Shown here: piece by piece, positions 1 through 64,000 of the stretch
Position numbering within the stretch: position 1 is the first letter of the stretch
Layout of the letters: each line of letters begins with the position of its first letter
NCBI GenBank assembly: GCA_038400315.1
Contig: CP151667.1
Coordinates: forward strand, 5,157,174-5,221,173
Origin: Isosphaeraceae bacterium EP7
GTDB lineage: Bacteria; Planctomycetota; Planctomycetia; Isosphaerales; Isosphaeraceae
Length of the DNA: 64,000 nucleotides
Direction: 5' to 3'
Notes under the pieces: generated by a model
The model's database searches: none
Told to the model about the DNA's origin: nothing
The model's input: only the letters and a program-made list of their open reading frames with translations
Translations under genes and position numbers: made by a program

Positions 1-1068
1 CGCGACGCGGCGCGGATCGAGGGATGGCATGAGGGTTTTGATTCGACAAACACGCATGGTTTGATCATGCAGAATTCTTCGGGCGGGGCCGACTACTTCT
101 CGGTCTTGGCCGGGACCGGCCAGTCGGCCGACATCCCCGCAACCGTGCCGGCGGTCGTCGTGCCCGTCCACAGCTACTCCGCCGCGAATCCCAGGGATGC
201 CGCGACCATCTCGGGGCGCTGGCTCGTGCACGGGGCCTTCGTCTACTTCGGGTCGATGAATGAGCCCTACCTCGACGCGTTCAGGACGCCGACACTCGTT
301 GCCGACCTCCTCGTCCGCAAGTTGCCGATTTCGGCCGCGTTGCGCCAGGTCCCCGGCGAGCCGAGGGGCCGCGCCTGGCGACTGACCCTGATCGGAGATC
401 CTCTCTACCGGGTCGCCCCTGACTCGGTGAAGCAACCTCGCATCGCCTCCTGGGAGCCGGTTGCAGGCTGGCCCGTCTATGTTGAATCCGAGGCACCCAA
501 AGCGGGTGCCAGCGACGCCGATCGGCTCGCATGGGCGCTGAAGACGGCAGTCGCTCGCGCGTTCCGGACGAGGCCAAAGGGGAACGGCAGGACTCAGGAC
601 GGCTGGCTCGGACAGATCGCGACCCTGGACCGCGCGCGGATCCCGGCCGGACTGAGGCGAACCCTGGATGAGCTGACGGTCGACGCAATGCACGAATCGG
701 GGCGGCCCGGCGATGTCCGGGAGCGGATCATGGTGATCCCGAAGGGAGAGCGATCGGTCTGGTTGCAGGCGATGCTCGAATGGTCCAGGGCCCATCAACT
801 CATCGAGTCGGTCGGCTCGAAGGACCTGAAGGTGGCGATGACCATCTGGGATGAGGTCATGCGATCCGACGGGGCAAGGAACCTCAAGGAGCAGTCAACC
901 GCCAGGATCCACGGCCTCGCACGGGAGGGCGCCGAGCCGATCCGGTGGCGCTCGCAGCTCCGGGCGACGATCCGGGCGATGGGCTCGTCCGCCGACGCTG
1001 AGATCGCTTCGAAGGAGCTGAAGGAGTTGGAGGAGACGAATCCGACCTTCAAGGCGGGGCGGCGATGA
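1..1068 (+). CDS. Partial protein of unknown function, possible C-terminal end of a gingipain/caspase-fold (C25/TIGR03790-like) protein
   Basis: The reading frame is already open at base 1 and has no convincing start inside the window, so this is the C-terminal 355 residues of a longer protein. The stretch HGAFVYFGSMNEPYLDAF followed about 45 residues later by LTLIGDPLYRV looks like the end of planctomycetal peptidase-C25-like or TIGR03790-like domains, which commonly close with an EPYL element and a GDPLYR element. The rest (about residues 150-355) is charged and helical with no recognised motif. Catalytic residues would lie upstream of the window, so activity cannot be judged. The next gene ends head-on 7 bases downstream on the other strand. 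The coding call is firm; the family is tentative. Confidence 0.6.
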   Translation, partial: RDAARIEGWHEGFDSTNTHGLIMQNSSGGADYFSVLAGTGQSADIPATVPAVVVPVHSYSAANPRDAATISGRWLVHGAFVYFGSMNEPYLDAFRTPTLVADLLVRKLPISAALRQVPGEPRGRAWRLTLIGDPLYRVAPDSVKQPRIASWEPVAGWPVYVESEAPKAGASDADRLAWALKTAVARAFRTRPKGNGRTQDGWLGQIATLDRARIPAGLRRTLDELTVDAMHESGRPGDVRERIMVIPKGERSVWLQAMLEWSRAHQLIESVGSKDLKVAMTIWDEVMRSDGARNLKEQSTARIHGLAREGAEPIRWRSQLRATIRAMGSSADAEIASKELKELEETNPTFKAGRR

Positions 1069-1075
1069 GCAAGTT

Positions 1076-2452
1076 TCAGGGGAGGGTGAGCGAGGGCCGA
1101 TGCGGGCCGACGAAGGCCTCGACCACCTCGGGCAAGGCGGCCAGGTGCAGGTGAAGCAGACCGCCGACCGCGTGATGATACTTGTACATGTCAAGTTCAC
1201 CGCAGAGTGGGGCGGCCCGGCCGGGGCAGCGGCCGGGGTGGTCCGCCGGACTGAATTTCCAGCGGCCCGAGCTGTAGCCCCTCACGGTCGTCCCGCGAGG
1301 GCCGAGCCACGAGTCATTCGTGAGAGTTCGGATCACGGGCCAAGGCGGGGGCTGATTCATCTGGAGGACGGCATTCAGGGGGAGGATCCCCACGCCGTTG
1401 TGGATGCGGCCATCGATGGACATCGTCTGGCCGAGATAGGCGGCCCCTCCCCCTTCGGCATAGATTCGCCGCCCATTGCAGACGTGGCTGGAGAGGGCCG
1501 TGATCATGCTGACATTCTCGGTCAGCGCCTCGATATGATTGTCCGGGAACCCGCAGCCGATCATGACGAGGTCGGGATGGTCGGGAAGCGCCCCGTCGTG
1601 AATCGGCGAGAACTCGACGAGCTCGGCCCCCAGAGAGCTGAGGGTCTCGAGGGTGTCGGGGAAGTAACCACCAAACGCTTCGTCGCGGGCATAGGCGACT
1701 CGAAATCGGCTCCGGTCGGCCCGGACGCGCGCACCGAGCTCGCCGCTCCAGCTGAACGGCCTCGAATCGGCGAGGGCGGCGATCGCCGCCCAGTCGGCGT
1801 AGGCATCGAACTCCGTCGCCAAGGCGTCGATCAGGTCGGTTGGCATGGGCATCCCCGGGGGAACTTCCATGACAGCCTGGCGGAGCTTCGGGGCCGCCGA
1901 CATTCCGCCAAGGACCGCGCGGCCGCAGGTCATCCGGATGAAGGAGCGGAACTGGTCGAACTGCTCACGGGTCTCGAAGCCGTCGAGCATCAGGCCCTCG
2001 GCCTGTTCGGGGATGTGCGGCAGGTGAAGCGGGTCGTTTGGGTCGTGCTTGACGACCATGACCAGCGGGATCTGGAGCGACTGAGCCAGAGGTCCGATGC
2101 CGGAGACGTCGGCGGCGTCGAGGTTGTGCGGCGAAGTGCTCAGGCAGCTCGCCGTCGAACGGAGCCTTCCCTCGACCATGGCAAGCGTGACGGGGCCCGA
2201 GATGCCCCGGGCGAAAACCTCGCGGCGAACCTCGGGTTGCATGAGCCATGAGTCGAGATGACGGCCCGGCATTCCCGTGATCCGGCCGGCGACATCGGAG
2301 CCGAGCGGGCACGCCTGCGAGCGGAAATGCTGGATCCGGGCGCCTCGCCGCGTCAGGCCGGACAACATGGCCATCCCGAGCATATCCTGCTCGCAGATGG
2401 ATGTAGAGGTGGCCAGGGCCAAACAGGGAATTCGGATCATGCGGTGCACCAT
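1076..2452 (-). CDS. CobB/CbiA-like cobyrinate a,c-diamide synthase paralogue lacking P-loop and catalytic cysteine (probable pseudoenzyme)
   Basis: This protein of about 458 residues has the architecture of cobyrinic acid a,c-diamide synthase: an N-terminal dethiobiotin-synthetase-like ATPase domain and a C-terminal class-I glutaminase-like domain. Recognisable family landmarks are the RRGARIQHF strand, GMPGRHLDSWLM, GCGFPDNHIEALTENVSM, and the C-terminal HLHL that carries the triad histidine. The nucleotide-binding signature that should read like GTSSGVGKT is ATSTSICEQDM, and the glutaminase nucleophile motif AECGG is AEGGG (codons GAA GGG GGA GGG, Gly codon at 1451-1453). The frame is intact throughout, so it is a maintained protein rather than a decayed gene. 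The start at 2452 is chosen because family similarity begins about ten residues later; an ATG at 2440 is an alternative and neither has a strong RBS. No other cobalamin genes are nearby. Confidence 0.75.
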   Translation of the reverse strand: MVHRMIRIPCLALATSTSICEQDMLGMAMLSGLTRRGARIQHFRSQACPLGSDVAGRITGMPGRHLDSWLMQPEVRREVFARGISGPVTLAMVEGRLRSTASCLSTSPHNLDAADVSGIGPLAQSLQIPLVMVVKHDPNDPLHLPHIPEQAEGLMLDGFETREQFDQFRSFIRMTCGRAVLGGMSAAPKLRQAVMEVPPGMPMPTDLIDALATEFDAYADWAAIAALADSRPFSWSGELGARVRADRSRFRVAYARDEAFGGYFPDTLETLSSLGAELVEFSPIHDGALPDHPDLVMIGCGFPDNHIEALTENVSMITALSSHVCNGRRIYAEGGGAAYLGQTMSIDGRIHNGVGILPLNAVLQMNQPPPWPVIRTLTNDSWLGPRGTTVRGYSSGRWKFSPADHPGRCPGRAAPLCGELDMYKYHHAVGGLLHLHLAALPEVVEAFVGPHRPSLTLP

Positions 2453-2776
2453 CCCGGGGCGAGTCACGCGCAGAAGATCTGACACGGGAACGACACCCGT
2501 CGCGATCGACCGCGGGCCGAATTCATTTCGAGCAGTTTTGAGGGCAGAGTAATGGCAGGCACGCGGCCACCTCGCTGGGGCGACGGCGCGGGAACTCGGT
2601 TGGTTCGCCCTCAATCATAGAATTGAGCCGGCCACGGTCAAGGCCCGTCGCAGACAGTTGTCTAAGTAGCAAGCCCCGATCGACCGATTCGCCTTGCCGG
2701 GTGCAGGTGCCTTGGCTAGGGTACGCCACGACGGGACATGGATGGCCCCCACGAATCTCCGCAGGAACGTCGCCCG

Positions 2777-4702
2777 ATGGATCGAGGCGCCCCCCTCCGC
2801 ACGCGCATTGCGTCGCTGGCAATCGTGATGGCCAGCCTCGTCGCCTCGAAGGCACAGGCCGGGATGGTCGAGCCCCCCTCGCCAATTCCCCCGCCCATCC
2901 CGGCGAAATCCCCGGCGGCCCCGAAGCCGGTCGCTGCCCCGAAGGCTCAGGCCGCCGATCAATCGGTTTTGCCCATGCCGATGCCCGACAAGGCCGCCGC
3001 GGAGCCGCCTCCGACCCTGCCGCCGATCCTTCCCGAGGTCGCCACCGCCCTTCCCGACGTCGTCCGCGTCGAGACGGCCGAGGCGCTCAAGGCCCTCGAA
3101 CTGCCGGCCGAAGCCGAGACGAAGGATGCCAAGCCAGCCTTGCTCAAGGAGCGACGCGAGCTGCTCGGCGAACGGCTACGGATCCTCGACGAGCTGGAGA
3201 AGGCGTCGAGGGAGCGATATGAGGTCGAACACCCCGACCCGGACCCCAAGACGCAAATCGAGCAGCTCAAAGGGGAGCTGGAAAAAACCGGGGCCCTGAT
3301 CGCGCAGGCGGCCAAGGATCCCAAGGCTTTACTGCCCGAATGCTTCTCCGTCGATGAGGCCAAGATCGACGACGCGGCCCTCACGCTGATGAAGGAAGCG
3401 ATCGAGGCGGCGACCGGAGAGGCCAAGGACACGGCCGCGAAGGTCGAAAAAGGTCTAGCACTCGAGCCGAACAAGTCGGCCAATGCGCTCAGGGCCGAGC
3501 GGGATAAGCTCCAGCAGCGCAGGGATTCGCTGATCGCCCGCCGCGCCGAGCGTGAGAAGACGCTCGCCAGCGCGGTGGCCGCGGATGCACGCGACCTGGC
3601 CAGGCAAAGACTGGTCAACCTCTCCTGGGAGCAGCGGCTCGAAGCGGAGCGGCAGGCAATCCTGGATGCGAAAGCCACCCTCGATCCGATCCGGGCCGAG
3701 CTGGCGGCCCTCACGGCCCAATGCGCCGAGGCCGATCTTGCCGTGGCGAGGAAAGGCCTCGAACGGATGAAGGCCAAACACCAGAAATTGGCCGACCATC
3801 AGCGCGAGAAGCTGAAACGAGAGGCCGCGATCGAGCAAACCCGGGCGAAGCGCGCCAATGACCCGCTTGAGCGGCACAAGGGCAAGCGAAAGGCCGAGAT
3901 GCTCGACCTGGAAGCGGCGGTCCTCAACGACGAGAACTCCCTGGCGAATAGCAGCGGCCTATCCCTGGACGAGCTGAAGGAACGGACGGCGGTGGCGGAA
4001 AAACGCCGCGAGACTTCGAAGAAGATGGTGGAACTCGGTCGCGGGGGAGGACTGATCGCCGTCCGCCTCAAGAACGACTACAAGACGATTTCGAAAGAGC
4101 GAGAGCTGCTCAGGAAGAACGACCTTGCCTACGCCGCGGGTCGGATGGATTTCTACGAGAATCTAAGGACCGACGTCGAGATGGAGTTGCTCAACGACGG
4201 TCGTGACGACCGCTATGAGCTCGACTCGCTCCTCGAACACCTGCCCGAGTCCAGGCATGACGAGGCGACGGCGGAATTCTCGAAGATCGAGCAGGAGCAT
4301 CGCAAGTTTCTGGAGCGCAGGCTGAAAGCCCTTGCCAGCCTGGCGGAGCGCTACGAGGCCATTTATGCCGAGATCCAGAAGCGGATCGAGATCCTCGACG
4401 AGCATTACGCCTACATCCGGACTCATCTCTTCTGGGTCCGCGACACCGAGCCGATCGGCGTGCAGACGATCTCGCACACTCAGCAAGAGGCGAAGCGAAT
4501 TGTGCCGGCCCTCGTGGCATTGGCCCTGGAGCCCTGGGACGCGAAGCGATGGCGAGGGGTCTCGGTCGAGTTCGCCATCGCGGTCCTTGCCTGCATCGCC
4601 GCCCCGCTCCCCTTATACCGGCTGCAGAAAGCGTTGGGGCGACGCCTGCCGCATCGGATGCACCCCGTCGAAGTCCCGCTCACGCGAGTCGAACCCGCTT
4701 GA
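2777..4702 (+). CDS. Exported coiled-coil protein, probable periplasmic N-terminal half of a split MscK/MscM-like mechanosensitive channel
   Basis: This 641-residue protein starts with a signal peptide (MDRGAPLRTRIASLAIVMAS, then an AQA cleavage-like site), followed by a Pro/Ala-rich linker to about residue 110 and then a very long, highly charged coiled-coil region to about residue 575. A single hydrophobic helix near the C-terminus (VEFAIAVLACIAAPLPLY) is followed by basic residues and then the stop. This is the layout of the periplasmic sensor region and first membrane helix of large KefA/MscK-type channels. The channel domain is encoded by the next gene, in another frame two bases after this stop. 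The start at 2777 has an AGGA about 10 bases upstream; an ATG at 2738 is possible. The two genes most likely make one channel, or are one gene broken by a frameshift. Confidence 0.7.
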   Translation: MDRGAPLRTRIASLAIVMASLVASKAQAGMVEPPSPIPPPIPAKSPAAPKPVAAPKAQAADQSVLPMPMPDKAAAEPPPTLPPILPEVATALPDVVRVETAEALKALELPAEAETKDAKPALLKERRELLGERLRILDELEKASRERYEVEHPDPDPKTQIEQLKGELEKTGALIAQAAKDPKALLPECFSVDEAKIDDAALTLMKEAIEAATGEAKDTAAKVEKGLALEPNKSANALRAERDKLQQRRDSLIARRAEREKTLASAVAADARDLARQRLVNLSWEQRLEAERQAILDAKATLDPIRAELAALTAQCAEADLAVARKGLERMKAKHQKLADHQREKLKREAAIEQTRAKRANDPLERHKGKRKAEMLDLEAAVLNDENSLANSSGLSLDELKERTAVAEKRRETSKKMVELGRGGGLIAVRLKNDYKTISKERELLRKNDLAYAAGRMDFYENLRTDVEMELLNDGRDDRYELDSLLEHLPESRHDEATAEFSKIEQEHRKFLERRLKALASLAERYEAIYAEIQKRIEILDEHYAYIRTHLFWVRDTEPIGVQTISHTQQEAKRIVPALVALALEPWDAKRWRGVSVEFAIAVLACIAAPLPLYRLQKALGRRLPHRMHPVEVPLTRVEPA

Positions 4703-4704
4703 CG

Positions 4705-6576
4705 ATGGCCCCTCCCGTCAGACAGGCCATGTCCTTCCAGATCGCCCACGTCCGACTCGCGGAGATTCGCATGAGGTCGCTCAAGACGCTGCTGCTCTGC
4801 ATCGCTTCCGCCACCGTCTGGCCCACCTATTTCGTGCTCGCGGCTTACATGGCCCGGATCGGCCCATGGCCTCGGGGCATCGCCCGGCCGGCCTCGTACC
4901 TCATCGCCTCCCTGGCGATCGCATTCTGGGTGAGCCAGATCGTTCGATCTCTCTTCCGCCCCGAAGGTTGGGCCGAGGAGACGCTCGGAATTCCGCGGGC
5001 CGTGACACGTCAGGTCCGCGCCGCGGTTCGGGTTCTGATCGTCGGCGGCCTGGCCTGCCTTGTGCCCCGCGGGCTCCTCGAGGGGGGCCTTCTCGCCCCG
5101 TCGGATCGGCCGATCTCGGCCTCGGTCACGGGCCACTTGCTGGGGCTGGCCTACGGCCTGGTCGTCTGGGCGGTCTGCTTCCGCCTTCTCCGGAAGAACT
5201 CGCCGCTCATTGCCTGGATCGACGAGGCCACCGAGAAGCGGGGCTGGGTCGTCCGGCATCGGAGGCAGGCGGCTTGGACCCTTCTGGGCATCGTCGCGAC
5301 GATCGTGCTGCTCGATGCCTCGGGCTATGCCTACACCGCCCGGCGTCTGGCCACGGCAGGCCTCCCCTCGCTGGCGATCATCAGCCTGAGCTGGGCCGGG
5401 CGGAAGCTTGCGGTCTCGGCAATCGAGGAACACTCCTGGCGCTGGCTGTCCACCGGCAAGCTGAAGGGGGTCGTCGATAACGAGAAGTTTCCCGAGGCCC
5501 TATGCAAGCTCGTCCGCCTGGCCATTCCCGCGATCGGCCTGCTCGCCTGCGGATGGGTCTGGGAAGTCGACCTCGCACTGTTCCGGTCGATCGGTGGCAT
5601 GCCGCTCTGGCCGATCGATCAGACAACCGGCCTGACGGTGGGCGACGCAACACAGGCCCTCGTCATGCTCGCCCTGACCGCCCTCGTCTGGAAGCACATT
5701 TCCACGCTGTTCGAGCTGGTCGTCTTCCCCAGGATGTCTGACGACCCCGGCACCCGCTACGCGATCCTCACGCTGGGCCGCTATCTCGCCCTGGCGATGG
5801 GGACGCTGGGAGTGCTCTCGGCGGTCAAGCTCGGCGTCAAGGAGATCGGTGTGGTGCTCGCCGCGCTCGGCGTCGGTCTTGGCTTCGGCTTGCAGGAGAT
5901 TGTCTCGAACTTCGTCAGCGGCATCATCCTGTTGCTTGAGCGGCCGATCCGCGTGGGCGACCTCGTGACCGTGGCCGGCATGACGGGCACCGTGGACCGG
6001 ATCAACATCCGCGCAACCACCATCAATAACGCCGACAATCACAGCATGATCGTGCCCAATCGGGCCTTCATCACCGGCGATCTCGTCAACTGGACGCTCA
6101 AGGACAAGGTGATCCGGGTGTCGATCCCGTTGCGGGTCGCCCAGGGAAGCTGCCCGGATCGCGCGACCGACCTCCTGCTGATGATCGCCCGAGAGGATGC
6201 GGACGTCCTGCGGAATCCACTGCCGATCGCCTTCATGGAGGGTTTCGGCGAGTCATCGATCAACCTGATCTTGCACGTCCATGTGCCCGACCCGAGCCTG
6301 GGCGGACGCGTGAAGCACCGGCTCTGCACCCAGATCCAGAAGCGATTCGAAGCCGCGGGGATCTTGATGCCGCCGCCCACCCGAGAGGTCACTCTCCGCC
6401 AGGCCGAATCGGCAGGCAACGACCTGACCGTGGTGAGCCGGACATCGGCGAAACCCGCGGTCGAATTCCGGGCCGACCCACCGGTCCCCACCCCGACCGC
6501 CCCGCACATGCCGCGGGCCGTCCAGCCCGCCCCGACGGCTCCTATCGAGTCACGAAACCGCTGCGAGGACGAATGA
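4705..6576 (+). CDS. MscS-family mechanosensitive ion channel
   Basis: This 623-residue inner-membrane protein gates in response to membrane tension and protects against osmotic downshock. About ten hydrophobic segments precede the MscS core. The pore-lining helix and beta domain are clear near residues 390-450: GLGFGLQEIVSNFVSGIIL, then ERPIRVGDLVTVAGMTGTV and the NRAFITGDLVNWTLKD segment. The cytoplasmic alpha-beta domain with FGESSINLILHVHV follows, then a Pro-rich tail of about 60 residues. The start at 4705 is the first ATG after the upstream stop (gap of 2 bases, different frame). The open frame itself extends upstream to about 4549, overlapping the end of the coiled-coil gene. Without the upstream gene this protein would lack the sensor region normally fused to it. 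It could be translated by re-initiation or arise from one frameshifted gene. Confidence 0.85.
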   Translation: MAPPVRQAMSFQIAHVRLAEIRMRSLKTLLLCIASATVWPTYFVLAAYMARIGPWPRGIARPASYLIASLAIAFWVSQIVRSLFRPEGWAEETLGIPRAVTRQVRAAVRVLIVGGLACLVPRGLLEGGLLAPSDRPISASVTGHLLGLAYGLVVWAVCFRLLRKNSPLIAWIDEATEKRGWVVRHRRQAAWTLLGIVATIVLLDASGYAYTARRLATAGLPSLAIISLSWAGRKLAVSAIEEHSWRWLSTGKLKGVVDNEKFPEALCKLVRLAIPAIGLLACGWVWEVDLALFRSIGGMPLWPIDQTTGLTVGDATQALVMLALTALVWKHISTLFELVVFPRMSDDPGTRYAILTLGRYLALAMGTLGVLSAVKLGVKEIGVVLAALGVGLGFGLQEIVSNFVSGIILLLERPIRVGDLVTVAGMTGTVDRINIRATTINNADNHSMIVPNRAFITGDLVNWTLKDKVIRVSIPLRVAQGSCPDRATDLLLMIAREDADVLRNPLPIAFMEGFGESSINLILHVHVPDPSLGGRVKHRLCTQIQKRFEAAGILMPPPTREVTLRQAESAGNDLTVVSRTSAKPAVEFRADPPVPTPTAPHMPRAVQPAPTAPIESRNRCEDE

Positions 6577-6612
6577 GAGCCGTGAGGCTGTCATGGATCG
6601 CGAAATCGGAGA

Positions 6613-8214
6613 TCACCGGTCGGTAGTCTCCGGCTTGGAGATCGGTGCGGGTGCGTCGTCCAGATAGAAGACCTCGCTGAGCTTGCCCAGGAGCTTGCCG
6701 GCCGCGGAGGGGGTGACAACTTCGTTCATAGGCAGGCCGTTCAAGAAGAAGGCGAATGCCAGCTTTCGGCCGCCCGCGGTGTCAATGTAGCCGGCAAGCG
6801 CCTTGCTCGTGAGAATCGACTTGCCGTTGAGCGAGTTGCCCACGAAGTAGGTTCCCGTCTTCGCCTTCACGTGGCCAATCGCGGGGCTATCCGACGGAAC
6901 CGCACTGGCGAGGGTGCCTGTTCCGCCCAGGATCGGGAGGGCATCCTCGTAGGCCGGAAAGTCGTCGCGAGCGGCCATCGTGCGGAGCAAGGCAACGGTC
7001 CCCCTGGGCGTCACCATGTCGGCTCGCTCGCCCCCGGCACCGCCGCCGAAGGAGGCCGAGCCGGGAGCGACGCCCAGATGCTGGAGAATCTGGCCTTCGC
7101 GCCTCAGACCCTCGCGGGCCGTGCGCTCGCCGTGATGGGCCGCGATCAGGAGCGGCAGGGTGCTGGCGTGCAGGTTGTGGCTGACTTTGAGAATGACTCG
7201 TACGAATTCCTTGAGCGGCGGTGAAGTGTACTCGGCCACCTTGGGCAAGCCGGCGACCTCCGCCTGGCTGGGCAGGTCCTTCTCCTCGTTCGAACCGAGC
7301 GGCGAGACCGAGACTTCGACGCCGCGGCGGCGCAATGTCTCGATGAAGACGGCGCGGGCAAACGACGCGGGCTGATCGGCTTCATAGATCGCCACGACCG
7401 GGCCGTGACCGGCAGGAACCTTACCTTTGACGACGAACCGTCGAGGGCCGGCGACCTCGATCGAGATCGACGGCTTCGTTCCAGATTCCTCTGTGACGAC
7501 GCGAGACTCGTAGGTCACGTAGGACGTCGGTGGGACGATCGAGACTTCGGCGGCATCGCCCGGCTTGGCACCCGCTTTGACCACGACGTCGATCAGGTTG
7601 TCGTTGATGACGATCGGCGAGACGTTTTCCGGTCCGCTTCCCGAACTCTTCGCCGGGGCGAAGTAGCGATCGTCGACCAGCACGTTGCCTTCGACCTTGG
7701 TGATCCCGGCGGCCTTCACGCCATCGGCCAGCTCGATCAGGCCCGCGAGCGGGTCGGCATCGATCAGCTTGGCGCCCGAGTAGATGTGATCATCGCCGTT
7801 GAACAGGAGCCGGCCATCGGAGCCGGTGCGCCCCCCCATGCTCAGGTCGCCCTTGGCGACGAGGATCAGGTCGCCTTTAAGCGTCCCGTCGACCACGTCG
7901 CCCTTGCGCACGACGGGGGTCTTGAACCGGTAGTCTGGCCCCAGGTCGCTCCAGGCGGCGGCGGTGCTGAAGAGCTTGGTGACCGAGGCCGGCCCGAACA
8001 TCTGGTCGGGGTTGCGGGCGTAAATCGTGGCGCCCGACGAAACGTCGACGACGAGAAGTCCCCAGTGGGCGTCGCGAAAGGACGGAGTTCCGAGGACAGT
8101 CTCGACCCGACTCTCCAGCGATTCTCGCGGTGCCGTCGGGGTCTGGGCGTGGGCGCCCACACCGAGGGCCAGTACCAGGATCGATCCCAGCCGGGTCGCG
8201 GAATGTACCTTCAT
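6613..8214 (-). CDS. dacB: D-alanyl-D-alanine carboxypeptidase/endopeptidase, PBP4 (S13) family
   Basis: This enzyme of 533 residues trims or cleaves peptidoglycan cross-links in the periplasm. The signal peptide is MKVHSATRLGSILVLALG, ending in AHAQ. The three penicilloyl-serine-transferase motifs are present in order: SVTK near residue 76 (serine nucleophile), SHN near residue 345, and KTG near residue 450, with the large S13-type insertion (residues about 100-300, including VEGNVLVDDRYF) between the first two. The start at 8214 is preferred to upstream ATG codons at 8229 and 8232 because GGGAGG lies about 7 bases ahead of it and the signal peptide begins there. It lies downstream of the sdh operon on the same strand, with a strong hairpin between, so it probably has its own promoter. 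Confidence 0.92.
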   Translation of the reverse strand: MKVHSATRLGSILVLALGVGAHAQTPTAPRESLESRVETVLGTPSFRDAHWGLLVVDVSSGATIYARNPDQMFGPASVTKLFSTAAAWSDLGPDYRFKTPVVRKGDVVDGTLKGDLILVAKGDLSMGGRTGSDGRLLFNGDDHIYSGAKLIDADPLAGLIELADGVKAAGITKVEGNVLVDDRYFAPAKSSGSGPENVSPIVINDNLIDVVVKAGAKPGDAAEVSIVPPTSYVTYESRVVTEESGTKPSISIEVAGPRRFVVKGKVPAGHGPVVAIYEADQPASFARAVFIETLRRRGVEVSVSPLGSNEEKDLPSQAEVAGLPKVAEYTSPPLKEFVRVILKVSHNLHASTLPLLIAAHHGERTAREGLRREGQILQHLGVAPGSASFGGGAGGERADMVTPRGTVALLRTMAARDDFPAYEDALPILGGTGTLASAVPSDSPAIGHVKAKTGTYFVGNSLNGKSILTSKALAGYIDTAGGRKLAFAFFLNGLPMNEVVTPSAAGKLLGKLSEVFYLDDAPAPISKPETTDR

Positions 8215-8328
8215 CGGAGCCCTCCCCATCACGGTCGGTCAAATCGTGGAACCGGCGGGCGTCGATCCGCCGATGTCGAAGCCCCGGAGAGATGGGGCAC
8301 TCCGCATCGAACCTTCGGGACGTACGAA

Positions 8329-8365
8329 GCCCGGCGGCCGGATCCGTCTCGTCCGGCTGCCGGGC
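8329..8365 (-). terminator. Strong hairpin downstream of sdhB (terminator-like, no U tract)
   Basis: GCCCGGCGGCCGGA at 8329-8342 pairs with TCCGGCTGCCGGGC at 8352-8365 (14-bp stem with one G-U type pair, 9-base loop). It lies just past the sdhB stop and before dacB. No run of U follows on the minus strand, so it may act with Rho or as a 3' stabilising hairpin rather than as a classical intrinsic terminator. Confidence 0.5.
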
Positions 8366-8386
8366 TATCCATGTGCTGATCGGATG

Positions 8387-9142
8387 TCAGGACTCGAGGA
8401 TATGCAGGGCGTCGTCGGTGTGGACGCTGCCCGTGAGTAACGCCCGCTTCACTTCCTGGATCGCCTGCGTGACCTTGATGTCGCGCGGGCAGGCGCTGGT
8501 GCAATTGAAGACCGTGCGGCAGCGCCAGACGCCCTCGGCATCATTCAGGATGTCGAGTCGTTCGGCGGCCCCGCGGTCGCGGGAGTCGAAGATGAAGCGG
8601 TGAGCATTGACGATGGCGGCGGGGCCGACGTATTTCTGGTCGCCCCAGAACGGCGGGCAGGCGGTGGTGCAGCAGGCGCAGAGGATGCACTTGGTGGTGT
8701 CGTCGAACCGAGCCCGTTCCTCGGGCGTCTGGATGCGCTCCGTGGTGGGCGGCGGGTCGTCATTGACCAGGTAGGGCATCACGGCCTTGTAGTGGTCGAA
8801 GAACGGCTTCATGTCGACGATCAGGTCCTTGATCACCGGCAGGCCGAGGATCGGCTCGACGGTGAGGGTGTCGCCTCGCACGTTCTTCACCAGGATCTTG
8901 CACGCCAGGGCGTTGACGCCATTGATGCGCATGGCATCGGAGCCGCAGACGCCGTGGGCGCACGAGCGTCGCAGGCCGAGGCTATCGTCGTGCAGCCACT
9001 TCACATTCTGGATGACGTCGAGGACCCGGTCGAGCGGGTCGGCCTCGATGTCGTATTCTTCCCAGCGCGGGGGCTGGTCCAGCTCAGGGTCGTACCGCTT
9101 GATCCGGACCTTGAGCGTGCGGGTCGCGGCTGCGATGGACAT
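8387..9142 (-). CDS. sdhB: Succinate dehydrogenase iron-sulfur subunit
   Basis: This 251-residue subunit passes electrons from the flavin of SdhA to the membrane quinone site. Three cluster motifs are visible: the ferredoxin-type [2Fe-2S] site (CAHGVCGSDAMRING, then NALAC, around residues 60-80), the [4Fe-4S] site CILCACCTTAC, and the [3Fe-4S] site CRTVFNCTSACP. In the first site the third ligand position is Asp rather than Cys (CGSD), as known in actinobacterial-type SdhB, so it is expected to be functional. It is the last gene of the sdhC-sdhD-sdhA-sdhB operon, 68 bases after sdhA. Confidence 0.96.
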   Translation of the reverse strand: MSIAAATRTLKVRIKRYDPELDQPPRWEEYDIEADPLDRVLDVIQNVKWLHDDSLGLRRSCAHGVCGSDAMRINGVNALACKILVKNVRGDTLTVEPILGLPVIKDLIVDMKPFFDHYKAVMPYLVNDDPPPTTERIQTPEERARFDDTTKCILCACCTTACPPFWGDQKYVGPAAIVNAHRFIFDSRDRGAAERLDILNDAEGVWRCRTVFNCTSACPRDIKVTQAIQEVKRALLTGSVHTDDALHILES

Positions 9143-9210
9143 GGGTGGTGAATCCTGCTCGGGCGGTTCGTGTGTGCGAGTGCAACGCTCGACGCGGTCG
9201 GGCCTTCAAC

Positions 9211-11058
<1,848 letters not shown>

Positions 11059-11151
11059 AGAGTCTTGATTGACGCGAACGTGTCGCGGGAATGGGTGAAT
11101 CGATCGGTCGCGGGCGGGCGATCGGGCGGGCGGCATAGGTTGGCGGATGAG

Positions 11152-11664
11152 TCAGGGCCGGCGATCGAGGCCGACCTCGATCCGGGCCGGATGAGAGGTG
11201 GTAGCGGCGGGGGCTGAAACGACGGAGCCGGCCCGCTCAGCCTTCCACTTCTCGATGTATTCCTTGTCCTGCTGGAAAAGCAAGATGGCATAGGAGCCGA
11301 TGACAATCAGGCCGATGGTGGCGGTCCAGATCAAGGTGTGCACCACGACCCGCCGGCCCGGTCGACTGATGTACTCGTCGAGGATCTGGCGCAGTCCGTT
11401 GAATCCGTGGAACACGGCCAGATTGATCATCGTCAGGTCCCAGAGCCGCCAGAAGACGCCGGTCTTCGGGTCGGCCCAACGGGAGGCGACGAAGTAGTAA
11501 TTGATGTTCTCGACGTTGTTCAAAATGTGGGTGATGAACAGATGACCCAGGGCCAGGAAGACGAGGAACAGGCCCGAGATCCGCATGAAGAACCAGGCGA
11601 ACAGCTCGAAGCCGCCTGCCGGCTTGATCCGTCGCCCCGCGTTGGAACGCGCCACGAGTGTCAC
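11152..11664 (-). CDS. sdhD: Succinate dehydrogenase membrane anchor subunit SdhD
   Basis: This 170-residue membrane protein has three hydrophobic helices: FELFAWFFMRISGLFLVFLA, LTMINLAVFHGFNGLR and VVVHTLIWTATIGLIVIG. HxxxNGLRQILDEY is the conserved anchor motif near the haem and quinone site. It follows sdhC and precedes sdhA in the same direction. The start codon is GTG (11664-11662) with an AAAGGGG immediately upstream. The tail after the third helix is longer than usual and Ala/Thr-rich. Together with SdhC it anchors SdhAB and supplies the b-type haem ligands. Confidence 0.9.
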   Translation of the reverse strand: MTLVARSNAGRRIKPAGGFELFAWFFMRISGLFLVFLALGHLFITHILNNVENINYYFVASRWADPKTGVFWRLWDLTMINLAVFHGFNGLRQILDEYISRPGRRVVVHTLIWTATIGLIVIGSYAILLFQQDKEYIEKWKAERAGSVVSAPAATTSHPARIEVGLDRRP

Positions 11665-11751
11665 CCCTTTATCGACTGTGTCTGTGCGAGACGGAAGGTC
11701 TCGATCGTCGGTGGATCGTCAGACCGAAGGCCCGCCGAGGGCATTCCTGGC

Positions 11752-12306
11752 TCAGTGACCGGCGCCGATGGGCGCGAGCGTGGCACCGCCGCCGACGGGC
11801 GCGGTGGCCGCGGCCCCGTGGTGAGCCGGAGGCTGCATGAGCGAGTAGAAGACCCAGGCGGTGACCGGCAGCATGATGGCCACGAACAGGCCCAGGACCA
11901 CCGTGAAGATCTGCTTCTGGTGCGCCACGGCGCCCGGCCAGAAGTCGAACAGGATGATCCGGACCCCGTTGATTGCGTGGAAGAGCACGCAGGCGATCAA
12001 CCCAAGCTCGGCGAACCGGAAGCCCCAGCGGAGGCTCCACCAGTAACCGTTGAGCCCGATCCAGTCCGGGAGCCCCCCGACCGTGCCGCCATAGATCGCC
12101 ACCGTGTGGTCGTAGAGGCCCGGATAGGCCACGACGAAAAACGTGTCGATGATGTGGATGATCAGGAAGAACAGGATGCCCAGCCCGGTGATCCGGTGGA
12201 CGAGCCAGGACCACTGGCCGATCCCGCCCCCGTAGCGAAGGCCTTCAACAATCCGCGCCAGGGTGCCGCGTTTGTAGGCCTGCGGGCGATGCAAAGTCTG
12301 TGACAT
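11752..12306 (-). CDS. sdhC: Succinate dehydrogenase cytochrome b556 subunit SdhC
   Basis: This 184-residue protein carries the SdhC signature WSWLVHRITGLGILFFLIIH, where the histidines sit near the haem and the SxxHR element at the quinone site, and a second element CVLFHAINGVRIILFDF. Three transmembrane helices are evident, ending in a Gly/Ala/His-rich tail. It is the first gene of the sdhCDAB operon. The start at 12306 (MSQTLHRPQ) fits the family; the frame continues upstream to 12507 but without recognisable content, and the RBS is weak. Confidence 0.9.
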   Translation of the reverse strand: MSQTLHRPQAYKRGTLARIVEGLRYGGGIGQWSWLVHRITGLGILFFLIIHIIDTFFVVAYPGLYDHTVAIYGGTVGGLPDWIGLNGYWWSLRWGFRFAELGLIACVLFHAINGVRIILFDFWPGAVAHQKQIFTVVLGLFVAIMLPVTAWVFYSLMQPPAHHGAAATAPVGGGATLAPIGAGH

Positions 12307-12541
12307 GAAAGGCGGGTGTCCCGATGGCTCGGGCCGGTCTTCGGGCGAGGCGTTGACCCAATGAACTGTGGGTCGCCCGATCCGAATTACGTTCCGGGGA
12401 AGGGCGGCGGGCGGAAGGGCGCCTTCGCCTCTAATTCCGCCGCAGCGATCCCGATCTCGACCCGGCTCCGTCCCTGTTTTTGTAAGTGGACGGCGACCTA
12501 GGGTCAAGAGGGCGGCGAGATTTCCCCGGCGATCGAACTCG

Positions 12542-12817
12542 TCAACGGTTCAGTTGCAACGATGAAGCACGAAAGAGGCCGCCGATCGTCTTACGCACGA
12601 CCGCCGAGACCGGGCTGCCGTGGCAGAGATTTTCCCTGAGGTCTTCGAGCCACCCGCTGTCGGGGACGAGCGAAGGTTCCGCCTCGACGATGAGCAGATC
12701 CTTGGGACGGCCACGAGGGACGACTTGGAGCACCAGTCGAGTACGAGTCCCCCTGGAGGGGGCACCTTCGACCCAGGAATCGACGATGGCGCCTTTGACG
12801 ATCTGTTCTGGGTTCAT
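12542..12817 (-). CDS. Small hypothetical protein (91 aa)
   Basis: This is a short soluble protein of no family I recognise, with alternating hydrophobic residues (TRLVLQVVPRGRPKDLLIVE) that would suit a small beta domain. A GGGAG lies 8 bases before the ATG, which supports real translation. It sits alone between the rnpB RNA gene and sdhC, transcribed in the same direction as both, with about 235 bases before sdhC. It could be an independent gene or a leader of the sdh operon. Confidence 0.5.
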   Translation of the reverse strand: MNPEQIVKGAIVDSWVEGAPSRGTRTRLVLQVVPRGRPKDLLIVEAEPSLVPDSGWLEDLRENLCHGSPVSAVVRKTIGGLFRASSLQLNR

Positions 12818-13028
12818 GCCGTCGCTCCCAACAAGTCATGAGCCGTCTCATGACGAGTTCGATCGGATTTCCGGTCAATGCATCCATCGTATTTCACGGA
12901 CACCCGCCGGACAAGTCAGATCGTTGAAAAAGGAAGAAAGTTTCGGGCCATTCCCGCAACGGCAACGTAGGTTGGAAGAATGTCCCGGATCCATCCCGGG
13001 CAAGCAAGAGAATCTTATTTGAGCGAGG

Positions 13029-13487
13029 ACGTGGTGGGCCGGTAAGCCGGATTCTGTCGGGAGGATTTGAGCCCTCCCGGATGACCATTTCTCTAGGACA
13101 CCGGTTGCCCGGCGCCTCAAGCGACCTACCCGAGAGTCATAACGGGCCGGGCCAACCCGCGGACCCCGTTGCATCTCTCGATACCCCGAGATCACTGCTC
13201 TCCTATTTGGTCTTGCTCCCGATGGGGTTTACCTAGCCAGGCCGGTCACCCGATCTGCTGGTGAGCTCTTACCTCACCGTTTCACCCTTACCTCGGCGAC
13301 TGCCCCGAGAGGCGTTTGCCGAGGCGGTTTATTTTCTGTGGCACTGTCCCTACCCGAAAACGGGCGGTGGGCGTTACCCACCATCGCGCCCTGCGGAGTC
13401 CGGACTTTCCTCCCCGGCATGCCCGAGTTAACTGGCCTAGAAGACCAATCTACCCGCGCCGAGGCGGTCATCAGGCCCACCACGACC
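13029..13487 (-). ncRNA. rnpB: RNase P RNA (bacterial class A)
   Basis: This is the catalytic RNA that removes the 5' leader of pre-tRNAs. Reading the minus strand, the universally conserved 5' core GAGGAAAGTCCGGACTCC appears near 13400-13417, followed by GGGTAACGCCCACC, GGTGAAACGGTGAGGTAAGAG, AGGAGAGCAGTGA-like core pieces, and the conserved 3' segment ACAGAATCCGGCTTACCGG near 13040-13060. The terminal P1 helix is explicit: CGTGGTGGGCC at the 5' end (13484-13474) pairs with GGCCCACCACG at the 3' end (13040-13030). The ends are set by this pairing and are accurate to a few bases. Confidence 0.96.
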
Positions 13488-14077
13488 CAGCATAGAACAG
13501 TCTACCCTCTCGATTCCGCCGAGCAATCCCAGTGATCGAATCTAAGCTCCTTTCGTGACGGCTTTTCCGTTGAGATATCCGAGTCATTTCGTGGATGTCA
13601 AACGCGAAAACCGCAATTTGATTCGCCGAAAGTCGTGTCGGACACGACGTCCGCAGCTCGATTCATTTTATCTTAGCCGGGTGAGATCGAAACTCATTCT
13701 CTGAAATCGACTCTCTAAGAAGCCGAGATCGACCTAGATCACGACTCTCGATCTTGCCCGTCAAGAATGGGTTTAATTCGACATCCCCTAAATGTAAGTG
13801 TTGAGGGAAAGCCACAACGCTCAAGTCACGGCCGGCGAATTGATCCGTCAGTTCAACAATCGTACACGGGAACCGATTTGGTGCTTGAATTCGGCGGGAC
13901 TTGAGAAAAACTTACAAGGATCTCGGGGCGCGACCCGAGAAATCGCCCAGGCCAGTCTGTCGTCACGAGAAATCCAATCAGCTCAAACTACCCAAGCCTC
14001 CGAAATAGTCTATATTGACAGGGGCTGGTTCGCCATATGGACCACCACGGCGATCGCGACTGAGAGGAGCGCCCTCG
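13488..14077. other. Intergenic region between rnpB and the YbaK-like gene
   Basis: About 590 bases, noticeably more AT-rich than the neighbouring genes, hold no convincing gene. A small open frame around 13798-14121 has no RBS or plausible protein. The region contains the rnpB promoter on the minus strand and a 17-base palindrome GTCGTGTCGGACACGAC at 13632-13648. A TTGACA occurs at 14015 without a well-spaced -10 partner. Confidence 0.6.
13499..13526 (-). promoter_or_regulatory. Candidate promoter of rnpB
   Basis: On the minus strand TTGCTC (13526-13521) and TAGACT (13504-13499) are separated by 16 bases, and the expected RNA 5' end lies about 12 bases downstream. The match to a sigma-70 promoter is partial; the position relative to the RNA is the main support. 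Confidence 0.4.
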
Positions 14078-14572
14078 ATGTTCATCCGCGAATACTTGAC
14101 GACCCAGCACGTCCGCTTTGAAATTCTCCTCCACCGGCCGGTCGCATCAGCGACTCGACTGGCGCACAGCGTCCATGTCCCGGGGCGGAGTGTGGTTAAG
14201 GTGGTGGTCATCTGCGCAGGAGAGCGGATGGTCCTGGCCGTCTTGCCATCGACGCATCGTGTCGACCTGGGCCTTCTTGGAACTCATCTCGGGGAGACGG
14301 CTCGACTCGCGACTCCTGATGAGCTCGCCGACTTGTTCGCGGACTGCGAGCCAGGGGCGCTTCCCCCCTTCGGCCGGCTCTACGGGCTCGAGACTGTGGT
14401 GGATCGAAGCTTGTCCGGCGGCCCAGTGATCGTCTTCGAGGCCAACACACGTTTCGAAGGGGTCCGGATGCGCTACGAGGATTACGAAGCGATCGAGCGG
14501 CCGACGCTCGCAGCGTTCGCCTCGGCGATTGACCCCAAGCGTCCAACGGCCGCTGAGCGTAAGGCCGGCTGA
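14078..14572 (+). CDS. YbaK/EbsC-type aminoacyl-tRNA deacylase
   Basis: This 164-residue protein belongs to the YbaK/ProX editing fold, which hydrolyses mischarged tRNAs such as Cys-tRNA(Pro) or Ala-tRNA(Pro). Visible landmarks are the conserved lysine in VPGRSVVKVVVIC, the strand MVLAVLPSTHRVDL, the ATPDELADLFADCEPGALPPFG element that lines the active site, and the terminal VRMRYEDYEAI. The ATG at 14078 has GAGAGGAG about 8 bases upstream. The gene ends 14 bases from the convergent putA end. Which mischarged tRNA it edits cannot be read from the sequence. Confidence 0.85.
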   Translation: MFIREYLTTQHVRFEILLHRPVASATRLAHSVHVPGRSVVKVVVICAGERMVLAVLPSTHRVDLGLLGTHLGETARLATPDELADLFADCEPGALPPFGRLYGLETVVDRSLSGGPVIVFEANTRFEGVRMRYEDYEAIERPTLAAFASAIDPKRPTAAERKAG

Positions 14573-14586
14573 TCTCCAAGAGCGGT

Positions 14587-17500
14587 TTAAAGCCCCGTGC
14601 CAATCGACTCAGTACCGACCGGATCGTCTTCGGGAGCGAACCCTCGTCGGAGTGTGTTCTCGGTCACGGTACGAGTCAAAAGGAATTCTCGGAGATAATC
14701 GGATCCACCCGCCTTTGTGCCGATGCCCGAGAGCTTGAAGCCGCCGAATGGCTGCCGGTCGACGATTGCGCCGGTGATCGGGCGGTTGATGTAGAGGTTC
14801 CCGACTCGGAACGATCGGCGGATACGCTCGATGTTCGCAGGACTTCGCGAATAGATTCCGCCCGTCAGGGCGTAGGACGTCCCATTGGCAATCTCGATCG
14901 CGTCCGCTAAGTCTGAAGCTCGCAAAACAACGACTACCGGACCGAAAATTTCCTCCCGGGCTAGGCGGGCCGAGGGAAGCACGTCGGCAACTACGATCGG
15001 CGCAACAAAGTGGCCGTGTTGCACAAGCGGGCCAGGATTTCCACGTGCCACGACGCGGCCCTCGGTCTCGGCGAGACCGGAGTACATGCGGATCCGATCG
15101 GCGGCTTCGGCATCAATGAGGGGGCCGACGACAGTCTCGGGGTCTTCGGCCTGGCCGATCACGACGGCACGTGCGGCCTCGGCCAGACGCACGACGAACG
15201 CCTCGTAGATCCGGTCGAGGACGATGACCCGAGAGCAGGCCGAGCATTTCTGGCCCGAATAACCGAATGCGCTACGCACGACCCCGAGAACCGCCTCGTC
15301 GAGGTCGGCGTCATCATCGATGATGATTGCATTCTTCCCTCCCATCTCGGCGATGACCCGCTTGACGTGATCCATGCCCGGGCGCGATTGCGCCGCAGAT
15401 CGGTTGATTTCGAGCCCAACCTTGACCGAGCCGGTGAACGCGATCAGGTCGACACCCGGATCCTCGACGAGCGCGCGGCCGATGTCCTCGCCTTCGCCCG
15501 GGAGGAACTGAAGGACTCCCGGAGGTAGGCCTGCCTCTCCAAGGATTTCAGCCAGGTGCCAGGCGATCGTTGGGGACTGCTCGGCGGGCTTGAGGATCAC
15601 AGGGTTGCCTGCGACGAGGGCTGCGACCGTCATGCCGCAGGGGATCGCGAGCGGGAAATTCCAGGGTGGAATCACCACGGCCACACCCCTTGGGATGACC
15701 TCGATGCGGTTGGTCTCGCCGGGGACGTCGCGGACCACCGGTTGGGCGAGCCTGAGCATCTCGCGAGCATAGAACTCGCAGAAGTCGATCGCCTCGGCGA
15801 CGTCACCGTCGGCCTCGCGCCAGGGCTTGGCACACTCGTAAACTTCCCAGGCGGCGAGATCGAATTTTCGCTCGCGGAGGATGACCGCGGCCCGCATCAG
15901 GACGGCCGCTCGATCGGAGGCCGGTGTCGCGGCCCAGCCGGGCGCCGCCTCGCGGGCGATTCGCACTGCCAGGGATGCGTGATCGGCGGTTGCCATGGCA
16001 AACCGACCGACCAGGCGAGAGGAACGCCCCGGGTCGGTCGAATCGAGCGTGCCGGTGCTCCTGATCTCATTTCCATCGAGCCTGAGCGGGTATGTCCGCC
16101 CCAACGCGCCCTCGACGCGTTTCAGTGCGGCGAGCATAGCCTCGCGGGCAGGTCTTCGCGTGAAATCCGTCAACGGTTCGTTGCAGAAGGGGGCCTGGAT
16201 GACGACGGCCGGTGTCGCCTTCGTCCGTCGTCGGATTCCGAGCATGGTGCCGACCTCTTCAGGGTTTCTGAGCAAGTCGTCGACCTCGCGGCGATCGACG
16301 AAGCTGGCCTTGAGGAACGACTCGTTCGACGTATTTTCCAGGAGCCGACGCACGAGGTAGGCCATTCCAGGCAAGATAGCCCCATATGGCGTGTAAACTC
16401 GCACCCGATATTCTGAGGCCACAAGCGCGCGGGCGATTGGCTCCCCCATACCGTGAAGCACCTGGAGCTCATACGCGTTCTTGGGCACGCCCAGAGACTC
16501 GGCGACGGCCAACCCGGCGGCCAGGCTGCGGACGTTATGACTCGCCAGGGCCGGGCGAAGGACCCGTGAATTCTCCATGAGAAAGCGGGAACATCGCTCG
16601 AAATTGGCGTCGGATTGCCACTTCTCGGTGTAGACCGGGACTGGCCAGCCTGCCTCCTGTGCGTGGATGACCTCGTAATCCCAATAAGCACCCTTCACCA
16701 ACCGGATCGTCACCGGCGTTCCTCGAGCCTCCGCCCAGTCCCGCAGGCCTTTTAGATCGTCGAACGTCTCCGCCAGATAAGCCTGGGCGACGATGCCGAC
16801 ATCCGGCCAGTTCAGGAATTCGGGTTCGGACAGGACCCGTCGGAAGATCTCTAGGGTCAGGTCTTTGTGGGCATATTGCTCCATGTCGACGTGAACGTAG
16901 GCGCCGAGCCGTTGCGCCTCGCGAAGGATCGGCCGCAAACGACCGCAAACGGCTGCCGCGGTCGCCTCCGCATGAAGCGCATCGAAATCGGTTGTCAGGC
17001 TGGTCAGTTTGATCGAGAGATTCACCCTGGGCACGGGCCCATCAAAACCGCGGTCGATCCCAGGCCGTTCGGGCTCGTCGTCCAGGGAGCCGACTAATCC
17101 GCTGATCAAGCTGAGGCATGATTGCTGGTAGATGTCGGCTTCAGCCTCACTGATGACGGCCTCTCCGAGGAGGTCCGCAGTGAATCCGATTCCTCGCTGG
17201 CGTAGGCGAAGCACCGTCTGCAAGGCCTCTCGCGGATCCGAGCCGGCGATGAACCTTCGAGCCATGTTCGTGGCTGCCCAGGTTGCCGTCGCCGCGAGGA
17301 GTTCGGCACGCATCGAGCCCTCGGGGGCGAGATCGACGGCGACGTTCATCCAACTTGGAACCTTCGCCCCGGCCTCATCTAAAAACTCGCGAAGGTGGCG
17401 ACGGACCGAGGTCGCGTCCTTCAGGGCTGGCAGGGCATCGATGAAGCGAAACAGCTGGACCTTGACGGCGGGATCGCCCATGGTCAGGCCCATGAACTTG

Positions 17501-17646
17501 TCGTCCCACCAGGCGCGTTGAAAGGGAGTCGCACCCCGGCCGATCCGGCGGAAGAGGTCGCGGCCGATCTCCCGTACTCGAGCCTCGATCTCGACCGGAG
17601 TTATTGCGGATGGGGAGTCTCCCCGGCTTCCCGTCGCGATCGCCAT
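14587..17646 (-). CDS. putA: Bifunctional proline dehydrogenase / L-glutamate gamma-semialdehyde dehydrogenase
   Basis: This 1019-residue enzyme oxidises proline to glutamate in two steps. The N-terminal half (about residues 90-430) is the FAD-dependent proline dehydrogenase barrel, with LSIKLTSL, YVHVDMEQYAHKDLTL, TIRLVKGAYWDYE and LASHNVRSLA. The C-terminal half (about 480-985) is an aldehyde dehydrogenase, with IPPWNFPLAIPCGM, the NAD-binding AFTGSVKVGLEI, AEMGGKNAII and the catalytic cysteine in GQKCSACSR near residue 800. It lacks a PutA DNA-binding domain and the long C-terminal extension, so it matches the shorter PutA type. Start 17646 follows GGAGGGAG; the frame is open 32 codons further upstream. 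Confidence 0.95.
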   Translation of the reverse strand: MAIATGSRGDSPSAITPVEIEARVREIGRDLFRRIGRGATPFQRAWWDDKFMGLTMGDPAVKVQLFRFIDALPALKDATSVRRHLREFLDEAGAKVPSWMNVAVDLAPEGSMRAELLAATATWAATNMARRFIAGSDPREALQTVLRLRQRGIGFTADLLGEAVISEAEADIYQQSCLSLISGLVGSLDDEPERPGIDRGFDGPVPRVNLSIKLTSLTTDFDALHAEATAAAVCGRLRPILREAQRLGAYVHVDMEQYAHKDLTLEIFRRVLSEPEFLNWPDVGIVAQAYLAETFDDLKGLRDWAEARGTPVTIRLVKGAYWDYEVIHAQEAGWPVPVYTEKWQSDANFERCSRFLMENSRVLRPALASHNVRSLAAGLAVAESLGVPKNAYELQVLHGMGEPIARALVASEYRVRVYTPYGAILPGMAYLVRRLLENTSNESFLKASFVDRREVDDLLRNPEEVGTMLGIRRRTKATPAVVIQAPFCNEPLTDFTRRPAREAMLAALKRVEGALGRTYPLRLDGNEIRSTGTLDSTDPGRSSRLVGRFAMATADHASLAVRIAREAAPGWAATPASDRAAVLMRAAVILRERKFDLAAWEVYECAKPWREADGDVAEAIDFCEFYAREMLRLAQPVVRDVPGETNRIEVIPRGVAVVIPPWNFPLAIPCGMTVAALVAGNPVILKPAEQSPTIAWHLAEILGEAGLPPGVLQFLPGEGEDIGRALVEDPGVDLIAFTGSVKVGLEINRSAAQSRPGMDHVKRVIAEMGGKNAIIIDDDADLDEAVLGVVRSAFGYSGQKCSACSRVIVLDRIYEAFVVRLAEAARAVVIGQAEDPETVVGPLIDAEAADRIRMYSGLAETEGRVVARGNPGPLVQHGHFVAPIVVADVLPSARLAREEIFGPVVVVLRASDLADAIEIANGTSYALTGGIYSRSPANIERIRRSFRVGNLYINRPITGAIVDRQPFGGFKLSGIGTKAGGSDYLREFLLTRTVTENTLRRGFAPEDDPVGTESIGTGL

Positions 17647-18360
17647 CGGCTCCCTCCGCCTGCGGGATTTCCGCCGACCTTGTTGATGGATGGTTTCGAC
17701 CTTCTCGGGCTCGGCGTCAGGGGATTCGCTGGAACTCCTCAAAGAGCCAGCACAATCAAGAGTCTCGCCCCCCAGTTGTAGTTTATTGGGTCGTCATCCG
17801 AAGGAAAGCCTCGCTAGAAAGAGCTAATCGGCTCAAAGCCTCTCGCATTACCTTTCGGCGTTGCTGGCGGTACTCAGGCGAATTTGGTGTTAAATGGCGG
17901 GTTCGAGGCGACCAGCAACGGTGCCGGGCTTCAATTCGATGCCACACCGTCGGCCGATTCCTGAACGCCGAGAGAACGTCCTTTACGCTTCGGGGAACGC
18001 GAACACAACGGGTGTCACGGGCCTATGTGGGAGGCTTCAACTGGTTCTGGGCATGCGTGGATCGACGGCTTAATCGGGACCCACGACCCAACTGGCTGAC
18101 GACCTACGGAATCAAGGTAAAAGAGCTGGATTCATTGGCCGGGTACCTGGCCTATCGACTGCTCGCGACGACTCTGCCGCTCGTCGTGTCTCGGGGAGAA
18201 TTTCAGCGGCCAGTGCCGGATCGCCACTTGTCCTGAGGATCGGAGGCCCTTCGGCCGGTCGACCTGCACAACAGGCTTCATCGGGCTGGAGGATCTCGAC
18301 CGGGCCGCTTGACCTTGGTGGGCCGTGGTTGTAGAGTTGGGGCATCATAATTCGGTGCGC
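17647..18360. other. Long intergenic region upstream of putA and the SAM riboswitch
   Basis: About 700 bases between the divergent putA start and the riboswitch. An open frame at about 17604-18236 (plus) overlaps the putA start and has no RBS, no family resemblance and unusual composition, so I do not call it a gene. The putA promoter and the promoter of the riboswitch operon should both lie here, but I could not single out convincing boxes. Confidence 0.5.
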
Positions 18361-18524
18361 TTCTTATCCAGAGTGGCTGAGGGACGGGCCCTGCGACGCC
18401 ACAGCAACCGGTCCACCATCGCGGTGGATGCTGGTGCTAACTCCTGCCCTGTGCTCCTTGATGGACCTGCTGCGATCTTCGGATCGCCTGCGGGTGTCGG
18501 GTGTGCCGATGGGACAGATAAGAA
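18361..18524 (+). promoter_or_regulatory. SAM-I (S-box) riboswitch
   Basis: The element has the SAM-I layout. An 8-bp P1 helix is formed by TTCTTATC (18361-18368) and GATAAGAA (18517-18524). The conserved core GAGGGACGGGCCCTGCGA is followed by a GCCACAGCAACCGG segment, the P3 hairpin CCACCATCGCGGTGG, and GTGCTAACTCCTGCC, matching the characteristic AAC..GGTGCTAA-TCC part of the family. It binds S-adenosylmethionine and normally shuts off sulfur amino-acid genes when SAM is plentiful. The next gene on the strand is the threonine-synthase-like gene, whose likely start is 285 bases downstream. No clear U-rich terminator was seen, so control may be translational or Rho-linked. Confidence 0.93.
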
Positions 18525-18808
18525 CGCCTGAGCTGTGCGGCATTCCTTGCCGTCCGGCGAGGGCACTCTCTTAGACTGCCTCCGGCCCCCCCGCATTCAT
18601 CGGGATTCGCCGGGTACGGCCTGCCCTTCCCACGGACATCAACCTCGCGTTGGTGCGGTCGATCCGCCTTAGGGTCGACCTCCGTGGGCTCGCGTTTGCT
18701 GGATGAGAGCGCCCGGGGATGAGTTTCCGCGGCACGTCAGCGATGACGGTCCGCGGGAGTCGTCCTCGAGACGGATTCGCCATCCTCTGCAAGCGTGGAG
18801 AATATCCG
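18525..18808 (+). other. Leader between SAM riboswitch and thrC-like gene (expression platform)
   Basis: These 284 bases contain several possible stems, for example CCCACGGA with TCCGTGGG and GTCGA with TCGAC around 18630-18695, but no stem followed by a T run. The RBS of the next gene (GGAG near 18798) is close to its GTG start. The leader is long for a SAM-I element; the frame is open through its last 90 bases but has no family resemblance there. Confidence 0.45.
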
Positions 18809-20080
18809 GTGCAAGAAGAATTCGCCCTCGGCTTGAAGTGTCGCCTCTGCGGCAAGATGTACCCCAAGCAGGCCCTGAACTTCTGCACCGACGACTTCGG
18901 TCCGCTCGAAGTGGTCTATGACTACGACGCCGTCGGCCGGTCGATGACCCGCGAGTCCATCGCCTCGCGGCCCCATACGATGTGGCGCTATCGGGAACTG
19001 CTGCCCATCGACGGCGAGCCGACCGTGGGCAAGCACGTCGGCGGCACCCCGCTGATCAAGGCCGATCGGCTGGCCAAGGCGCTGGGGGTGGCCGAGCTCT
19101 ACATCAAGAATGATGCGGTGAATCACCCGTCCCTGTCGTTCAAGGATCGCGTCGTCGCCGTGGCGCTCTCCAAGGCGGTCGAGCTGGGGTTCAAGACCGT
19201 CGGCTGCGCGTCCACCGGAAACCTGGCCGGCAGCGTTGCGGCCAATGCCGCGGCGGCGGGCCTGGAAGCGTATATCTTGATCCCGCACGACCTCGAGGCC
19301 GGCAAGGTGCTGGGGGCGACGGTCTACGGCTCCAAGGTCATCGCGATCCGGGGGAATTACGACCACGTCAACCGGCTCTGCTCGCAGATCGCCTTCCGGT
19401 ACGGCTGGGGCTTCGTCAACGTGAACCTCAGGCCGTTCTACGCCGAGGGATCGAAGACGATGGGCTTCGAGATCGCCGAGGACCTGGGCTGGCGGACGCC
19501 GGACCACGTCGTGGCGCCGATGGCCGGCGGCAGCCTGATCGGCAAGATCCACAAGTCGTTCAAGGAATTCGAGCGGCTCGGATTCGTCGGGCCTGTGACC
19601 ACGAAGATGTTCGGGGCGCAGGCGACCGGGTGCAACCCGATCACCAATACGGTAAAGACCGAGGCCCTGAAAGTTCGGCCAGTGAAGAACCCGAACACGA
19701 TTGCCAAGAGCCTGGCCATCGGCGACCCGGCCGACGGCTATTTCGCCTCTCGCCTGATGCACGAAACGGGCGGATGGGGCGAAGACGTCGATGATGACCT
19801 GATCATCGAGGGGATGAAGCTGCTGGCGGAGACCGAAGGGGTCTTCACCGAGACCGCCGGCGGTGTGACCGTGGCCGTCCTGCGCAAGCTGATCGAGCAA
19901 GGGCGGATCGACCGCGATGGCTCGACGGTGATCTGCATCACCGGCAACGGCCTGAAGACGCAGGAAGCCCTCAAGGGCAAGATCGACGAGCCGGTCGTGA
20001 TCCGGCCGACCATGGATGACTTCGAAGCCCTGGTTGGCGCCGCCGTCTGCGAGACGGCCCTGCTCGGCGCCGGGGCCTGA
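18809..20080 (+). CDS. thrC: Threonine synthase-like PLP-dependent enzyme
   Basis: This 423-residue fold-type II PLP enzyme is of the threonine synthase class, which converts O-phosphohomoserine to threonine. It opens with a zinc-ribbon-like piece (LKCRLCGKMYPKQALNFC, then GPLEVVYDYD). The PLP lysine is in HPSLSFKDRVV, the phosphate-cradle region is GCASTGNLAGSVAANAA, and MAGGSLIGKI and TETAGGVTVAVL complete the active site. The GTG at 18809 is chosen because GGAG lies 8 bases upstream and family similarity starts there; the frame is open to 18719. It is the first gene after a SAM riboswitch and is followed by a sulfur carrier, its activating enzyme and a cysteine desulfurase. An alternative role is a sulfhydrylase making homocysteine from O-phosphohomoserine. 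Confidence 0.85.
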   Translation: MQEEFALGLKCRLCGKMYPKQALNFCTDDFGPLEVVYDYDAVGRSMTRESIASRPHTMWRYRELLPIDGEPTVGKHVGGTPLIKADRLAKALGVAELYIKNDAVNHPSLSFKDRVVAVALSKAVELGFKTVGCASTGNLAGSVAANAAAAGLEAYILIPHDLEAGKVLGATVYGSKVIAIRGNYDHVNRLCSQIAFRYGWGFVNVNLRPFYAEGSKTMGFEIAEDLGWRTPDHVVAPMAGGSLIGKIHKSFKEFERLGFVGPVTTKMFGAQATGCNPITNTVKTEALKVRPVKNPNTIAKSLAIGDPADGYFASRLMHETGGWGEDVDDDLIIEGMKLLAETEGVFTETAGGVTVAVLRKLIEQGRIDRDGSTVICITGNGLKTQEALKGKIDEPVVIRPTMDDFEALVGAAVCETALLGAGA

Positions 20081-20187
20081 CTTTTCACGCAATGACAGGA
20101 TACGTCGGAGACCCGCGGCCGGATGGGTCGCGGGCCCGACTTTCGACGGCCAGCATCGACACTCTGAAACGACAGGAACCGAGAGCC

Positions 20188-20457
20188 ATGCCCATCGTCC
20201 GCATCCCGACCCCGCTTCGGCCTCACTCGGGCGGCAAAGATAGCGTGGACGCCACCGGCGCCACCGTCGGCGCCGTGCTCGGCCACCTCGGCGAGCAGTT
20301 CCCCGCGATCCGCGAGCGGCTCTTCGATGGCGCCGACCTACGCCGATTCGTCAATGTCTACGTGAACAACGAAGACATCCGCTTCCTGGAAGACCTCGAG
20401 ACGCCCGTCACCGACAAGGACGAGGTCAGCATCATTCCGGCCGTGGCGGGCGGCTGA
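20188..20457 (+). CDS. MoaD/ThiS-family sulfur carrier protein
   Basis: This 89-residue ubiquitin-like protein ends exactly with GG, the group that is adenylated and converted to a thiocarboxylate. Family marks include VGAVLGHLGEQFPAIRERLF, FVNVYVNNEDIRFLEDLETPV and DEVSIIPAVAGG. Because nothing follows the diglycine, no protease is needed to expose it. The start ATG 20188 has AGGA about 11 bases upstream; the longer frame from 20092 has no family resemblance. It lies between the threonine-synthase-like gene and the E1-like gene in one operon. The resemblance to CysO and HcyS-type carriers favours amino-acid sulfur transfer over molybdopterin synthesis, because no moaE-like gene is present here. 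Confidence 0.9.
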   Translation: MPIVRIPTPLRPHSGGKDSVDATGATVGAVLGHLGEQFPAIRERLFDGADLRRFVNVYVNNEDIRFLEDLETPVTDKDEVSIIPAVAGG

Positions 20458-20525
20458 TCCGTTGAACCTGGGCAGCTCGGACCGACTTCGAGGGGGCCTC
20501 GGCACGGGGCGGGAAGAGGGCGTTC

Positions 20526-21569
20526 ATGGCGACTGAAGCGGGATCGTTGGATCGATACAGCCGGCAGGTCCGCTTCCCGGCGCTTGGCGAAGCGGGCCAG
20601 CGCAAGTTGATGGCCTCGCGGGTCACCATCTGCGGATGCGGGGCGTTAGGGACGGTGCTCGCCAATCATCTGGTTCGCGCCGGGGTTGGGTTCGTCCGGA
20701 TCATCGACCGCGACTTTATCGAGCTGCACAATCTCCAGCGGCAGATCCTGTTCGATGAGGACGACGTCGCCGCCAACCTCCCCAAGTCCGAGGCCGCCGC
20801 CCGGAAGCTTCGCGCGATCAACAGCGCCGTGACGATCGAGGCGGTGGTCACCGACATCGATCACACGAACATCCTCGACCTCGTCTCCGACGCCGACCTG
20901 ATCCTGGACGGGACCGACAACTTCGAGACCCGTTACCTCATCAACGACGCCGCAGTGAAGCTGAATAAGCCCTGGATCTTCGGCGGTGTGATCGGCAGCG
21001 AAGGGCAGTCGATGACGATCCGGCCGGGTATCACTCCTTGCCTACGCTGTTTGATCGAGGACAACCCGCCGCCGGGCATGACCCCCACCTGCGAGACCGC
21101 CGGTGTGCTGGGCCCCGCTGTGGCCGTGATCGCCTCGTTCGAGGCGGTCGAGGCGATCAAGATCCTCTCGGGGGCCTATGATGCGCTCAATACCGAGCTG
21201 ATCATGGTTGACCTCTGGGACTGGAATTTCCGCCGCCTGAAAGTCGCCGGCCTGCTGGGCAAGGTCGACTGTCCGTGTTGTCAGCGTCGGAACTTCGAAT
21301 GGCTCGACGGTGCCCTCGGATCGCATACCACGACGCTCTGCGGGCGCAATGCCGTGCAGGTCGCGACGCGGCGCACCGACCTGATCAACTTCTCCGAGAT
21401 GGCAGGACGACTGACCCACCTAGGGGACGTCCGGCACAACGCTTTCATGATGAAATTCCAGGCCGAAGGGCACGAATTCACCGTCTTTCCGGACGGCCGG
21501 GCCATCATCAAGGGGACGAACGACGTCTCCAAGGCCCGATCGCTTTACGCCCAGTTCGTCGGCAGTTGA
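20526..21569 (+). CDS. ThiF/MoeB/HesA-family sulfur carrier adenylyltransferase
   Basis: This 347-residue E1-like enzyme adenylates the C-terminal glycine of the carrier encoded just upstream. The nucleotide-binding loop is CGCGALGTVLANHL, with VRIIDRDFIELHNLQRQILF, the DADLILDGTDNFETRYLIND motif, zinc cysteine pairs CLRC and CPCC, and the conserved cysteine in PTCETAGVLGP. A C-terminal region of about 75 residues (LINFSEMAGRLTHLG to the end) replaces the rhodanese domain found in some relatives. The gap to the carrier gene is 68 bases and to the desulfurase gene 39 bases, so co-transcription is likely. Confidence 0.92.
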   Translation: MATEAGSLDRYSRQVRFPALGEAGQRKLMASRVTICGCGALGTVLANHLVRAGVGFVRIIDRDFIELHNLQRQILFDEDDVAANLPKSEAAARKLRAINSAVTIEAVVTDIDHTNILDLVSDADLILDGTDNFETRYLINDAAVKLNKPWIFGGVIGSEGQSMTIRPGITPCLRCLIEDNPPPGMTPTCETAGVLGPAVAVIASFEAVEAIKILSGAYDALNTELIMVDLWDWNFRRLKVAGLLGKVDCPCCQRRNFEWLDGALGSHTTTLCGRNAVQVATRRTDLINFSEMAGRLTHLGDVRHNAFMMKFQAEGHEFTVFPDGRAIIKGTNDVSKARSLYAQFVGS

Positions 21570-21608
21570 CCGCCATACGCAGGTCGCCTTGAGCCGGACA
21601 CTCGCCAC

Positions 21609-22757
21609 ATGATTTATCTCGACAATGCCGCCACCAGCTTTCCCAAGCCCGAGCCCGTCTATCGCGCGCTCGACACCTTCGCTCGCTCCAGCCTGGCGAA
21701 CCCTGGACGCGCCGGGCACAAGATGGCGGTCGGCGCCGAGCGTTCTCTCGACGCCTGTCGGCATGCCCTGAACGTGATGTTTCACGGCGAGAATCCCGAC
21801 CGCTGGATCTTCACGTACAACTGCACCGACGGCCTGAACATGGCCATCAAGGGGACCTTGAAGGCCGGCGATCACGCCATCACGTCGGATCTGGAACATA
21901 ACTCCGTGAGCCGTCCGCTCCAGGCCCTGGAACGTGCCGGCCTCATCACACTGACCCGCCTGACGTCGAGCGGCGGCTATCTCGACCCGGACGAGGTCCG
22001 CAAGGCCTTCACGCCTTCAACCCGACTGGTGGCGCTGACGCACGCCTCCAACGTGCTGGGAACCTTGCAGCCGATCGCCGAGATCGGCGCCATCGTCCGC
22101 GAGGCGGGGGCCCTCTTCCTTGTCGACGCGGCCCAGTCCGCCGGCATCGTGCCGATTGACCTCAAGGCGACCGCTATCGACCTGCTCGCCTTCCCGGGTC
22201 ACAAGGCCCTCTACGGCCCGACCGGCACGGGTGCTTTGTATGTTGGCCCGCGCACTCGCCTGCGCCCCTGGCGTGAAGGCGGCACGGGCGGAGACTCGGC
22301 CAGTGAGACGCAGCCCGAGCAATTCCCGTTCTTCCTCGAAGGGGGGACGCCCAACGTGCTCGGCGTCGCGGGCCTGGCCGCGGGGATCGCCTGGGTCAGC
22401 GAGCAAGGTCAGGAAAACCTCAGGCGGCATGAGGTCGAGCTGCTCACGCGCGTCGTCGACTGGGCCGAGGGGACCGAGGGCTGGAAGGTGGCCGGCACGT
22501 GGGACCCCGCCCGTCACGTCGGCGCCCTCTCGCTGATCGGCCCCGAAGAACTGCCGCCGCAGGACATCGGGGCGATCCTGGACTCCAGCTTCGACATCGC
22601 CATCCGCCCCGGCCTGCATTGCTCGCCGTACGTGCACCGCAACCTGGGGACCTTCCCCGATGGGACGATCCGGGTCAGCCCCGGTCCGTTCAGCACAGTC
22701 GCCGACATTGACGCCTTTGTCGGTGCCCTCTCCGAGATTACGGCGGGGGTGCTCTGA
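21609..22757 (+). CDS. Cysteine desulfurase-family protein (class V aminotransferase fold)
   Basis: This 382-residue PLP enzyme resembles SufS/CsdA-type desulfurases and the TIGR01977-like group. It takes sulfur from cysteine as a persulfide and leaves alanine. The opening MIYLDNAATSFPKP, SDLEHNSVSRP, LFLVDAAQSAGIVPIDL, the PLP lysine in FPGHKALYGPTGTG, GGTPNVLGVAGLAAG and the persulfide cysteine in RPGLHCSPYVHR are all present. It is the last protein gene of the SAM-controlled operon and would supply sulfur to the adenylated carrier. tRNA-Cys follows 75 bases downstream, before the first terminator seen. Confidence 0.93.
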   Translation: MIYLDNAATSFPKPEPVYRALDTFARSSLANPGRAGHKMAVGAERSLDACRHALNVMFHGENPDRWIFTYNCTDGLNMAIKGTLKAGDHAITSDLEHNSVSRPLQALERAGLITLTRLTSSGGYLDPDEVRKAFTPSTRLVALTHASNVLGTLQPIAEIGAIVREAGALFLVDAAQSAGIVPIDLKATAIDLLAFPGHKALYGPTGTGALYVGPRTRLRPWREGGTGGDSASETQPEQFPFFLEGGTPNVLGVAGLAAGIAWVSEQGQENLRRHEVELLTRVVDWAEGTEGWKVAGTWDPARHVGALSLIGPEELPPQDIGAILDSSFDIAIRPGLHCSPYVHRNLGTFPDGTIRVSPGPFSTVADIDAFVGALSEITAGVL

Positions 22758-22832
22758 GTCGTGAAATTGTCTGCGAGGTTGATCTTGCCCGAACTTCGTT
22801 GCTTCGCTAAGATCCGACGCTCCGCAGACATT

Positions 22833-22903
<71 letters not shown>

Positions 22904-22917
22904 CTGATCAACATTGA

Positions 22918-22939
22918 CCCCTGCCTGGCAGGGGTTTTT
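22918..22939 (+). terminator. Rho-independent terminator after tRNA-Cys
   Basis: CCCCTGCC (22918-22925), a one-base centre and GGCAGGGG (22927-22934) form a hairpin followed directly by TTTTT. It is the only classical intrinsic terminator seen in this part of the window. It ends the tRNA-Cys transcript and possibly the whole riboswitch operon. Confidence 0.9.
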
Positions 22940-22994
22940 GTTTGCGCCAGACGAATCGATTCGCTCATCGAATTTCTAATCTGGGCTCGCCGAT

Positions 22995-24089
22995 ATGACC
23001 GGCTCTCCGGAAGATCTGGCCGACGATTTCGGGCTCGACTCCGACCGGCTTGCCAGGGTCGACTCCCTGCTCGAGACCTGGACCTCGACCGGGGTCATCC
23101 CCGCGGCCAGTTACATTCTGGGGCGTCACGGCCGAGTTATCGCGCCCAGATTTTTCGGCCATGTGGATGGCCAAAACCTCTTCCTCTCGGCTTCGATCAC
23201 CAAGCCCCTGACCGTACTCGCTGCGATGATGCTCGTCGAACGGGGCTCGTTGACGCTCGATGATCGGGTGGCCGACATCCTCCCTACCTTCGCTCAGGCG
23301 GGGAAAGGCGAGGTGCGCATCCGCCACCTGATGACCCACACATCGGGCCTTCCCGACATGCTCCCAGAGAACGATGCGCTCCGGGCCGAGCACGCGACCA
23401 CCGAGGAATTCCAGGCGGCCATCGACGCGACTCCCTTGCGCTTCGTCCCCGGGACCCAGGTGCGGTATCAGAGCATGGGGACCGCCACGCTCGGCTCGAT
23501 CGTGAGGGCCGTCAGCGGAACGACCCTACCCAGCTTCCTCACATCCGAAGTCTTCGGCCCGCTCGGGATGCACGATACCTGGCTCGGCACCCCCCTCGCC
23601 GAGCAATCACGGGTTGCCCCGGTGCGGATCAGCCCGGAGCAAGCCGCAACCGACTGGCATTGGAATAGTGCTTACTGGCTGGGCTTCGGAGCCCCCTGGG
23701 GTGGCCTGACCACGACCGCGTCGGACTATGGCAAGCTCTGCCGTCTCATGCTCGACCAGGGTCGTGTTGGCGCAACCAGACTCATCGCTCCCGCGACGGT
23801 CGGGGCGATGACGCGGAACCAGATCGCTCCGATGGTGACGATTCCCGAACTCGACCGGCAGCATCGCCCCTGGGGCCTGGGCTGGCGCCTGAGTTGGCCG
23901 GGCAGTTCGGCGTTCTTCGGCGATCTGCTAGGCCCACGAGCGTATGGACACTGGGGCGCGACCGGGACGCTCTGCTGGATCGATCCCGACGCGGATGCGT
24001 TTGCCGTCGTGCTCACCACGCTTCCCCCCGGCGACCAGGGCACGCACCTCGCGCGGATCTCGAATGCGCTGGCCGCTTGCCTGACCTGA
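22995..24089 (+). CDS. Serine hydrolase, class C beta-lactamase / esterase family
   Basis: This 364-residue protein has the class C penicillin-binding fold. The nucleophile motif SITK sits in LSASITKPLTVLAAM, the YxS-type motif in VRYQSMGTATLG, and the third motif is HWGATG near the C-terminus. HLMTHTSGLPD is a hallmark of the EstB/serine-hydrolase side of the family rather than true AmpC. No signal peptide is visible, suggesting a cytoplasmic esterase or peptidase. It starts 56 bases after the terminator and ends 5 bases from the convergent hrpB end. The substrate is unknown. Confidence 0.88.
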   Translation: MTGSPEDLADDFGLDSDRLARVDSLLETWTSTGVIPAASYILGRHGRVIAPRFFGHVDGQNLFLSASITKPLTVLAAMMLVERGSLTLDDRVADILPTFAQAGKGEVRIRHLMTHTSGLPDMLPENDALRAEHATTEEFQAAIDATPLRFVPGTQVRYQSMGTATLGSIVRAVSGTTLPSFLTSEVFGPLGMHDTWLGTPLAEQSRVAPVRISPEQAATDWHWNSAYWLGFGAPWGGLTTTASDYGKLCRLMLDQGRVGATRLIAPATVGAMTRNQIAPMVTIPELDRQHRPWGLGWRLSWPGSSAFFGDLLGPRAYGHWGATGTLCWIDPDADAFAVVLTTLPPGDQGTHLARISNALAACLT

Positions 24090-24093
24090 CCGG

Positions 24094-26670
24094 TCAGGTC
24101 TGACGGCGGCCTCCCCGGGCCTCGGCCTTGGCGGTCAGCGGGTCTTCCGGCCATGAATGCTTGGGATAACGGTTTCTCAGATCTTTGCGCACCTGGAAAT
24201 AGGCGTTCGACCAGAAGCTGGCCAGATCGTCGGTCACCTGCACCGGACGATAATTGGGACCGAGCAGGTGGACGACCACCGCGACTCGGCCGCCGGCGAG
24301 CTTCGGCGTCTTCGTCCAGCCGAAGAGTTCCTGCAATCGGGCGGCAAGGACCGGGGGGCGGCCGGCCTCGTAGCTCAGGCGGGCCCGATTGCCGCTCGGC
24401 AGAAGGAGCGACTCAGGCGCCTGCTCGTCGAGAATCCTCCCCTGCGCGTGCGTCAAGAGCCCACGCACCATCGAAGCGAGCGGTTGCTTACAAACCTCCT
24501 GGAGACTCCGACGCCCCTGGCAGGCCGACTCCAGGATCGCACCAACCGCCTGATCGTCGATGAGGGGAATGCCGGCGTCCGGCATCGATTCGGCGAGGAA
24601 CGCCAGGCGATCGAGCAAGCCTGCCGCCGCCTCGTCTTCACGAAGGAACGCGAGCGCTCGTCCTTTGAGGAAGTCGGAGAGCGCTCGGCTTGTCTCGCCC
24701 GCGTCGGTCTGGGAATGCTCGACCTGTCGCAGCAGGAGATCGCGATACCAGGTGGAGGTCGTCGTGACGACCTTGCCTCGCGCCTCATCAAAGTGGGTCG
24801 CCATCTCGCGGCGAATTGCATCCGGAAAGTCTTCCTCCAGCCATTCTGGGAGGATCGCACATGCAAGGCGGCAGCGTGACTCCGCGACGCCCCCGCGACG
24901 ATCCTCGCGGGGGTCAAGTGCCAGGAAGAATTCCGAGTCGCGCACGACCGAGTCCGGCGCGAGCCGCACGCCACGCCCACCGACCAGGACCCCGGCGAGC
25001 GGATCCCCTGCCCTCCTCCTGGCAACGCGGTCGGGATAGGCGAGCAAGATCATCCGGGCAAGCGTCGCCTCGTCGGCCTGTCCTCCTCGGTCTCGGCCAC
25101 GGGAAATCGTGCGAGCGGCCCTGGAGAGTTGGTCACGGGCCTGCGACACCCGCCGGGCCGCATGCGGGTCAATGCCTCGCTGCCTCAACGTTGGGCTGAA
25201 TCGTGCCTGCTCGGCCTGATCGAGGCGATCCAGGCGATCGAAGAGATCGGACGTACCCGCGGAGCTCGCCTTGCGAGGTCCACGGAAACCCTCGCCGGGC
25301 GTCGACTCGACCGCGACGTCTTTTTCCGAGAGTAATGCCGCGAGGGCCGCCCCTTCGCGCGGAAATCCGGCATCCGACGCGGCGATGAGGAGTCGTGCGA
25401 GCCGCGGATGCGCCGGGAACTCGAGCATCCGCCGGCCCAGAGGGGTGATCATCCCGAGGCGGTCGTCGACGGCCCCCAGGTCGGCCAGAAATTTCCGGGC
25501 GGCGTCGAGCCGCTCGATCGGCGGGGCCTCGAACCAGCCGAATCGGGTCGGGTCGGACTGCCCCCATGCGTGGAGGGCCAAGGTCGCCGCGGTCAGGTCA
25601 ACGCGTCGAATTTCCGGGACGTCGTTTTCGGCCATGCCACGCTGCTCGCCCTCGGACCAGAGTCGGATGCACCGACCAGGCCCGATTCGTCCGGCACGCC
25701 CCGCGCGCTGGGTCGCCGACGCCCTGCTGATCCGTCCCAGTTCGAGCCGGTCGAGGCCTCGAACCGGATCGAATGACGCCTCGCGCACCATTCCGCTGTC
25801 GATCACGGTGGTGACCCCCTCGATCGTCAGCGAGGTCTCGGCGATGTTGGTCGCCAGGATGATCTTGCGACGCCCGGCCGGCCTGAGCGCCAGATCCTGC
25901 TGCTCCGTGGGCAATTGCCCGTGCAGGGGCGCGATCAGCACACCCGTCCGCTCGGAGAATGTTTCCAGCGACCGGGCGACTCTGCGGATCTCCTCGGCGC
26001 CGGGCAGGAAGACGAGCACGTCTCCCGCAAGGTCGTCCTCTAATGCGTCGACGACTGCCGCGGCCACGGCATCGAGGCGCCCGGCCGGCGGTGTCGGTCG
26101 ATATTTGATCTCGACCGGGAATGAACGGCCGGGCGCCTCGATGACGGGCGCATCCCGCAGGAACGCGGACACGGGGGCGGCGTCCATGGTCGCAGACATG
26201 ACGAGGAGAATCAGGTCCGGGCGCACGGATTCCTGGATTTCTCGGAGGAGGCCCAGGGCGAGGTCGGCATGCAGGCTCCGCTCGTGGAACTCGTCGAGGA
26301 CGACCGCGCCCACACCGTCCAGGAACGCATCGGCCAGCAGCAGGCGGTTGAGCAGGCCTTCAGTGAGCACCCTCACAAGGGTCTTCGGCCCGAGCTTTCG
26401 CTCGAAGCGGACGTGATATCCGACCTCGTGTCCGAGGGTCCAGCCCCGCTCGTCGGCAATCCTGGAGGCAACCGCTCGGGCCGCGACACGCCTCGGCTGG
26501 AGCACGATGACCGCCGGGTGCGACCGGTCGAGCAGCCCAGCCCGCAACATGGCCGGCGGCACCCTCGTCGACTTGCCGGCGCCTGGAGGCGCGATCAGGA
26601 TCCCGCGTCTCGACGCGGCGAGCGTGTCGAGGAGCGGGGCGATGGCCGAATCGATTCGGAGAGTCTTCAT
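24094..26670 (-). CDS. hrpB: ATP-dependent RNA helicase HrpB
   Basis: This 858-residue DExH-box helicase has Walker A APPGAGKST near residue 30, the DEFHERSLHADLAL motif near 130, SATMD, the RNA-binding and arginine-finger elements IAETSLTIEGVTTVIDSG and QRAGRAGRIGPG, and the helicase-associated region. The HrpB-specific C-terminus includes VQVTDDLASFWSNAY and RYPKHSWPEDP. Full length agrees with the family. Its cellular substrate in most bacteria is not established. The start at 26670 (MKTLRID) fits the family; upstream codons to 26745 are not conserved-looking and the RBS is weak. Confidence 0.95.
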   Translation of the reverse strand: MKTLRIDSAIAPLLDTLAASRRGILIAPPGAGKSTRVPPAMLRAGLLDRSHPAVIVLQPRRVAARAVASRIADERGWTLGHEVGYHVRFERKLGPKTLVRVLTEGLLNRLLLADAFLDGVGAVVLDEFHERSLHADLALGLLREIQESVRPDLILLVMSATMDAAPVSAFLRDAPVIEAPGRSFPVEIKYRPTPPAGRLDAVAAAVVDALEDDLAGDVLVFLPGAEEIRRVARSLETFSERTGVLIAPLHGQLPTEQQDLALRPAGRRKIILATNIAETSLTIEGVTTVIDSGMVREASFDPVRGLDRLELGRISRASATQRAGRAGRIGPGRCIRLWSEGEQRGMAENDVPEIRRVDLTAATLALHAWGQSDPTRFGWFEAPPIERLDAARKFLADLGAVDDRLGMITPLGRRMLEFPAHPRLARLLIAASDAGFPREGAALAALLSEKDVAVESTPGEGFRGPRKASSAGTSDLFDRLDRLDQAEQARFSPTLRQRGIDPHAARRVSQARDQLSRAARTISRGRDRGGQADEATLARMILLAYPDRVARRRAGDPLAGVLVGGRGVRLAPDSVVRDSEFFLALDPREDRRGGVAESRCRLACAILPEWLEEDFPDAIRREMATHFDEARGKVVTTTSTWYRDLLLRQVEHSQTDAGETSRALSDFLKGRALAFLREDEAAAGLLDRLAFLAESMPDAGIPLIDDQAVGAILESACQGRRSLQEVCKQPLASMVRGLLTHAQGRILDEQAPESLLLPSGNRARLSYEAGRPPVLAARLQELFGWTKTPKLAGGRVAVVVHLLGPNYRPVQVTDDLASFWSNAYFQVRKDLRNRYPKHSWPEDPLTAKAEARGGRRQT

Positions 26671-26813
26671 TCGAGAGTCTTTTAAACGGGCCGCGATGAG
26701 ATCGATCAAGCCGAGGCAATTTCCGGAGTGGATCTCTCTTGCCAACCGGGACCAACGGCAGATAATAACAGGCGTATGACGAAGTGCAGGCCCGGAACCG
26801 GACGCGCGAGTCG

Positions 26814-27158
26814 ATGCTAACCCCCCTCATCCTCACGCTCGGCTTCTTACTGAACCGTCCCGGCATCGCGCCGGATGCGGCCAGCGGGTTGCACGCCCCT
26901 CACTCCTCGGCTTGCTTCCGACTCTCCTCCGACGTCACCCAAGACGAAGATTTCCCGGCACCCGAGCCGGCGAATGATGATTCCGAGTCGGAATCGTTCT
27001 TCGAACGACTCGACGGCGAGGATGACGACTCGCACTTGTTTGTCGCTCGATTCGACAATTTCGCGAGGTCTGAGCAACTGGGCCCTTACGCCTGGTTCGA
27101 TTCGACACGACCGTCGCCCCACCCCTCGCCCTTCCGCAATCCGTTCTTACGCTGCTGA
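26814..27158 (+). CDS. Small hypothetical, possibly exported protein (114 aa)
   Basis: From ATG 26814 the protein begins with a hydrophobic stretch (MLTPLILTLGFLLN) that could be a short signal sequence. An acidic middle (EPANDDSESESFFERLDG) and a Pro/Phe-rich end follow. No family is recognised and no clear RBS is seen. It is divergent from hrpB with about 140 bases between the starts. It may be a real secreted acidic protein or a chance frame. Confidence 0.4.
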   Translation: MLTPLILTLGFLLNRPGIAPDAASGLHAPHSSACFRLSSDVTQDEDFPAPEPANDDSESESFFERLDGEDDDSHLFVARFDNFARSEQLGPYAWFDSTRPSPHPSPFRNPFLRC

Positions 27159-27486
27159 GTCGTCGCCGCGTTCGATCCGGAGGGTATCCGTGCGTCGTCG
27201 AGGAATCGACGGCATAGGGTCAATCTCCGGGCATCGGGCCGGGTACGCGTCGCGACTCACTCTCCCTGCGCCGCGCCTCGCTCCCTATCAATCGCATTGC
27301 GAATGCATCGGATCGTGTCCACTCGTTGAGATGATCATCTCGTCGAGATACATGGAACTCGTCATCCGTTCCGAGTAAGGCGCCTGATCGGCCGCCCCCT
27401 CGACGCGTACGTCTATCGCGCCGACGGTCGGTGAGAGCGTGGGCTGATTCGGTCGAGGAGACCGTAATCTAGGGAGACTCTGCGCG
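27159..27486. other. Intergenic region upstream of the SbtA-like gene
   Basis: These 328 bases contain no gene. A GAGA-rich stretch and the RBS GGGAG of the next gene (27474-27478) are visible. I see no riboswitch or terminator. Confidence 0.5.
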
Positions 27487-28704
27487 ATGGCCATGCTGCA
27501 CGACTTCTGGGAAAATTTCCGACACAACCTGTTCAAGCCATTACTCCTCTTCTTCTACATGGGCTTCCTGGTCCCCATCCTCGGTGTGGAGCTCGATTTC
27601 CCTCATGTCATCTATCAAGGGTTGACGATCTACCTCCTTCTCGCGATTGGCTGGAAAGGGGGCGAGGAGCTCGCGGAGCTTGCCGGCAGCAAGCTGGGCG
27701 AGGCGGCCAGCTTCATGGGCGTCGGGTTCGTCACGAATTTCATCATCGGCATCGCAGCCTATTTCGCCCTCCGGGCCTTCACCAGGCTCAGGAAGATCGA
27801 TGCAGCCACGGTGGCCGGCTATTACGGCTCGGACTCGGCCGGCACATTCGTGACTTGCGTCGGCGTGCTCACTTCGATCAACATGGCCTATGATGCCTAT
27901 ATGCCCGTCATGTTGGCGATCATGGAGATCCCCGGCTGTCTGGTGGCCCTCTACCTCGTCTCCAGGCTCCGTAATGAGGGCATGGATGCGCTCGGAAACA
28001 TGCCCTTCGAGCCTGGTTACAATCCCAACGCCAAGCCGATCGTGCTGGAACATCTTGGCCACGGTCACGTTCACGATGTGAGCGAGGCCGAGGCCGAGCG
28101 TCGCGAGCAGTTGCTGGCCGAGGATGCACTTTCGCTCCAGACCAATGGGAACCAGAGCAAGCCGAAAAAGGGCTTCAGCCCCGAGCTGCTTCACGAAGTC
28201 TTCCTGAATCCGGGGCTATACCTGCTGTTCGGCGGAATCATCATCGGTTTCATCGCCCGGAAACAGGGCGAAAAGGTGACGCACGACGACGATAACCTGT
28301 TCCTCAGCCTCTTTCAGGGCCTCCTCTGCCTCTTCCTCCTCGAGATGGGGATGACGGCCTCGAAGAAGCTGAAGGACCTGAGGGCGGCAGGCTGGCCATT
28401 CATCGCCTTCGCCCTGATCGCCCCCAACGTGTTCGCCACGTTCGGCATCTGCGTCGCCCACGCTTACTGCTTATTCACCGGGCATCAGCTGGAGCCGGGC
28501 ACCTACGTCATCTTCGCCGTCCTCTGCGGAGCGGCGTCGTATATCGCAGTGCCGGCGGTCCAACGCCTCGCCATCCCGGAGGCAAGCCCGACACTCCCGC
28601 TCGCCGCTTCCTTGGGATTGACGTTCTCCTATAACGTCACGATCGGCATCCCGGTGTATATTCAGATCGCTAAGCTCGTCACCGCCGCGTTCCCGCACAG
28701 CTGA
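27487..28704 (+). CDS. sbtA: Sodium-dependent bicarbonate transporter, SbtA family
   Basis: This 405-residue inner-membrane permease belongs to the SbtA/DUF897 family known from cyanobacterial carbon concentration. It has two inverted halves of membrane helices, with family motifs LGVELDFPHVIYQGLTIYLL, the GYYGSDSAGTFVTC loop in half one and CGAASYIAVPAVQR in half two, separated by a cytoplasmic segment (about residues 180-235, with GHGHVHDVSEAEAE). GGGAG lies about 8 bases before the ATG. No sbtB-like PII gene, carbonic anhydrase or Calvin-cycle gene is adjacent, so the role may be pH balance or anaplerotic CO2 supply. Confidence 0.9.
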   Translation: MAMLHDFWENFRHNLFKPLLLFFYMGFLVPILGVELDFPHVIYQGLTIYLLLAIGWKGGEELAELAGSKLGEAASFMGVGFVTNFIIGIAAYFALRAFTRLRKIDAATVAGYYGSDSAGTFVTCVGVLTSINMAYDAYMPVMLAIMEIPGCLVALYLVSRLRNEGMDALGNMPFEPGYNPNAKPIVLEHLGHGHVHDVSEAEAERREQLLAEDALSLQTNGNQSKPKKGFSPELLHEVFLNPGLYLLFGGIIIGFIARKQGEKVTHDDDNLFLSLFQGLLCLFLLEMGMTASKKLKDLRAAGWPFIAFALIAPNVFATFGICVAHAYCLFTGHQLEPGTYVIFAVLCGAASYIAVPAVQRLAIPEASPTLPLAASLGLTFSYNVTIGIPVYIQIAKLVTAAFPHS

Positions 28705-28887
28705 CCGGTCTGGAGTACGCCGGGATCGAGACATCGAGGTTGCCAGGGGCGGCCCGGCGGCCCCGGCCTGTGGCCTGATTCTATGTCCCCGGGGGGGAAG
28801 ACATGGAGTCGGTCGCGGGTCGGGGCCCCCGGGCCGCCCGACTTGATGACTGGCAGCCTAAGGGCCGTCCCTTCGCGATCGTTCGGG

Positions 28888-28914
28888 GCCCTGCCTGCGG
28901 CCGCCAGGCAGGGC
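28888..28914 (-). terminator. Perfect hairpin at the end of the TPR gene (terminator-like)
   Basis: GCCCTGCCTG (28888-28897) and CAGGCAGGGC (28905-28914) form a 10-bp stem with a 7-base loop. It lies 7 bases past the stop of the minus-strand TPR gene. No U tract follows on either strand. It lies between convergent genes and could serve both. Confidence 0.5.
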
Positions 28915-28921
28915 TCGAACG

Positions 28922-29737
28922 TCATTCCTCGGATTCGAGCGTGGCGACGGTTTCCTTCAGGCCCTGGCTGTAAGGCTGGATCTTCAGGGCCTGGCGGAAG
29001 GTCGCAAGGGCCTTGTCGCGCTGGCCTAGCCTGAGGTAGCACTGCCCCATGCCCTGCAAGGCGCCGAAGTGGTATGGGTTCAGCTTCAGGACCGTCCGAC
29101 AATCGGCGGCGCTCTCTTCGATCTGGCCGAGTAAGAAGCGAGCGATGGCCCGCTGGTTGTAGGCCTCGGCAAACTTCGGGGCTCTCTCGATCAGCTTGTC
29201 TGCCAGCTCGATGGATGTGGCGAAGCGCTGGCGATTGTTCATCGAGCGGACCGCTTCGAGGGCCTCGTTATTCTCCGGGCTGTCGGCACGGAACCAGATG
29301 GCCCAAAGTGCATTGTCGGCGAGGTTCCGCACCGTGGGGTCAGGATCGCACATCCCCTTGGCAACGGCGCCGTTGGACTCGAAGCTACCGGTCAGGCCAA
29401 GAGCAAGGACCGCGGCCCTGCGTGCATTGACTTCACCGTTCTGGACCATCCGGCAGAGCGTCCCCTCGTTGTAGCGAGCCGAGACATTCTCGCGGAACGC
29501 CTCGATATCGTGATTACGGAGGAATGCCTCGTAACAGTCGACCAAGAGGGAGCCGGCTTGGGGTCCGGGCATGACGAGGGCTCCGGGGCGGGAAGGCGTG
29601 TCGGCGGCGAGGGTGGGATTGACGAGGAGGCAGGTCATCAAGATCAGCGGGCCCGGGGACCACCCGGGACGCGTACGTGCGGAAGTCGCCTCGCGTGACG
29701 CGGCGGCAGATCCGCGCCTGACCGGGTAGGCGTCCAT
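28922..29737 (-). CDS. Exported TPR/HEAT-like repeat protein
   Basis: From ATG 29737 (GGAG 9 bases upstream) the protein has 271 residues. It opens with a long N-region and a hydrophobic helix (LILMTCLLVNPTLAADT) that looks like a signal peptide ending at ALA/AAD. A HEAT-like part follows (ARRAAVLALGLTGSFESNGAVAKGMCDPDPTVRN), then three TPR-like helical pairs (AEAYNQRAIARFLLGQIEES, FGALQGMGQCYLRLGQRDKA). It probably acts as a periplasmic protein-binding scaffold; the partner is unknown. The reading frame is open upstream to 29896, with another ATG at 29827 giving a different hydrophobic start. Confidence 0.75.
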   Translation of the reverse strand: MDAYPVRRGSAAASREATSARTRPGWSPGPLILMTCLLVNPTLAADTPSRPGALVMPGPQAGSLLVDCYEAFLRNHDIEAFRENVSARYNEGTLCRMVQNGEVNARRAAVLALGLTGSFESNGAVAKGMCDPDPTVRNLADNALWAIWFRADSPENNEALEAVRSMNNRQRFATSIELADKLIERAPKFAEAYNQRAIARFLLGQIEESAADCRTVLKLNPYHFGALQGMGQCYLRLGQRDKALATFRQALKIQPYSQGLKETVATLESEE

Positions 29738-29948
29738 CGTTGGCAGCTCCGTGGTGGGTGCCTGGCAAGCGGAGGAAGGAAGCCGGGCGAGGAAGGCCAG
29801 GGCGGGGCGTGGGGCAAGCCGGATCATAACCCGCCCGACGTAGGTCGGTCGACGGGTCAGAATGAGGATTTCGCCCCGAGTGATCTCGGGCTTCAATCAC
29901 GGATCAGCGCCGGGAACAGCTCGAGACGCGGCGATCGACGAGGACTGA

Positions 29949-30923
29949 TCAAGGCCCGTGAGGGAGATTGCCCAGGGCTTTCAACGAGGAAATCGAACTT
30001 TCGGAGATGATGAGCGCCCGTCCGTCATCCAATTCGAACGTCAGTGAATGCCCCAAAGTGAGGTCAATGAGTCGACCTTGGTGGACGCCCTCGCGATGGG
30101 TCACCTCGACTCGAGTGTTGAGATGCTCGCTCAGGTCGCGCCAGGGAAGGCCTAGCGGATGCCGTCCAACATCGAGCCCTTCACAATAGAGTTCGTCCAG
30201 GTTCATCATGAGGGCTCGAGCGAGATCGGAGCGATCGAGGGACGATCCGACCAGTTGCGAGAGCGAGGTCGCCACATCCCTGAACTCCTCCGGGAAATCT
30301 AGCTCGACCAGGTTCACATTCAGGCCGATCCCGACGACAACGCCGGGGCGTGCCCCTCGCTCGACCAGGATCCCCGCCACCTTCAGGCCATCGATGCGGA
30401 CGTCATTGGGCCACTTGATCCGCGGGCTTAACCCTGTGGTCACGGCAATGGTCCTTGCCACAGCGACCGCTCCCAGCGCCGTGAGCCACGAGGGATCGGC
30501 CAGAGGCGGAGGGGGGAAGATCAGGACGGACATCAGGATCGCGGCCTTCGGGGGTGCAGACCACGACCGGCCTCGTCGCCCTCGGCCTGCAGACTGGCTC
30601 TCGGCCATCACGACCAGTCCGTCGTTTGCGACGGAACTCGCCGCGCGTGCGGCCAGGTCGTTCGTGCTCACGACCCGATCCCAGACCGCGATCCGCCGGC
30701 CGATGTGTCGGGGTTGCCATCCCCACTCGATCTGATCGGGGCAAAGCCGCGTCGCGGGGCCTCGATAGGCCGACCCTCGATACGGGTGCCGCTCGATGCC
30801 ATAGCCGAACTCGGACAGCTCATCCAGCTCGCGAGCAAGATGAGCGGGATCGTTCCCGAGGAGCGCGTCGGGCAGGAATTCTCCCCCGGCACCTCGCAGG
30901 CGTTGAAGCAGATCGATGTTCAC
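29949..30923 (-). CDS. birA: Biotin-[acetyl-CoA-carboxylase] ligase
   Basis: This 324-residue enzyme makes biotinyl-AMP and attaches biotin to carboxylase carrier proteins. The biotin/ATP loop is SAGRGRRGRSW, followed by IKWPNDVRIDGLKVAGILVE and VVGIGLNVN, and a C-terminal SH3-like domain. The N-terminal 75 residues resemble a small winged-helix domain (LLQRLRGAGGEFLPDALLG), so it may also act as a repressor like E. coli BirA. Its ATG overlaps the nadC stop by four bases (ATGA at 30920-30923), which implies coupled translation. Confidence 0.92.
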   Translation of the reverse strand: MNIDLLQRLRGAGGEFLPDALLGNDPAHLARELDELSEFGYGIERHPYRGSAYRGPATRLCPDQIEWGWQPRHIGRRIAVWDRVVSTNDLAARAASSVANDGLVVMAESQSAGRGRRGRSWSAPPKAAILMSVLIFPPPPLADPSWLTALGAVAVARTIAVTTGLSPRIKWPNDVRIDGLKVAGILVERGARPGVVVGIGLNVNLVELDFPEEFRDVATSLSQLVGSSLDRSDLARALMMNLDELYCEGLDVGRHPLGLPWRDLSEHLNTRVEVTHREGVHQGRLIDLTLGHSLTFELDDGRALIISESSISSLKALGNLPHGP

Positions 30924-31837
30924 GGCCTTCGAGGCTCGTCGAAATCCAGGCCGATGTCGAGCGCGGGGGCTGAATGCGTCAGGGCACCGACGCTGATCCG
31001 ATCGACGCCGCTTTCTGCCAGGGCGCGAACCGTTTCAAGCCTGACGCCGCCCGAAGCCTCGAGCCGCACCGTCGGGGCGACCTGGTCGCGTCTCCTGACG
31101 GCCTCGCGGAGCGCCTCGGGGCCGAGATTGTCCACCAGGATGATGTCGGGCCGGCACTGCAAGGCACGGTCGAGCTGCTCGAGCGAGTCGACTTCGACCT
31201 CGACGAAGGTTCGCGGAGGAACGAAATTTCTGGCTGCCTCGATGGCCCGGCCGATCGGATCACCGGTTTGCGCCAGGCTCGCCAGATGATTGTCCTTGAT
31301 CAAGACCATGTCATAGAGACCAATTCGATGGTTCGAGCCACCGCCGCAGCGGACGGCATATTTCTCCAGGGCCCGCCAACCGGGGGTCGTCTTGCGGGTA
31401 TCGAGGATTTGCGCACGAGTCCCACGGACCTCGTCGACGAATCGACCGGTGAGGGTTGCAATGCCGCTCAGCCGTTGCAGGAAGTTCAGGGCGGTCCGCT
31501 CCAGGCCGAGCAAGCTGCGCATCGGCCCCTCGAGGTGAGCGATGACGTCTCCGGCGCTGAGCACATCGCCATCGCTCTTCAACGCCGACCAGTCGCGTCC
31601 CAGGCTGAAGCGATCGACGATCTGCTCCACGACCGGTAGTCCCGCGAGGATCCCCGGATGTCTGGCCCTGAACTGGACCGAGCCGACGATGGATGCAGAG
31701 AGCGTGGAGAGCGACGTGACGTCGCCGCTCTCACCGAAATCCTCGGCCAGCGCCAGATCGATGAGTGACCCGGCATTCGCCCGCTCCGCGGGTCCGAAGC
31801 CTGGCCAAGCGTTGATAGGATCGGGGGTGGCTGGCAT
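30920..31837 (-). CDS. nadC: Nicotinate-nucleotide pyrophosphorylase (carboxylating)
   Basis: This 305-residue enzyme makes nicotinate mononucleotide from quinolinate and PRPP in de novo NAD synthesis. Family marks are LALAEDFGESGDVTS, ERTALNFLQRLSGIATLT, the substrate-binding DTRKTTPGWRALEKYAVRCGGGSNHR, LIKDNHL, VEVEVDSLEQL, and LEASGGVRLETV near the C-terminus. Starts at 31837 and 31855 are both possible; 31837 has GGAG about 13 bases upstream. It starts 49 bases after uvrB and is translationally coupled to birA. Confidence 0.94.
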   Translation of the reverse strand: MPATPDPINAWPGFGPAERANAGSLIDLALAEDFGESGDVTSLSTLSASIVGSVQFRARHPGILAGLPVVEQIVDRFSLGRDWSALKSDGDVLSAGDVIAHLEGPMRSLLGLERTALNFLQRLSGIATLTGRFVDEVRGTRAQILDTRKTTPGWRALEKYAVRCGGGSNHRIGLYDMVLIKDNHLASLAQTGDPIGRAIEAARNFVPPRTFVEVEVDSLEQLDRALQCRPDIILVDNLGPEALREAVRRRDQVAPTVRLEASGGVRLETVRALAESGVDRISVGALTHSAPALDIGLDFDEPRRP

Positions 31838-31886
31838 GGGTCGGGACGACTCCATTCGACGAAAAAGCAGACTTATCCGGGCGAAC

Positions 31887-33962
31887 TCAGGCCGGTTTGG
31901 GGCGGGCCGCTCGGCCTTTTCCCTTGGGACCTTCGGCCCTCGCCTTGGCGCGTGCCGACTTCCCCTGCGGGCTGGCCGCGGGTCGGGCCGGTCCGCCATC
32001 GCGCGAGGACTTCAGCTGCATGATCCGGTCGCGGAGGGCGGCTGCACGCTCGAATTCGAGCGACTCGGCGGCCTTGAGCATCTCGGCTTCCAGCTCGTTG
32101 AGATATTCCTGCGTGACGGCCTCTTCCTCATCGCCGACGACGCTGCGCTCGATGGCTCGGGCCTGAACCTCTTCCTCGATGCCGCGGCGGATCGCCTTGA
32201 CGATGCCCGCCGGCGTGATGCCGTGCTCCGCGTTGTAGGCCAGTTGCAAGTCTCGGCGTCGGTTCGTCTCGTCGATCGCCCTCTGCATTGAGCGTGTCAC
32301 CGTGTCGGCGTAGAGCACAACCTGGGCGTTGACGTGGCGGGCCGCGCGGCCGATCGTCTGGATGAGCGAGGTCTCGCTCCGCAGGAAGCCTTCCTTGTCG
32401 GCGTCGAGGATACAAACCATCGACACCTCGGGAAGGTCGAGCCCCTCACGCAAGAGATTCACGCCGATCAGGGCATCAAAGGCCCCCTCGCGTAACTCCC
32501 TGAGAATCGTCACGCGCTCGATCGCATCGAGCTCGGAGTGGAGCCACTTGCACCTCACCCCCTGCTCTTTCAGGAAACGCGTGAGGTCCTCGGACAGGCG
32601 TTTCGTCAGGGTCGTGACCAGGACCCGCTCGCCACGTGCCGAGCGGATCTTGATCTCGTTGAGCAGCGCCGGAACCTGGCCACGGGCCGGCTCGACCCGG
32701 ATCACAGGATCGACCAGGCCAGTCGGGCGGATGACCTGCTCGACCACCTCTCCCCCGGACATGGCGATCTCGTAGTCGGCCGGGGTGGCCGAGACGTAGA
32801 TACGCATCCCGAGCTTCGCCTCCCACTCGTCGAACCGGAGGGGACGGTTGTCAAGCGCGCTGGGGAGCCGGAAGCCGTGCTCGACGAGCGTCCCTTTTCG
32901 GCTGAAGTCGCCGGCAAACATCCCGCGCACCTGGGGGATGGTCACGTGCGACTCATCAATGAAGAGCAGGCTATCCTTCGGGAAGAAGTCGAGAAGGGTG
33001 TTCGGTGTTTCTCCCGGACCGCGTCCCGAGAGGTGGCGGCTGTAGTTCTCGATGCCCGAACAATAACCGACCTCGAGGAGCATCTCGATGTCGTACCGGG
33101 TCCGTGCCGCCAGGCGTTGGGCTTCGAGCAGCTTCCCCTGCTCCTTGAATTGCTCCAGCCGTTCGTCCAGTTCCTTGCGGATCGCGGCGACGGCGCCCTC
33201 GATGCGTTCTTCCGGCAGCACGAAGTGCTTGGCGGGATAAACATACATGTCGGGCTTCTTCTCGATCACGGCGCCCGAGACGGGATCGATGACGGCCAGG
33301 CTCTCGATCTCGTCGCCGAAGAGCTCGATCCGATAGGCGACCTCTTCGTATGCGGGCCAGAGCTCGACCACATCGCCCCGGACCCGGAACTTCCCGCGCT
33401 CGAAGCTGACGTCATTGCGGCCGTACTGGATCTCGACGAACTTCATCAGCATCGCATCGCGGTCGAGCCAATCTCCGACCTTCAGGTGCACCATCATCTT
33501 GCGATAATCTTCGGGCGAGCCGAGCCCGTAGATGCACGAGACGCTGGCGATGACGATGACGTCATTGCGGCTCACCAGGGCACTCGTCGCCGCCAGCCTC
33601 AGACGCTCGATCTCGTCATTGATCGCCGCGTCCTTCTCGATGTAGATGTCGCGCTGGGGGATGTAGGCTTCGGGCTGATAGTAGTCGTAGTAGCTGACGA
33701 AGTAGCGGACGGCGTTCTCGGGGAAGAACTCCTTGAACTCGCCGTAGAGCTGGGCCGCCAGCGTCTTGTTATGAGACAGGACGAGCGCCGGCCGACCCGA
33801 ACGCGCGATCACGTTGGCCATCGTGAACGTCTTGCCAGAGCCCGTGACCCCCAGCAAAGTTTGATGCGGACGGCGATCGTCAATCCCGGCGACGAGCTTA
33901 TCGATCGCCTCAGGCTGGTCGCCAGCCGGCTGGTAGGGCGCCGCGAGCTTGAATTCCGGCAT
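31887..33962 (-). CDS. uvrB: Excinuclease ABC subunit B
   Basis: This 691-residue helicase-like subunit performs damage verification in nucleotide excision repair. Walker A is [14 protein letters not shown] near residue 40, the beta-hairpin region is [21 protein letters not shown], the DEAD-like box is DESH in [17 protein letters not shown], and motif VI is [14 protein letters not shown]. The C-terminal UVR motif ([20 protein letters not shown]) contacts UvrA/UvrC. An Ala/Lys/Pro-rich basic tail of about 30 residues follows it. The start is at ATG 33962. It is followed by nadC and birA on the same strand. Confidence 0.97.
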
Positions 33963-33983
33963 CGTTGGACGACCTCGCTCGCG

Positions 33984-34388
33984 TCAGGGCTCGGACGTGG
34001 GCAGGCCGTTTGCGGGCGGCCCGTTGTCATCGAATTGGAGATGGGGGAGGAGGGCGGCGGCGGTAACCGGGCCAATCCTAGAAACACGAGCACGAAGGTC
34101 TTCGATCGAGCGGAACCGCGTTTCGCCTCGCGCCTTCACGATCGCCGAGGCGATCACCGGACCGACTCTGGGCAGCGCCTCAACCACCGGTCCGGGGACC
34201 TGATTGAGACGAATGACCAGCTCGGGAGGGACGGGACGAGTTCTGTACCCCGTCCCTCCGGCGAACACCAGAATGAGCAAGCCGCCGGAAAGTGCCGCGG
34301 CGCCGAGCCCGAGCGACCTTCGTGCGAGGCCCTTCGGGGTCCGATCATCCGACGTTTCGATTGCGCGTGTTGAGCCAACGGGCACCAT
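33984..34388 (-). CDS. ComEA-like helix-hairpin-helix membrane-anchored protein
   Basis: From ATG 34388 (GGAGGG about 6 bases upstream) the protein has 134 residues. One membrane helix (LGLGAAALSGGLLILVFAG) is followed by a helix-hairpin-helix pair of ComEA type: VIRLNQVPGPVVEALPRVGPVIASAIVKARGE and FRSIEDLRARVSRIGPVTAAALL. ComEA proteins bind DNA at the outer face of the inner membrane during uptake, but such domains also occur in general DNA-binding proteins, and no other competence genes are here. It lies 21 bases upstream of uvrB and may be co-transcribed with it. Confidence 0.82.
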   Translation of the reverse strand: MVPVGSTRAIETSDDRTPKGLARRSLGLGAAALSGGLLILVFAGGTGYRTRPVPPELVIRLNQVPGPVVEALPRVGPVIASAIVKARGETRFRSIEDLRARVSRIGPVTAAALLPHLQFDDNGPPANGLPTSEP

Positions 34389-34457
34389 GAAGGGCCCTCC
34401 GGTGCATTGTCGTCCGTACAGCATATCGAGTCGCTCGAGGGCGCTCAAGGTGCTCGC

Positions 34458-35786
34458 TCAGGCGATCCGCTCTTCGGGGTCGATCCAGATCCAGGAAGCC
34501 ACCCCGACAAGGCAAAAGAGGCTGCCGAGGCTAATCGCGGCCGGCCAGCCAAAGCGCTCGCCGACCACAGCTGTCAGGAATGGCGCCAGCGTCCCGCCTG
34601 CATTCCCTCCGGTGTTGCAGATCGCGCCGCTGAGGCCACCTCGCTTCCCTCCGATCTCCACGGACGACATCCAGATCGGCCCTTCGGTCAGTCCGATCAC
34701 CCCCATGGCCAGAGAGAACCACGTGACGATCCAGCCCGGCGAGCTCGCCAACAGGCCGAGCCAGAGCAGGCCGGCGCTGGCGATCATCCCCCCCGCCCCG
34801 ACCAGGGCCCTCGCGCGACGGGCGCCCAACGTCTCGGAAAGACGGTCCGACAGCCAACCTCCTAGCGGGATGCCGACGGCCAGAGACATCGGCAGATAGG
34901 TGGAGTAGGTGTCGCTCAGTTCCGCCGGTAGCTTCAGCACGGTCTGGAAGTAATAGTGCATCCAGTAGAAGAAGAGATACTCAAAGTAGCTGACCGTCGC
35001 ATAGCAAAGGGTCAGCAACACCAGGCTCCGATTGCGCAGCAAGGCCCAGACCGGGACCATGCCACCGACGGGCTCTCTGGAGCTGGGTTCGAGGACAGTT
35101 CGCACCTCTTTCGGACGATCCGAGACATAAATGAGCCAGCCGATTGCAACCGAGGCCGTGACAAGGCCCTGGACGGCGAAGGCACCAGGCCCGCCCAGCC
35201 AGCGAAGCAGCGGGCCGAAGACCAGGAATGTGCAAGCGATCCCGATCGGCGCCGCGCAGACGATCAGGCTCATGGCCGTGACGCGCCGCCCGGGGGCGAC
35301 CCAGCTGACCACAGCGGCGCCCGCGCCCGGATAAAGCGGGGCCGAAGCCATCCCCATCGCTCCACGGATCAGTGTCAGGCTCAGGAGCAACATCCCGGCC
35401 GTCGAAGCGAGGCCGCCGGCGGCGCCTGTCCCGATCGCGAGGACTCCGGTGATCAGCCCGACGAGTCCGACGGAGAGGCGGGGCCCAATCCGATCGACCA
35501 GCCAGCCTCCGGGAGTCATCGCCGCCGTGTAGGCGAAGAGGAACGCCGAGTAGATCGCCCCCAGCTCGGTCGGCGAGAGATGGAACTGGTCCAACAACCA
35601 ACCGTCGCCGGCGATCGCCATGCTCGTCCGGTTGGAGTGATTCAGGAAGCTGAACGCCATCAGGAAAACGACGATCGTGACGCGGGGGCCCACCCGTTCC
35701 GGAGGCTCGACCCTGACTTCTCCAGGTGATGCGACAACGGGTCTGATCGCTTCGAATTCCGAGTCCGACTTAGAGATCGTGGACAA
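34458..35786 (-). CDS. MFS transporter, anion:cation symporter (ACS)-like
   Basis: This 442-residue twelve-helix transporter resembles the hexuronate/galactonate group. Helix 1 ends in the NRTSMAIAG element, and [28 protein letters not shown] is the loop 2-3 motif. [28 protein letters not shown] is the loop after helix 4. The second half begins near [20 protein letters not shown] and contains [18 protein letters not shown]. The start is set at TTG 35786 because GGGAGG lies 7 bases upstream and the resulting length is normal; the frame is open to 36164. It is divergent from the sugar isomerase-like gene, which fits a shared sugar-acid theme. Confidence 0.85.
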
Positions 35787-36206
35787 GGGCCGGCCTCCCG
35801 AGATCGGATCGAGCGTAGATGGGGACCCTCGGATGCGCGGCCGGGCCACTCGCCGAGGTCCAATGGACCACCGCGGTGTGGGGGGACCGGGCGGCTCGTA
35901 GCTGCCCGCATGGATCGGAAACTGCGATCGGAAGAGGCGACACTGCCAGGGGTTGGGAGTGTCACCGAAGGCGACTCGGGCCGAGGGAGAGCGGGCAGGG
36001 CAGAGTCTGTTGCCGGGCCAGCGCGAAGTCAAACGAAAAACGAAACGAGCCACGATCCGCCATCGTGCGCAAGGACGCCGGGCTCGTTGACTTCGGCGGA
36101 CGGTCTGCCTATGGTGGGCGCCGGTAGACTTCTGCCGCCCGTGGCGCGGCGGAATACCTGCCAAAGCACACCCAGAGCCAGACTCAACCGAGGGAGTTCG
36201 ACACCG
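35787..36206. other. Divergent intergenic region between MFS and isomerase-like genes
   Basis: These 420 bases hold no gene I can support. They contain the promoters of both flanking genes and one long imperfect inverted repeat at 36025-36094, described separately. Confidence 0.5.
36025..36094 (+). repeat. Long-range inverted repeat / candidate structured leader
   Basis: GAAGTCAA (36025-36032) pairs with TTGACTTC (36087-36094), AACGAGCC (36044-36051) pairs with GGCTCGTT (36081-36088, partly alternative to the outer pair), and an inner hairpin ACGAT-CCGCC-ATCGT occupies 36052-36066. Together they could form a bulged stem about 110 bases before the start of the downstream gene. No known RNA family is recognised. 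Confidence 0.4.
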
Positions 36207-37217
36207 ATGGCCCGCCCCGTCACCCTGTTCACCGGCCAGTGGGCCGACCTACCCCTCGAGTCGATCTGCAAGAAGGCCGGTGGCTGGGGCTACGACGGGA
36301 TCGAGCTCCCCTGCTGGGGCGACCATTTCAACGTCCAGAAGGCGCTCAAGGACGACAATTACTGCCAGGAACGCCACGACCTGCTGGGTCGCTATGGCCT
36401 GAAGTGCTGGGCGATCTCCAATCATCTCGTCGGCCAGCTCGTCCTCGACGTGCTCGATGCCAGGACCGACGACTGGGCCCCGGCCGAAGTCCGGGGCAAC
36501 TCGGAGAAGAAGCGGGCCTGGGCCATCCAGGAGATGAAAGACACCGCCCGCGCCGCCCAGAAGATGGGGATCAAGGTCGTCAACGGATTCACCGGCAGCC
36601 CGATCTGGCACCTCCTGTACTCGTTCCCCCCGGTGCCCGACTCGACCATCTCCGATGGCTTCAAGCTGCTGGCCGACCTCTGGAACCCGATTCTCGACGT
36701 CTTCGACGAGTGCGGCGTGAAGTTCGGCCTGGAAGTTCACCCGACCGAGATCGCCTTCGACCTCTACTCGGCCGAGACGGCCTTGAAGGCGCTCGACCAT
36801 CGGCCGGCCTTTGGCTTCAACTTCGACCCCAGCCACCTGCTCTGGCAGTTCGTCGACCCCGTCGCGTTCATCCGCGCATTCCCGGACCGGATCTATCACG
36901 TCCACGTCAAGGACGCGGCCAGGACGCTCGACGGCAAGACGGGCATCCTGGGATCGCACCTGAATTTCGGCGACATCCGGCGCGGATGGGACTTCCGGTC
37001 GCCGGGTCGCGGCCAGGTCGACTTCGAAGAGATTGCCCGCGCCCTGAACGTGATCGGCTATGAAGGGCCGCTCTCCGTCGAGTGGGAAGACCCCGGCATG
37101 GATCGCGAGTACGGCGCGGCTGAAGCCGCCAAGTTCGTCAAGTCGAAGATGGGCTTCATACCGATCGCCCGAGGCTTCGACAGCGCCTTCGCCGAGGCGC
37201 AGGCGAAGAAGGCCTGA
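36207..37217 (+). CDS. Sugar phosphate isomerase/epimerase (xylose isomerase-like TIM barrel)
   Basis: This 336-residue cytoplasmic protein has the AP-endonuclease-2/xylose-isomerase-like barrel. Metal-ligand regions are visible as [58 protein letters not shown] and [11 protein letters not shown] (Glu, Asp, His and Glu ligands expected). GGGAG lies about 9 bases before ATG 36207. Planctomycetes have many such paralogues, several of unknown substrate. The divergent MFS gene may supply that substrate. Confidence 0.88.
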
Positions 37218-37251
37218 TCTCGAGAGACCGAACTGAGCATGATGAAGATCT

Positions 37252-37286
37252 GGCGGGGATGCGACACAGATTGTCTCATCCCCGCC
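37252..37286. terminator. Bidirectional hairpin between convergent genes
   Basis: GGCGGGGATG (37252-37261) pairs with CATCCCCGCC (37277-37286), and after one mismatch GACA pairs with TGTC around a 5-base loop. The stem is strong and lies between the convergent isomerase-like gene and rex. No T run follows on either side. Confidence 0.6.
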
Positions 37287-37304
37287 CGTCAGTTCGAAGG
37301 TCGG

Positions 37305-38060
37305 TCAACGCAGTCCGGAATGGCTCTCTCCGACCGCCCCTGTGCCTTCCAGATACGAGATCCCGCCCTGCCTGTTCTGGACTTTATAGGCCAGATGCTC
37401 GAACTGGACGCTCAGGTCGACGCCCACGACGCTCACGCCCGGCGGAACCACGAGCGGCAACGGGGCGAAATTCAGGAGGCCGACGATCCCGCTTGCAACG
37501 ACCTGATCGGCGACGGCTTGCGCGACCTCGGCCGGTACGGCAAGGACCGCCAGGCTGATATTCAGCGACTGGACCACCTTGGCCATGGAGTCGAGGGGGT
37601 GGACGACCATCCCATCAATCGTCTCGCCGATCTTCGAAGGGTCGTTGTCGAAGAGCGCGACGATGTGGAAGCCTCGGGACCGGAAGCCCCGGTAGCGGAT
37701 CAGAGCCCGGCCGAGATTGCCGAGGCCCACCAGCGCCGATGGCCATTCGCGATCAATGCCGAGGATACGCCGCAACGCGTCGATCAATTCCTCGATCCGA
37801 TAGCCAACACCCGGGTGGCCGAATTGGCCGAAGAAGGCGAGATCCTTTCTCACCTGGGCATCGCTGATCGTCAGCGAGGTCCCGAGTTGATTGCTCGAGA
37901 TCGTGATTAGACCCTGGCGCTGGAAGAGTTCGAGCTGCCTTAGATAGAGGCTGACCCGGCCCACAACTGCCTTGGGGGCAAGTTTTTCCTTATCAGGCGA
38001 GGGGTCGCGTCGTGGCTCCCTCACGAGGATCCTCATTCCGGAAAGGCCGGCCTGTGTCAT
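37305..38060 (-). CDS. rex: Redox-sensing transcriptional repressor Rex
   Basis: This 251-residue repressor senses the NADH/NAD+ ratio. The N-terminal winged helix contains VGRVSLYLRQLELF and SSNQLGTSLTISDAQVRKDLAFFG, followed by GVGYRIEEL. The Rossmann domain begins ALVGLGNLGRALIRY, then HIVALFDNDPSKIG and LAVPAEVAQAVAD. A Rex-like C-terminal helix (SVQFEHLAYKVQ) follows. The ATG at 38060 overlaps the ribD stop by four bases (ATGA), giving coupled translation; an ATG at 38036 is possible. Likely targets are respiratory and fermentative genes; I did not find a convincing Rex operator in the window. Confidence 0.93.
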   Translation of the reverse strand: MTQAGLSGMRILVREPRRDPSPDKEKLAPKAVVGRVSLYLRQLELFQRQGLITISSNQLGTSLTISDAQVRKDLAFFGQFGHPGVGYRIEELIDALRRILGIDREWPSALVGLGNLGRALIRYRGFRSRGFHIVALFDNDPSKIGETIDGMVVHPLDSMAKVVQSLNISLAVLAVPAEVAQAVADQVVASGIVGLLNFAPLPLVVPPGVSVVGVDLSVQFEHLAYKVQNRQGGISYLEGTGAVGESHSGLR

Positions 38061-39292
38061 CGATCGACGGCATTCGTTGCCTTAATGGATGATATCGTCG
38101 GACCTTGGGTCGGGTCAAGCTCGGCCGAATTCCGCCAGGGAGCTGAGAGCGTCCCCCGAATCCGAACATCGCCGTCGAGGATCTCGTACCGGCAATCGAC
38201 AAGCCGACGAGCTTCGGACATCAAAGCGGATCCTCGGCCGAGCATCGGCCCTCGGCCGTGCTCGCCCCCTTCGAGGATTGGGGCGAGATAAGCGTCCAGT
38301 TCGTCGATCTGGCCGGCGTCGAAGAACGAGCCGATCACCCTTCCGCCTCCTTCGACGAGCAAATTCGTCATTCCTCGGTCACCAAGCGTCTTGAGCAACG
38401 CCAGGATGGGCACACTCCCCATTCCGCCGAACTCAATCACCTCACACCCGGCATCGATCAGGCTGGACCTGCGATCGGACGGGGCCCGGTCCGTCACCCC
38501 GACGATGACGGGAATCTCTCGGGCCGAACGGGCCAGACGACCGGTCGGCGGCAGAAGGGCCTGGCTGTCGAGCACGACACGCGCGGGCGTGCGGGGCCCG
38601 GGCGGCCGTGCGGTCAACTCCGGATCGTCCGCCAGGGCGGTCCCGATCCCGATGACAATCGCATCCACCCGCCCCCGCAGTTCGTGAACCCGGAGCCTCG
38701 ACGCCGGCCCGGAGATCCACCGGCTATCGCCGTCTGCCGTCGCGATCTTGCCGTCGAGAGTCATCGCCCATTTGGCCGTGACGTACGGTAAGCCCGTCAA
38801 CACGCGTTTGAAGAACGGCCCGTTGAGGCGGATCGTTTCGGGGCTGAGCAGCCCGATCTCGACCTGGATCCCCGCGGAACGCAGCCGAGCGAACCCTCCG
38901 CCCGCCACTCGTGGGAACGGGTCGCGCATGGCCGCGACGACCCGGATTACCCCGGCCCCAACGACCGCATCGGCGCAGGGGGGCGTCTTCCCGAAGTGAC
39001 AGCACGGCTCGAGGGTGACGTAAAGCGTCGAACCTCGTGCATCGACCCCCGCGCGAGACAGTGCCTCGACCTCGGCGTGAGGCCCACCGAACTTTCGGTG
39101 ATGTCCGACGGAGATCAGCCGGCCGTCGCGGACGATGACGGCGCCGACCATCGGATTCGGTTCGACGTGGCCCAGTCCACGCGCGGCCTCCGCGAGAGCC
39201 CGGCTCATCCAGAATGAGTCTTCGTCGGAAAATCCCGCGGTCGTCCCGTGAATGATGGGTGGCCCGCCAACAATCCCTTCGTGGCCGGTCAA
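38057..39292 (-). CDS. ribD: Bifunctional diaminohydroxyphosphoribosylaminopyrimidine deaminase / 5-amino-6-(5-phosphoribosylamino)uracil reductase
   Basis: This enzyme of 411 residues catalyses the second and third steps of riboflavin synthesis. The deaminase domain has the zinc site HAEVEAL and EPCCHFGKTPPC; the NADPH-dependent reductase domain has PYVTAKWAMTLDGKIAT, DSRWISG, GTALADDPELTAR and the C-terminal LVEGGGRVIGSF. The start is taken as TTG 39292 because GGAG lies 7 bases ahead and TTGA overlaps the preceding stop by four bases. The frame continues upstream to 39466 but that part overlaps the neighbour and has no family match. ribH lies elsewhere in the window (52.4 kb). Confidence 0.93.
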   Translation of the reverse strand: MTGHEGIVGGPPIIHGTTAGFSDEDSFWMSRALAEAARGLGHVEPNPMVGAVIVRDGRLISVGHHRKFGGPHAEVEALSRAGVDARGSTLYVTLEPCCHFGKTPPCADAVVGAGVIRVVAAMRDPFPRVAGGGFARLRSAGIQVEIGLLSPETIRLNGPFFKRVLTGLPYVTAKWAMTLDGKIATADGDSRWISGPASRLRVHELRGRVDAIVIGIGTALADDPELTARPPGPRTPARVVLDSQALLPPTGRLARSAREIPVIVGVTDRAPSDRRSSLIDAGCEVIEFGGMGSVPILALLKTLGDRGMTNLLVEGGGRVIGSFFDAGQIDELDAYLAPILEGGEHGRGPMLGRGSALMSEARRLVDCRYEILDGDVRIRGTLSAPWRNSAELDPTQGPTISSIKATNAVDR

Positions 39293-40323
39293 AAGGCCAC
39301 TCCGTCGGGCGAGCGTGGTGCGACCGGAACGGTGATGAGCGGGCCTTTGGCCGGTACTTTCGTGATCGGCATCTCGGATGGCGACGGGTAGGCAAGACGA
39401 TAGATTCGGCTCATACGGAGCCTTGCCTCGGCCGGCGGGAGGGAGTCGAACGAGATTCGGAGCCACTCGGGAATCGAGTCTTCGAATCGCCTGAGATTCG
39501 CCTCGTTGACCTGCATAGGCTGCCTCTGGTGTTCCGCCAGCCAGAACGCATCGGCCAAATGGCCCAGCAAATTTTTCAGGATTGGCCGAGCGACCTTACC
39601 GCTCGCCGCCTGCTTCTCCGCGGCCTTCTCCAGGATCCTGTCGAACCGTGCGCCGTTCGTGAATTCGCGCAGGAAGATCGCGTCTGATGCCCGCCTCCTC
39701 AGTCGTTCGGTCTCCTCGGCGGGGCGAGCCTCGACCTCGATATTCAGCTGTTTGCCTAGATCGGCCAGCTTTCGGGCCCGTGCCGCGATCCCGGCGCCTC
39801 CCTTGGGGCTCTCGACTTGTTTCTGCTGCTCGTCGGTCAGCGCCTGCCAGGTCTTAATCAGGTAAGCGAGATCGAACGGTGAACGGCCGAGCAAGTACGA
39901 AGGCTCGATGGGCGCCCCGGAGCCGCGAGCGGCGGCCGATGGGCGGCTCTTCGCCAGCGACTGGGCGATCGTCCGGATTCGATCCTCCGTCGCCCCTTCC
40001 ACGGACGCGGTCCTGATTGCCTCGGGCTGCTCGCGGAGCCAGACGTGATAGTGCCTGATCAGCGCCAGGAATCGGTCGCGATCAGCGGCGTCGAGCGAGG
40101 CAATCTTGCCATCCAGCTCGCGGACGGCCAGCTGGCGGTCGCGGGGTAACGATCCGAATTCTCTCAGCTTGGCGGCGAGCTCTTCCCGGCGGGAGAGCGG
40201 AAGATTCTGGAGCCGCGTCCAGGAATTCACGCCGGGGCCATCGCCCTGAGCGTGGGGGATGAACGCGAGTGAGATGGCCATCAGAGCGACGGCCCTGGTA
40301 TGGGTCATCGGGCAGAGTCGCAT
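39289..40323 (-). CDS. Exported DUF3106-like helical protein
   Basis: This 344-residue protein has a signal peptide (MTHTRAVALMAISLAFIPHAQG) and a helical domain with the pattern LQNLPLSRREELAAKLREF, then LPRDRQLAVRELDGKIASLD and DRDRFLALIRHYHVWLREQP, reminiscent of DUF3106 periplasmic proteins. The remainder is charged and helical, ending in a Pro-rich segment. ATG 40323 has GAGG about 8 bases upstream. Its stop overlaps the ribD start (TTGA), and it follows an anti-sigma-like gene, an arrangement often seen for stress-response sets in planctomycetes. The function is unknown. Confidence 0.7.
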   Translation of the reverse strand: MRLCPMTHTRAVALMAISLAFIPHAQGDGPGVNSWTRLQNLPLSRREELAAKLREFGSLPRDRQLAVRELDGKIASLDAADRDRFLALIRHYHVWLREQPEAIRTASVEGATEDRIRTIAQSLAKSRPSAAARGSGAPIEPSYLLGRSPFDLAYLIKTWQALTDEQQKQVESPKGGAGIAARARKLADLGKQLNIEVEARPAEETERLRRRASDAIFLREFTNGARFDRILEKAAEKQAASGKVARPILKNLLGHLADAFWLAEHQRQPMQVNEANLRRFEDSIPEWLRISFDSLPPAEARLRMSRIYRLAYPSPSEMPITKVPAKGPLITVPVAPRSPDGVAF

Positions 40324-40375
40324 GCACCTACCTCGATCGGTCGGGATGGATGAAGGACGGATCTCGCGTGCTCGA

Positions 40376-40867
40376 TTAATCTTGATTGAATTCGGGAAGC
40401 TTGTCGAGCTGCTCGAGGAACTCGAACGATCCTGCCTCGAGATACTCATCCAGGTGCTCGGCGATCGAGAGGTCATCCGCCAGGCGCTCGGTGGGGTGTG
40501 GCCAGACTATCGTCGTCGCCGCGTACCCTCCGGCGAACGTTGCCGCAGTCCCGAGGACGATGAGGGCGGCGGCAAAGACCCGATGGGTCAGGCGACGCGC
40601 GGCCCCGAATTGGTCCGCTCCAGGTCGATTCAGCCCTTCAGCCTCGGAAAGGGTCCGGGCCGTGAAGTCGGACTTCGCTTTGGGCATCGGCAGCTGGTCG
40701 AGCAGCTTCCAGGTCAGCTCGAAAAGTTCGACCTCGCGTCGAGCCGTGACGCTATGGGTCAACTTCGTCGAGATCACCCTCGACTCCGCCTCGTTCAGCT
40801 CGCCATCGATGTAGGCCACGAGATTGGAGCGTTCGGCAGGGCTCAACCGCTGCTGGTCGGGTCCCAT
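40376..40867 (-). CDS. Anti-sigma factor-like membrane protein
   Basis: This 163-residue protein begins with a cytoplasmic segment like anti-sigma N-termini (LVAYIDGELNEAESRVISTKL), has one membrane helix (FAAALIVLGTAATFAGGYAA) and a short acidic outer part. It lacks the HxxxCxxC zinc motif of the classical domain. ATG 40867 is preceded by GGAG at 11 bases. No ECF sigma gene is adjacent, so the partner would be encoded elsewhere. The downstream gene (exported, DUF3106-like) is 52 bases away on the same strand. Confidence 0.68.
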   Translation of the reverse strand: MGPDQQRLSPAERSNLVAYIDGELNEAESRVISTKLTHSVTARREVELFELTWKLLDQLPMPKAKSDFTARTLSEAEGLNRPGADQFGAARRLTHRVFAAALIVLGTAATFAGGYAATTIVWPHPTERLADDLSIAEHLDEYLEAGSFEFLEQLDKLPEFNQD

Positions 40868-40912
40868 GGAATCGCCGCTCCGGAGGAACGTCTCGCGTGC
40901 GTCTCGGGAAAT

Positions 40913-40943
40913 CGAAAAGCCCGGCCGACATTGTCGGGCCGGG
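40913..40943 (-). terminator. Intrinsic terminator-like hairpin after the 41 kb secreted-protein gene
   Basis: Reading the minus strand, GCCCGGCCCGACA pairs with TGTCGGCCGGGC and is followed by TTTTCGATTT. The stem is GC-rich, with a U-containing tail. It lies just after the stop of the minus-strand gene at 40971-41471 and before the anti-sigma-like gene, separating the two transcripts. Confidence 0.75.
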
Positions 40944-40970
40944 CCATTCTTTAGACAAGATCCATCCGGC

Positions 40971-41471
40971 TCATCGAGTGTTGTTCGCATACGGGATGGA
41001 CGGTCCGGTCGTCCGGCGATGAGCAGGTGCGACATACTGATTCGCGCCTCGGCCGGTTCTGGCATTCGGGAAGTAGTGGACCACCCGGTTGTAATGCTGA
41101 GGGGGGCCGGCGCCGTTGACATGGTTAAAGGGCAAACTACGAGTCGAGCTCAGGCGTGGCATCCGCTCGCCCGGGCGACGGGTCCCCGCGAAGACCCCCG
41201 AATCGCTGAACGGATCGTCGGCGCCGGCGAACGGGTTGCCGGGATCGGTCAGGCTACCCTGGTTCGTCACGGCGTAGCTTTGACGGGCTGCGACGTTCTC
41301 GTTGATCGTGGCCTCGGGGCCTGGCTGATTCGCGAGCGCTTGCTGCCTTGGCAGGAAGAACCCGAAATAGAGCGCAAATGGGTCATTACTGAACGGCGTC
41401 GTCTGGGCCCGGGACTCGGAGGCCGTCAGACCCGCCAGCATGACCAAAAGTGTGAACCATCGAAATCGCAT
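40971..41471 (-). CDS. Secreted hypothetical protein (166 aa)
   Basis: From ATG 41471 (AAGGAGGG about 10 bases upstream) the protein has a clear signal peptide (MRFRWFTLLVMLAGL, cleavage near SRAQ). The mature part is rich in Gly, Pro, Asn, Arg and Phe, with no cysteines and no recognised domain. Low-complexity segments (DPGNPFAGADDPFSDSG) suggest an unstructured surface or wall-associated protein. It has its own terminator downstream. Confidence 0.7.
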   Translation of the reverse strand: MRFRWFTLLVMLAGLTASESRAQTTPFSNDPFALYFGFFLPRQQALANQPGPEATINENVAARQSYAVTNQGSLTDPGNPFAGADDPFSDSGVFAGTRRPGERMPRLSSTRSLPFNHVNGAGPPQHYNRVVHYFPNARTGRGANQYVAPAHRRTTGPSIPYANNTR

Positions 41472-41796
41472 CTTCCACGACCCTCCTTGTGATTGGCCGG
41501 GAACTCTGACGGGAGAGGTTGATTCGATACGTCGTGTCCGACGCTCGGATCCTTCGCAGGTCACATCGAACTTGCCCGCAACTCCCGAACTCCATAATCT
41601 AGCACGCGAACTGCGGCAAGCAAGCGACAGCGAAAATGTGGAAAGCTCGATTCAGCGATATGTTGGCGGCGAGCAACATCGGCCGATGCAAACCCGTGAT
41701 GATCGACGCCGATCGAAGGGCCATCCTCAGTCGGTCCGATTCCATCGGTGATCCCCCGGTGCCGCGAAGGTTTTGCGAACGCCCGAGAGCAATTCC
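41472..41796. other. Divergent intergenic region
   Basis: These 325 bases between two divergent genes contain no gene or known element that I can identify. Confidence 0.5.
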
Positions 41797-42195
41797 ATGA
41801 GCTTGAACCTCGCCTTGATCTGGGCCCAGGCCCGAATCCCGCTCTCCGCCAGGCCCGTGGTCACCTCGTCCTGGCTCTGGAATTGGGCCGCCGCGGCGGT
41901 CCTGGGGTTGGGAATTATCATCGGCGTGATCGTTATTTATTATTTGCGACGAGATGTTTCCCAGGCCGATGACCCGATCTCCGTCACCGAGGAAGAACAA
42001 CTCGCCGAGTTCGAACGTGCGTATGAAGCGGGCGAGATGGACGAACTCGAGATCCGCAAGGTCCGCGACATCTTGCGGCGCAGGCAAGGTCTCGAGAGCC
42101 TGCCGAGCGCAACGCTCGAGCAACTTTCGCCGGGGCCAGAATTTGGCCGCGGCGGGGCTGATGAGGCCAGCCCGAACGCCCCCGAATCGACCTGA
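41797..42195 (+). CDS. Small single-pass membrane protein (132 aa)
   Basis: From ATG 41797 (GAGAG about 7 bases upstream) the protein has one membrane helix (AAAAVLGLGIIIGVIVIYYL) followed by a charged cytoplasmic region with EEEQLAEFERAYEAGEMDELEIRKVRDILRRR spread over helices. This pattern is typical of small planctomycetal membrane proteins, but no function is known. It ends 21 bases from the convergent next gene. Confidence 0.65.
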   Translation: MSLNLALIWAQARIPLSARPVVTSSWLWNWAAAAVLGLGIIIGVIVIYYLRRDVSQADDPISVTEEEQLAEFERAYEAGEMDELEIRKVRDILRRRQGLESLPSATLEQLSPGPEFGRGGADEASPNAPEST

Positions 42196-42216
42196 AGTCC
42201 GGGCCAGCTCGTGGGT

Positions 42217-42636
42217 TCAGGGCTTGGTCGTCTCACGGGTCGCGGTCCAACCGAACTCCTCGGGCTGGCCATTCACCTGGACGGTCACCTTCCCATTGAT
42301 CGTGTCCGGCCCGTCGAACTTGCCCGAATATTCGGCCCTACGCTCCCCCCGCACGACAATAAATGTGACCTTCTTGCCGTCGACCTTGAGCGACTCGGCC
42401 TTGACCGGCTGCGAGTCGTCGAAGCGTTCTCGGGCCGCGAGCTTGGAAGGCTCGCCTTCGACCTCCAGGACATGGCGATGGGTCTCCCCCTCGCCGTCCT
42501 TCCACTTCCAGGTCCAGGTGCCGACGAACTTCGGCGGATCGTCGGCCGCGAGCGACTCGGACGGTGACATGAGGCCAACCGCCAAGCCCAGGCCGATCAA
42601 TCCCATCCAGGTGAAAGCCATGTTTCGCAATTTCAT
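42217..42636 (-). CDS. Secreted small beta-rich hypothetical protein (139 aa)
   Basis: The signal peptide is MKLRNMAFTWMGLIGLGLAV, with cleavage near SLAAD. The mature domain, about 100 residues, has repeated beta strands (FVGTWTWKWKDGEGETH, KVTFIVVRGERRAEYSGKFD, NGKVTVQVNGQPEEFGW), like lipocalin-type or META-like small barrels. Similar domains in planctomycetes appear beside enzymes but have no assigned function. ATG 42636 is preferred; a TTG at 42645 lies closer to a GGGGAG. Confidence 0.65.
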   Translation of the reverse strand: MKLRNMAFTWMGLIGLGLAVGLMSPSESLAADDPPKFVGTWTWKWKDGEGETHRHVLEVEGEPSKLAARERFDDSQPVKAESLKVDGKKVTFIVVRGERRAEYSGKFDGPDTINGKVTVQVNGQPEEFGWTATRETTKP

Positions 42637-42768
42637 CTGAGACAAAACTCCCCTGGGGATCGTGGTCGTGACGCTCTCTCACAAACTCAGCAACCGGCGT
42701 GCCCGGGCAGATCGAACTCGGGCGGGTTGCAAGCTCGAGATGTGTGCGAGAGGTCATCCCACGATCGC

Positions 42769-43272
42769 CTAGAGCTCAAATCCAGCGGTCTGTGGGAGCC
42801 CCTTCAACCGCCTCCAGGTCGAGAATTGGCCGAGATGGCCGGCCTCGTGCGTGCTGAGCAGATGGGCGATCAGGTCTCCGACCGTGGGCAGGGTTTTGCG
42901 GATCAGCTCCATCCCGAGGGTATGCTTTTCCGCGAGCCTGTCAGGGTCAAGCTGGGTCGCCGCCTGCAAGGCCCTCTCGTGGCCGGCGGTGAGGGCATTC
43001 ATCAGCTCAGCCACACCCGGGCGAACCGAGCCCTCGGCCAAGGGCATTGAACCCGGCCCGAACGAACGATGCCAGGCTTCCGGCAAGGCCATCGGCAGGC
43101 CACAGGTGCTCAAGACGTAGTCGGTGCAGATGGCCAGATGACCCAGGATCCAGATCGGCGGGTTGATCCCGGGGCTGGGGATCTGGGCGATCTCCGCATC
43201 ATCCAGCCCATCCACCAGCCGCCGCGTGTACTCCAGGTTATAGGCGTAGAGATTTCGCTCGCGCTCGAACAT
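42769..43272 (-). CDS. DinB-family four-helix metalloprotein
   Basis: This 167-residue protein has the DinB/YfiT fold: four helices with three histidines that bind a divalent metal, visible as H45 in ILGHLA and H142 and H146 in THEAGHLGQFSTWRR. Relatives include bacillithiol- or mycothiol-dependent transferases and DNA-damage-inducible proteins; the substrate cannot be predicted. The ATG at 43272 fits the family. It lies 55 bases upstream of the stop of the neighbouring secreted-protein gene, on the same strand. Confidence 0.82.
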   Translation of the reverse strand: MFERERNLYAYNLEYTRRLVDGLDDAEIAQIPSPGINPPIWILGHLAICTDYVLSTCGLPMALPEAWHRSFGPGSMPLAEGSVRPGVAELMNALTAGHERALQAATQLDPDRLAEKHTLGMELIRKTLPTVGDLIAHLLSTHEAGHLGQFSTWRRLKGLPQTAGFEL

Positions 43273-43326
43273 GGCTCGCGTCCCCCGTCCGTCTACGGAT
43301 AAGTGTACCGGCGTATCGCCAGAATT

Positions 43327-44115
43327 TCAGTTGGCGAAGCGGGCGAAGGGAATCGACTTGTAGAGGACCATCCGCCCGAGCACCAGACTGCGGGCCCCTG
43401 CGCTCGAGGGGACGAAGTAGACGACGTCACCTTTGCGGATCGTCGACCAGGTCCCGAGGGTCACCTGAGTCATGGTGATCCCGTTGTTGCCGGGCACGAC
43501 CGTCCAGACCTGATTTCCACCGATGCTGAACTGGAGGGGGTCGGAGTCGACCACACTGCCGACGAACGTCGGGATGTTGGGGGCGCCCCAGATTCCGGCC
43601 ATCCCGGGGTTGTTGGGCCCGCTGATGCTGGACCTGCCCAGTCCGACCGGGCTCAGGACGAGGCTGAAACCCTGGTTAATCTCGGTCGTGGGAGTGACCA
43701 TGTTGCGAGCGGGCCCTTCGAACACGTCGACGTGGTCGGTCATGATCTGGTTCGACGCGACGTCGCTGCCGGTCACCTCGATCATGGAGGCCCTCGTCAG
43801 CGCGTCGGCCGAGGTGGGCCAGCGAGTCATGAAGGATCCGACGCTATCCATGGCGACGGGGAACTGCTGCCCCTGCTGGTTCTGGATGACGATCCATTTG
43901 GCGTTGACCATGATGATCTCGCCCCAACTGCCGCGTTGGGGCATTTCGGGCCGGGCGAACCCACTGACGTTCGAATGATAGAGGAATCCGTCGCCGAAAT
44001 AGCTGGAGTCGGCCATCTGGGCGAATGACGCGGGGGCCAGGCCCGCCAGCATTGCGAACAGGACCAGCGACCTCGCGAGCAGCTGGCTGAAGCGTTTTTG
44101 ACCGCGTCGAATCAT
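43327..44115 (-). CDS. Secreted hypothetical protein (262 aa)
   Basis: From ATG 44115 (GGAGG about 8 bases upstream) a signal peptide (FSQLLARSLVLFAMLAGLAP, then ASFAQ) precedes a beta-rich mature region with segments WIVIQNQQGQQFPVAMDSV, MIEVTGSDVASNQIMTDHVD and VLGRMVLYKSIPFARF. The central part contains a Gly/Pro/Asn-rich loop. No domain is recognised. It is followed by the DinB-like gene and is divergent from the kinase gene. Confidence 0.68.
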   Translation of the reverse strand: MIRRGQKRFSQLLARSLVLFAMLAGLAPASFAQMADSSYFGDGFLYHSNVSGFARPEMPQRGSWGEIIMVNAKWIVIQNQQGQQFPVAMDSVGSFMTRWPTSADALTRASMIEVTGSDVASNQIMTDHVDVFEGPARNMVTPTTEINQGFSLVLSPVGLGRSSISGPNNPGMAGIWGAPNIPTFVGSVVDSDPLQFSIGGNQVWTVVPGNNGITMTQVTLGTWSTIRKGDVVYFVPSSAGARSLVLGRMVLYKSIPFARFAN

Positions 44116-44430
44116 GGTCGTCGCCTCCAAGAGGGCGGGAAGCCCCGCCATTTCGCCCCGGTCGCGAATTCAGACGCCAGGCACGAGGGCATCATCACGC
44201 CGTCGAGGGGGGCGTGTGCGGGCGGTCCGCCACTTCGAGTGTAGCATCGAAGGGTCGTGCCTTCGACCACCGGGGACTGTAATCCGTACTCGATGGTGTC
44301 AACCGCCCTGGACGATCGCTGCGGTCGGGAATAGGCGAGACGCCGGCCGATCCGTACACTGGAGGGCGAGATCCACTCGCGGCCCCCCTCCATGACGTGT
44401 GGCCCACCCACCCGCCGATCGGACCGACCG
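44116..44430. other. Divergent intergenic region upstream of the kinase gene
   Basis: About 315 bases with no supported gene; presumed to hold the promoters of the secreted protein and the kinase. Confidence 0.45.
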
Positions 44431-46182
44431 ATGCCCGACAACCAAGCGAAGCCGAGAGCCTTGCCCGACCCCGCGGCGACGGCCGGGAATGCCGGCCTCT
44501 CCTCGACCGGGATCCCCGTCGCGCCGACTCGCGACTTGACCGGCTCGATGCTGGGCGATTTTCAGGTCGAACGACTCCTGGGCCGGGGAGGCATGGGCGA
44601 AGTCTATCTTGCCCGCCAGCTCAGCCTGAATCGCGAGGTGGCGCTGAAGGTGCTGCGGGCCGACCTGATTTCCAACGCCACCTACCAGGCCCGCTTCGAG
44701 GTGGAAGCCTGGGCCGCGGCCAAGCTGAATCACGCCAACATTGTCCACATATACACCCTCGGCTCGTTCGAGAATCTGCGGTTCATCGCCATGGAGTACG
44801 TGCAGGGGACCAACCTGCGCGAATATCTCACCCGCAAGGGGACGATCGACCTGCCTCTGGCGATGTCGATCATGCGCCAGTCTGCCCTGGCCATCGGCGC
44901 CGCCGGCGAGCTGGGCCTGATCCACCGGGATATCAAGCCCGAAAACCTGATGCTCACGAAGAAGGCGCAGGTCAAGGTCGCCGACTTCGGCCTCTGCCGC
45001 GACCTGGAGCACGACCACCACATCACCCAGGACGGGGTGACCCTCGGCACGCCGATGTACATGAGCCCCGAGCAGGTCCAGGGACACCCGCTCGACCACC
45101 GGAGCGACCTCTACTCCCTGGGCGTGACGTATTATCACATGCTCGCCGGCGCCCCGCCGTTTCGCGCCGAGACGGCCCTGGCCCTGGCCCTGAAGCATCT
45201 GAAGGATACCCCCGTCAATCTGGCGGTCCACCGGCCCGACCTCCCGCCCGAACTCACGGCGCTCGTCATGCGGCTGATGGCCAAGTCTCCCAACGACCGC
45301 TATCAGTCGGCCGCCGAGATGTTGCGCGACCTGGCAAGGGTGCGCGAGAAGCTCAACCTCGGCTCCGCTCGGGCCGAGACGGGCGAGATCAGCACGATCC
45401 CGGCGAACGAGGCATTCCCGAAGCTTGCCGCCGAGTCTGCAAGCTCCAGGTCGCTCAAAACGACCGAGCCCTCGCTCGTCATGGCGGCCTTGTCTTCGTC
45501 GATGGTCGCGATCCGGAAGGCGAGGCCTAGCCGTGGGATGGCCGCGGCCTGCCTCGTCGGCGGGTTGCTGGCCGGGGCCATCGCGGGCTGGTCCGGTCGG
45601 AGGCCCGATTTGCTCGACGTCCGATCCGCATCGCCGAAGGGGAGCCCGGCCCTCTGGATGGCCCCCGAATGGCGCTCGATCCCCCATCAGGCGACGTCAT
45701 CGGCCCAGTATCGACAGGCCCAGATGAGGACCGTGCCGGCCGAGCTGGACGCCGCCTGGCTGGCCGTGCCGGGCTTCCACCCCGGCCAGCACGAATGGGC
45801 GCTCAGGGCCTATACTCAGTTCGCCAGATCGCTGTTCCGTCGCCGCGATTCCGAGCGGTTGGCCATGCTGGCCGACGCGCTCGACGGCTCAGAACGGGAG
45901 GGCGATCGGGCCTACGCCGAGATCTTCAGGGGCGGGGTCGCCGCGCTCCGGAAGGATGCCGCGGGAACCGAGCGGCTGCTCGCCGGAAGGGCCGAGCAAC
46001 TCACCGACCCGGGGCTCGTCGAGCTCGGCGCGGAGATCGCCGTGGACGTGACCCGACGCCCGGCCGGCCCCGAGGCGACCCTCGCGGCGCGGGCGAAATT
46101 CCTCGAACTCCAGTCCAAGTACATGGCCCGACTGCTCCAGATCGAGATGGCCAACGCCGGCGAGCCGGGACGCCCCGGATGA
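44431..46182 (+). CDS. Membrane-anchored Ser/Thr protein kinase (PknB/Hanks type)
   Basis: This 583-residue kinase has the glycine loop GRGGMGEVY near residue 50, the ATP lysine in VALKVL near 72, catalytic HRDIKPENLM near 164, the metal-binding DFG in VADFGLC near 185, and the activation segment GTPMYMSPEQ. A single membrane helix (AAACLVGGLLAGAIAGW) at about residues 370-387 separates it from an outer domain of about 195 residues with no known sensor fold but helical character. The start at 44431 gives a short N-terminal tail of about 40 residues before the kinase. An FHA-GAF-PP2C phosphatase gene follows 127 bases downstream, suggesting a kinase/phosphatase pair. Confidence 0.93.
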   Translation: MPDNQAKPRALPDPAATAGNAGLSSTGIPVAPTRDLTGSMLGDFQVERLLGRGGMGEVYLARQLSLNREVALKVLRADLISNATYQARFEVEAWAAAKLNHANIVHIYTLGSFENLRFIAMEYVQGTNLREYLTRKGTIDLPLAMSIMRQSALAIGAAGELGLIHRDIKPENLMLTKKAQVKVADFGLCRDLEHDHHITQDGVTLGTPMYMSPEQVQGHPLDHRSDLYSLGVTYYHMLAGAPPFRAETALALALKHLKDTPVNLAVHRPDLPPELTALVMRLMAKSPNDRYQSAAEMLRDLARVREKLNLGSARAETGEISTIPANEAFPKLAAESASSRSLKTTEPSLVMAALSSSMVAIRKARPSRGMAAACLVGGLLAGAIAGWSGRRPDLLDVRSASPKGSPALWMAPEWRSIPHQATSSAQYRQAQMRTVPAELDAAWLAVPGFHPGQHEWALRAYTQFARSLFRRRDSERLAMLADALDGSEREGDRAYAEIFRGGVAALRKDAAGTERLLAGRAEQLTDPGLVELGAEIAVDVTRRPAGPEATLAARAKFLELQSKYMARLLQIEMANAGEPGRPG

Positions 46183-46309
46183 CTCCGATGGACGAGAACG
46201 ACCCGGCCGGCGGGCCGGCATCCCCCCGGACGTTATTTCCCGCCATCCCATCGAACCGGACACGCAGAACCGCTCCTCGTCGTCACGCAGGCCCCACGGA
46301 GCGACTCGA

Positions 46310-47995
46310 ATGGCGATCCTGAAGCGAGTGACCGGCAACCCGTCGGGCCAGATCATCGAGCTCAAGACCGAGACCATCGTCATCGGCCGTTCGCCCGAAT
46401 GCCAGATCATCCTCGACCCCAACGGCGTCAGCCGGCGGCATGCCGAGATCATCCGGCAGGCCGACGAGTTCTTCATCGCCGACCTCCGATCGAGGAACAA
46501 GACGAAGGTCAACGGCGCCGACCTCGACCCATCGAAGAAGCACAAGCTCAAGCCCGGCGACCGGATCAACATCTGCGACGTCGAATTCGTCTATTACCTC
46601 ACCCCGCCGAAGGGCCCGGCCGCCGGCGACGAACTGGTGCTCACCGACGGCCAGGACGACCCGGCCATCCACACCCTCGACGCATCGAGGTCGAGCACGC
46701 TGGCCAGCGCCGTCCGCCCCGAGGTCAAGCTCAAGGCCATCCTGGAGATCGCCCGCAGCCTCTCCACCGAGCTGCGCGTCGACTCGCTGGCCCCCAAGAT
46801 CCTCACCTCCTTGATGGACCTTTTCCCCCAGTCGGAACGCCTCTTCCTGATCCTCCAGGACCCCGAGACCAAGCGCCTCATCCGCAAGGCGTTCAAGTTC
46901 AGGCCCACCCGCCGCCCGTTCGGACTGAACCACGACGACGAGGTGCCGATGAGCATCAGCCGCTCGATCGTCAACCACGTCCTCGTTAACAAGCGGGCCG
47001 TTCTCAGCCAGGACGCCGGCGAGGACAAGAACTTGCCGACGAGCATGTCCATCGCCGACCTGAAGATCAGGTCGGTGATGTGCGTGCCGCTGCTGACGCC
47101 CGACGGCCAGGCGCTTGGGATCATCCAGCTCGACACCAGCGACCGCAAGCAGTTCCACCAGGATGACCTGGACGTGCTGGCCGCCGTCGCCAGCCAGGCA
47201 GCCATCGCCATCCAGAACGCCGCCTTGCACGAGGGGCTCATCGCCCGCGAGCGGATCGAGCGCGACCTGAAGATCGCCGAGCAGGTGCAGAAGAGCTTCC
47301 TGCCCAGTTCCGTGCCCAAGATTCCCCGCTACGAATTCTTCGCCCACTACAACCCCGCCTACGAGGTGGGGGGCGACTATTACGACTTCGTCCCCCTGCC
47401 CGGCAACAAATGGGCCATCGCCCTGGCCGACGTCTCGGGCAAGGGGGTGGCCGCCGCCCTGATGATGGCCAAATTCTCCGGCGACACTCGCTACTGCATC
47501 CTCACCGAAGACAGCCTGGGCAAGGCGGCAGGTGCCCTGAATGACCTGCTCTGCGAGGCCGGCATCGAGGAGAAGTTCATCACGATGAGCCTGAACCTCC
47601 TCGACCCAGCGAGCGACACCCTGACCCTCTGCTCGGCGGGGCATATCCCCGTGCTCGTGCGGCGGGCCAACGGCACGCTCGAAGAGGTTGGAGAGGAGAT
47701 CGCCGGCTTCCCGCTGGGAATCCTTCCCGGGACGGAATACGGCCAGACCCAGATCAAGCTCCATCCCGGGGACATCGTCATTATCTACTCCGACGGCGTG
47801 ACCGATGCCCGGAGCCCCAAGGAAGAGCTGTTCGACACCCGCGAGAATCGCCGGGTCCTCAAGCGAGTCGCCGAGCTCTCCGGCTCGCCCGAGTCGGTCG
47901 GCAAGGCGATCCTCCAGGACATCCGCGAGTTTTCCGACGGCCACCCGCAGGCCGACGACATCACTTTGATCTGCTTCGGGCTCCTAGCCACCTGA
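46310..47995 (+). CDS. FHA-GAF-PP2C (SpoIIE/RsbU-type) phosphatase
   Basis: This 561-residue cytoplasmic protein has three domains. The FHA domain, residues about 22-85, has IGRSPECQIIL, SRRHAEI and RNKTKVNG and binds phosphothreonine. The GAF domain, about 145-300, has RSVMCVPLLTPDGQALGIIQLD. The SpoIIE-like PP2C domain, about 330-555, has metal-binding GGDYYDFV, ALADVSGKGVAAAL and the C-terminal IYSDGVTDARSP. A linker helix with ERDLKIAEQVQKSFLP joins GAF and PP2C, as in RsbU. Proteins of this type usually dephosphorylate an anti-sigma antagonist; the upstream kinase may supply the phosphothreonine bound by the FHA domain. Confidence 0.93.
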   Translation: MAILKRVTGNPSGQIIELKTETIVIGRSPECQIILDPNGVSRRHAEIIRQADEFFIADLRSRNKTKVNGADLDPSKKHKLKPGDRINICDVEFVYYLTPPKGPAAGDELVLTDGQDDPAIHTLDASRSSTLASAVRPEVKLKAILEIARSLSTELRVDSLAPKILTSLMDLFPQSERLFLILQDPETKRLIRKAFKFRPTRRPFGLNHDDEVPMSISRSIVNHVLVNKRAVLSQDAGEDKNLPTSMSIADLKIRSVMCVPLLTPDGQALGIIQLDTSDRKQFHQDDLDVLAAVASQAAIAIQNAALHEGLIARERIERDLKIAEQVQKSFLPSSVPKIPRYEFFAHYNPAYEVGGDYYDFVPLPGNKWAIALADVSGKGVAAALMMAKFSGDTRYCILTEDSLGKAAGALNDLLCEAGIEEKFITMSLNLLDPASDTLTLCSAGHIPVLVRRANGTLEEVGEEIAGFPLGILPGTEYGQTQIKLHPGDIVIIYSDGVTDARSPKEELFDTRENRRVLKRVAELSGSPESVGKAILQDIREFSDGHPQADDITLICFGLLAT

Positions 47996-48069
47996 CAGAG
48001 ACGCCCCGAGATCGACCGATTATCCGAACGACCGCCGCCCGCTCCGCACGAAGACCCGAGGCCCGTCCG

Positions 48070-49662
48070 ATGTCCCTGAAAGTTGCCAACGTCCGCCTGG
48101 AGCTGGGCGAGCCCGAAGACATCCTCCCCGAGAAGCTCGCCGGCCGCCTGGGCCTGCCGGCGGGCGAGATCGCGCGTTGGCGAATCCTCCGCAAGAGCCT
48201 CGACGCGCGCCGGCACGACGACATCCATTTTGTCTATGCCGCCGAGGTCGATCTCCCCGAGGTCGAGGCCGACGGCCGATTGATGGGGCCGGGTATCGAG
48301 CCCTTCGTCGCCGATCATTTCGACTGGCCGCAGGTCGGAACAGCTCCCCTTGAGCATCGCCCCGTCATCATCGGCGCCGGCCCCGCGGGGCTGTTCGCCG
48401 GGTACATGCTCGCCATCGACGGCTACCGCCCCATCGTTTTGGAACGCGGCCAGGACGTGAAGCAGCGGGTGGCCGACGTCCGCGCGTTCGACTCCGGCGG
48501 CCCCGTCAATTCGGAGAGCAATTATCTCTTCGGTGAGGGGGGCGCCGGCACCTTCAGCGACGGCAAGCTGACCAGCCGAGGTACCGGCCCCGACGTCCAG
48601 CGTGTGCTCGAGATCCTGGCCGAGTGCCACGGCAAACCCTCGATCGTCTACGAGCACAGGCCCCACCTCGGCTCCAACCGGCTCCCCCTGATCGTCCGCA
48701 CGATCAGGCGGAAGATGGAAGACCTGGGGGGCGAAGTCCGCTTCAATTGCCGGGTCGAAGACTTCGACATCGCCGATGGCCGCCTGAAGGGGCTCTCGAC
48801 CAGCTCGGGCTACCTGGCCTGCGACCTCGCCGTGCTCGCCATCGGCCACAGCGCCCGCGATACCTACCACGCCCTGCTCCGCTCCGGCGTCCCGCTGGAA
48901 GCCAAGGCCTTCCAGATGGGCGTGCGCATCGAGCAGCCCCAGAAGCAGGTCAATGAAGCCCGCTACGGCCGTCAGGCCGAGGCCTCGGCCCTGGGCGCGG
49001 CCGACTACAACCTGGTGGCCCACGCCGGGCGCAAAGACCTCTTCACGTTCTGCATGTGCGCCGGCGGTTATGTCATGCCCAGCGTCAGCGAGCCCGGCTA
49101 TTTCTGCACCAACGGGATGAGCGAGAGCCGGCACGACTCCCCGTTCGCCAATAGCGGGATCGTCGTGACCGTGACCCCCGAGGACACCGGCAGCCACCAT
49201 CCCCTCGCCGGGATCCACTACCAGCAACGCGCCGAACGCATGGCCTACCTCGCCGCGGGGCGCAACTACAACGCACCCATCCAGCGTGCGAGCGACTTCC
49301 TGAAAGGGCGGGCCAGCCGGGGCAAGCTCCCGTCGAGCTATCCGCGAGGGACCACACCCATGGACCTAGGCACGTTCCTCCCGCCCCTGGTGCTGGAGGC
49401 CCTCGAACGCGGATTGCCGATCATGGATCGGAAATTCTCGAACCTCTTCCTCCGCGACGCCACGCTGACCGGCCCCGAGTCCCGCGGCAGTTCCCCCGTA
49501 CGGATTCCACGAGACGACGAGACCCGTCAGAGCCCGATCGTCGCCGGGCTCTACCCCTGCGGCGAGGGGGCCGGGTATGCCGGCGGAATCATCAGCGCGG
49601 CCGTCGACGGCCTGCGCACGGCCCGCTCGATCGTCGCCCGCCATGCAAGGGCGGGCGGCTGA
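48070..49662 (+). CDS. FAD-dependent dehydrogenase, COG2509-like
   Basis: This 530-residue flavoprotein has a short N-terminal beta domain (residues about 1-90), then the dinucleotide fold IIGAGPAGLFAGYMLAIDGY with ERGQDVKQR, the GEGGAGTFSDGKLTSR element, and a C-terminal FAD-binding GEGAGYAGGIISAAVDGLRTAR. This matches the uncharacterised COG2509 family, often annotated as NAD(P)/FAD-dependent oxidoreductase. No substrate is known. The DUF1501 gene converges with it, leaving 7 bases between the stops. Confidence 0.88.
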   Translation: MSLKVANVRLELGEPEDILPEKLAGRLGLPAGEIARWRILRKSLDARRHDDIHFVYAAEVDLPEVEADGRLMGPGIEPFVADHFDWPQVGTAPLEHRPVIIGAGPAGLFAGYMLAIDGYRPIVLERGQDVKQRVADVRAFDSGGPVNSESNYLFGEGGAGTFSDGKLTSRGTGPDVQRVLEILAECHGKPSIVYEHRPHLGSNRLPLIVRTIRRKMEDLGGEVRFNCRVEDFDIADGRLKGLSTSSGYLACDLAVLAIGHSARDTYHALLRSGVPLEAKAFQMGVRIEQPQKQVNEARYGRQAEASALGAADYNLVAHAGRKDLFTFCMCAGGYVMPSVSEPGYFCTNGMSESRHDSPFANSGIVVTVTPEDTGSHHPLAGIHYQQRAERMAYLAAGRNYNAPIQRASDFLKGRASRGKLPSSYPRGTTPMDLGTFLPPLVLEALERGLPIMDRKFSNLFLRDATLTGPESRGSSPVRIPRDDETRQSPIVAGLYPCGEGAGYAGGIISAAVDGLRTARSIVARHARAGG

Positions 49663-49669
49663 ATCGGGA

Positions 49670-51142
49670 TCAGAAGAACTCGCGGATCGGCTCGCCGCCG
49701 CCGTCGACGATGAATCGGGGGCGGCCGCTGCCGTCGACATACGTCGTCTCGAGCGGCACGCCCATGTGTCGATAAATCGTGGCGGCGATGTCACCGGGAG
49801 TCACGGGCCGGTCTTTGATGTGGCCGCCGTCCAGCTCGGTCGAGCCGATGACCTGGCCATGCCGCAACCCGCCGCCGGCGACGATCATCGACATGACGTA
49901 AGGCCAGTGGTCGCGGCCGTCGGTGCTCCCCTGGGTCCCCATGTTGGGAGTCCGCCCGAACTCACCCATGCCCAGGACGAGTGTGTCGTCCAGCAAACCG
50001 CGCTCGTCCAAGTCGTCCACCAGGGTCGTGAACAGGTGGTCGAACAGCGGCAGGAGCGGCTTCAACCCCTTGGAGATGCCGCCGTACGGGGGGATGTTGT
50101 CGCCGTGGGTATCCCAGGTCCCTGAGGCGGTATGATAGCTGAGGTCAAGGGTCACGAACGCGACTCCCGCTTCCACCAGACGCCGGGCGAGCAGCGCCTG
50201 CTGAGTCCAGAGGTGCTTTCCGTAGCGTTCGCGGACCGACCGAGGTTCGAGGTCGATATCGAACGCGTCGCGGGCCCGTCGTCCGACCAGCATCTCGACC
50301 GCCTGCTGGCCGTAGTCATCTAGCGCAGCCATCGAAGGCGACGCGTCGAGCTGCGCCCTCAGCAAATCGAGATCGCCGAGCAGCGACCGCCGGCCGGACA
50401 GCCGATCGCGGTCGACACCCGCGGGGAGCCTGAAGAAGTCGGCCCCGGTCATCTGACCGCTATCCACGCCGACGTCGTTGTAGACCGGTAGCTTGCAGGC
50501 GGAATTGGCGATGAACGGGTCAAACTTCTTGCCTAGAAAGCCCGCGTGCGCCACGTGCGACCGCGACGTCTGGAAGGCGACGTAAGCGGGGATGCCCGGC
50601 CGATTTGCCCCGTGTTCCCGGGCGATGACCGAGCCGAACGACGGGTACATGTCGCCGCTGGCGGGATTCAGCCTCGGCTCGGCATCGAGGTTCGCCGTCT
50701 GCATCACCTTGTTCGGCTCGTGATTGCTGAACCGGCAATCGACCGACCGGATCACGCTGAACTTATCGAGCATCGCGGCCGATTTCGGCAGATGCTCGCA
50801 GAAGTGGACGCCAGGCACCTTCGTCGGGATGACGCCGAACGGCCCGCGGTTCTCCAGAGGGCGCGACGGCTTCGGGTCCCAGGTGTCGATCTGGCTCGGG
50901 CCCCCCGCCATCCAAAGCAGGATCACGCTCTTGCCCGCCGACGCGCGACCGGTCTTCTCCCCGGCGCCGAGTGCCCGACGCCTGAGAAGCTCCGGCAGGC
51001 TCAGCCCGGCCAGCCCCGCCAGGCTCGCCTTGAGCATCCCTCGGCGACTGCCCACCACCAACCCTTCACGCTCGCGCGCCCTGAGCGAGGAGAACGCGTG
51101 GGAATGGTCGTGTCGCGGAGTCGAACGGCCTGATCCGGGCAT
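49670..51142 (-). CDS. DUF1501 protein with Tat signal
   Basis: This 490-residue exported protein has a twin-arginine signal, GSRRGMLKASLAGLAGLSLP. The DUF1501 alkaline-phosphatase/sulfatase-like fold is recognised from ILLWMAGGPSQIDTWDPKP, RSVDCRFSNHEPNK, GTWDTHGDN, LVLGMGEFGRTPN, DGRDHWPYVMSM and GGHIKDRPVTPGDIAATIY. Such proteins are among the most abundant planctomycete-specific families and are usually paired with DUF1549/DUF1553 (PSCyt) proteins; none is present next to this one. The start at 51142 gives about 32 residues ahead of the Tat motif; a start near the Tat motif is possible. Confidence 0.9.
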   Translation of the reverse strand: MPGSGRSTPRHDHSHAFSSLRAREREGLVVGSRRGMLKASLAGLAGLSLPELLRRRALGAGEKTGRASAGKSVILLWMAGGPSQIDTWDPKPSRPLENRGPFGVIPTKVPGVHFCEHLPKSAAMLDKFSVIRSVDCRFSNHEPNKVMQTANLDAEPRLNPASGDMYPSFGSVIAREHGANRPGIPAYVAFQTSRSHVAHAGFLGKKFDPFIANSACKLPVYNDVGVDSGQMTGADFFRLPAGVDRDRLSGRRSLLGDLDLLRAQLDASPSMAALDDYGQQAVEMLVGRRARDAFDIDLEPRSVRERYGKHLWTQQALLARRLVEAGVAFVTLDLSYHTASGTWDTHGDNIPPYGGISKGLKPLLPLFDHLFTTLVDDLDERGLLDDTLVLGMGEFGRTPNMGTQGSTDGRDHWPYVMSMIVAGGGLRHGQVIGSTELDGGHIKDRPVTPGDIAATIYRHMGVPLETTYVDGSGRPRFIVDGGGEPIREFF

Positions 51143-51257
51143 CGGGCTCCCCCTCGCTCAAGAAGTCGGCGGGTGGCATTGCGGAGCAGATCGTCGTGCA
51201 ACCCTCGATTGCCAGATCTTTCTGGGGAGAGGACAGAAAGCTTATCAAATATTCAAC

Positions 51258-51944
51258 CTAGATCAAGCTCTGCATGGCTGAACCGTCCGACTCGCGCAGG
51301 TCGAGCGACGCCCAGAGACTCGGGTCTTCACCGACCGGGAACTCGCGGCCGATCCCCAGATAAAGGTCGTCCCGCTCCTGATCGGTCACCTGGATGAGCA
51401 GCCCGAGTCTGCGGTTCGTCTCGGGGTCGAAGCCGTGCAGGGCCGTCGACCACAGGAACATCTCCAGCCTCCAGCCCCCTTTGAAGATCTCGGACCGGGC
51501 TTCGATGCTCCCCTTGACCGAGGTCGGCGCATCGGCGATCGCCCGCGCAATTGTCTTCTGGACGAACTCCACATCCTTGCCAGCACCGACAAGCGTCGCC
51601 TGGAATCGGTGGCAGAAGCGGCTGCCGCGATGGATGTCGCGCGTGTCTCGGGTGTCAACCCAGACGCCGACGCCCTCGCTCTGGATCCGATAAGGGTCGG
51701 CGGAGACGGCCTTCTTCTTGCCGGTCACCTCGACGGAGACCGCCAGCCCGTTGGGATTCCAGGCCACCCGGATGTCGGCCCACGAGTCCTTGCCGTCGAG
51801 CTGCGACAGCGAAGGGAGCCGGCACGACTCGGGCAGGTCGAGGAATCGCCCCTTGAGCGAAGGGCGCGGGATGCCGTCGACGCGCGGGCACGACAGGGCC
51901 ATCCGGAACCAGAACGACTGGGGGATGAGCGGCACGGTGGACAT
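51258..51944 (-). CDS. CBM9/DOMON-like beta-sandwich protein
   Basis: This 228-residue protein has no signal peptide. Segments WADIRVAWNPNGLAVSVEVTG, GVGVWVDTRDTRDIHRGSRFCHRF, RSEIFKGGWRLEMFLW and TNRRLGLLIQVTD follow the strand pattern of carbohydrate-binding family 9-like beta-sandwiches found in many planctomycete hypotheticals. The ATG at 51944 has no strong RBS. It is followed by the DUF1501 gene on the same strand, 115 bases away. The ligand is unknown. Confidence 0.7.
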   Translation of the reverse strand: MSTVPLIPQSFWFRMALSCPRVDGIPRPSLKGRFLDLPESCRLPSLSQLDGKDSWADIRVAWNPNGLAVSVEVTGKKKAVSADPYRIQSEGVGVWVDTRDTRDIHRGSRFCHRFQATLVGAGKDVEFVQKTIARAIADAPTSVKGSIEARSEIFKGGWRLEMFLWSTALHGFDPETNRRLGLLIQVTDQERDDLYLGIGREFPVGEDPSLWASLDLRESDGSAMQSLI

Positions 51945-51993
51945 GCGGTTGCCTCAGCGATCGGTGGACGCCCCGATCAAGGCCGGGGTCGGT

Positions 51994-52323
51994 TCATTCC
52001 AGGCGATTGTCGACCTCGGGCTTGGCATGCGGCGAGGGCCTGAATAGCGCCCCGAACAAGGCCGCGACCCCCAGCATGCCGAAGAAGGCGGCCATACTGT
52101 AACCCGTCAGGGCCCAGAGCCCGATGCCGATCGACCAGATGCTCGCCTCCATCGCGTACCACCAGCCACGGCCCTGGAGCAGGCACTGGACGATGGACGA
52201 GGCGCCGATGACGAACATGATGCCCGGCCACCAGCGACCCGTGTAGAACAAGGCCGCCATCCCGAGCAGCCAGATGGCCGAGCTGATCTGGCCAGCACGT
52301 CCTTCGTCGTCGATCGGATCCAT
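51994..52323 (-). CDS. Small membrane protein (109 aa)
   Basis: Three or four hydrophobic helices are evident (AIWLLGMAALFYTGRWWPGIMFVIG, AMEASIWSIGIGLWALTG, MAAFFGMLGVAALFGAL), with a short polar tail. No family is recognised; similar proteins with a WWPGI-type turn recur in planctomycetes. The gene lies 49 bases before the CBM9-like gene and 77 bases after ribH on the same strand. Confidence 0.7.
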   Translation of the reverse strand: MDPIDDEGRAGQISSAIWLLGMAALFYTGRWWPGIMFVIGASSIVQCLLQGRGWWYAMEASIWSIGIGLWALTGYSMAAFFGMLGVAALFGALFRPSPHAKPEVDNRLE

Positions 52324-52400
52324 CGGACTGATCTCCCGCGCCCGTCGAGCCCCGCATCCCCGATGCGAGGCATTCGCCCGGCGTCGGCAAATCTTGGCCT

Positions 52401-52871
52401 TCAGCCCCCGGAAATCGAGGCCAGCAGGTTGACCATCTCGATCGCGGCCAGGGCCGACTCCTGCCCCTTGTTGCCCGACTTCAGGCCCGAACGGTTGAGC
52501 GCCTGCTCGACGGTGTCGGTCGTCAGCACGCCGAAGATGATCGGCACCCCGGTCGCCAGCGACGCCTGCATCAGGCCCGAGGTGACCCCCCCGGCGACGT
52601 GATCATAATGACCCGTCTCGCCGCGAATCACGGCCCCCAGGCAGACCACCGCCGCGTACTTCCCCCCCTCGGCCAGCTTGCGCGCGACCAATGGGATCTC
52701 GAATGAACCGGGTACATAGGCCACGTCGACACGGTCGGCCGAGACGCCGTGGCGCTCGAAGCCGTCGCGGCATCCGGCGAGCAAGGCCTCGGTCACGAGG
52801 CTATTGAACCGGGCGACCACGATGGCGAATCGCCCGGCGGGTGGCGAGAAATCGCCCTGGAACAGCGGCAT
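52401..52871 (-). CDS. ribH: 6,7-dimethyl-8-ribityllumazine synthase
   Basis: This 156-residue enzyme condenses the ribitylamino-uracil with dihydroxybutanone phosphate in riboflavin synthesis; many relatives form 60-mers. Active-site motifs are [34 protein letters not shown] and [17 protein letters not shown], with the [13 protein letters not shown] helix near the end. The start at ATG 52871 has GAGG about 7 bases upstream; the frame is open to 52928. It follows rho on the same strand with a 69-base gap. Confidence 0.95.
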
Positions 52872-52940
52872 CGGAGACCTCACGGCGAGATTCGGCGGCC
52901 GTGCGTGCGGGCGTTGGAAGGCCCGCACGCACGGGGAGAT

Positions 52941-54845
52941 TCAGGAGAGATTCATGCTGATGAGGAACTCGGCGTTCGACTTCGACTTGCGCATCCGGCC
53001 GGTCAGCAGCTCCATCGCCTCGACCGGGTTCATGTCGTTCAGGACCCGGCGGAGGATCCAGACCCGGCGCAGCTCGTCGGGGTCCATCAGCAGCTCTTCG
53101 CGGCGGGTGCCCGAGCGGTTGACGTCGATGGCCGGCCAGACCCGCTTGTCGACCAGTCGTCGGTCGAGGTGCAGCTCCATGTTGCCGGTCCCCTTGAACT
53201 CCTCGAAGATGACGTCGTCCATCCGGCTGCCGGTCTCGATGAGCGCGGTGGCCAGGATGGTCAGGCTGCCGGCTTCTTCGATCTTGCGGGCGGCGCCGAA
53301 GAATCGCTTGGGCTTCTGCAAGGCCGACGCGTCGATGCCGCCGGTGAGGATCTTGCCCGAGTGCGGGGCCTCGGTGTTATATGCGCGGGCGAGCCGGGTG
53401 ATCGAGTCGAGCAAGATCACGACGTCCCGGCCGTACTCCACCATCCGCTTGGCCTTCTCGATGACCATCTCGGCCACCTGGATGTGGCGGCTGGCGGGCT
53501 CGTCGAAGGTCGAGCTGATGACCTCGGCGGTCGGCCCCTTGACCGACCGTTCCATGTCGGTCACTTCTTCGGGCCGCTCGTCGATGAGCAGGACCATCAC
53601 GTAGGCATCGGGGTGATTGGCCAGGATGCTGTTGGCGATCTTCTGGAGCAGGATGGTCTTGCCGGTGCGCGGGGGGGCGACGATCAGGCCGCGCTGCCCC
53701 TTGCCAATCGGGGTCACCATATCGACGACCCGCATGTTCAGGTCGTCGGGCCCCGTCTCCAGGATCAGGCGGCCGGTCGGGTGCATCGCGGTCAGGTCGT
53801 CGAATCCGACCTTCTCGCTCAACTTGTCGGGGTCTTCGTAATTGATCGCCTCGACCCGCAGGAGGGCGAAGTAACGCTCGTTCTCCTTGGGGGGGCGGAT
53901 CTGGCCGGCGACGATCGCACCGGTCTTCAGGCCGAAGCGGCGGATCTGGCTGGGCGAGACGTAGATGTCGTCCGGGCAGGGAAGATAGTTGTAGTCGGGG
54001 CTGCGCAGGAAGCCGAAACCGTCGGGCAGGACCTCGAGCGTCCCCTCGCCGAACATCAGGCCGTTCTGCTTGACCCGTTCCTTGAGGATCTTGAAGATCA
54101 GGTCCTGCTTCTTCAGGCCCGTGTACTCGGCCACACCCTCCGCCTTGGCGGTGCGAATGAGCTGCGGCATCGTCATCTTCTGCAGTTCGGTGAGATGGAT
54201 CTCCCCGCGCTTGATGTCCTCGTAGCGGTCGTGGATCTCGGTGTCGCCGAACGCGTCCTCGTCGCCTTCGAACTCCGCGTCCTCCTCGAACCCGTCAGCC
54301 GGCGAGCGTTCGTCCTGGGGGTGCCCGGCGTGCACCTGGGCCGCCGCGTGCTGATCGGCTCGGGGGGCGTGCGAGGCGGGCATCGAGTCGCGGACGACCC
54401 GAACGGCGGGCCCATCGGAGTGCGAGCCGAAGCCGTCCTTCTGCGGCGCCTGGCCGTCCCGCTGGGGGGCCTGGATCTCGCGCTGCGGGGCCTGGGCGTC
54501 GCGCTGCGGAGTGGGGAGGGGCCGGGTCCTGCCGATGGGCGAGGCGGCGACCTCGCGCTCGACCCGATCTCGATTGAGCCGGTCGCGGATGCTCATCCCC
54601 CCCTCGCGGGGCCGGTCGATGTACCTCGGCGCCGGCTCGCGCTCGGGCGCCGGTCGAGCCTCGGCGCCGTGGACGGGCCGTGCCTCGACCTCGGCAACTG
54701 CGGGGGCGGGGACGGGGGGCAGTTCGACCGGCTCGGGCGACGGCGCAACGGCCGAGTCGTCCGCGGGCGACGGCGTCGAGACGGCGGTCTTGCGGAGGCG
54801 AGGCGAGCCGGACGACTCCCGGCGTGGACGCGTCTCGTTGGCCAT
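52941..54845 (-). CDS. rho: Transcription termination factor Rho with long disordered N-terminal extension
   Basis: This 634-residue RNA-dependent helicase releases nascent RNA from polymerase. The C-terminal two thirds is canonical: the Rho N-terminal helix ([18 protein letters not shown], about residue 215), the cold-shock-like RNA-binding domain ([18 protein letters not shown]), Walker A APPRTGKT near residue 391, [13 protein letters not shown], and the R-loop region [22 protein letters not shown]. The first 205 residues are a Pro/Ala/Arg/Glu-rich low-complexity region with a 7-residue repeat, not found in E. coli Rho. The start 54845 has GAGGAG at 10 bases; the frame is open to 55121. Confidence 0.95.
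54441..54511 (-). repeat. Tandem 21-base repeat in rho encoding APQRDxQ units
   Basis: Three 21-base units (54441-54461, 54462-54482, 54483-54503) plus a partial fourth encode [20 protein letters not shown]-type heptads within the disordered part of Rho. The units differ by a few bases, consistent with an in-frame tandem duplication. Confidence 0.8.
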
Positions 54846-55008
54846 GTCGATCGGAGCTCCTCGTTGGCAATCATCGCGACCCGGGGCGGCCGAGGCGGCC
54901 GGGCCGGGGGCAAGGGCGGGGGGGCCGCGGAGAGCCAGGACGGCGCCGCGGGTGGGTTCGGAGTCGGTCGTGCGGGAGACGTGATCGGGTCGATGCGTGG
55001 AGGAGATT

Positions 55009-55869
55009 TCAGGAGCCGGAATTGCCGCGCCCCGAGGAACGCCTGGGACCGCCCGGGGGCTTGAAGCGTCGTCCGCCCCTCGTGGGGGCCCCGCTCCCGC
55101 CCGGGCCAGGAGTCGGGCCACTCCGGTCGGCCCGCTTGGCGGCCGCGACCTGGCGGCGGATGGCCGCCTCGCCGTGCTTCTTGCGGTTCTCCGCCTTCAG
55201 GTCGGCCCAGAATTGATCGACGGTGGCGCGAAGTTGCTCCTCATCCCCATGGTTCAGCAGCACCCGGTCGACACTCACCCGCTTGCGATCGACGGAGAGC
55301 TGAGAGGCCTCGCGGCGCTTCAGCTCATCGGCCGTCCAGCCCCTCGAGGTGGCCACCCGCTCGATCCGAGCCGACTCGGGTGAGTCGACGAAGATGACCA
55401 GGTCGCACAGGTCGGCCCAGCCGGCTTCGAGCAGCACCGCGGCGTCGAGGATGATCATCCGGTGCTGCTTGCGTCGCAGCACACGGCCGATCGCCTTCTC
55501 GAAGGTCCGACGCATGGCCGGGTGGAGGATGTCCTCCAGCGCGAGCCGCTCGTTCGGATTGGAGAAGACGATCCGCCCGAGCGCCTTGCGGTCGACCTTG
55601 GCGAGCTCGTCGGGCCCTTCGGGCTCGGCGAAAACCGAGGGGCCGAAGTGCTCGCGAATCGAGTCGCGTGCCGGCGACTGATCGAGCAAGGCGTGCCCGA
55701 CCTTGTCGGCATCGATGACGAAGCCGTCGTGCTCGGCCAGCAGCGCAGCGACCCGGCTCTTGCCGGAACCGATGCCGCCGATCAGGCCGATGACGGGGAT
55801 CAGGCCGTGGAGCCAGGGGCCGGGCGAGCTGCGCGGCGATTCAGATTCGTTGCGGGTGGGGTGGGCCAT
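55009..55869 (-). CDS. coaE: Dephospho-CoA kinase with basic C-terminal tail
   Basis: This 286-residue enzyme phosphorylates dephospho-CoA, the last step of coenzyme A synthesis. The P-loop is [17 protein letters not shown], with [35 protein letters not shown] and [15 protein letters not shown]. The core ends near residue 235; about 45 further residues form an Arg/Gly/Pro-rich tail ([20 protein letters not shown]) not present in typical CoaE. The start ATG 55869 has no clear RBS; family similarity begins about 26 residues in. It lies 163 bases upstream of rho on the same strand. Confidence 0.93.
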
Positions 55870-56292
55870 GAGCCGTGGTCGAATTGGGAGATCGGATGGA
55901 TGTGAATTGGTGTGGAGACGCGGGCAGGGGTCGATGCGGAATCGAAGTCTTCGCGAGAACGCCGGATCGACAACTGACGAAGAATCGTCGCACGACCTGT
56001 CTTGATTCTTGCAGGCAGCCTCACCCGTCGCAGGGTCGAGGAAGCTCGTCACCGAGGCCGGTGTTCAGTTGAAGTGAATCGAAAGGCGGTAGTGAACGTG
56101 AGAAAGTCCCGAGATGATCAACCCCGACCCGGGGCACGGTCAGAGCGAGGCGCTCAACCGGAGATCATGATGGGCGGTGCAAGACCGTTGAGCGGGAAGC
56201 AAGCAGACGATGTCTCTTTATACCCCGGTGGCATCGCGCTCGCAACTCCATTCCGTGGCACGGACCAATTTGTCACATGAAAACCCGGAATT
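55870..56292. other. Intergenic region between polA and coaE
   Basis: These 423 bases lie after the polA stop and before coaE on the minus strand. I see no gene or recognised RNA here; short open frames have no RBS or plausible sequence. Confidence 0.5.
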
Positions 56293-58986
56293 TCAGGCGG
56301 GCCGCACATCCAGCCAGTTGGGCCCGACGGAGACGTCGACTTTGAGGGGGACATCCAGCGTCAGCGCCGTCGTCATCGACCGCCGCACCAGCTCCGTCAG
56401 CGCCGGAATCTCCTCGTCGGGGGCCTCGAACAGCAACTCGTCGTGGATCTGAAGCATCAGGCGGGCCTTGAGCCCCTGCCGCCTCAGCTCGGAGTCGACC
56501 AGCAGCATCGCCTTCTTGATCAGGTCGGCCGCAGACCCCTGGATCACCGTGTTCACCGCGAATCGCTCGGCCTGCGTCTTCATCCGCTCCGACGTGTTCT
56601 TGATCCCCTGGATTGGTCGCCGTCGTCCCAGAATCGTCTCCACCCGCCCGGTCGCCTGAGCAGACTCAAGCGTTCGGCGTATGAAAGCCGCAACCCCCTC
56701 ATACTCGCGGAAATAAGCGTCAATGAATGCACCGGCATCCTTCTGACTGATCCCCAGTCGGGCGGCCAGTCCGAACGCCTGGATCCCGTAGATCACGCCG
56801 AAGTTGACCGTCTTGGCCATCCGCCGCTGGGCGCTCGTCACCTCGGCCTCGGGCACGCCGAAGATCCGCCCGGCGACCGCCGCGTGGATGTCGTGGTCGC
56901 TGGCGAACGCGTGCACCAGCGCCGGATCCTTCGAAAAATGCGCGAGCACCCGCAGCTCGATCTGCGAATAGTCGGCCGTCAGGATCGACCACCCCGGATG
57001 GCCCGCGACGAACGCCTGGCGGATTTGCCGGCCGTCCTCGGTTCGCACCGGGATGTTCTGCAAGTTCGGGTCGCTGGAGCTGAGCCGACCGGTCGCCGTC
57101 ACCACCTGGTTGAACGACGCGTGGACGCGGGCGTCGACCGGGTGGACCAGGGTCGGCAGGGCGTCCAGGTACGTCGACTTCAGCTTGCTCAGCTGCCGGT
57201 GGTCGATCAGGAGCCTGGGGAGCGGGTGCAGCGGGGCGAGTTCTTCCAGGACGTCGGCCGCGGTGCTCGCCTCTCCGCCTGGTGTCTTCTTCGGCGAAGG
57301 CAGCTTGAGCTCATCGAAGAGCACCTGACGGAGTTGCAGAGTGGAGCCGATGTTGAACGGATGCCCCGCCAGCGCATAGATCTTCTCCTCGATCTCGGCG
57401 ATCCTGCCGGCGAACTCGACGGAAAGCTCCGCCAGCCGCGCGATGTCCACCTTCACGCCCACGTCTTCCATCGCCGTCAGCACGGCGATCAAAGGCCGCT
57501 CGACCTCATCATAGAGCATCCAGAGCCCCTCCTCGCGCACCTTGGGCGCCAGGATCGCCTCGATCCGCCAGGTCGCGTCGGCATCCTCGCCGGCGTACTC
57601 GGCCACCTTGGCCACGTCCACCTTGTCAATCGTCGTCTGCGTCTTCCCTTTGCCGATCAAGGCCGTGATCGGGATCATCGAGTGGTCGAGCAGCCGCATC
57701 GAGAGCTGGTCGAGGTTATGGTTCCGCTCGCCGCTTTCCAGCAGGTAGCTCAGCACCATCGTGTCGGAAATCGGCGCCGTGATGTGCAGCCCAGCCCTGC
57801 CCAGCACCAGCATGTCATACTTGATGTTCTGGCCGATCTTCTCGACCATCGGATCGGTCAAGATCGGCCTGATCGCATCCAGCGTCGTCGCCAGGTCGAG
57901 CACCCTGGCCCCCTCGGGCCCCTTCACAGGCAGGTAATAGGCCTTGCCCTGCTCCCAGCAGAACGAGAGCCCCACTAGCTCGGCTTGCAGCGGGTCGATC
58001 GACGTCGTCTCGGTGTCAACCGAGATCCTCGGCTGTTTTCTCAGCTCGACCAGGAACGCATCAAACGCCTCGGGCGTGTCCACCGACACATACTCGGCCA
58101 CCCACGCGGCTTGTTCGGGGCGTGGAGCATCCCCCAGGTCACGCAAGAATGTATGGAACCCGCATTCCATGCAGAGCGTCCGCAGCGCCGGAATGTTCGC
58201 CTGGCTGACCTTCAGGTCGTCCCAGTCGATCCCCAACTCAAGGTCATCCTTCAGCTCGATCAGCACCCGCCCCCGGCGAGCCGTCTCGGCATGCTCACGC
58301 AAATTCTCCTTGCGCTTGGCCCCCGCCACCTTGTCGATATTGGCGAGCAGGTTGTCCAGGGTCCCGAACTGCTGGAGCAGCGTCGTCGCGGTCTTCAGGC
58401 CGATCCCCGGAATCCCCGGCACATTGTCGACCGTGTCGCCCGTCAGCGAGAGCAGGTCCACCACCTGATCGGGCCTGATCCCCCAGTCGGCCAGCAGCGC
58501 CGCCGGGTCCATGATCTCATCCTTGCGCAAATTCACGATCTTGACGTGATCCGACAGGAGCTGCCGAGCGTCCTTGTCGGCCGTGCAGATGTAAACGTCC
58601 ATCCCGCGCGCCTCGCCCTGCCTGGCAAGCGTGGCGATGACGTCATCGGCCTCGTACCCGGGCTGGATCAAGACCGGCACGTCGAAGCCTTCGAACACCC
58701 GACGGATCACCGGAATCTGCGAGACCAACTCGACCGGCATCTCGGCCCGCTGCCCCTTGTACTCCGGGAAAATGTCCGACCTGAGCAGCTTCCCCCCGCC
58801 GTCGAACGCCGCCGCCAGATAATCCGGCTTCCGCTTGCTGAGCAGGCTCAAAACATCCCTGAACATCCCGAACGTCGCATTCGTCGGCTGCCCACCCGGC
58901 CCCGCCATCTCCTTGGGAATGGCGTGGAAGTTCTGGAAGATCAGCGAATACGCATCCAGAACATAGAAGACGGGTCGGGCAGTCAT
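56293..58986 (-). CDS. polA: DNA polymerase I
   Basis: This 897-residue polymerase fills gaps and removes RNA primers. The 5'-3' exonuclease domain (to about residue 295) shows YEADDVIATLARQ, TADKDARQL and LTGDTVDNVPGIPGIGLKTA. The 3'-5' exonuclease domain (about 300-490) has an intact DTETTSIDP near residue 325 and QNIKYDMLVL, so proofreading should be active. The polymerase domain (about 510-897) has QIELRVLAHFS, KTVNFGVIYGIQAFGLA and LQIHDELLFE. The start at ATG 58986 fits the family. It precedes coaE and rho in the same direction. Confidence 0.97.
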   Translation of the reverse strand: MTARPVFYVLDAYSLIFQNFHAIPKEMAGPGGQPTNATFGMFRDVLSLLSKRKPDYLAAAFDGGGKLLRSDIFPEYKGQRAEMPVELVSQIPVIRRVFEGFDVPVLIQPGYEADDVIATLARQGEARGMDVYICTADKDARQLLSDHVKIVNLRKDEIMDPAALLADWGIRPDQVVDLLSLTGDTVDNVPGIPGIGLKTATTLLQQFGTLDNLLANIDKVAGAKRKENLREHAETARRGRVLIELKDDLELGIDWDDLKVSQANIPALRTLCMECGFHTFLRDLGDAPRPEQAAWVAEYVSVDTPEAFDAFLVELRKQPRISVDTETTSIDPLQAELVGLSFCWEQGKAYYLPVKGPEGARVLDLATTLDAIRPILTDPMVEKIGQNIKYDMLVLGRAGLHITAPISDTMVLSYLLESGERNHNLDQLSMRLLDHSMIPITALIGKGKTQTTIDKVDVAKVAEYAGEDADATWRIEAILAPKVREEGLWMLYDEVERPLIAVLTAMEDVGVKVDIARLAELSVEFAGRIAEIEEKIYALAGHPFNIGSTLQLRQVLFDELKLPSPKKTPGGEASTAADVLEELAPLHPLPRLLIDHRQLSKLKSTYLDALPTLVHPVDARVHASFNQVVTATGRLSSSDPNLQNIPVRTEDGRQIRQAFVAGHPGWSILTADYSQIELRVLAHFSKDPALVHAFASDHDIHAAVAGRIFGVPEAEVTSAQRRMAKTVNFGVIYGIQAFGLAARLGISQKDAGAFIDAYFREYEGVAAFIRRTLESAQATGRVETILGRRRPIQGIKNTSERMKTQAERFAVNTVIQGSAADLIKKAMLLVDSELRRQGLKARLMLQIHDELLFEAPDEEIPALTELVRRSMTTALTLDVPLKVDVSVGPNWLDVRPA

Positions 58987-59358
58987 TGGGCAATTCTTCT
59001 GGGGAGAAGGGAAAGGCCGGACGCGAACGGCAGGCTATCTCTCCGCCCGATGACCGTCAAGGCAAGCAGAGTCAACGTCAGGATCGAGCGGGAATCGTCG
59101 TCGCAGCACGAATAAGCCTCTGGCCCATCCAGGCTGAGGAAAAAGGCTTCTCTCGACCTCGTCAGAACATCTAAAACCGAAGCCCAAGGGAATCGATCTC
59201 TGCAATATTCTCGATAATATTCACCGTTGCTTATCCTTGCGACCATTTCGAAATCGCCGAAGGAAGCCAGGGAAGGATCGCGATCGTCGGCTCAGGTCGA
59301 TGGCCCGAGACCGTGAGATCCCTGAGGACAGGCTCGCCCGGCCGTTTGGCGAAGGGCC
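58987..59358. other. Upstream region of polA with AT-rich inverted repeat
   Basis: These 372 bases hold no gene. They include the AATATT-CTCGAT-AATATT inverted repeat at 59204-59221, an AT-rich island in otherwise GC-rich DNA about 220 bases upstream of polA. Confidence 0.5.
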
Positions 59359-59700
59359 CTATTGCGGGTTGCCGAGAAATAAGCCGCAGTGTTTGCAGTA
59401 TGCCGTCGGCACCGTGTTATACCACGACTGGGCAAAACTCTTATCACAGCAAGGGCAGCGAAAGTGGATGATTGAGTACCATGTGACGAGGCAGACAACC
59501 CAGCATGTGAAGAACCCAACGACGAAGAGGGCGATCAGAACGAAGCGGCTGGCTAGGCCGAACTCGTCCTGGAATTTCATGAACAGGGCCACGCCGCCGA
59601 TGAGAGCCCCGGCGCCGAGGGAGCTCCGCCAGTAACGCCGTCGAAGGACGGCGTACCGCCGAGCAGCGTCGGCCACGAGGTTGGCATCGAGGTCCTTCAT
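59359..59700 (-). CDS. Small membrane protein with C-terminal zinc ribbon (113 aa)
   Basis: An N-terminal basic helix is followed by two membrane helices (SLGAGALIGGVALFMKF, FVLIALFVVGFFTCWVVCLV) and a C-terminal zinc-ribbon-like segment with CPCC and CKHC pairs, suitable for one zinc ion on the cytoplasmic side. No function is known. The ATG at 59700 gives a complete small protein; the RBS is weak. Confidence 0.65.
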   Translation of the reverse strand: MKDLDANLVADAARRYAVLRRRYWRSSLGAGALIGGVALFMKFQDEFGLASRFVLIALFVVGFFTCWVVCLVTWYSIIHFRCPCCDKSFAQSWYNTVPTAYCKHCGLFLGNPQ

Positions 59701-60085
59701 AGTGTCGGCAGCCTGGCTTGGGTTGGTCGGGCGAGAAGACGTGACGAGACACGAGTTCGATGCGCATCATCGCAAATCACTCGGCATAGGAAAGGGGTCG
59801 TTTAACATCTCACGCGATTTCATTCGAGACCCGAGCGATTGATCATTCCTGTCGCTCAAATCTCGCGCGCCAGGATCGATTCTGACCACGCGGAGTCCGA
59901 CCATTCGTTGGCGTGACATTGCCGGCCTGGGCAGGTTGGCCGGAATAATTTTCCCATTTCGTCCATTAATCAGGGAGATATTGTCCCGCTTAAGGGATAA
60001 TATTCAAATAGGAGGCCCACCACTCGCGCGACGCCGCGCGGGCCTCGCACTTGATGAATCCGCACCCGGGAAGCGACGCAGCACC
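59701..60085. other. AT-rich divergent intergenic region
   Basis: These 385 bases contain no gene. They are richer in A/T than the surroundings and carry a 10-bp-arm inverted repeat at 59978-60003. Confidence 0.55.
59978..60003. repeat. Operator-like inverted repeat
   Basis: ATATTGTCCC (59978-59987) and GGGATAATAT (59994-60003) are complementary with one mismatch around a 6-base spacer. It lies about 83 bases before the start of the plus-strand gene, a position suited to an operator or a short leader hairpin. Confidence 0.5.
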
Positions 60086-61339
60086 ATGGGGAAGCTCGAA
60101 GTCAGCCAGCGCCGGATCGACGCCAATCGCCGCAATGCTCAGAAGAGCACCGGGCCGAGGACGGAGGAGGGCAAGGCCCAATCCCGCCGCAATAGCCTGA
60201 TTCACGGGCTGGCCGGCGACGGCGTCGTGGTCCCGCAACGTGAGACCGAGGCCGCACGCGAGCGGGCCGAGCAGTGGAACTCGTCGCTCCGGCCGACCAA
60301 CGCGTTCGAGGTGGGGCTGGTCGAGACGATCGCCATCGAGAGCGTGCGCATCGACCGCTGCCGTATCGAGGAGCGGCTGGCCCGCGACCTCCGGGGGCGG
60401 GAGGCCGGGGCCTGCTGGGCCGACCTGCGCAAGTCCGAAGCCGCCAGGCTCGGACGCACGCTCGCCGAGCAGCCCGAGGAGATCGCGCCGAAGCTGGCGA
60501 GCACGTCGGCCGGCTGCGACTGGCTCATCGCTCGCTGGGTCGGGCTGGGCAAGAGGCTCGACAAGTGCGGGGCCTGGAGTGAGTCGCAGGCAGGGCTGGC
60601 GCTCGACCTGCTCGGCGTCGCGGCCGACATGCGTGAGCTGGACAATCCGCTGGACGTGCCGGAGGGGGTCGAGCCGCTTTCCCACCTGCGGGAGATCGTC
60701 GGCGACGAACTGGAGGCGCTGCTCGACCGGAAAGAGGAGGCCCTCGACTCGGTCGACGACGAACGACGCGAGGCGACGACGCTGGGCCTGATCGCCGCGG
60801 ATGACCCGACGCTGATCCTGTTGCGCCGGTACGAGACGGCCAGCTTCCGGCGGATGCGATGGGCGCTGGACTTGATGCGCCGGGGGAAAGCAAAATCAGA
60901 CGATCACGGCTTCGGCAAGCGGGACTTCGACCCGCCCGCCTGGCGCGGGCCCAATCCGGCCGCCGTGGCCACGTTCCCAGCGCCCAGGCCCGACCCCGGT
61001 CCTCCTCCGCCGACACCCGGCACGCCCGGCCCCGGTGGCTCCCATCGGCCGGGCCAAGTCCCCGACTCGGGACAAGGCCAGCCGGTCATCGATCGCGGAA
61101 CTCACTTTGGGCGAATCCCGCTTTCCAAACTCGGCACATTCGCGGGACGAACCCATCTTGAAGGCCGACTCCGCAGTCTGGCGCGGTCGCTTGGGGTGGC
61201 GAAGGCGGCCCCGATCGCCTCGAAATCGGCCGGCAGGCTCCAGGCTCGCCCCGTCGGCCAACTGATCAGGCCTGCTACGAGACCGACCCGGCCGGTTCGA
61301 TCGCCCCAGATCCGTCTCATGAGCGCCCCGGCCGCCTGA
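60086..61339 (+). CDS. Planctomycete-abundant protein with NANRRNAQKSTGP-type N-terminal motif
   Basis: This 417-residue protein starts with the motif RRIDANRRNAQKSTGPRTEE, then GKAQSRRNSLIHGLAG, a signature found in many planctomycete and acidobacterial proteins of unknown function. A helical region to about residue 270 has paired Arg/Glu-rich helices (ETIAIESVRIDRCRIEERLAR, RRYETASFRRMRWALDLMRR), followed by a Pro/Gly-rich low-complexity tail of about 130 residues. ATG 60086 is preferred because the motif follows directly; the frame is open to 59936. No catalytic motif is visible. Confidence 0.8.
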   Translation: MGKLEVSQRRIDANRRNAQKSTGPRTEEGKAQSRRNSLIHGLAGDGVVVPQRETEAARERAEQWNSSLRPTNAFEVGLVETIAIESVRIDRCRIEERLARDLRGREAGACWADLRKSEAARLGRTLAEQPEEIAPKLASTSAGCDWLIARWVGLGKRLDKCGAWSESQAGLALDLLGVAADMRELDNPLDVPEGVEPLSHLREIVGDELEALLDRKEEALDSVDDERREATTLGLIAADDPTLILLRRYETASFRRMRWALDLMRRGKAKSDDHGFGKRDFDPPAWRGPNPAAVATFPAPRPDPGPPPPTPGTPGPGGSHRPGQVPDSGQGQPVIDRGTHFGRIPLSKLGTFAGRTHLEGRLRSLARSLGVAKAAPIASKSAGRLQARPVGQLIRPATRPTRPVRSPQIRLMSAPAA

Positions 61340-61630
61340 AAACCGGCCGGCGGCCCGATGGTATCGCTCGGCTCTTTCTCAATTCGGTCTGAACCGGAAG
61401 ATTCCGCGCGTCGGGGAACGATCGCCGTTGCGCCACGGGATTCCGACCGGCTGCGGCACGGTCCCGCCACGAGGATAGGCACCGGATGAGTCCGGCGGTA
61501 GAATGAAAGGTCAGCCGGCTAACCCGGCCGGCGCCTTGCTTGTCTGCTGCTTGAGCCACTACGAACGCCCGCGGGCCGACCAGGCGCCACCCGGGGCGGC
61601 CGATGACTTGATGGGATTGGATCGAGCCTG
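61340..61630. other. Intergenic region upstream of rsfS
   Basis: These 291 bases include a GC hairpin (GCCGGCTAACCCGGCCGGC, 61514-61532) and no gene that I can support. Confidence 0.4.
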
Positions 61631-62287
61631 ATGGCCGAGACCGAAGCCGAACCGCGTAACGAAGAAACCGAACTCCCCAAGCCGGTCAATTCCGACCGGC
61701 CCAGCAACGGGATTCCGACGCGCACGCTCCGCAAGATCGACCAGGACGACGTGCCGCATCACGCGGTCGCCCGCAGCTCGCCTACCCGGCTTGCCAAGGC
61801 CCTGGAGCTATCCAAGGCCTGCGCCCGGATCGCCGACGACAACCGGGCCAAGGACATCCTCGTCCTCGACCTCCGGCCGGGCTCGCCGCTAGTCGACTTC
61901 TTCGTCATCGCCACCGCCACCTCGCGTCGATCCGCCTCGGCGATCGCCGTAGAGGTCGATATCGAGATGAAGAAGATCGGCGAGAAGAAGCTCGGGATGG
62001 AAGGCTCCGAGGAAGGGCGCTGGACCCTGATCGACTACGGCGACTTCGTCGTACACCTCTTCTCCGAGGACGCGCGGTCGTACTACGCCCTCGAAGACAT
62101 CTGGAACGACGCCCCGCGCATCGACTGGCAGGACCCGTCGAGCGTCGTCGGCGAGCTGAAGGTGCGCCCCCTCAGGGGCCAGAAGCCCGCGACCGACGCG
62201 CCCGCCGTTGACGAAGCGGAGACGGCCGTCGCCGACGAAACGGAAACGCCCGCCGCCGATGAGGCGGAGAGCCCCGTCGCCGAGTAA
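61631..62287 (+). CDS. rsfS: Ribosomal silencing factor RsfS with extended tails
   Basis: This 218-residue protein contains the RsfS/Iojap core at about residues 55-160 (ARIADDNRAKDILVLDLR, VDFFVIATATSRRSASAIA, WTLIDYGDFVVHLFSEDAR, YYALEDIWNDAPRIDW). It binds ribosomal protein uL14 and blocks subunit joining when nutrients are scarce. Both ends are longer than usual: about 50 polar residues before the core and about 50 after it, the latter ending in three acidic octapeptide repeats. It lies 81 bases upstream of argS on the same strand. Confidence 0.92.
   Translation: MAETEAEPRNEETELPKPVNSDRPSNGIPTRTLRKIDQDDVPHHAVARSSPTRLAKALELSKACARIADDNRAKDILVLDLRPGSPLVDFFVIATATSRRSASAIAVEVDIEMKKIGEKKLGMEGSEEGRWTLIDYGDFVVHLFSEDARSYYALEDIWNDAPRIDWQDPSSVVGELKVRPLRGQKPATDAPAVDEAETAVADETETPAADEAESPVAE
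62210..62281 (+). repeat. Three tandem 24-base repeats encoding acidic octapeptides in RsfS
   Basis: Units at 62210-62233, 62234-62257 and 62258-62281 encode DEAETAVA, DETETPAA and DEAESPVA just before the stop. The acidic tail is not part of the RsfS fold. Confidence 0.8.
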
Positions 62288-62368
62288 GTTTTCAACCGCC
62301 CACCGGTGCCCTGCCCCGAACCGCCCGCCGTTCGCGGGCGGGCCACCCCCAGCCGCCGACCGGACCTC

Positions 62369-64000
62369 ATGAACGTCCTCCAACGCCTGCGCATCGCCTT
62401 CGCCGCCGCCACCCCCGAGGGAGGCGACCCCGTCGCGTTTGCCGAGGCCGTGCGCCAGAGCACCGACGCCAAGTTCGGCGACTACCAGGCCAACGGCTGC
62501 ATGGCCATCGCCAAGGCGGCCAAGCTCAACCCGCGCCAGGTCGCCCAGCAAGTGCTCGATGAAGTCAACCTTGCGCCGCTGGCCGGGCCCCCCGAGATCG
62601 CCGGCCCTGGGTTCCTTAACGTCCGACTCTTCGACGAGTGGCTCGCCGGGGAACTCGGCACGCTGCTCGCCGACCCAAAGCTTGGGCTCGTCCCCCCGGC
62701 GAACCCGCTCACCGTCGTCATCGACTACTCCTCCCCCAACGTCGCCAAGCCGATGCATGTCGGCCACGTCCGGTCGACCGTCATCGGCGAGTCCTTGGCG
62801 CGGATCCACGAGGCCCTCGGCCACAACGTGATCCGCGACAATCATCTGGGCGACTGGGGCTCCCAGTTCGGCATGATCCTCTGGGGCTGGAAAAATCACC
62901 GGGATGACGCCGCCTACGAGGCGAATCCGGTCGCCGAGCTGGCCCGGCTCTACCGCCTGGCGCAAGCCTCGATCAAGCCGGGCGAGACCTTGAGCGAGAC
63001 GTTCAAGAAGCCGCTTGAACTGAGCGCACTCGGGCAGGCCGAGCCCGCGGCGGCCCTCTTCGCCAAGCTCGCCGAGGGGACCGACATGACGCTTGAAGGG
63101 GTGAAGTCGCAGATCGCGGCCAGCCGCAAGGTGTCCGATGACACCAGGGCCGAAACCGCGAAGCTGCACTCAGGCGACCCCGAGAACCGGGCGCTCTGGG
63201 CCCAGTTCATGCCCCACTGCCTCAAGGCGCTCGAGGCCGTCTATGTACGCCTGGGCGTGAAGTTCGACGTCCAGCTCGGCGAGAGCTTCTACGACCCGAT
63301 GCTCGCCGATATCGTGGCCGACCTGGAGGCCGCCGGCCTGGCCGTCCCCAGCGAGGGGGCCACCGTCGTCTTCACCGAGGGGAGCAAGGCCCCCTTCATC
63401 GTCCGCAAGCGTGACGGCGCCTTCAACTACGCCACAACCGACCTGGCCACCATCCGATACCGCGACCGGACCTGGGACCCCGACCTCGTCCTCTACGTGG
63501 TCGACCATCGCCAGGGGGACCACTTCAAGCAGCTCTTCGCCGTATCCAGGAAATGGGGCCAGACCCGGGCCAGGCTCGAGCACGTCGCCTTCGGCACGAT
63601 CATGGGCCCCGACCGACGCCCCTACAAGACCCGCGACGGCGACGTCATCGGCCTGGAATCGTTGCTCGACGAGGCCGTCGTCGAGGCCCGTAAGGTCGTC
63701 GATGAGAGCAGCCCAGACCTCACCGCCGAAGAACGAGACCGCGTCTCCGAGGTCGTCGGCCTGGGGGGGATCAAATATGCCGACCTCTCGCAGAACCGGC
63801 TCAGCGATTATGTGTTCGACTGGTCCAAAATGATGGCCCGAAACGGGAACACTGGCGCCTATCTCCAGTATGCCTACGCCCGGATCCGTAGCATCTTCCG
63901 CAAGGGAGATTTCGCCCCGGAAGCGATCCGCGCCGCAGCCCCCGCAATCTACCTGTCCAACCCGGCCGAGCGAGCCCTCGGCCTGCGCCTTCTCCAGTTC
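62369..64000 (+). CDS. argS: Arginine-tRNA ligase (cut by the window end)
   Basis: The frame is open from ATG 62369 to the end of the window (544 codons), so the C-terminus is missing. The N-terminal Add-1 domain (KFGDYQANGCMAIAK) is followed by the HIGH-region SSPNVAKPMHVGHVRST near residues 125-140, GDWGSQFGMILWG, the catalytic-domain element RKRDGAFNYATTDLA and VVDHRQGDHFKQLF, and the KMSK-equivalent GPDRRPYKTRDGD. The DALR anticodon-binding domain has begun (GNTGAYLQYAYARIRSIF). It charges tRNA-Arg and is probably co-transcribed with rsfS. Confidence 0.95.
   Translation, partial: MNVLQRLRIAFAAATPEGGDPVAFAEAVRQSTDAKFGDYQANGCMAIAKAAKLNPRQVAQQVLDEVNLAPLAGPPEIAGPGFLNVRLFDEWLAGELGTLLADPKLGLVPPANPLTVVIDYSSPNVAKPMHVGHVRSTVIGESLARIHEALGHNVIRDNHLGDWGSQFGMILWGWKNHRDDAAYEANPVAELARLYRLAQASIKPGETLSETFKKPLELSALGQAEPAAALFAKLAEGTDMTLEGVKSQIAASRKVSDDTRAETAKLHSGDPENRALWAQFMPHCLKALEAVYVRLGVKFDVQLGESFYDPMLADIVADLEAAGLAVPSEGATVVFTEGSKAPFIVRKRDGAFNYATTDLATIRYRDRTWDPDLVLYVVDHRQGDHFKQLFAVSRKWGQTRARLEHVAFGTIMGPDRRPYKTRDGDVIGLESLLDEAVVEARKVVDESSPDLTAEERDRVSEVVGLGGIKYADLSQNRLSDYVFDWSKMMARNGNTGAYLQYAYARIRSIFRKGDFAPEAIRAAAPAIYLSNPAERALGLRLLQF

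Follow-up and report, generated by a model that had tools for sequence, protein, structure and literature searches.

In a 64,000-nucleotide stretch of the genome of Isosphaeraceae bacterium EP7 (hereafter the window), one gene encodes a protein with the architecture of the CobB/CbiA amidotransferases and without key residues of either active site. What can such a protein still do, and why would it be kept? The gene lies on the minus strand, where the frame is uninterrupted from position 2452 down to 1076, stop codon included, and gives a product of 458 amino acids. The preliminary description had the coordinates and the open frame right, without the strand. Because the orthologs begin at residue 5 of the window protein (MIRIPCLALA...), base 2440 rather than 2452 may be the true start. 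The N-terminal stretch of the window protein shows a divergence unusual for its clade; residue 10 (positions 2423-2425, minus strand), for example, is Cys, whereas 65 of 67 clade members have Arg. The window genome is 7.2 Mb in size, 99.9% complete, and belongs to the family Isosphaeraceae.

The CobB/CbiA fold had been proposed from the sequence, and it was supported by a domain match, a structure model, and structure matches to both halves of the protein. The AlphaFold2 model has two domains (pLDDT 88.2, pTM 0.87). The N-terminal domain (residues 6-228; positions 1769-2437, minus strand) resembles dethiobiotin synthetase, with a match to 3fmi_C at Z 13.3 and rmsd 3.6 over 184 residues. The C-terminal domain (residues 248-454; positions 1091-1711, minus strand) has the class I glutamine amidotransferase fold; it contains a Pfam GATase_3 match at residues 251-368 (E 2.4e-14), and in structure comparison it matched PurQ, GatD, PdxT, and HisH with Z values of 15-17.6 (PurQ 17.6; GatD 15.4-17.4). 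The profile search, which might have pointed to another family, returned GATase_3 and the NCBIfam CobB models, the latter weakly and under their cut-offs (NF002204, 134 of 254 bits; TIGR00379, 115 of 261 bits). A sequence search of the PDB with the window protein alone as query gave no significant match. Against the viral structure library, the only matches were CTP synthase and large proteins of herpesviruses that carry a glutaminase-like domain, none of them closer.

The window protein shares with CobB/CbiA (cobyrinate or hydrogenobyrinate a,c-diamide synthase; TIGR00379, NF002204) its length, the order of a CbiA-type synthetase followed by GATase_3, and most of the fold-supporting motifs (RxLDxW, VEG, DxAF, GxG, ExGG, and the C-terminal His), at 25-27% identity over the full alignment. 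It differs in lacking the P-loop, the GPD motif, and the elbow Cys, in having RGYxxxRW in place of RGHEFHY, in its sub-cut-off scores, and in belonging to a separate clade. The N-terminal domain is like BioD, dethiobiotin synthetase (PDB 3fmi), but has no ATP loop and is fused to a glutaminase-like domain. The C-terminal domain shares its fold and the positions of the oxyanion and nucleophile loops with GatD of the MurT/GatD complex (PDB 5n9m, 6gs2; PMC5871853). GatD, however, consists of one domain and has an active Cys94/His189 dyad, whereas the window protein has Gly for Cys94 and Cys for the oxyanion Gly60.

We compared residue counts between 67 clade members and 41 catalytic CobBs. Residues 14-24 of the window protein (positions 2381-2413, minus strand) read ATSTSICEQDM, as first described, and align without gaps to the true CobB P-loop AGTHSGSGKTT, with K22 replaced by Q, G21 by E, and T23 by D. 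The Walker-A/P-loop motif GxxxxGK[ST] is missing from the window protein and from all 67 clade members (GK[ST] in 0/67, against 41/41 catalytic CobBs), and the K-GPD motif of the synthetase (positions 44, 47, and 48) is replaced throughout the clade. In the other domain, residues 332-336 are AEGGG, again as first described, where CobB has AECGG. Gly334 (positions 1451-1453, minus strand) thus stands at the catalytic Cys position (GatD Cys94). The preliminary description had asked whether this Gly is conserved, and it is: the clade has Gly in 63 members, Ala in two, and Cys in two, so that the elbow Cys is absent in 65 of 67 members and kept in 41 of 41 catalytic CobBs. The C-terminal His was correctly said to be retained. 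It is His434 (positions 1151-1153, minus strand), found at the catalytic His position in 59 of 67 clade members; with an elbow lacking Cys, the Cys-His dyad of class I glutamine amidotransferases is incomplete in the window protein. Both motifs are missing in every Isosphaeraceae ortholog, which excludes chance or sequencing error.

Orthologs were found in 67 of 397 genomes of the class, 39 of them among the 45 Isosphaeraceae and 28 in other families. The Isosphaeraceae orthologs are about 40-52% identical to the window protein and those of other families are more distant. Profile scores were bimodal, 374-699 bits for the clade versus at most 264 for catalytic CobB, in a search that covered Planctomycetota only; when the window protein alone was scanned against the full genome collection, a search that reaches close relatives only, all matches were to planctomycetes. 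In a tree that also contains 22 catalytic CobBs, a branch of support 100 separates the 67 clade members from the rest. Fourteen ortholog pairs gave dN/dS values of 0.038-0.272 (Nei-Gojobori; rough values, since dS is high in some pairs), indicating that purifying selection acts on the clade. The suggestion of a conserved pseudoenzyme, as opposed to a recent mutant, is therefore upheld by losses common to the orthologs, a single clade, and purifying selection. An apparent fusion in one genome (G023; locus L077, a 2185-aa frame) is just read-through upstream of the normal start.

The pocket itself has been remodelled in a clade-specific way. Cys300 (in GCG; positions 1553-1555, minus strand), which had escaped the preliminary description, occupies the oxyanion-hole glycine position, beside the site of the lost Cys, and is nearly fixed: Cys in 63 of 67 clade members, Gly in 41 of 41 catalytic CobBs. 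Tyr393 in RGYxxxRW (positions 1274-1276, minus strand; RGHEFHYS in catalytic CobB) is Tyr in 67 of 67, against His in each of the 40 catalytic CobBs that have a residue at this position. Trp398 (65/67) and H65 (62/67) are likewise nearly fixed and clade-specific, while R64, D67, D257, and G336 are invariant in the clade and mostly common to catalytic CobB. In GatD, the oxyanion hole consists of Gly60 and Gly95 and the catalytic dyad of Cys94 and His189 (PMC5871853). Since the profile alignment with S. aureus GatD places C300 on Gly60 and G334 on Cys94, Cys and Gly appear in effect to have exchanged places within one pocket.

Two members, L152 (AECSG) and L156 (AECGG), have both the elbow Cys and C300 and no P-loop. 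As they retain the elbow Cys without the P-loop, the disappearance of the ATP site probably preceded that of the elbow Cys, and the two proteins are possible evolutionary intermediates. The elbow Cys was perhaps lost a single time. In line with this, a tree constrained to keep all Cys-less members together is not rejected (AU p 0.674) and beats the free quick tree by 12.4 log units, although deep branches are poorly resolved.

The exchange raises the prospect of a repurposed enzyme, in which the thiol has left the nucleophile elbow for the oxyanion strand and C300, H434, and Y393 form a new active site, such as that of a hydrolase or of a thiol-dependent reaction. The near-invariance of these three residues could reflect such a site. 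C300, absent from all 41 catalytic CobBs, lies on the oxyanion-hole Gly60 of GatD as G334 lies on Cys94, and the two Cys of L152 and L156 are what would be expected if C300 arose first. However, the Cys-His pair is not fixed. Neither Cys is present in four members (L055, L151, L155, and L160), and of the eight members that have lost H434, six (L051, L146, L147, L158, L159, and L161) still have C300. These exceptions argue against a relocated nucleophile as a general rule for the clade, and we regard the repurposed enzyme as unlikely. Its more specific form, in which the swap leaves the thiol of C300 on the other wall of the pocket, mostly together with His434, as a relocated nucleophile for a new ATP-independent reaction, seems to us somewhat less likely still.

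The earlier proposal was a binding or regulatory role, perhaps for a corrinoid or another amidotransferase; the protein could then be a subunit, regulatory or structural, of catalytic CobB or CobQ, or a chaperone for corrinoids. Its kinship to CobB by fold speaks for this. The window genome does use B12, as it encodes one PduO-type adenosyltransferase along with five B12-binding domains that pass the cut-off, and the CobB-like protein occurs together with catalytic CobB in eight of the 39 ortholog-bearing Isosphaeraceae. On the other hand, no catalytic CobB was detected in the remaining 31 of 39 (drafts may under-call CobB), and a GATase_3 search of the window genome found the CobB-like gene and two weak matches only, with no catalytic CobB or CobQ. 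Three ortholog-bearing genomes (G479, G506, and G554; 96-99% complete) gave no match to the PduO-type adenosyltransferase, a result that for G506 and G554 covers only 8 of their candidates. The presence of this adenosyltransferase does not by itself discriminate, as 374 of the 397 genomes in the class have it.

CobB/CbiA genes usually, if not by strict definition, lie in a cobalamin gene cluster. No cobalamin genes were found among the neighbours of the CobB-like gene. In Isosphaeraceae, the neighbours are dacB (D-Ala-D-Ala carboxypeptidase), an MscS-type channel, sdhCAB, and an RbsD-like gene. Elsewhere in the class the gene is often downstream of an htrA/degP-type protease gene (in ten loci of other families the two share a strand, with the protease gene upstream) and near rnc, a gene for an approximately 110-aa protein, pdxJ, dapA, or mgtE. 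The inclusion of envelope-related genes is suggestive only; the neighbours are lineage-specific, no partner is universal, and we rejected them as a guide to function. With no CobB or CobQ in the genome, unrelated neighbours, and the genomes without a detected CobB or PduO match, the proposed link to corrinoids or to a partner amidotransferase is weakened, and we consider it very unlikely.

Several features of the surroundings were recorded in passing. The KefA/MscS-type channel in the window (2738-6576) consists of two overlapping frames, 2738-4702 and 4549-6576; in Singulisphaera (L005, L006) a single gene encodes the whole channel, of about 1200 aa, whereas L010, L075, and L079 also have two frames. 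Positions 1-1068 hold a gene cut by the window's start and without a Pfam match; it is related to an approximately 680-aa protein whose gene, in several Isosphaeraceae, converges on the CobB-like gene. The sdhB, sdhA, and sdhC genes lie upstream at 8387-11664, and in L011 they come immediately before the CobB-like gene, all on one strand. The conserved protein of about 110 aa (L144:9478-9885, minus strand) has no Pfam match and occurs in nine loci of several families, close downstream of the CobB-like gene and mostly convergent to it.

An active ligase of another kind, with a novel mode of using ATP or some other donor, could be suspected from residues shared with catalytic CobB, as R64, D67, E94, G95, and D257 are retained in 59-67 of 67 members. 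The clade-wide replacement of the P-loop Lys and Thr and of the K-GPD motif makes this reading less probable even than the corrinoid role. The protein might in principle carry out an amidation with free ammonia, but here too the lost ATP site is evidence to the contrary. A decaying pseudogene, a recent mutant, or a sequencing artefact, which the absence of both catalytic motifs could suggest, is practically excluded by the intact frames and identical losses in orthologs across many genera and several families, and by dN/dS values of 0.04-0.27.

Taken together, the lost catalytic residues, the conserved fold, and purifying selection argue for an ancient pseudo-amidotransferase, incapable of glutamine- and ATP-dependent amidation and selected for a different, non-catalytic job. 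We put the probability of this reading at about 0.68. Amidotransfer activity is predicted from the sequences to have been lost, and a non-catalytic binding or scaffold protein is the most likely function. With the fold kept as a scaffold, the two-domain protein would work by binding; the pockets that formerly served glutamine and the synthetase, now remodelled (C300, Y393, W398, and R64-H65-L66-D67), would either bind a small molecule, probably something other than a corrinoid precursor, or offer a surface to a partner protein.

There is a precedent for a class I glutaminase domain retained after the loss of its Cys: in human carbamoyl phosphate synthetase 1 (CPS1), the glutaminase-like S2 domain is inactive and has Ser294 in place of the Cys (PMC4655335). 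CPS1, however, keeps an active synthetase and uses ammonia, whereas in the window protein the ATP site of the synthetase is lost too. We found no paper in the open-licence literature that combines the features of this clade. A planctomycete-specific insert has been reported in a 'cobyrinic acid ac-diamide synthase' of nearly all planctomycetes then sequenced (PMC3444138); this is probably another protein, since most genomes of the class have no member of the CobB-like clade.

The clade defines a conserved subfamily whose members have the build of a fused ATP-dependent amidotransferase with both active sites dismantled. L152 and L156 resemble intermediates, which makes the order of loss in a two-domain pseudoenzyme directly testable. 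Members are likely annotated by homology as cobyrinate a,c-diamide synthase, so that a step of B12 synthesis would be wrongly credited to planctomycetes.

Follow-up and report, generated by a model that had tools for sequence, protein, structure and literature searches.

In Mycobacterium tuberculosis, the CysM/CysO/Mec+ system makes cysteine with a fold-type II PLP enzyme that uses an O-phosphorylated substrate and the thiocarboxylate of a carrier protein. A carrier-protein thiocarboxylate reportedly also supplies the sulfur of homocysteine in Wolinella succinogenes, as Krishnamoorthy and Begley are said to have described in 2011, and the enzyme of that pathway is said to be an O-acetylhomoserine sulfhydrylase of another PLP fold. 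For the MetM/MetO system that Hasebe and colleagues described in 2024, thiocarboxylated MetO is reportedly the sulfur donor. Passages of PMC12172450 credit Hasebe and colleagues (Appl Environ Microbiol 90:e01247-24) with identifying MetM of Streptomyces as a homocysteine synthase. According to the same passages, MetM converts O-phosphohomoserine to homocysteine, and the S. albulus gene has an upstream SAM riboswitch which is reported to be absent in Microcystis (PMC12172450). Next to thrC of Microcystis lies a gene of a sulfur-carrier family that is said there to resemble metO; Microcystis ThrC, 51.6% identical to MetM, behaved chiefly as a threonine synthase, with deaminase activity, and did not raise methionine (PMC12172450). 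As far as those passages go, identity at this level therefore does not fix the reaction.

Operons combining ThiS/MoaD, E1, JAB and cysteine synthase genes have been described, and in the portion of the paper at hand the lone mention of "threonine" does not concern threonine synthase (PMC1779556). In Bacillota, SAM riboswitches lie on hom1 and T-boxes on thrC, according to part of PMC12452182. Our full-text literature search for SAM riboswitch, Planctomycetes and methionine biosynthesis found no paper.

We analysed a 64,000-nucleotide stretch of DNA from Isosphaeraceae bacterium EP7, called the window here. We put the probability that this window holds a methionine operon of the MetM/MetO type under the control of a SAM-I riboswitch at about 0.84. 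The system is probably a further member of the one published in 2024, with its own E1 and cysteine desulfurase. Like S. albulus MetM/MetO, as portrayed in the passages of PMC12172450, the locus has a thrC-like enzyme, an upstream SAM riboswitch and a sulfur-carrier-type metO; unlike it, the locus adds the E1 and the desulfurase and belongs to another phylum. This likeness was gauged through an actinomycete stand-in, the Nonomuraea protein and the carrier encoded beside its gene, to which the window proteins are 51% (MetM) and 52% (MetO) identical. The M. tuberculosis cluster includes a JAB protease whereas the window operon has none, the JAB gene of this genome adjoining cysK. With W. succinogenes the proposed window route would share carrier-thiocarboxylate sulfur, and the enzyme fold reportedly differs. 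The features of the locus are as follows.

18309..18337, + strand: sigma-70-like promoter match TTGACC-17-TAGAGT (9/12 consensus bases, weak evidence)
18361..18524, + strand: SAM-I (S-box) riboswitch aptamer with an extended P4 arm (RF00162, P1 pairing, core blocks)
18361..18368, + strand: P1 5' strand TTCTTATC (covariance match, pairing)
18445..18516, + strand: extended P4 arm, outside the Rfam match (predicted fold)
18517..18524, + strand: P1 3' strand GATAAGAA (predicted fold, pairing)
18525..18808, + strand: leader from aptamer to metM, without intrinsic terminator or above-chance anti-P1 element
18797..18800, + strand: ribosome-binding-site-like GGAG, 8 nt 5' of the GTG start (by eye; start position in relatives)
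18809..20080, + strand: metM-like PLP enzyme, proposed O-phosphohomoserine-dependent homocysteine synthase (PF00291, TIGR00260; clade, residues, fold)
20188..20457, + strand: metO-like ThiS/MoaD-family sulfur carrier, 89 aa, C-terminus PAVAGG (PF02597, 66 bits)
20526..21569, + strand: ThiF/MoeB-like adenylyltransferase (E1), presumed MetO activator (PF00899, 250 bits)
21609..22757, + strand: cysteine desulfurase family protein, presumed sulfur source (PF00266; TIGR01977, 378.4 bits, cut-off 377)

Behind SAM-I, on the same strand, the gene order is thus metM-like, carrier ending in GG, E1-like and cysteine desulfurase, and the four genes probably form one transcript. The E1-like protein scored 357 bits with PRK12475, under that model's cut-off of 510. 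The carrier, E1 and desulfurase genes had been absent from the first-pass annotation's account of this finding. A tRNA-Cys (GCA) gene lies just past the desulfurase gene at 22833-22904, and no tRNA was reported at the closest relative locus, L127. Elsewhere in the window, a class A RNase P RNA was seen at 13027-13483 (-), with 457 bases against 367 model positions.

The SAM-I aptamer and its leader

The first-pass annotation had placed a SAM-I element at 18361-18524 from core sequences that fit SAM-I and a perfect 8-bp P1, and had proposed a covariance-model search. That search matched RF00162 at 18361-18466 (+) with 50.9 bits, where 44.4 is the gathering score (E 9.5e-9 for 64 kb x 4227 families). 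The match covered the full model span 1-108 and was the sole Rfam match at E up to 1 in 18200-18850. It ends at 18466 with a gapped P1 3' strand because of the long P4 arm. In fact, 18361-18368 pairs 8/8 with 18517-18524, so that the extent first proposed is better than that of Rfam. The core blocks were located at 18371 (GAGTGGCTGAGGG), 18386 (GGGCCC), 18404 (GCAACC) and 18433 (GGTGCTA). The predicted fold of 18357-18530 has an energy of -76.5 kcal/mol (z -2.3), and a fold as good was obtained in 2 of 200 shuffles. The P1 scan maximised pairing, and at some other loci the 3' strands it gave are doubtful. A GAT pattern matched the window at 18427, away from P1, and was left unused. One sigma-70-like promoter match was found in 17750-18850, against a shuffle mean of 0.2.

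A functionless look-alike of SAM-I, whether degenerate or arisen by chance, would fit a margin over the gathering score of just 6.5 bits and a leader in which no expression platform was recognised. Against such a look-alike, the shortfall in score is accounted for by the length of the P4 arm, all 8 positions of P1 pair, and the two closest relatives (loci L127 and L128) carry SAM-I in the same place with 69.9 and 72.0 bits. We rejected it on the score over the gathering value and on this shared position, and consider its chance very small. By its sequence and predicted pairing, the element is confirmed as a genuine SAM-I riboswitch, which presumably binds SAM. It is the one SAM-I found in the window genome (7.2 Mb, 99.89% complete), where 150 of 585 first-look candidates were scored.

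The likely metM start is GTG at 18809, 284 bases past the aptamer, chosen by eye with the starts of relatives. We looked for an intrinsic terminator, a start-site switch and an anti-P1 element in the window leader and found none. No terminator was present within 200 bases, and the longest P1 complement was 5 bases, compared with 5.6 in shuffles. Pairing at the start site was the same in folds with P1 forced and with P1 forbidden, both for the window and for L127. The one terminator-like match, at 18342-18358 (shuffle mean 0.8), lies 5' of the aptamer and outside the leader. Of 76 leaders linked to metM, 56 have a hairpin resembling a terminator within 200 bases, vs. 21 of 76 reversed controls, and 30 of the 56 hairpins overlap a stretch of at least 7 bases complementary to P1; the window shows neither feature. 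Rho-dependent or translational control is possible in the window leader. We infer the direction of control in the window to be that high SAM lowers expression.

MetM-type and ThrC-type enzymes

The window PLP enzyme scored 289 bits with the thrC profile TIGR00260 (cut-off 167) and would therefore be labelled threonine synthase by software, as the first-pass annotation had expected. Its AlphaFold model (mean pLDDT 86.4) has a threonine-synthase fold, and by Foldseek the solved threonine synthases are closest to the model. Because this fold is expected under either reading, the model cannot separate MetM from ThrC. Canonical threonine synthases (2ZSJ, 6CGQ and 1UIM) share the fold and the PLP lysine with the window enzyme; they differ in carrying GNT, NPxR and GNAGN, whereas MetM-type enzymes carry GNL, RPxY and AGGS-like motifs, and the window has GNL, RPxY and AGGS. 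The ThrC motifs are not universal, since of 8 thrC-annotated proteins the GNT threonine is present in 4, the NPxR arginine in 7 and GNxGN in 3.

We compared 110 MetM-type sequences, namely the window protein, 28 SAM-I-linked proteins of the phylum, the proteins of 80 loci and a protein from Nonomuraea. All 110 retain the PLP lysine. Leu139, Arg208 and Tyr211 are also found in 110/110 and Ala239 in 109/110, and none of these four residues occurs in any of 8 thrC-type proteins. Leu139 was partly selected in the 80 loci because TGNL is part of one of the two search patterns; Arg208 and Tyr211 lie outside both patterns. The four residues may bear on the reaction. In a tree of 51 proteins, built from 43 of the 110 MetM-type sequences and 8 thrC-type rows, with a long-branch warning among the latter, the window protein and 42 relatives were separated from the thrC-type proteins by a branch with 100/100 support. 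In this tree the Nonomuraea protein, whose own function is putative, stands in for S. albulus MetM.

The window genome has a separate ThrC-type gene (L007), which carries the GNT, NPxR and GNxGN of solved threonine synthases, and a third, divergent thrC-like protein (L009). The presence of L007 bears on whether the window enzyme may be bifunctional, turning O-phosphohomoserine into both threonine and homocysteine depending on how much thiocarboxylate is supplied. A common fold and a presumed common substrate speak for such an enzyme, as does the behaviour of the Microcystis homologue in the passages of PMC12172450. We think it unlikely, since a ThrC-type gene is already present and repression by SAM would cut threonine synthesis too. 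As it overlaps with the MetM/MetO reading, the figures for the alternatives do not sum to one with that of the main reading.

SAM-I, metM and metX in relatives

We surveyed 294 genomes of the phylum Planctomycetota for SAM-I and found 71 matches in 61 genomes, a lower bound with up to 12 first-look candidates scored per genome. Eight of the 71 are under the gathering score, one of them before metM (locus L121 of genome G141, 33.9 bits). In 29 of the 71, counting the window, metM lies downstream, directly in 25 and behind hom and thrB in 4. At L106, which would be the thirtieth, the start of metM is truncated by the end of the contig. Another 19/71 are followed by a hom, thrB, metX, cystathionine-lyase-like or metH stretch, and in the remaining 23/71 (L106 included) none of the six query genes follows or the contig end is reached.

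In the four operons of family f68 (L055, L057, L065 and L112), SAM-I is followed by homoserine dehydrogenase, homoserine kinase and metM. Such a hom-thrB-metM operon is the branch from aspartate semialdehyde to homocysteine under one SAM-I, and these four operons therefore indicate O-phosphohomoserine as the MetM substrate. At L073, hom and thrB follow SAM-I and then the contig ends. SAM-I-scoring elements (45.7-58.8 bits) were also observed before genes unrecognisable as methionine genes, at L110 and L111 of G238 and at L104 and L115 of G056. Both G238 copies precede a 100-aa protein starting MLFSGKQYLYTKPGEK, with E1- and JAB-like frames nearby (by eye), and after L104 there is an uncharacterised protein starting MLHGKFWITPEG.

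We also examined the best 80 of 591 metM loci, which include Planctomycetota, Verrucomicrobiota, Nitrospirota, Nitrospinota, Omnitrophota, Desulfobacterota and other groups. Among these best 80 of 591, SAM-I over the gathering score was found upstream on the same strand in 47, within 404 bases of metM in 45 of the 47; it was not seen at the other 33, 6 of which have less than 600 upstream bases. A MetO-like stretch follows metM in 76 of the same best 80. The actinomycete Nonomuraea gerenzanensis has the order SAM-I (68.7 bits, just upstream), metM, metO. E1 and desulfurase are both downstream in 7 of the best 80 of 591 loci (L127-L130 and L132-L134) and in 6 of the 28 SAM-I-linked loci of the phylum (L087, L100, L101, L102, L113 and L121), several kilobases downstream in some of these 7 and 6 loci. 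MetO is fused to a NIL domain at L113 and L150, a NIL protein is encoded nearby at L087 and L100, and a JAB protease gene lies near metM at L150 and L155. At L150, positions 5269-9026 hold a cluster of metM, metO-NIL, two cysteine-synthase-like frames (by eye), a JAB protease gene and an E1-like frame. There, cysteine and methionine synthesis might both draw on a single carrier.

The distributions of metM and metX were compared in the same 294 genomes, with 560 bits or more taken as a strong MetM match. MetM was found in 48, MetX in 87, both in 2 (G111 and G185) and neither in 161; the MetM and MetX counts are lower bounds with up to 6 first-look candidates scored per genome. G131 lacks metX and carries a metM fragment of 379 bits where a contig ends; it was excluded from the 48. 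MetX was thus present in 2/48 metM genomes vs. 85/246 others (Fisher p 3.7e-6, kinship ignored). MetA was found in 4/294. Within the class of the window genome, all 16 genomes of family f2 have MetX without MetM, the reverse of the window genome, and in the 4 genomes of f3 and f4 neither MetM nor MetX was seen. Because 161 of the 294 have neither gene at the thresholds used, metM and metX do not account for the phylum.

If the window gene encoded an ordinary threonine synthase, the riboswitch would be there for an unusual reason or would be activating. The TIGR00260 score is what such an enzyme would give, threonine synthases are the solved structures nearest to the window enzyme in both sequence and fold, and the Microcystis relative forms threonine in vitro according to passages of PMC12172450. 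This is countered by the separate ThrC-type gene of the genome, the MetM-specific residues, the neighbouring sulfur carrier, E1 and desulfurase genes, and the anticorrelation of metM with metX. We consider an ordinary threonine synthase very improbable and rejected it as the main reading on the MetM-specific residues and on the metX anticorrelation.

A proposed route to methionine

We searched the window genome for other methionine pathway genes. MetA was not found, and for MetX there was only a 27.7-bit match over 65 positions. A homoserine-kinase candidate matched TIGR02535 with 493 bits (cut-off 446), and the usual homoserine kinase model TIGR00191 gave a best score of 40.7 bits in this genome, under its cut-off. 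The function of the TIGR02535 family is called uncertain in part of PMC7311316. The genome encodes three full-length Cys_Met_Meta_PP proteins (L010, L011 and L012). L010 adjoins a cystathionine beta-synthase-like gene (L001) and therefore fits reverse transsulfuration. At C1:3927656-3929051 (L003), cysK is directly followed by a JAB protease gene (Prok-JAB, 65 bits).

In plants, cystathionine gamma-synthase uses O-phosphohomoserine. A gamma-synthase with this substrate might make homocysteine in the window genome as well, the metM operon then making another product, e.g. cysteine. The three Cys_Met_Meta_PP proteins and the JAB protease gene beside cysK would suit such a route. The assignment of L010 to reverse transsulfuration argues against it, as do the position on metM of the one SAM-I found (150/585 candidates scored) and the hom-thrB-metM operons, which tie metM to O-phosphohomoserine. 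We regard this route as improbable.

The first-pass annotation had suspected either a methionine-pathway enzyme or other regulation of the operon. The former is favoured by the phylogeny and residues of the enzyme, by its neighbours, by the failure to find MetA or a convincing MetX, and by conserved SAM-I linkage. With this identity, repression by SAM makes ordinary regulatory sense. In the MetM/MetO reading, the aptamer would fold around SAM when SAM is plentiful, and expression of the operon would fall. When SAM is scarce, the operon would be expressed and the cysteine desulfurase would draw sulfur from cysteine. The E1-like enzyme would adenylate the C-terminal glycine of MetO, leading to the thiocarboxylate, and MetM would swap the phosphate of O-phosphohomoserine for the sulfur held on the carrier. 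The resulting homocysteine would be methylated by methionine synthase. Shut-off by high SAM would then be end-product repression that leaves O-phosphohomoserine to the ThrC-type gene L007. The parts given here to the E1 and the desulfurase in the sulfur relay are presumed ones. Judging from its sequence, the window MetM probably converts O-phosphohomoserine to homocysteine with carrier-bound sulfur; the Microcystis homologue, as it appears in the passages of PMC12172450, is the counter-example.

A wider claim seems to us evenly balanced between right and wrong. For the window genome and those nearest to it, the four genes together may amount to a complete, SAM-gated sulfur relay of the ubiquitin-like kind, in which sulfur passes from cysteine through the desulfurase and the E1-activated MetO thiocarboxylate to MetM. 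Homocysteine would then arise with no need of free sulfide or homoserine acylation, and the relay would be the sole de novo methionine route. In many phyla, MetM-type genes, often SAM-I-switched, may also be systematically annotated as threonine synthase.

The MetM reading dissolves the apparent paradox of a SAM switch before a threonine synthase. The likely misannotation is far-reaching, with a strong MetM-type gene in at least 48 of 294 genomes of the phylum. SAM-I linkage, where found, aids in telling MetM from ThrC. MetM would provide a homocysteine route for genomes without MetX or MetA, which could otherwise be called methionine auxotrophs.
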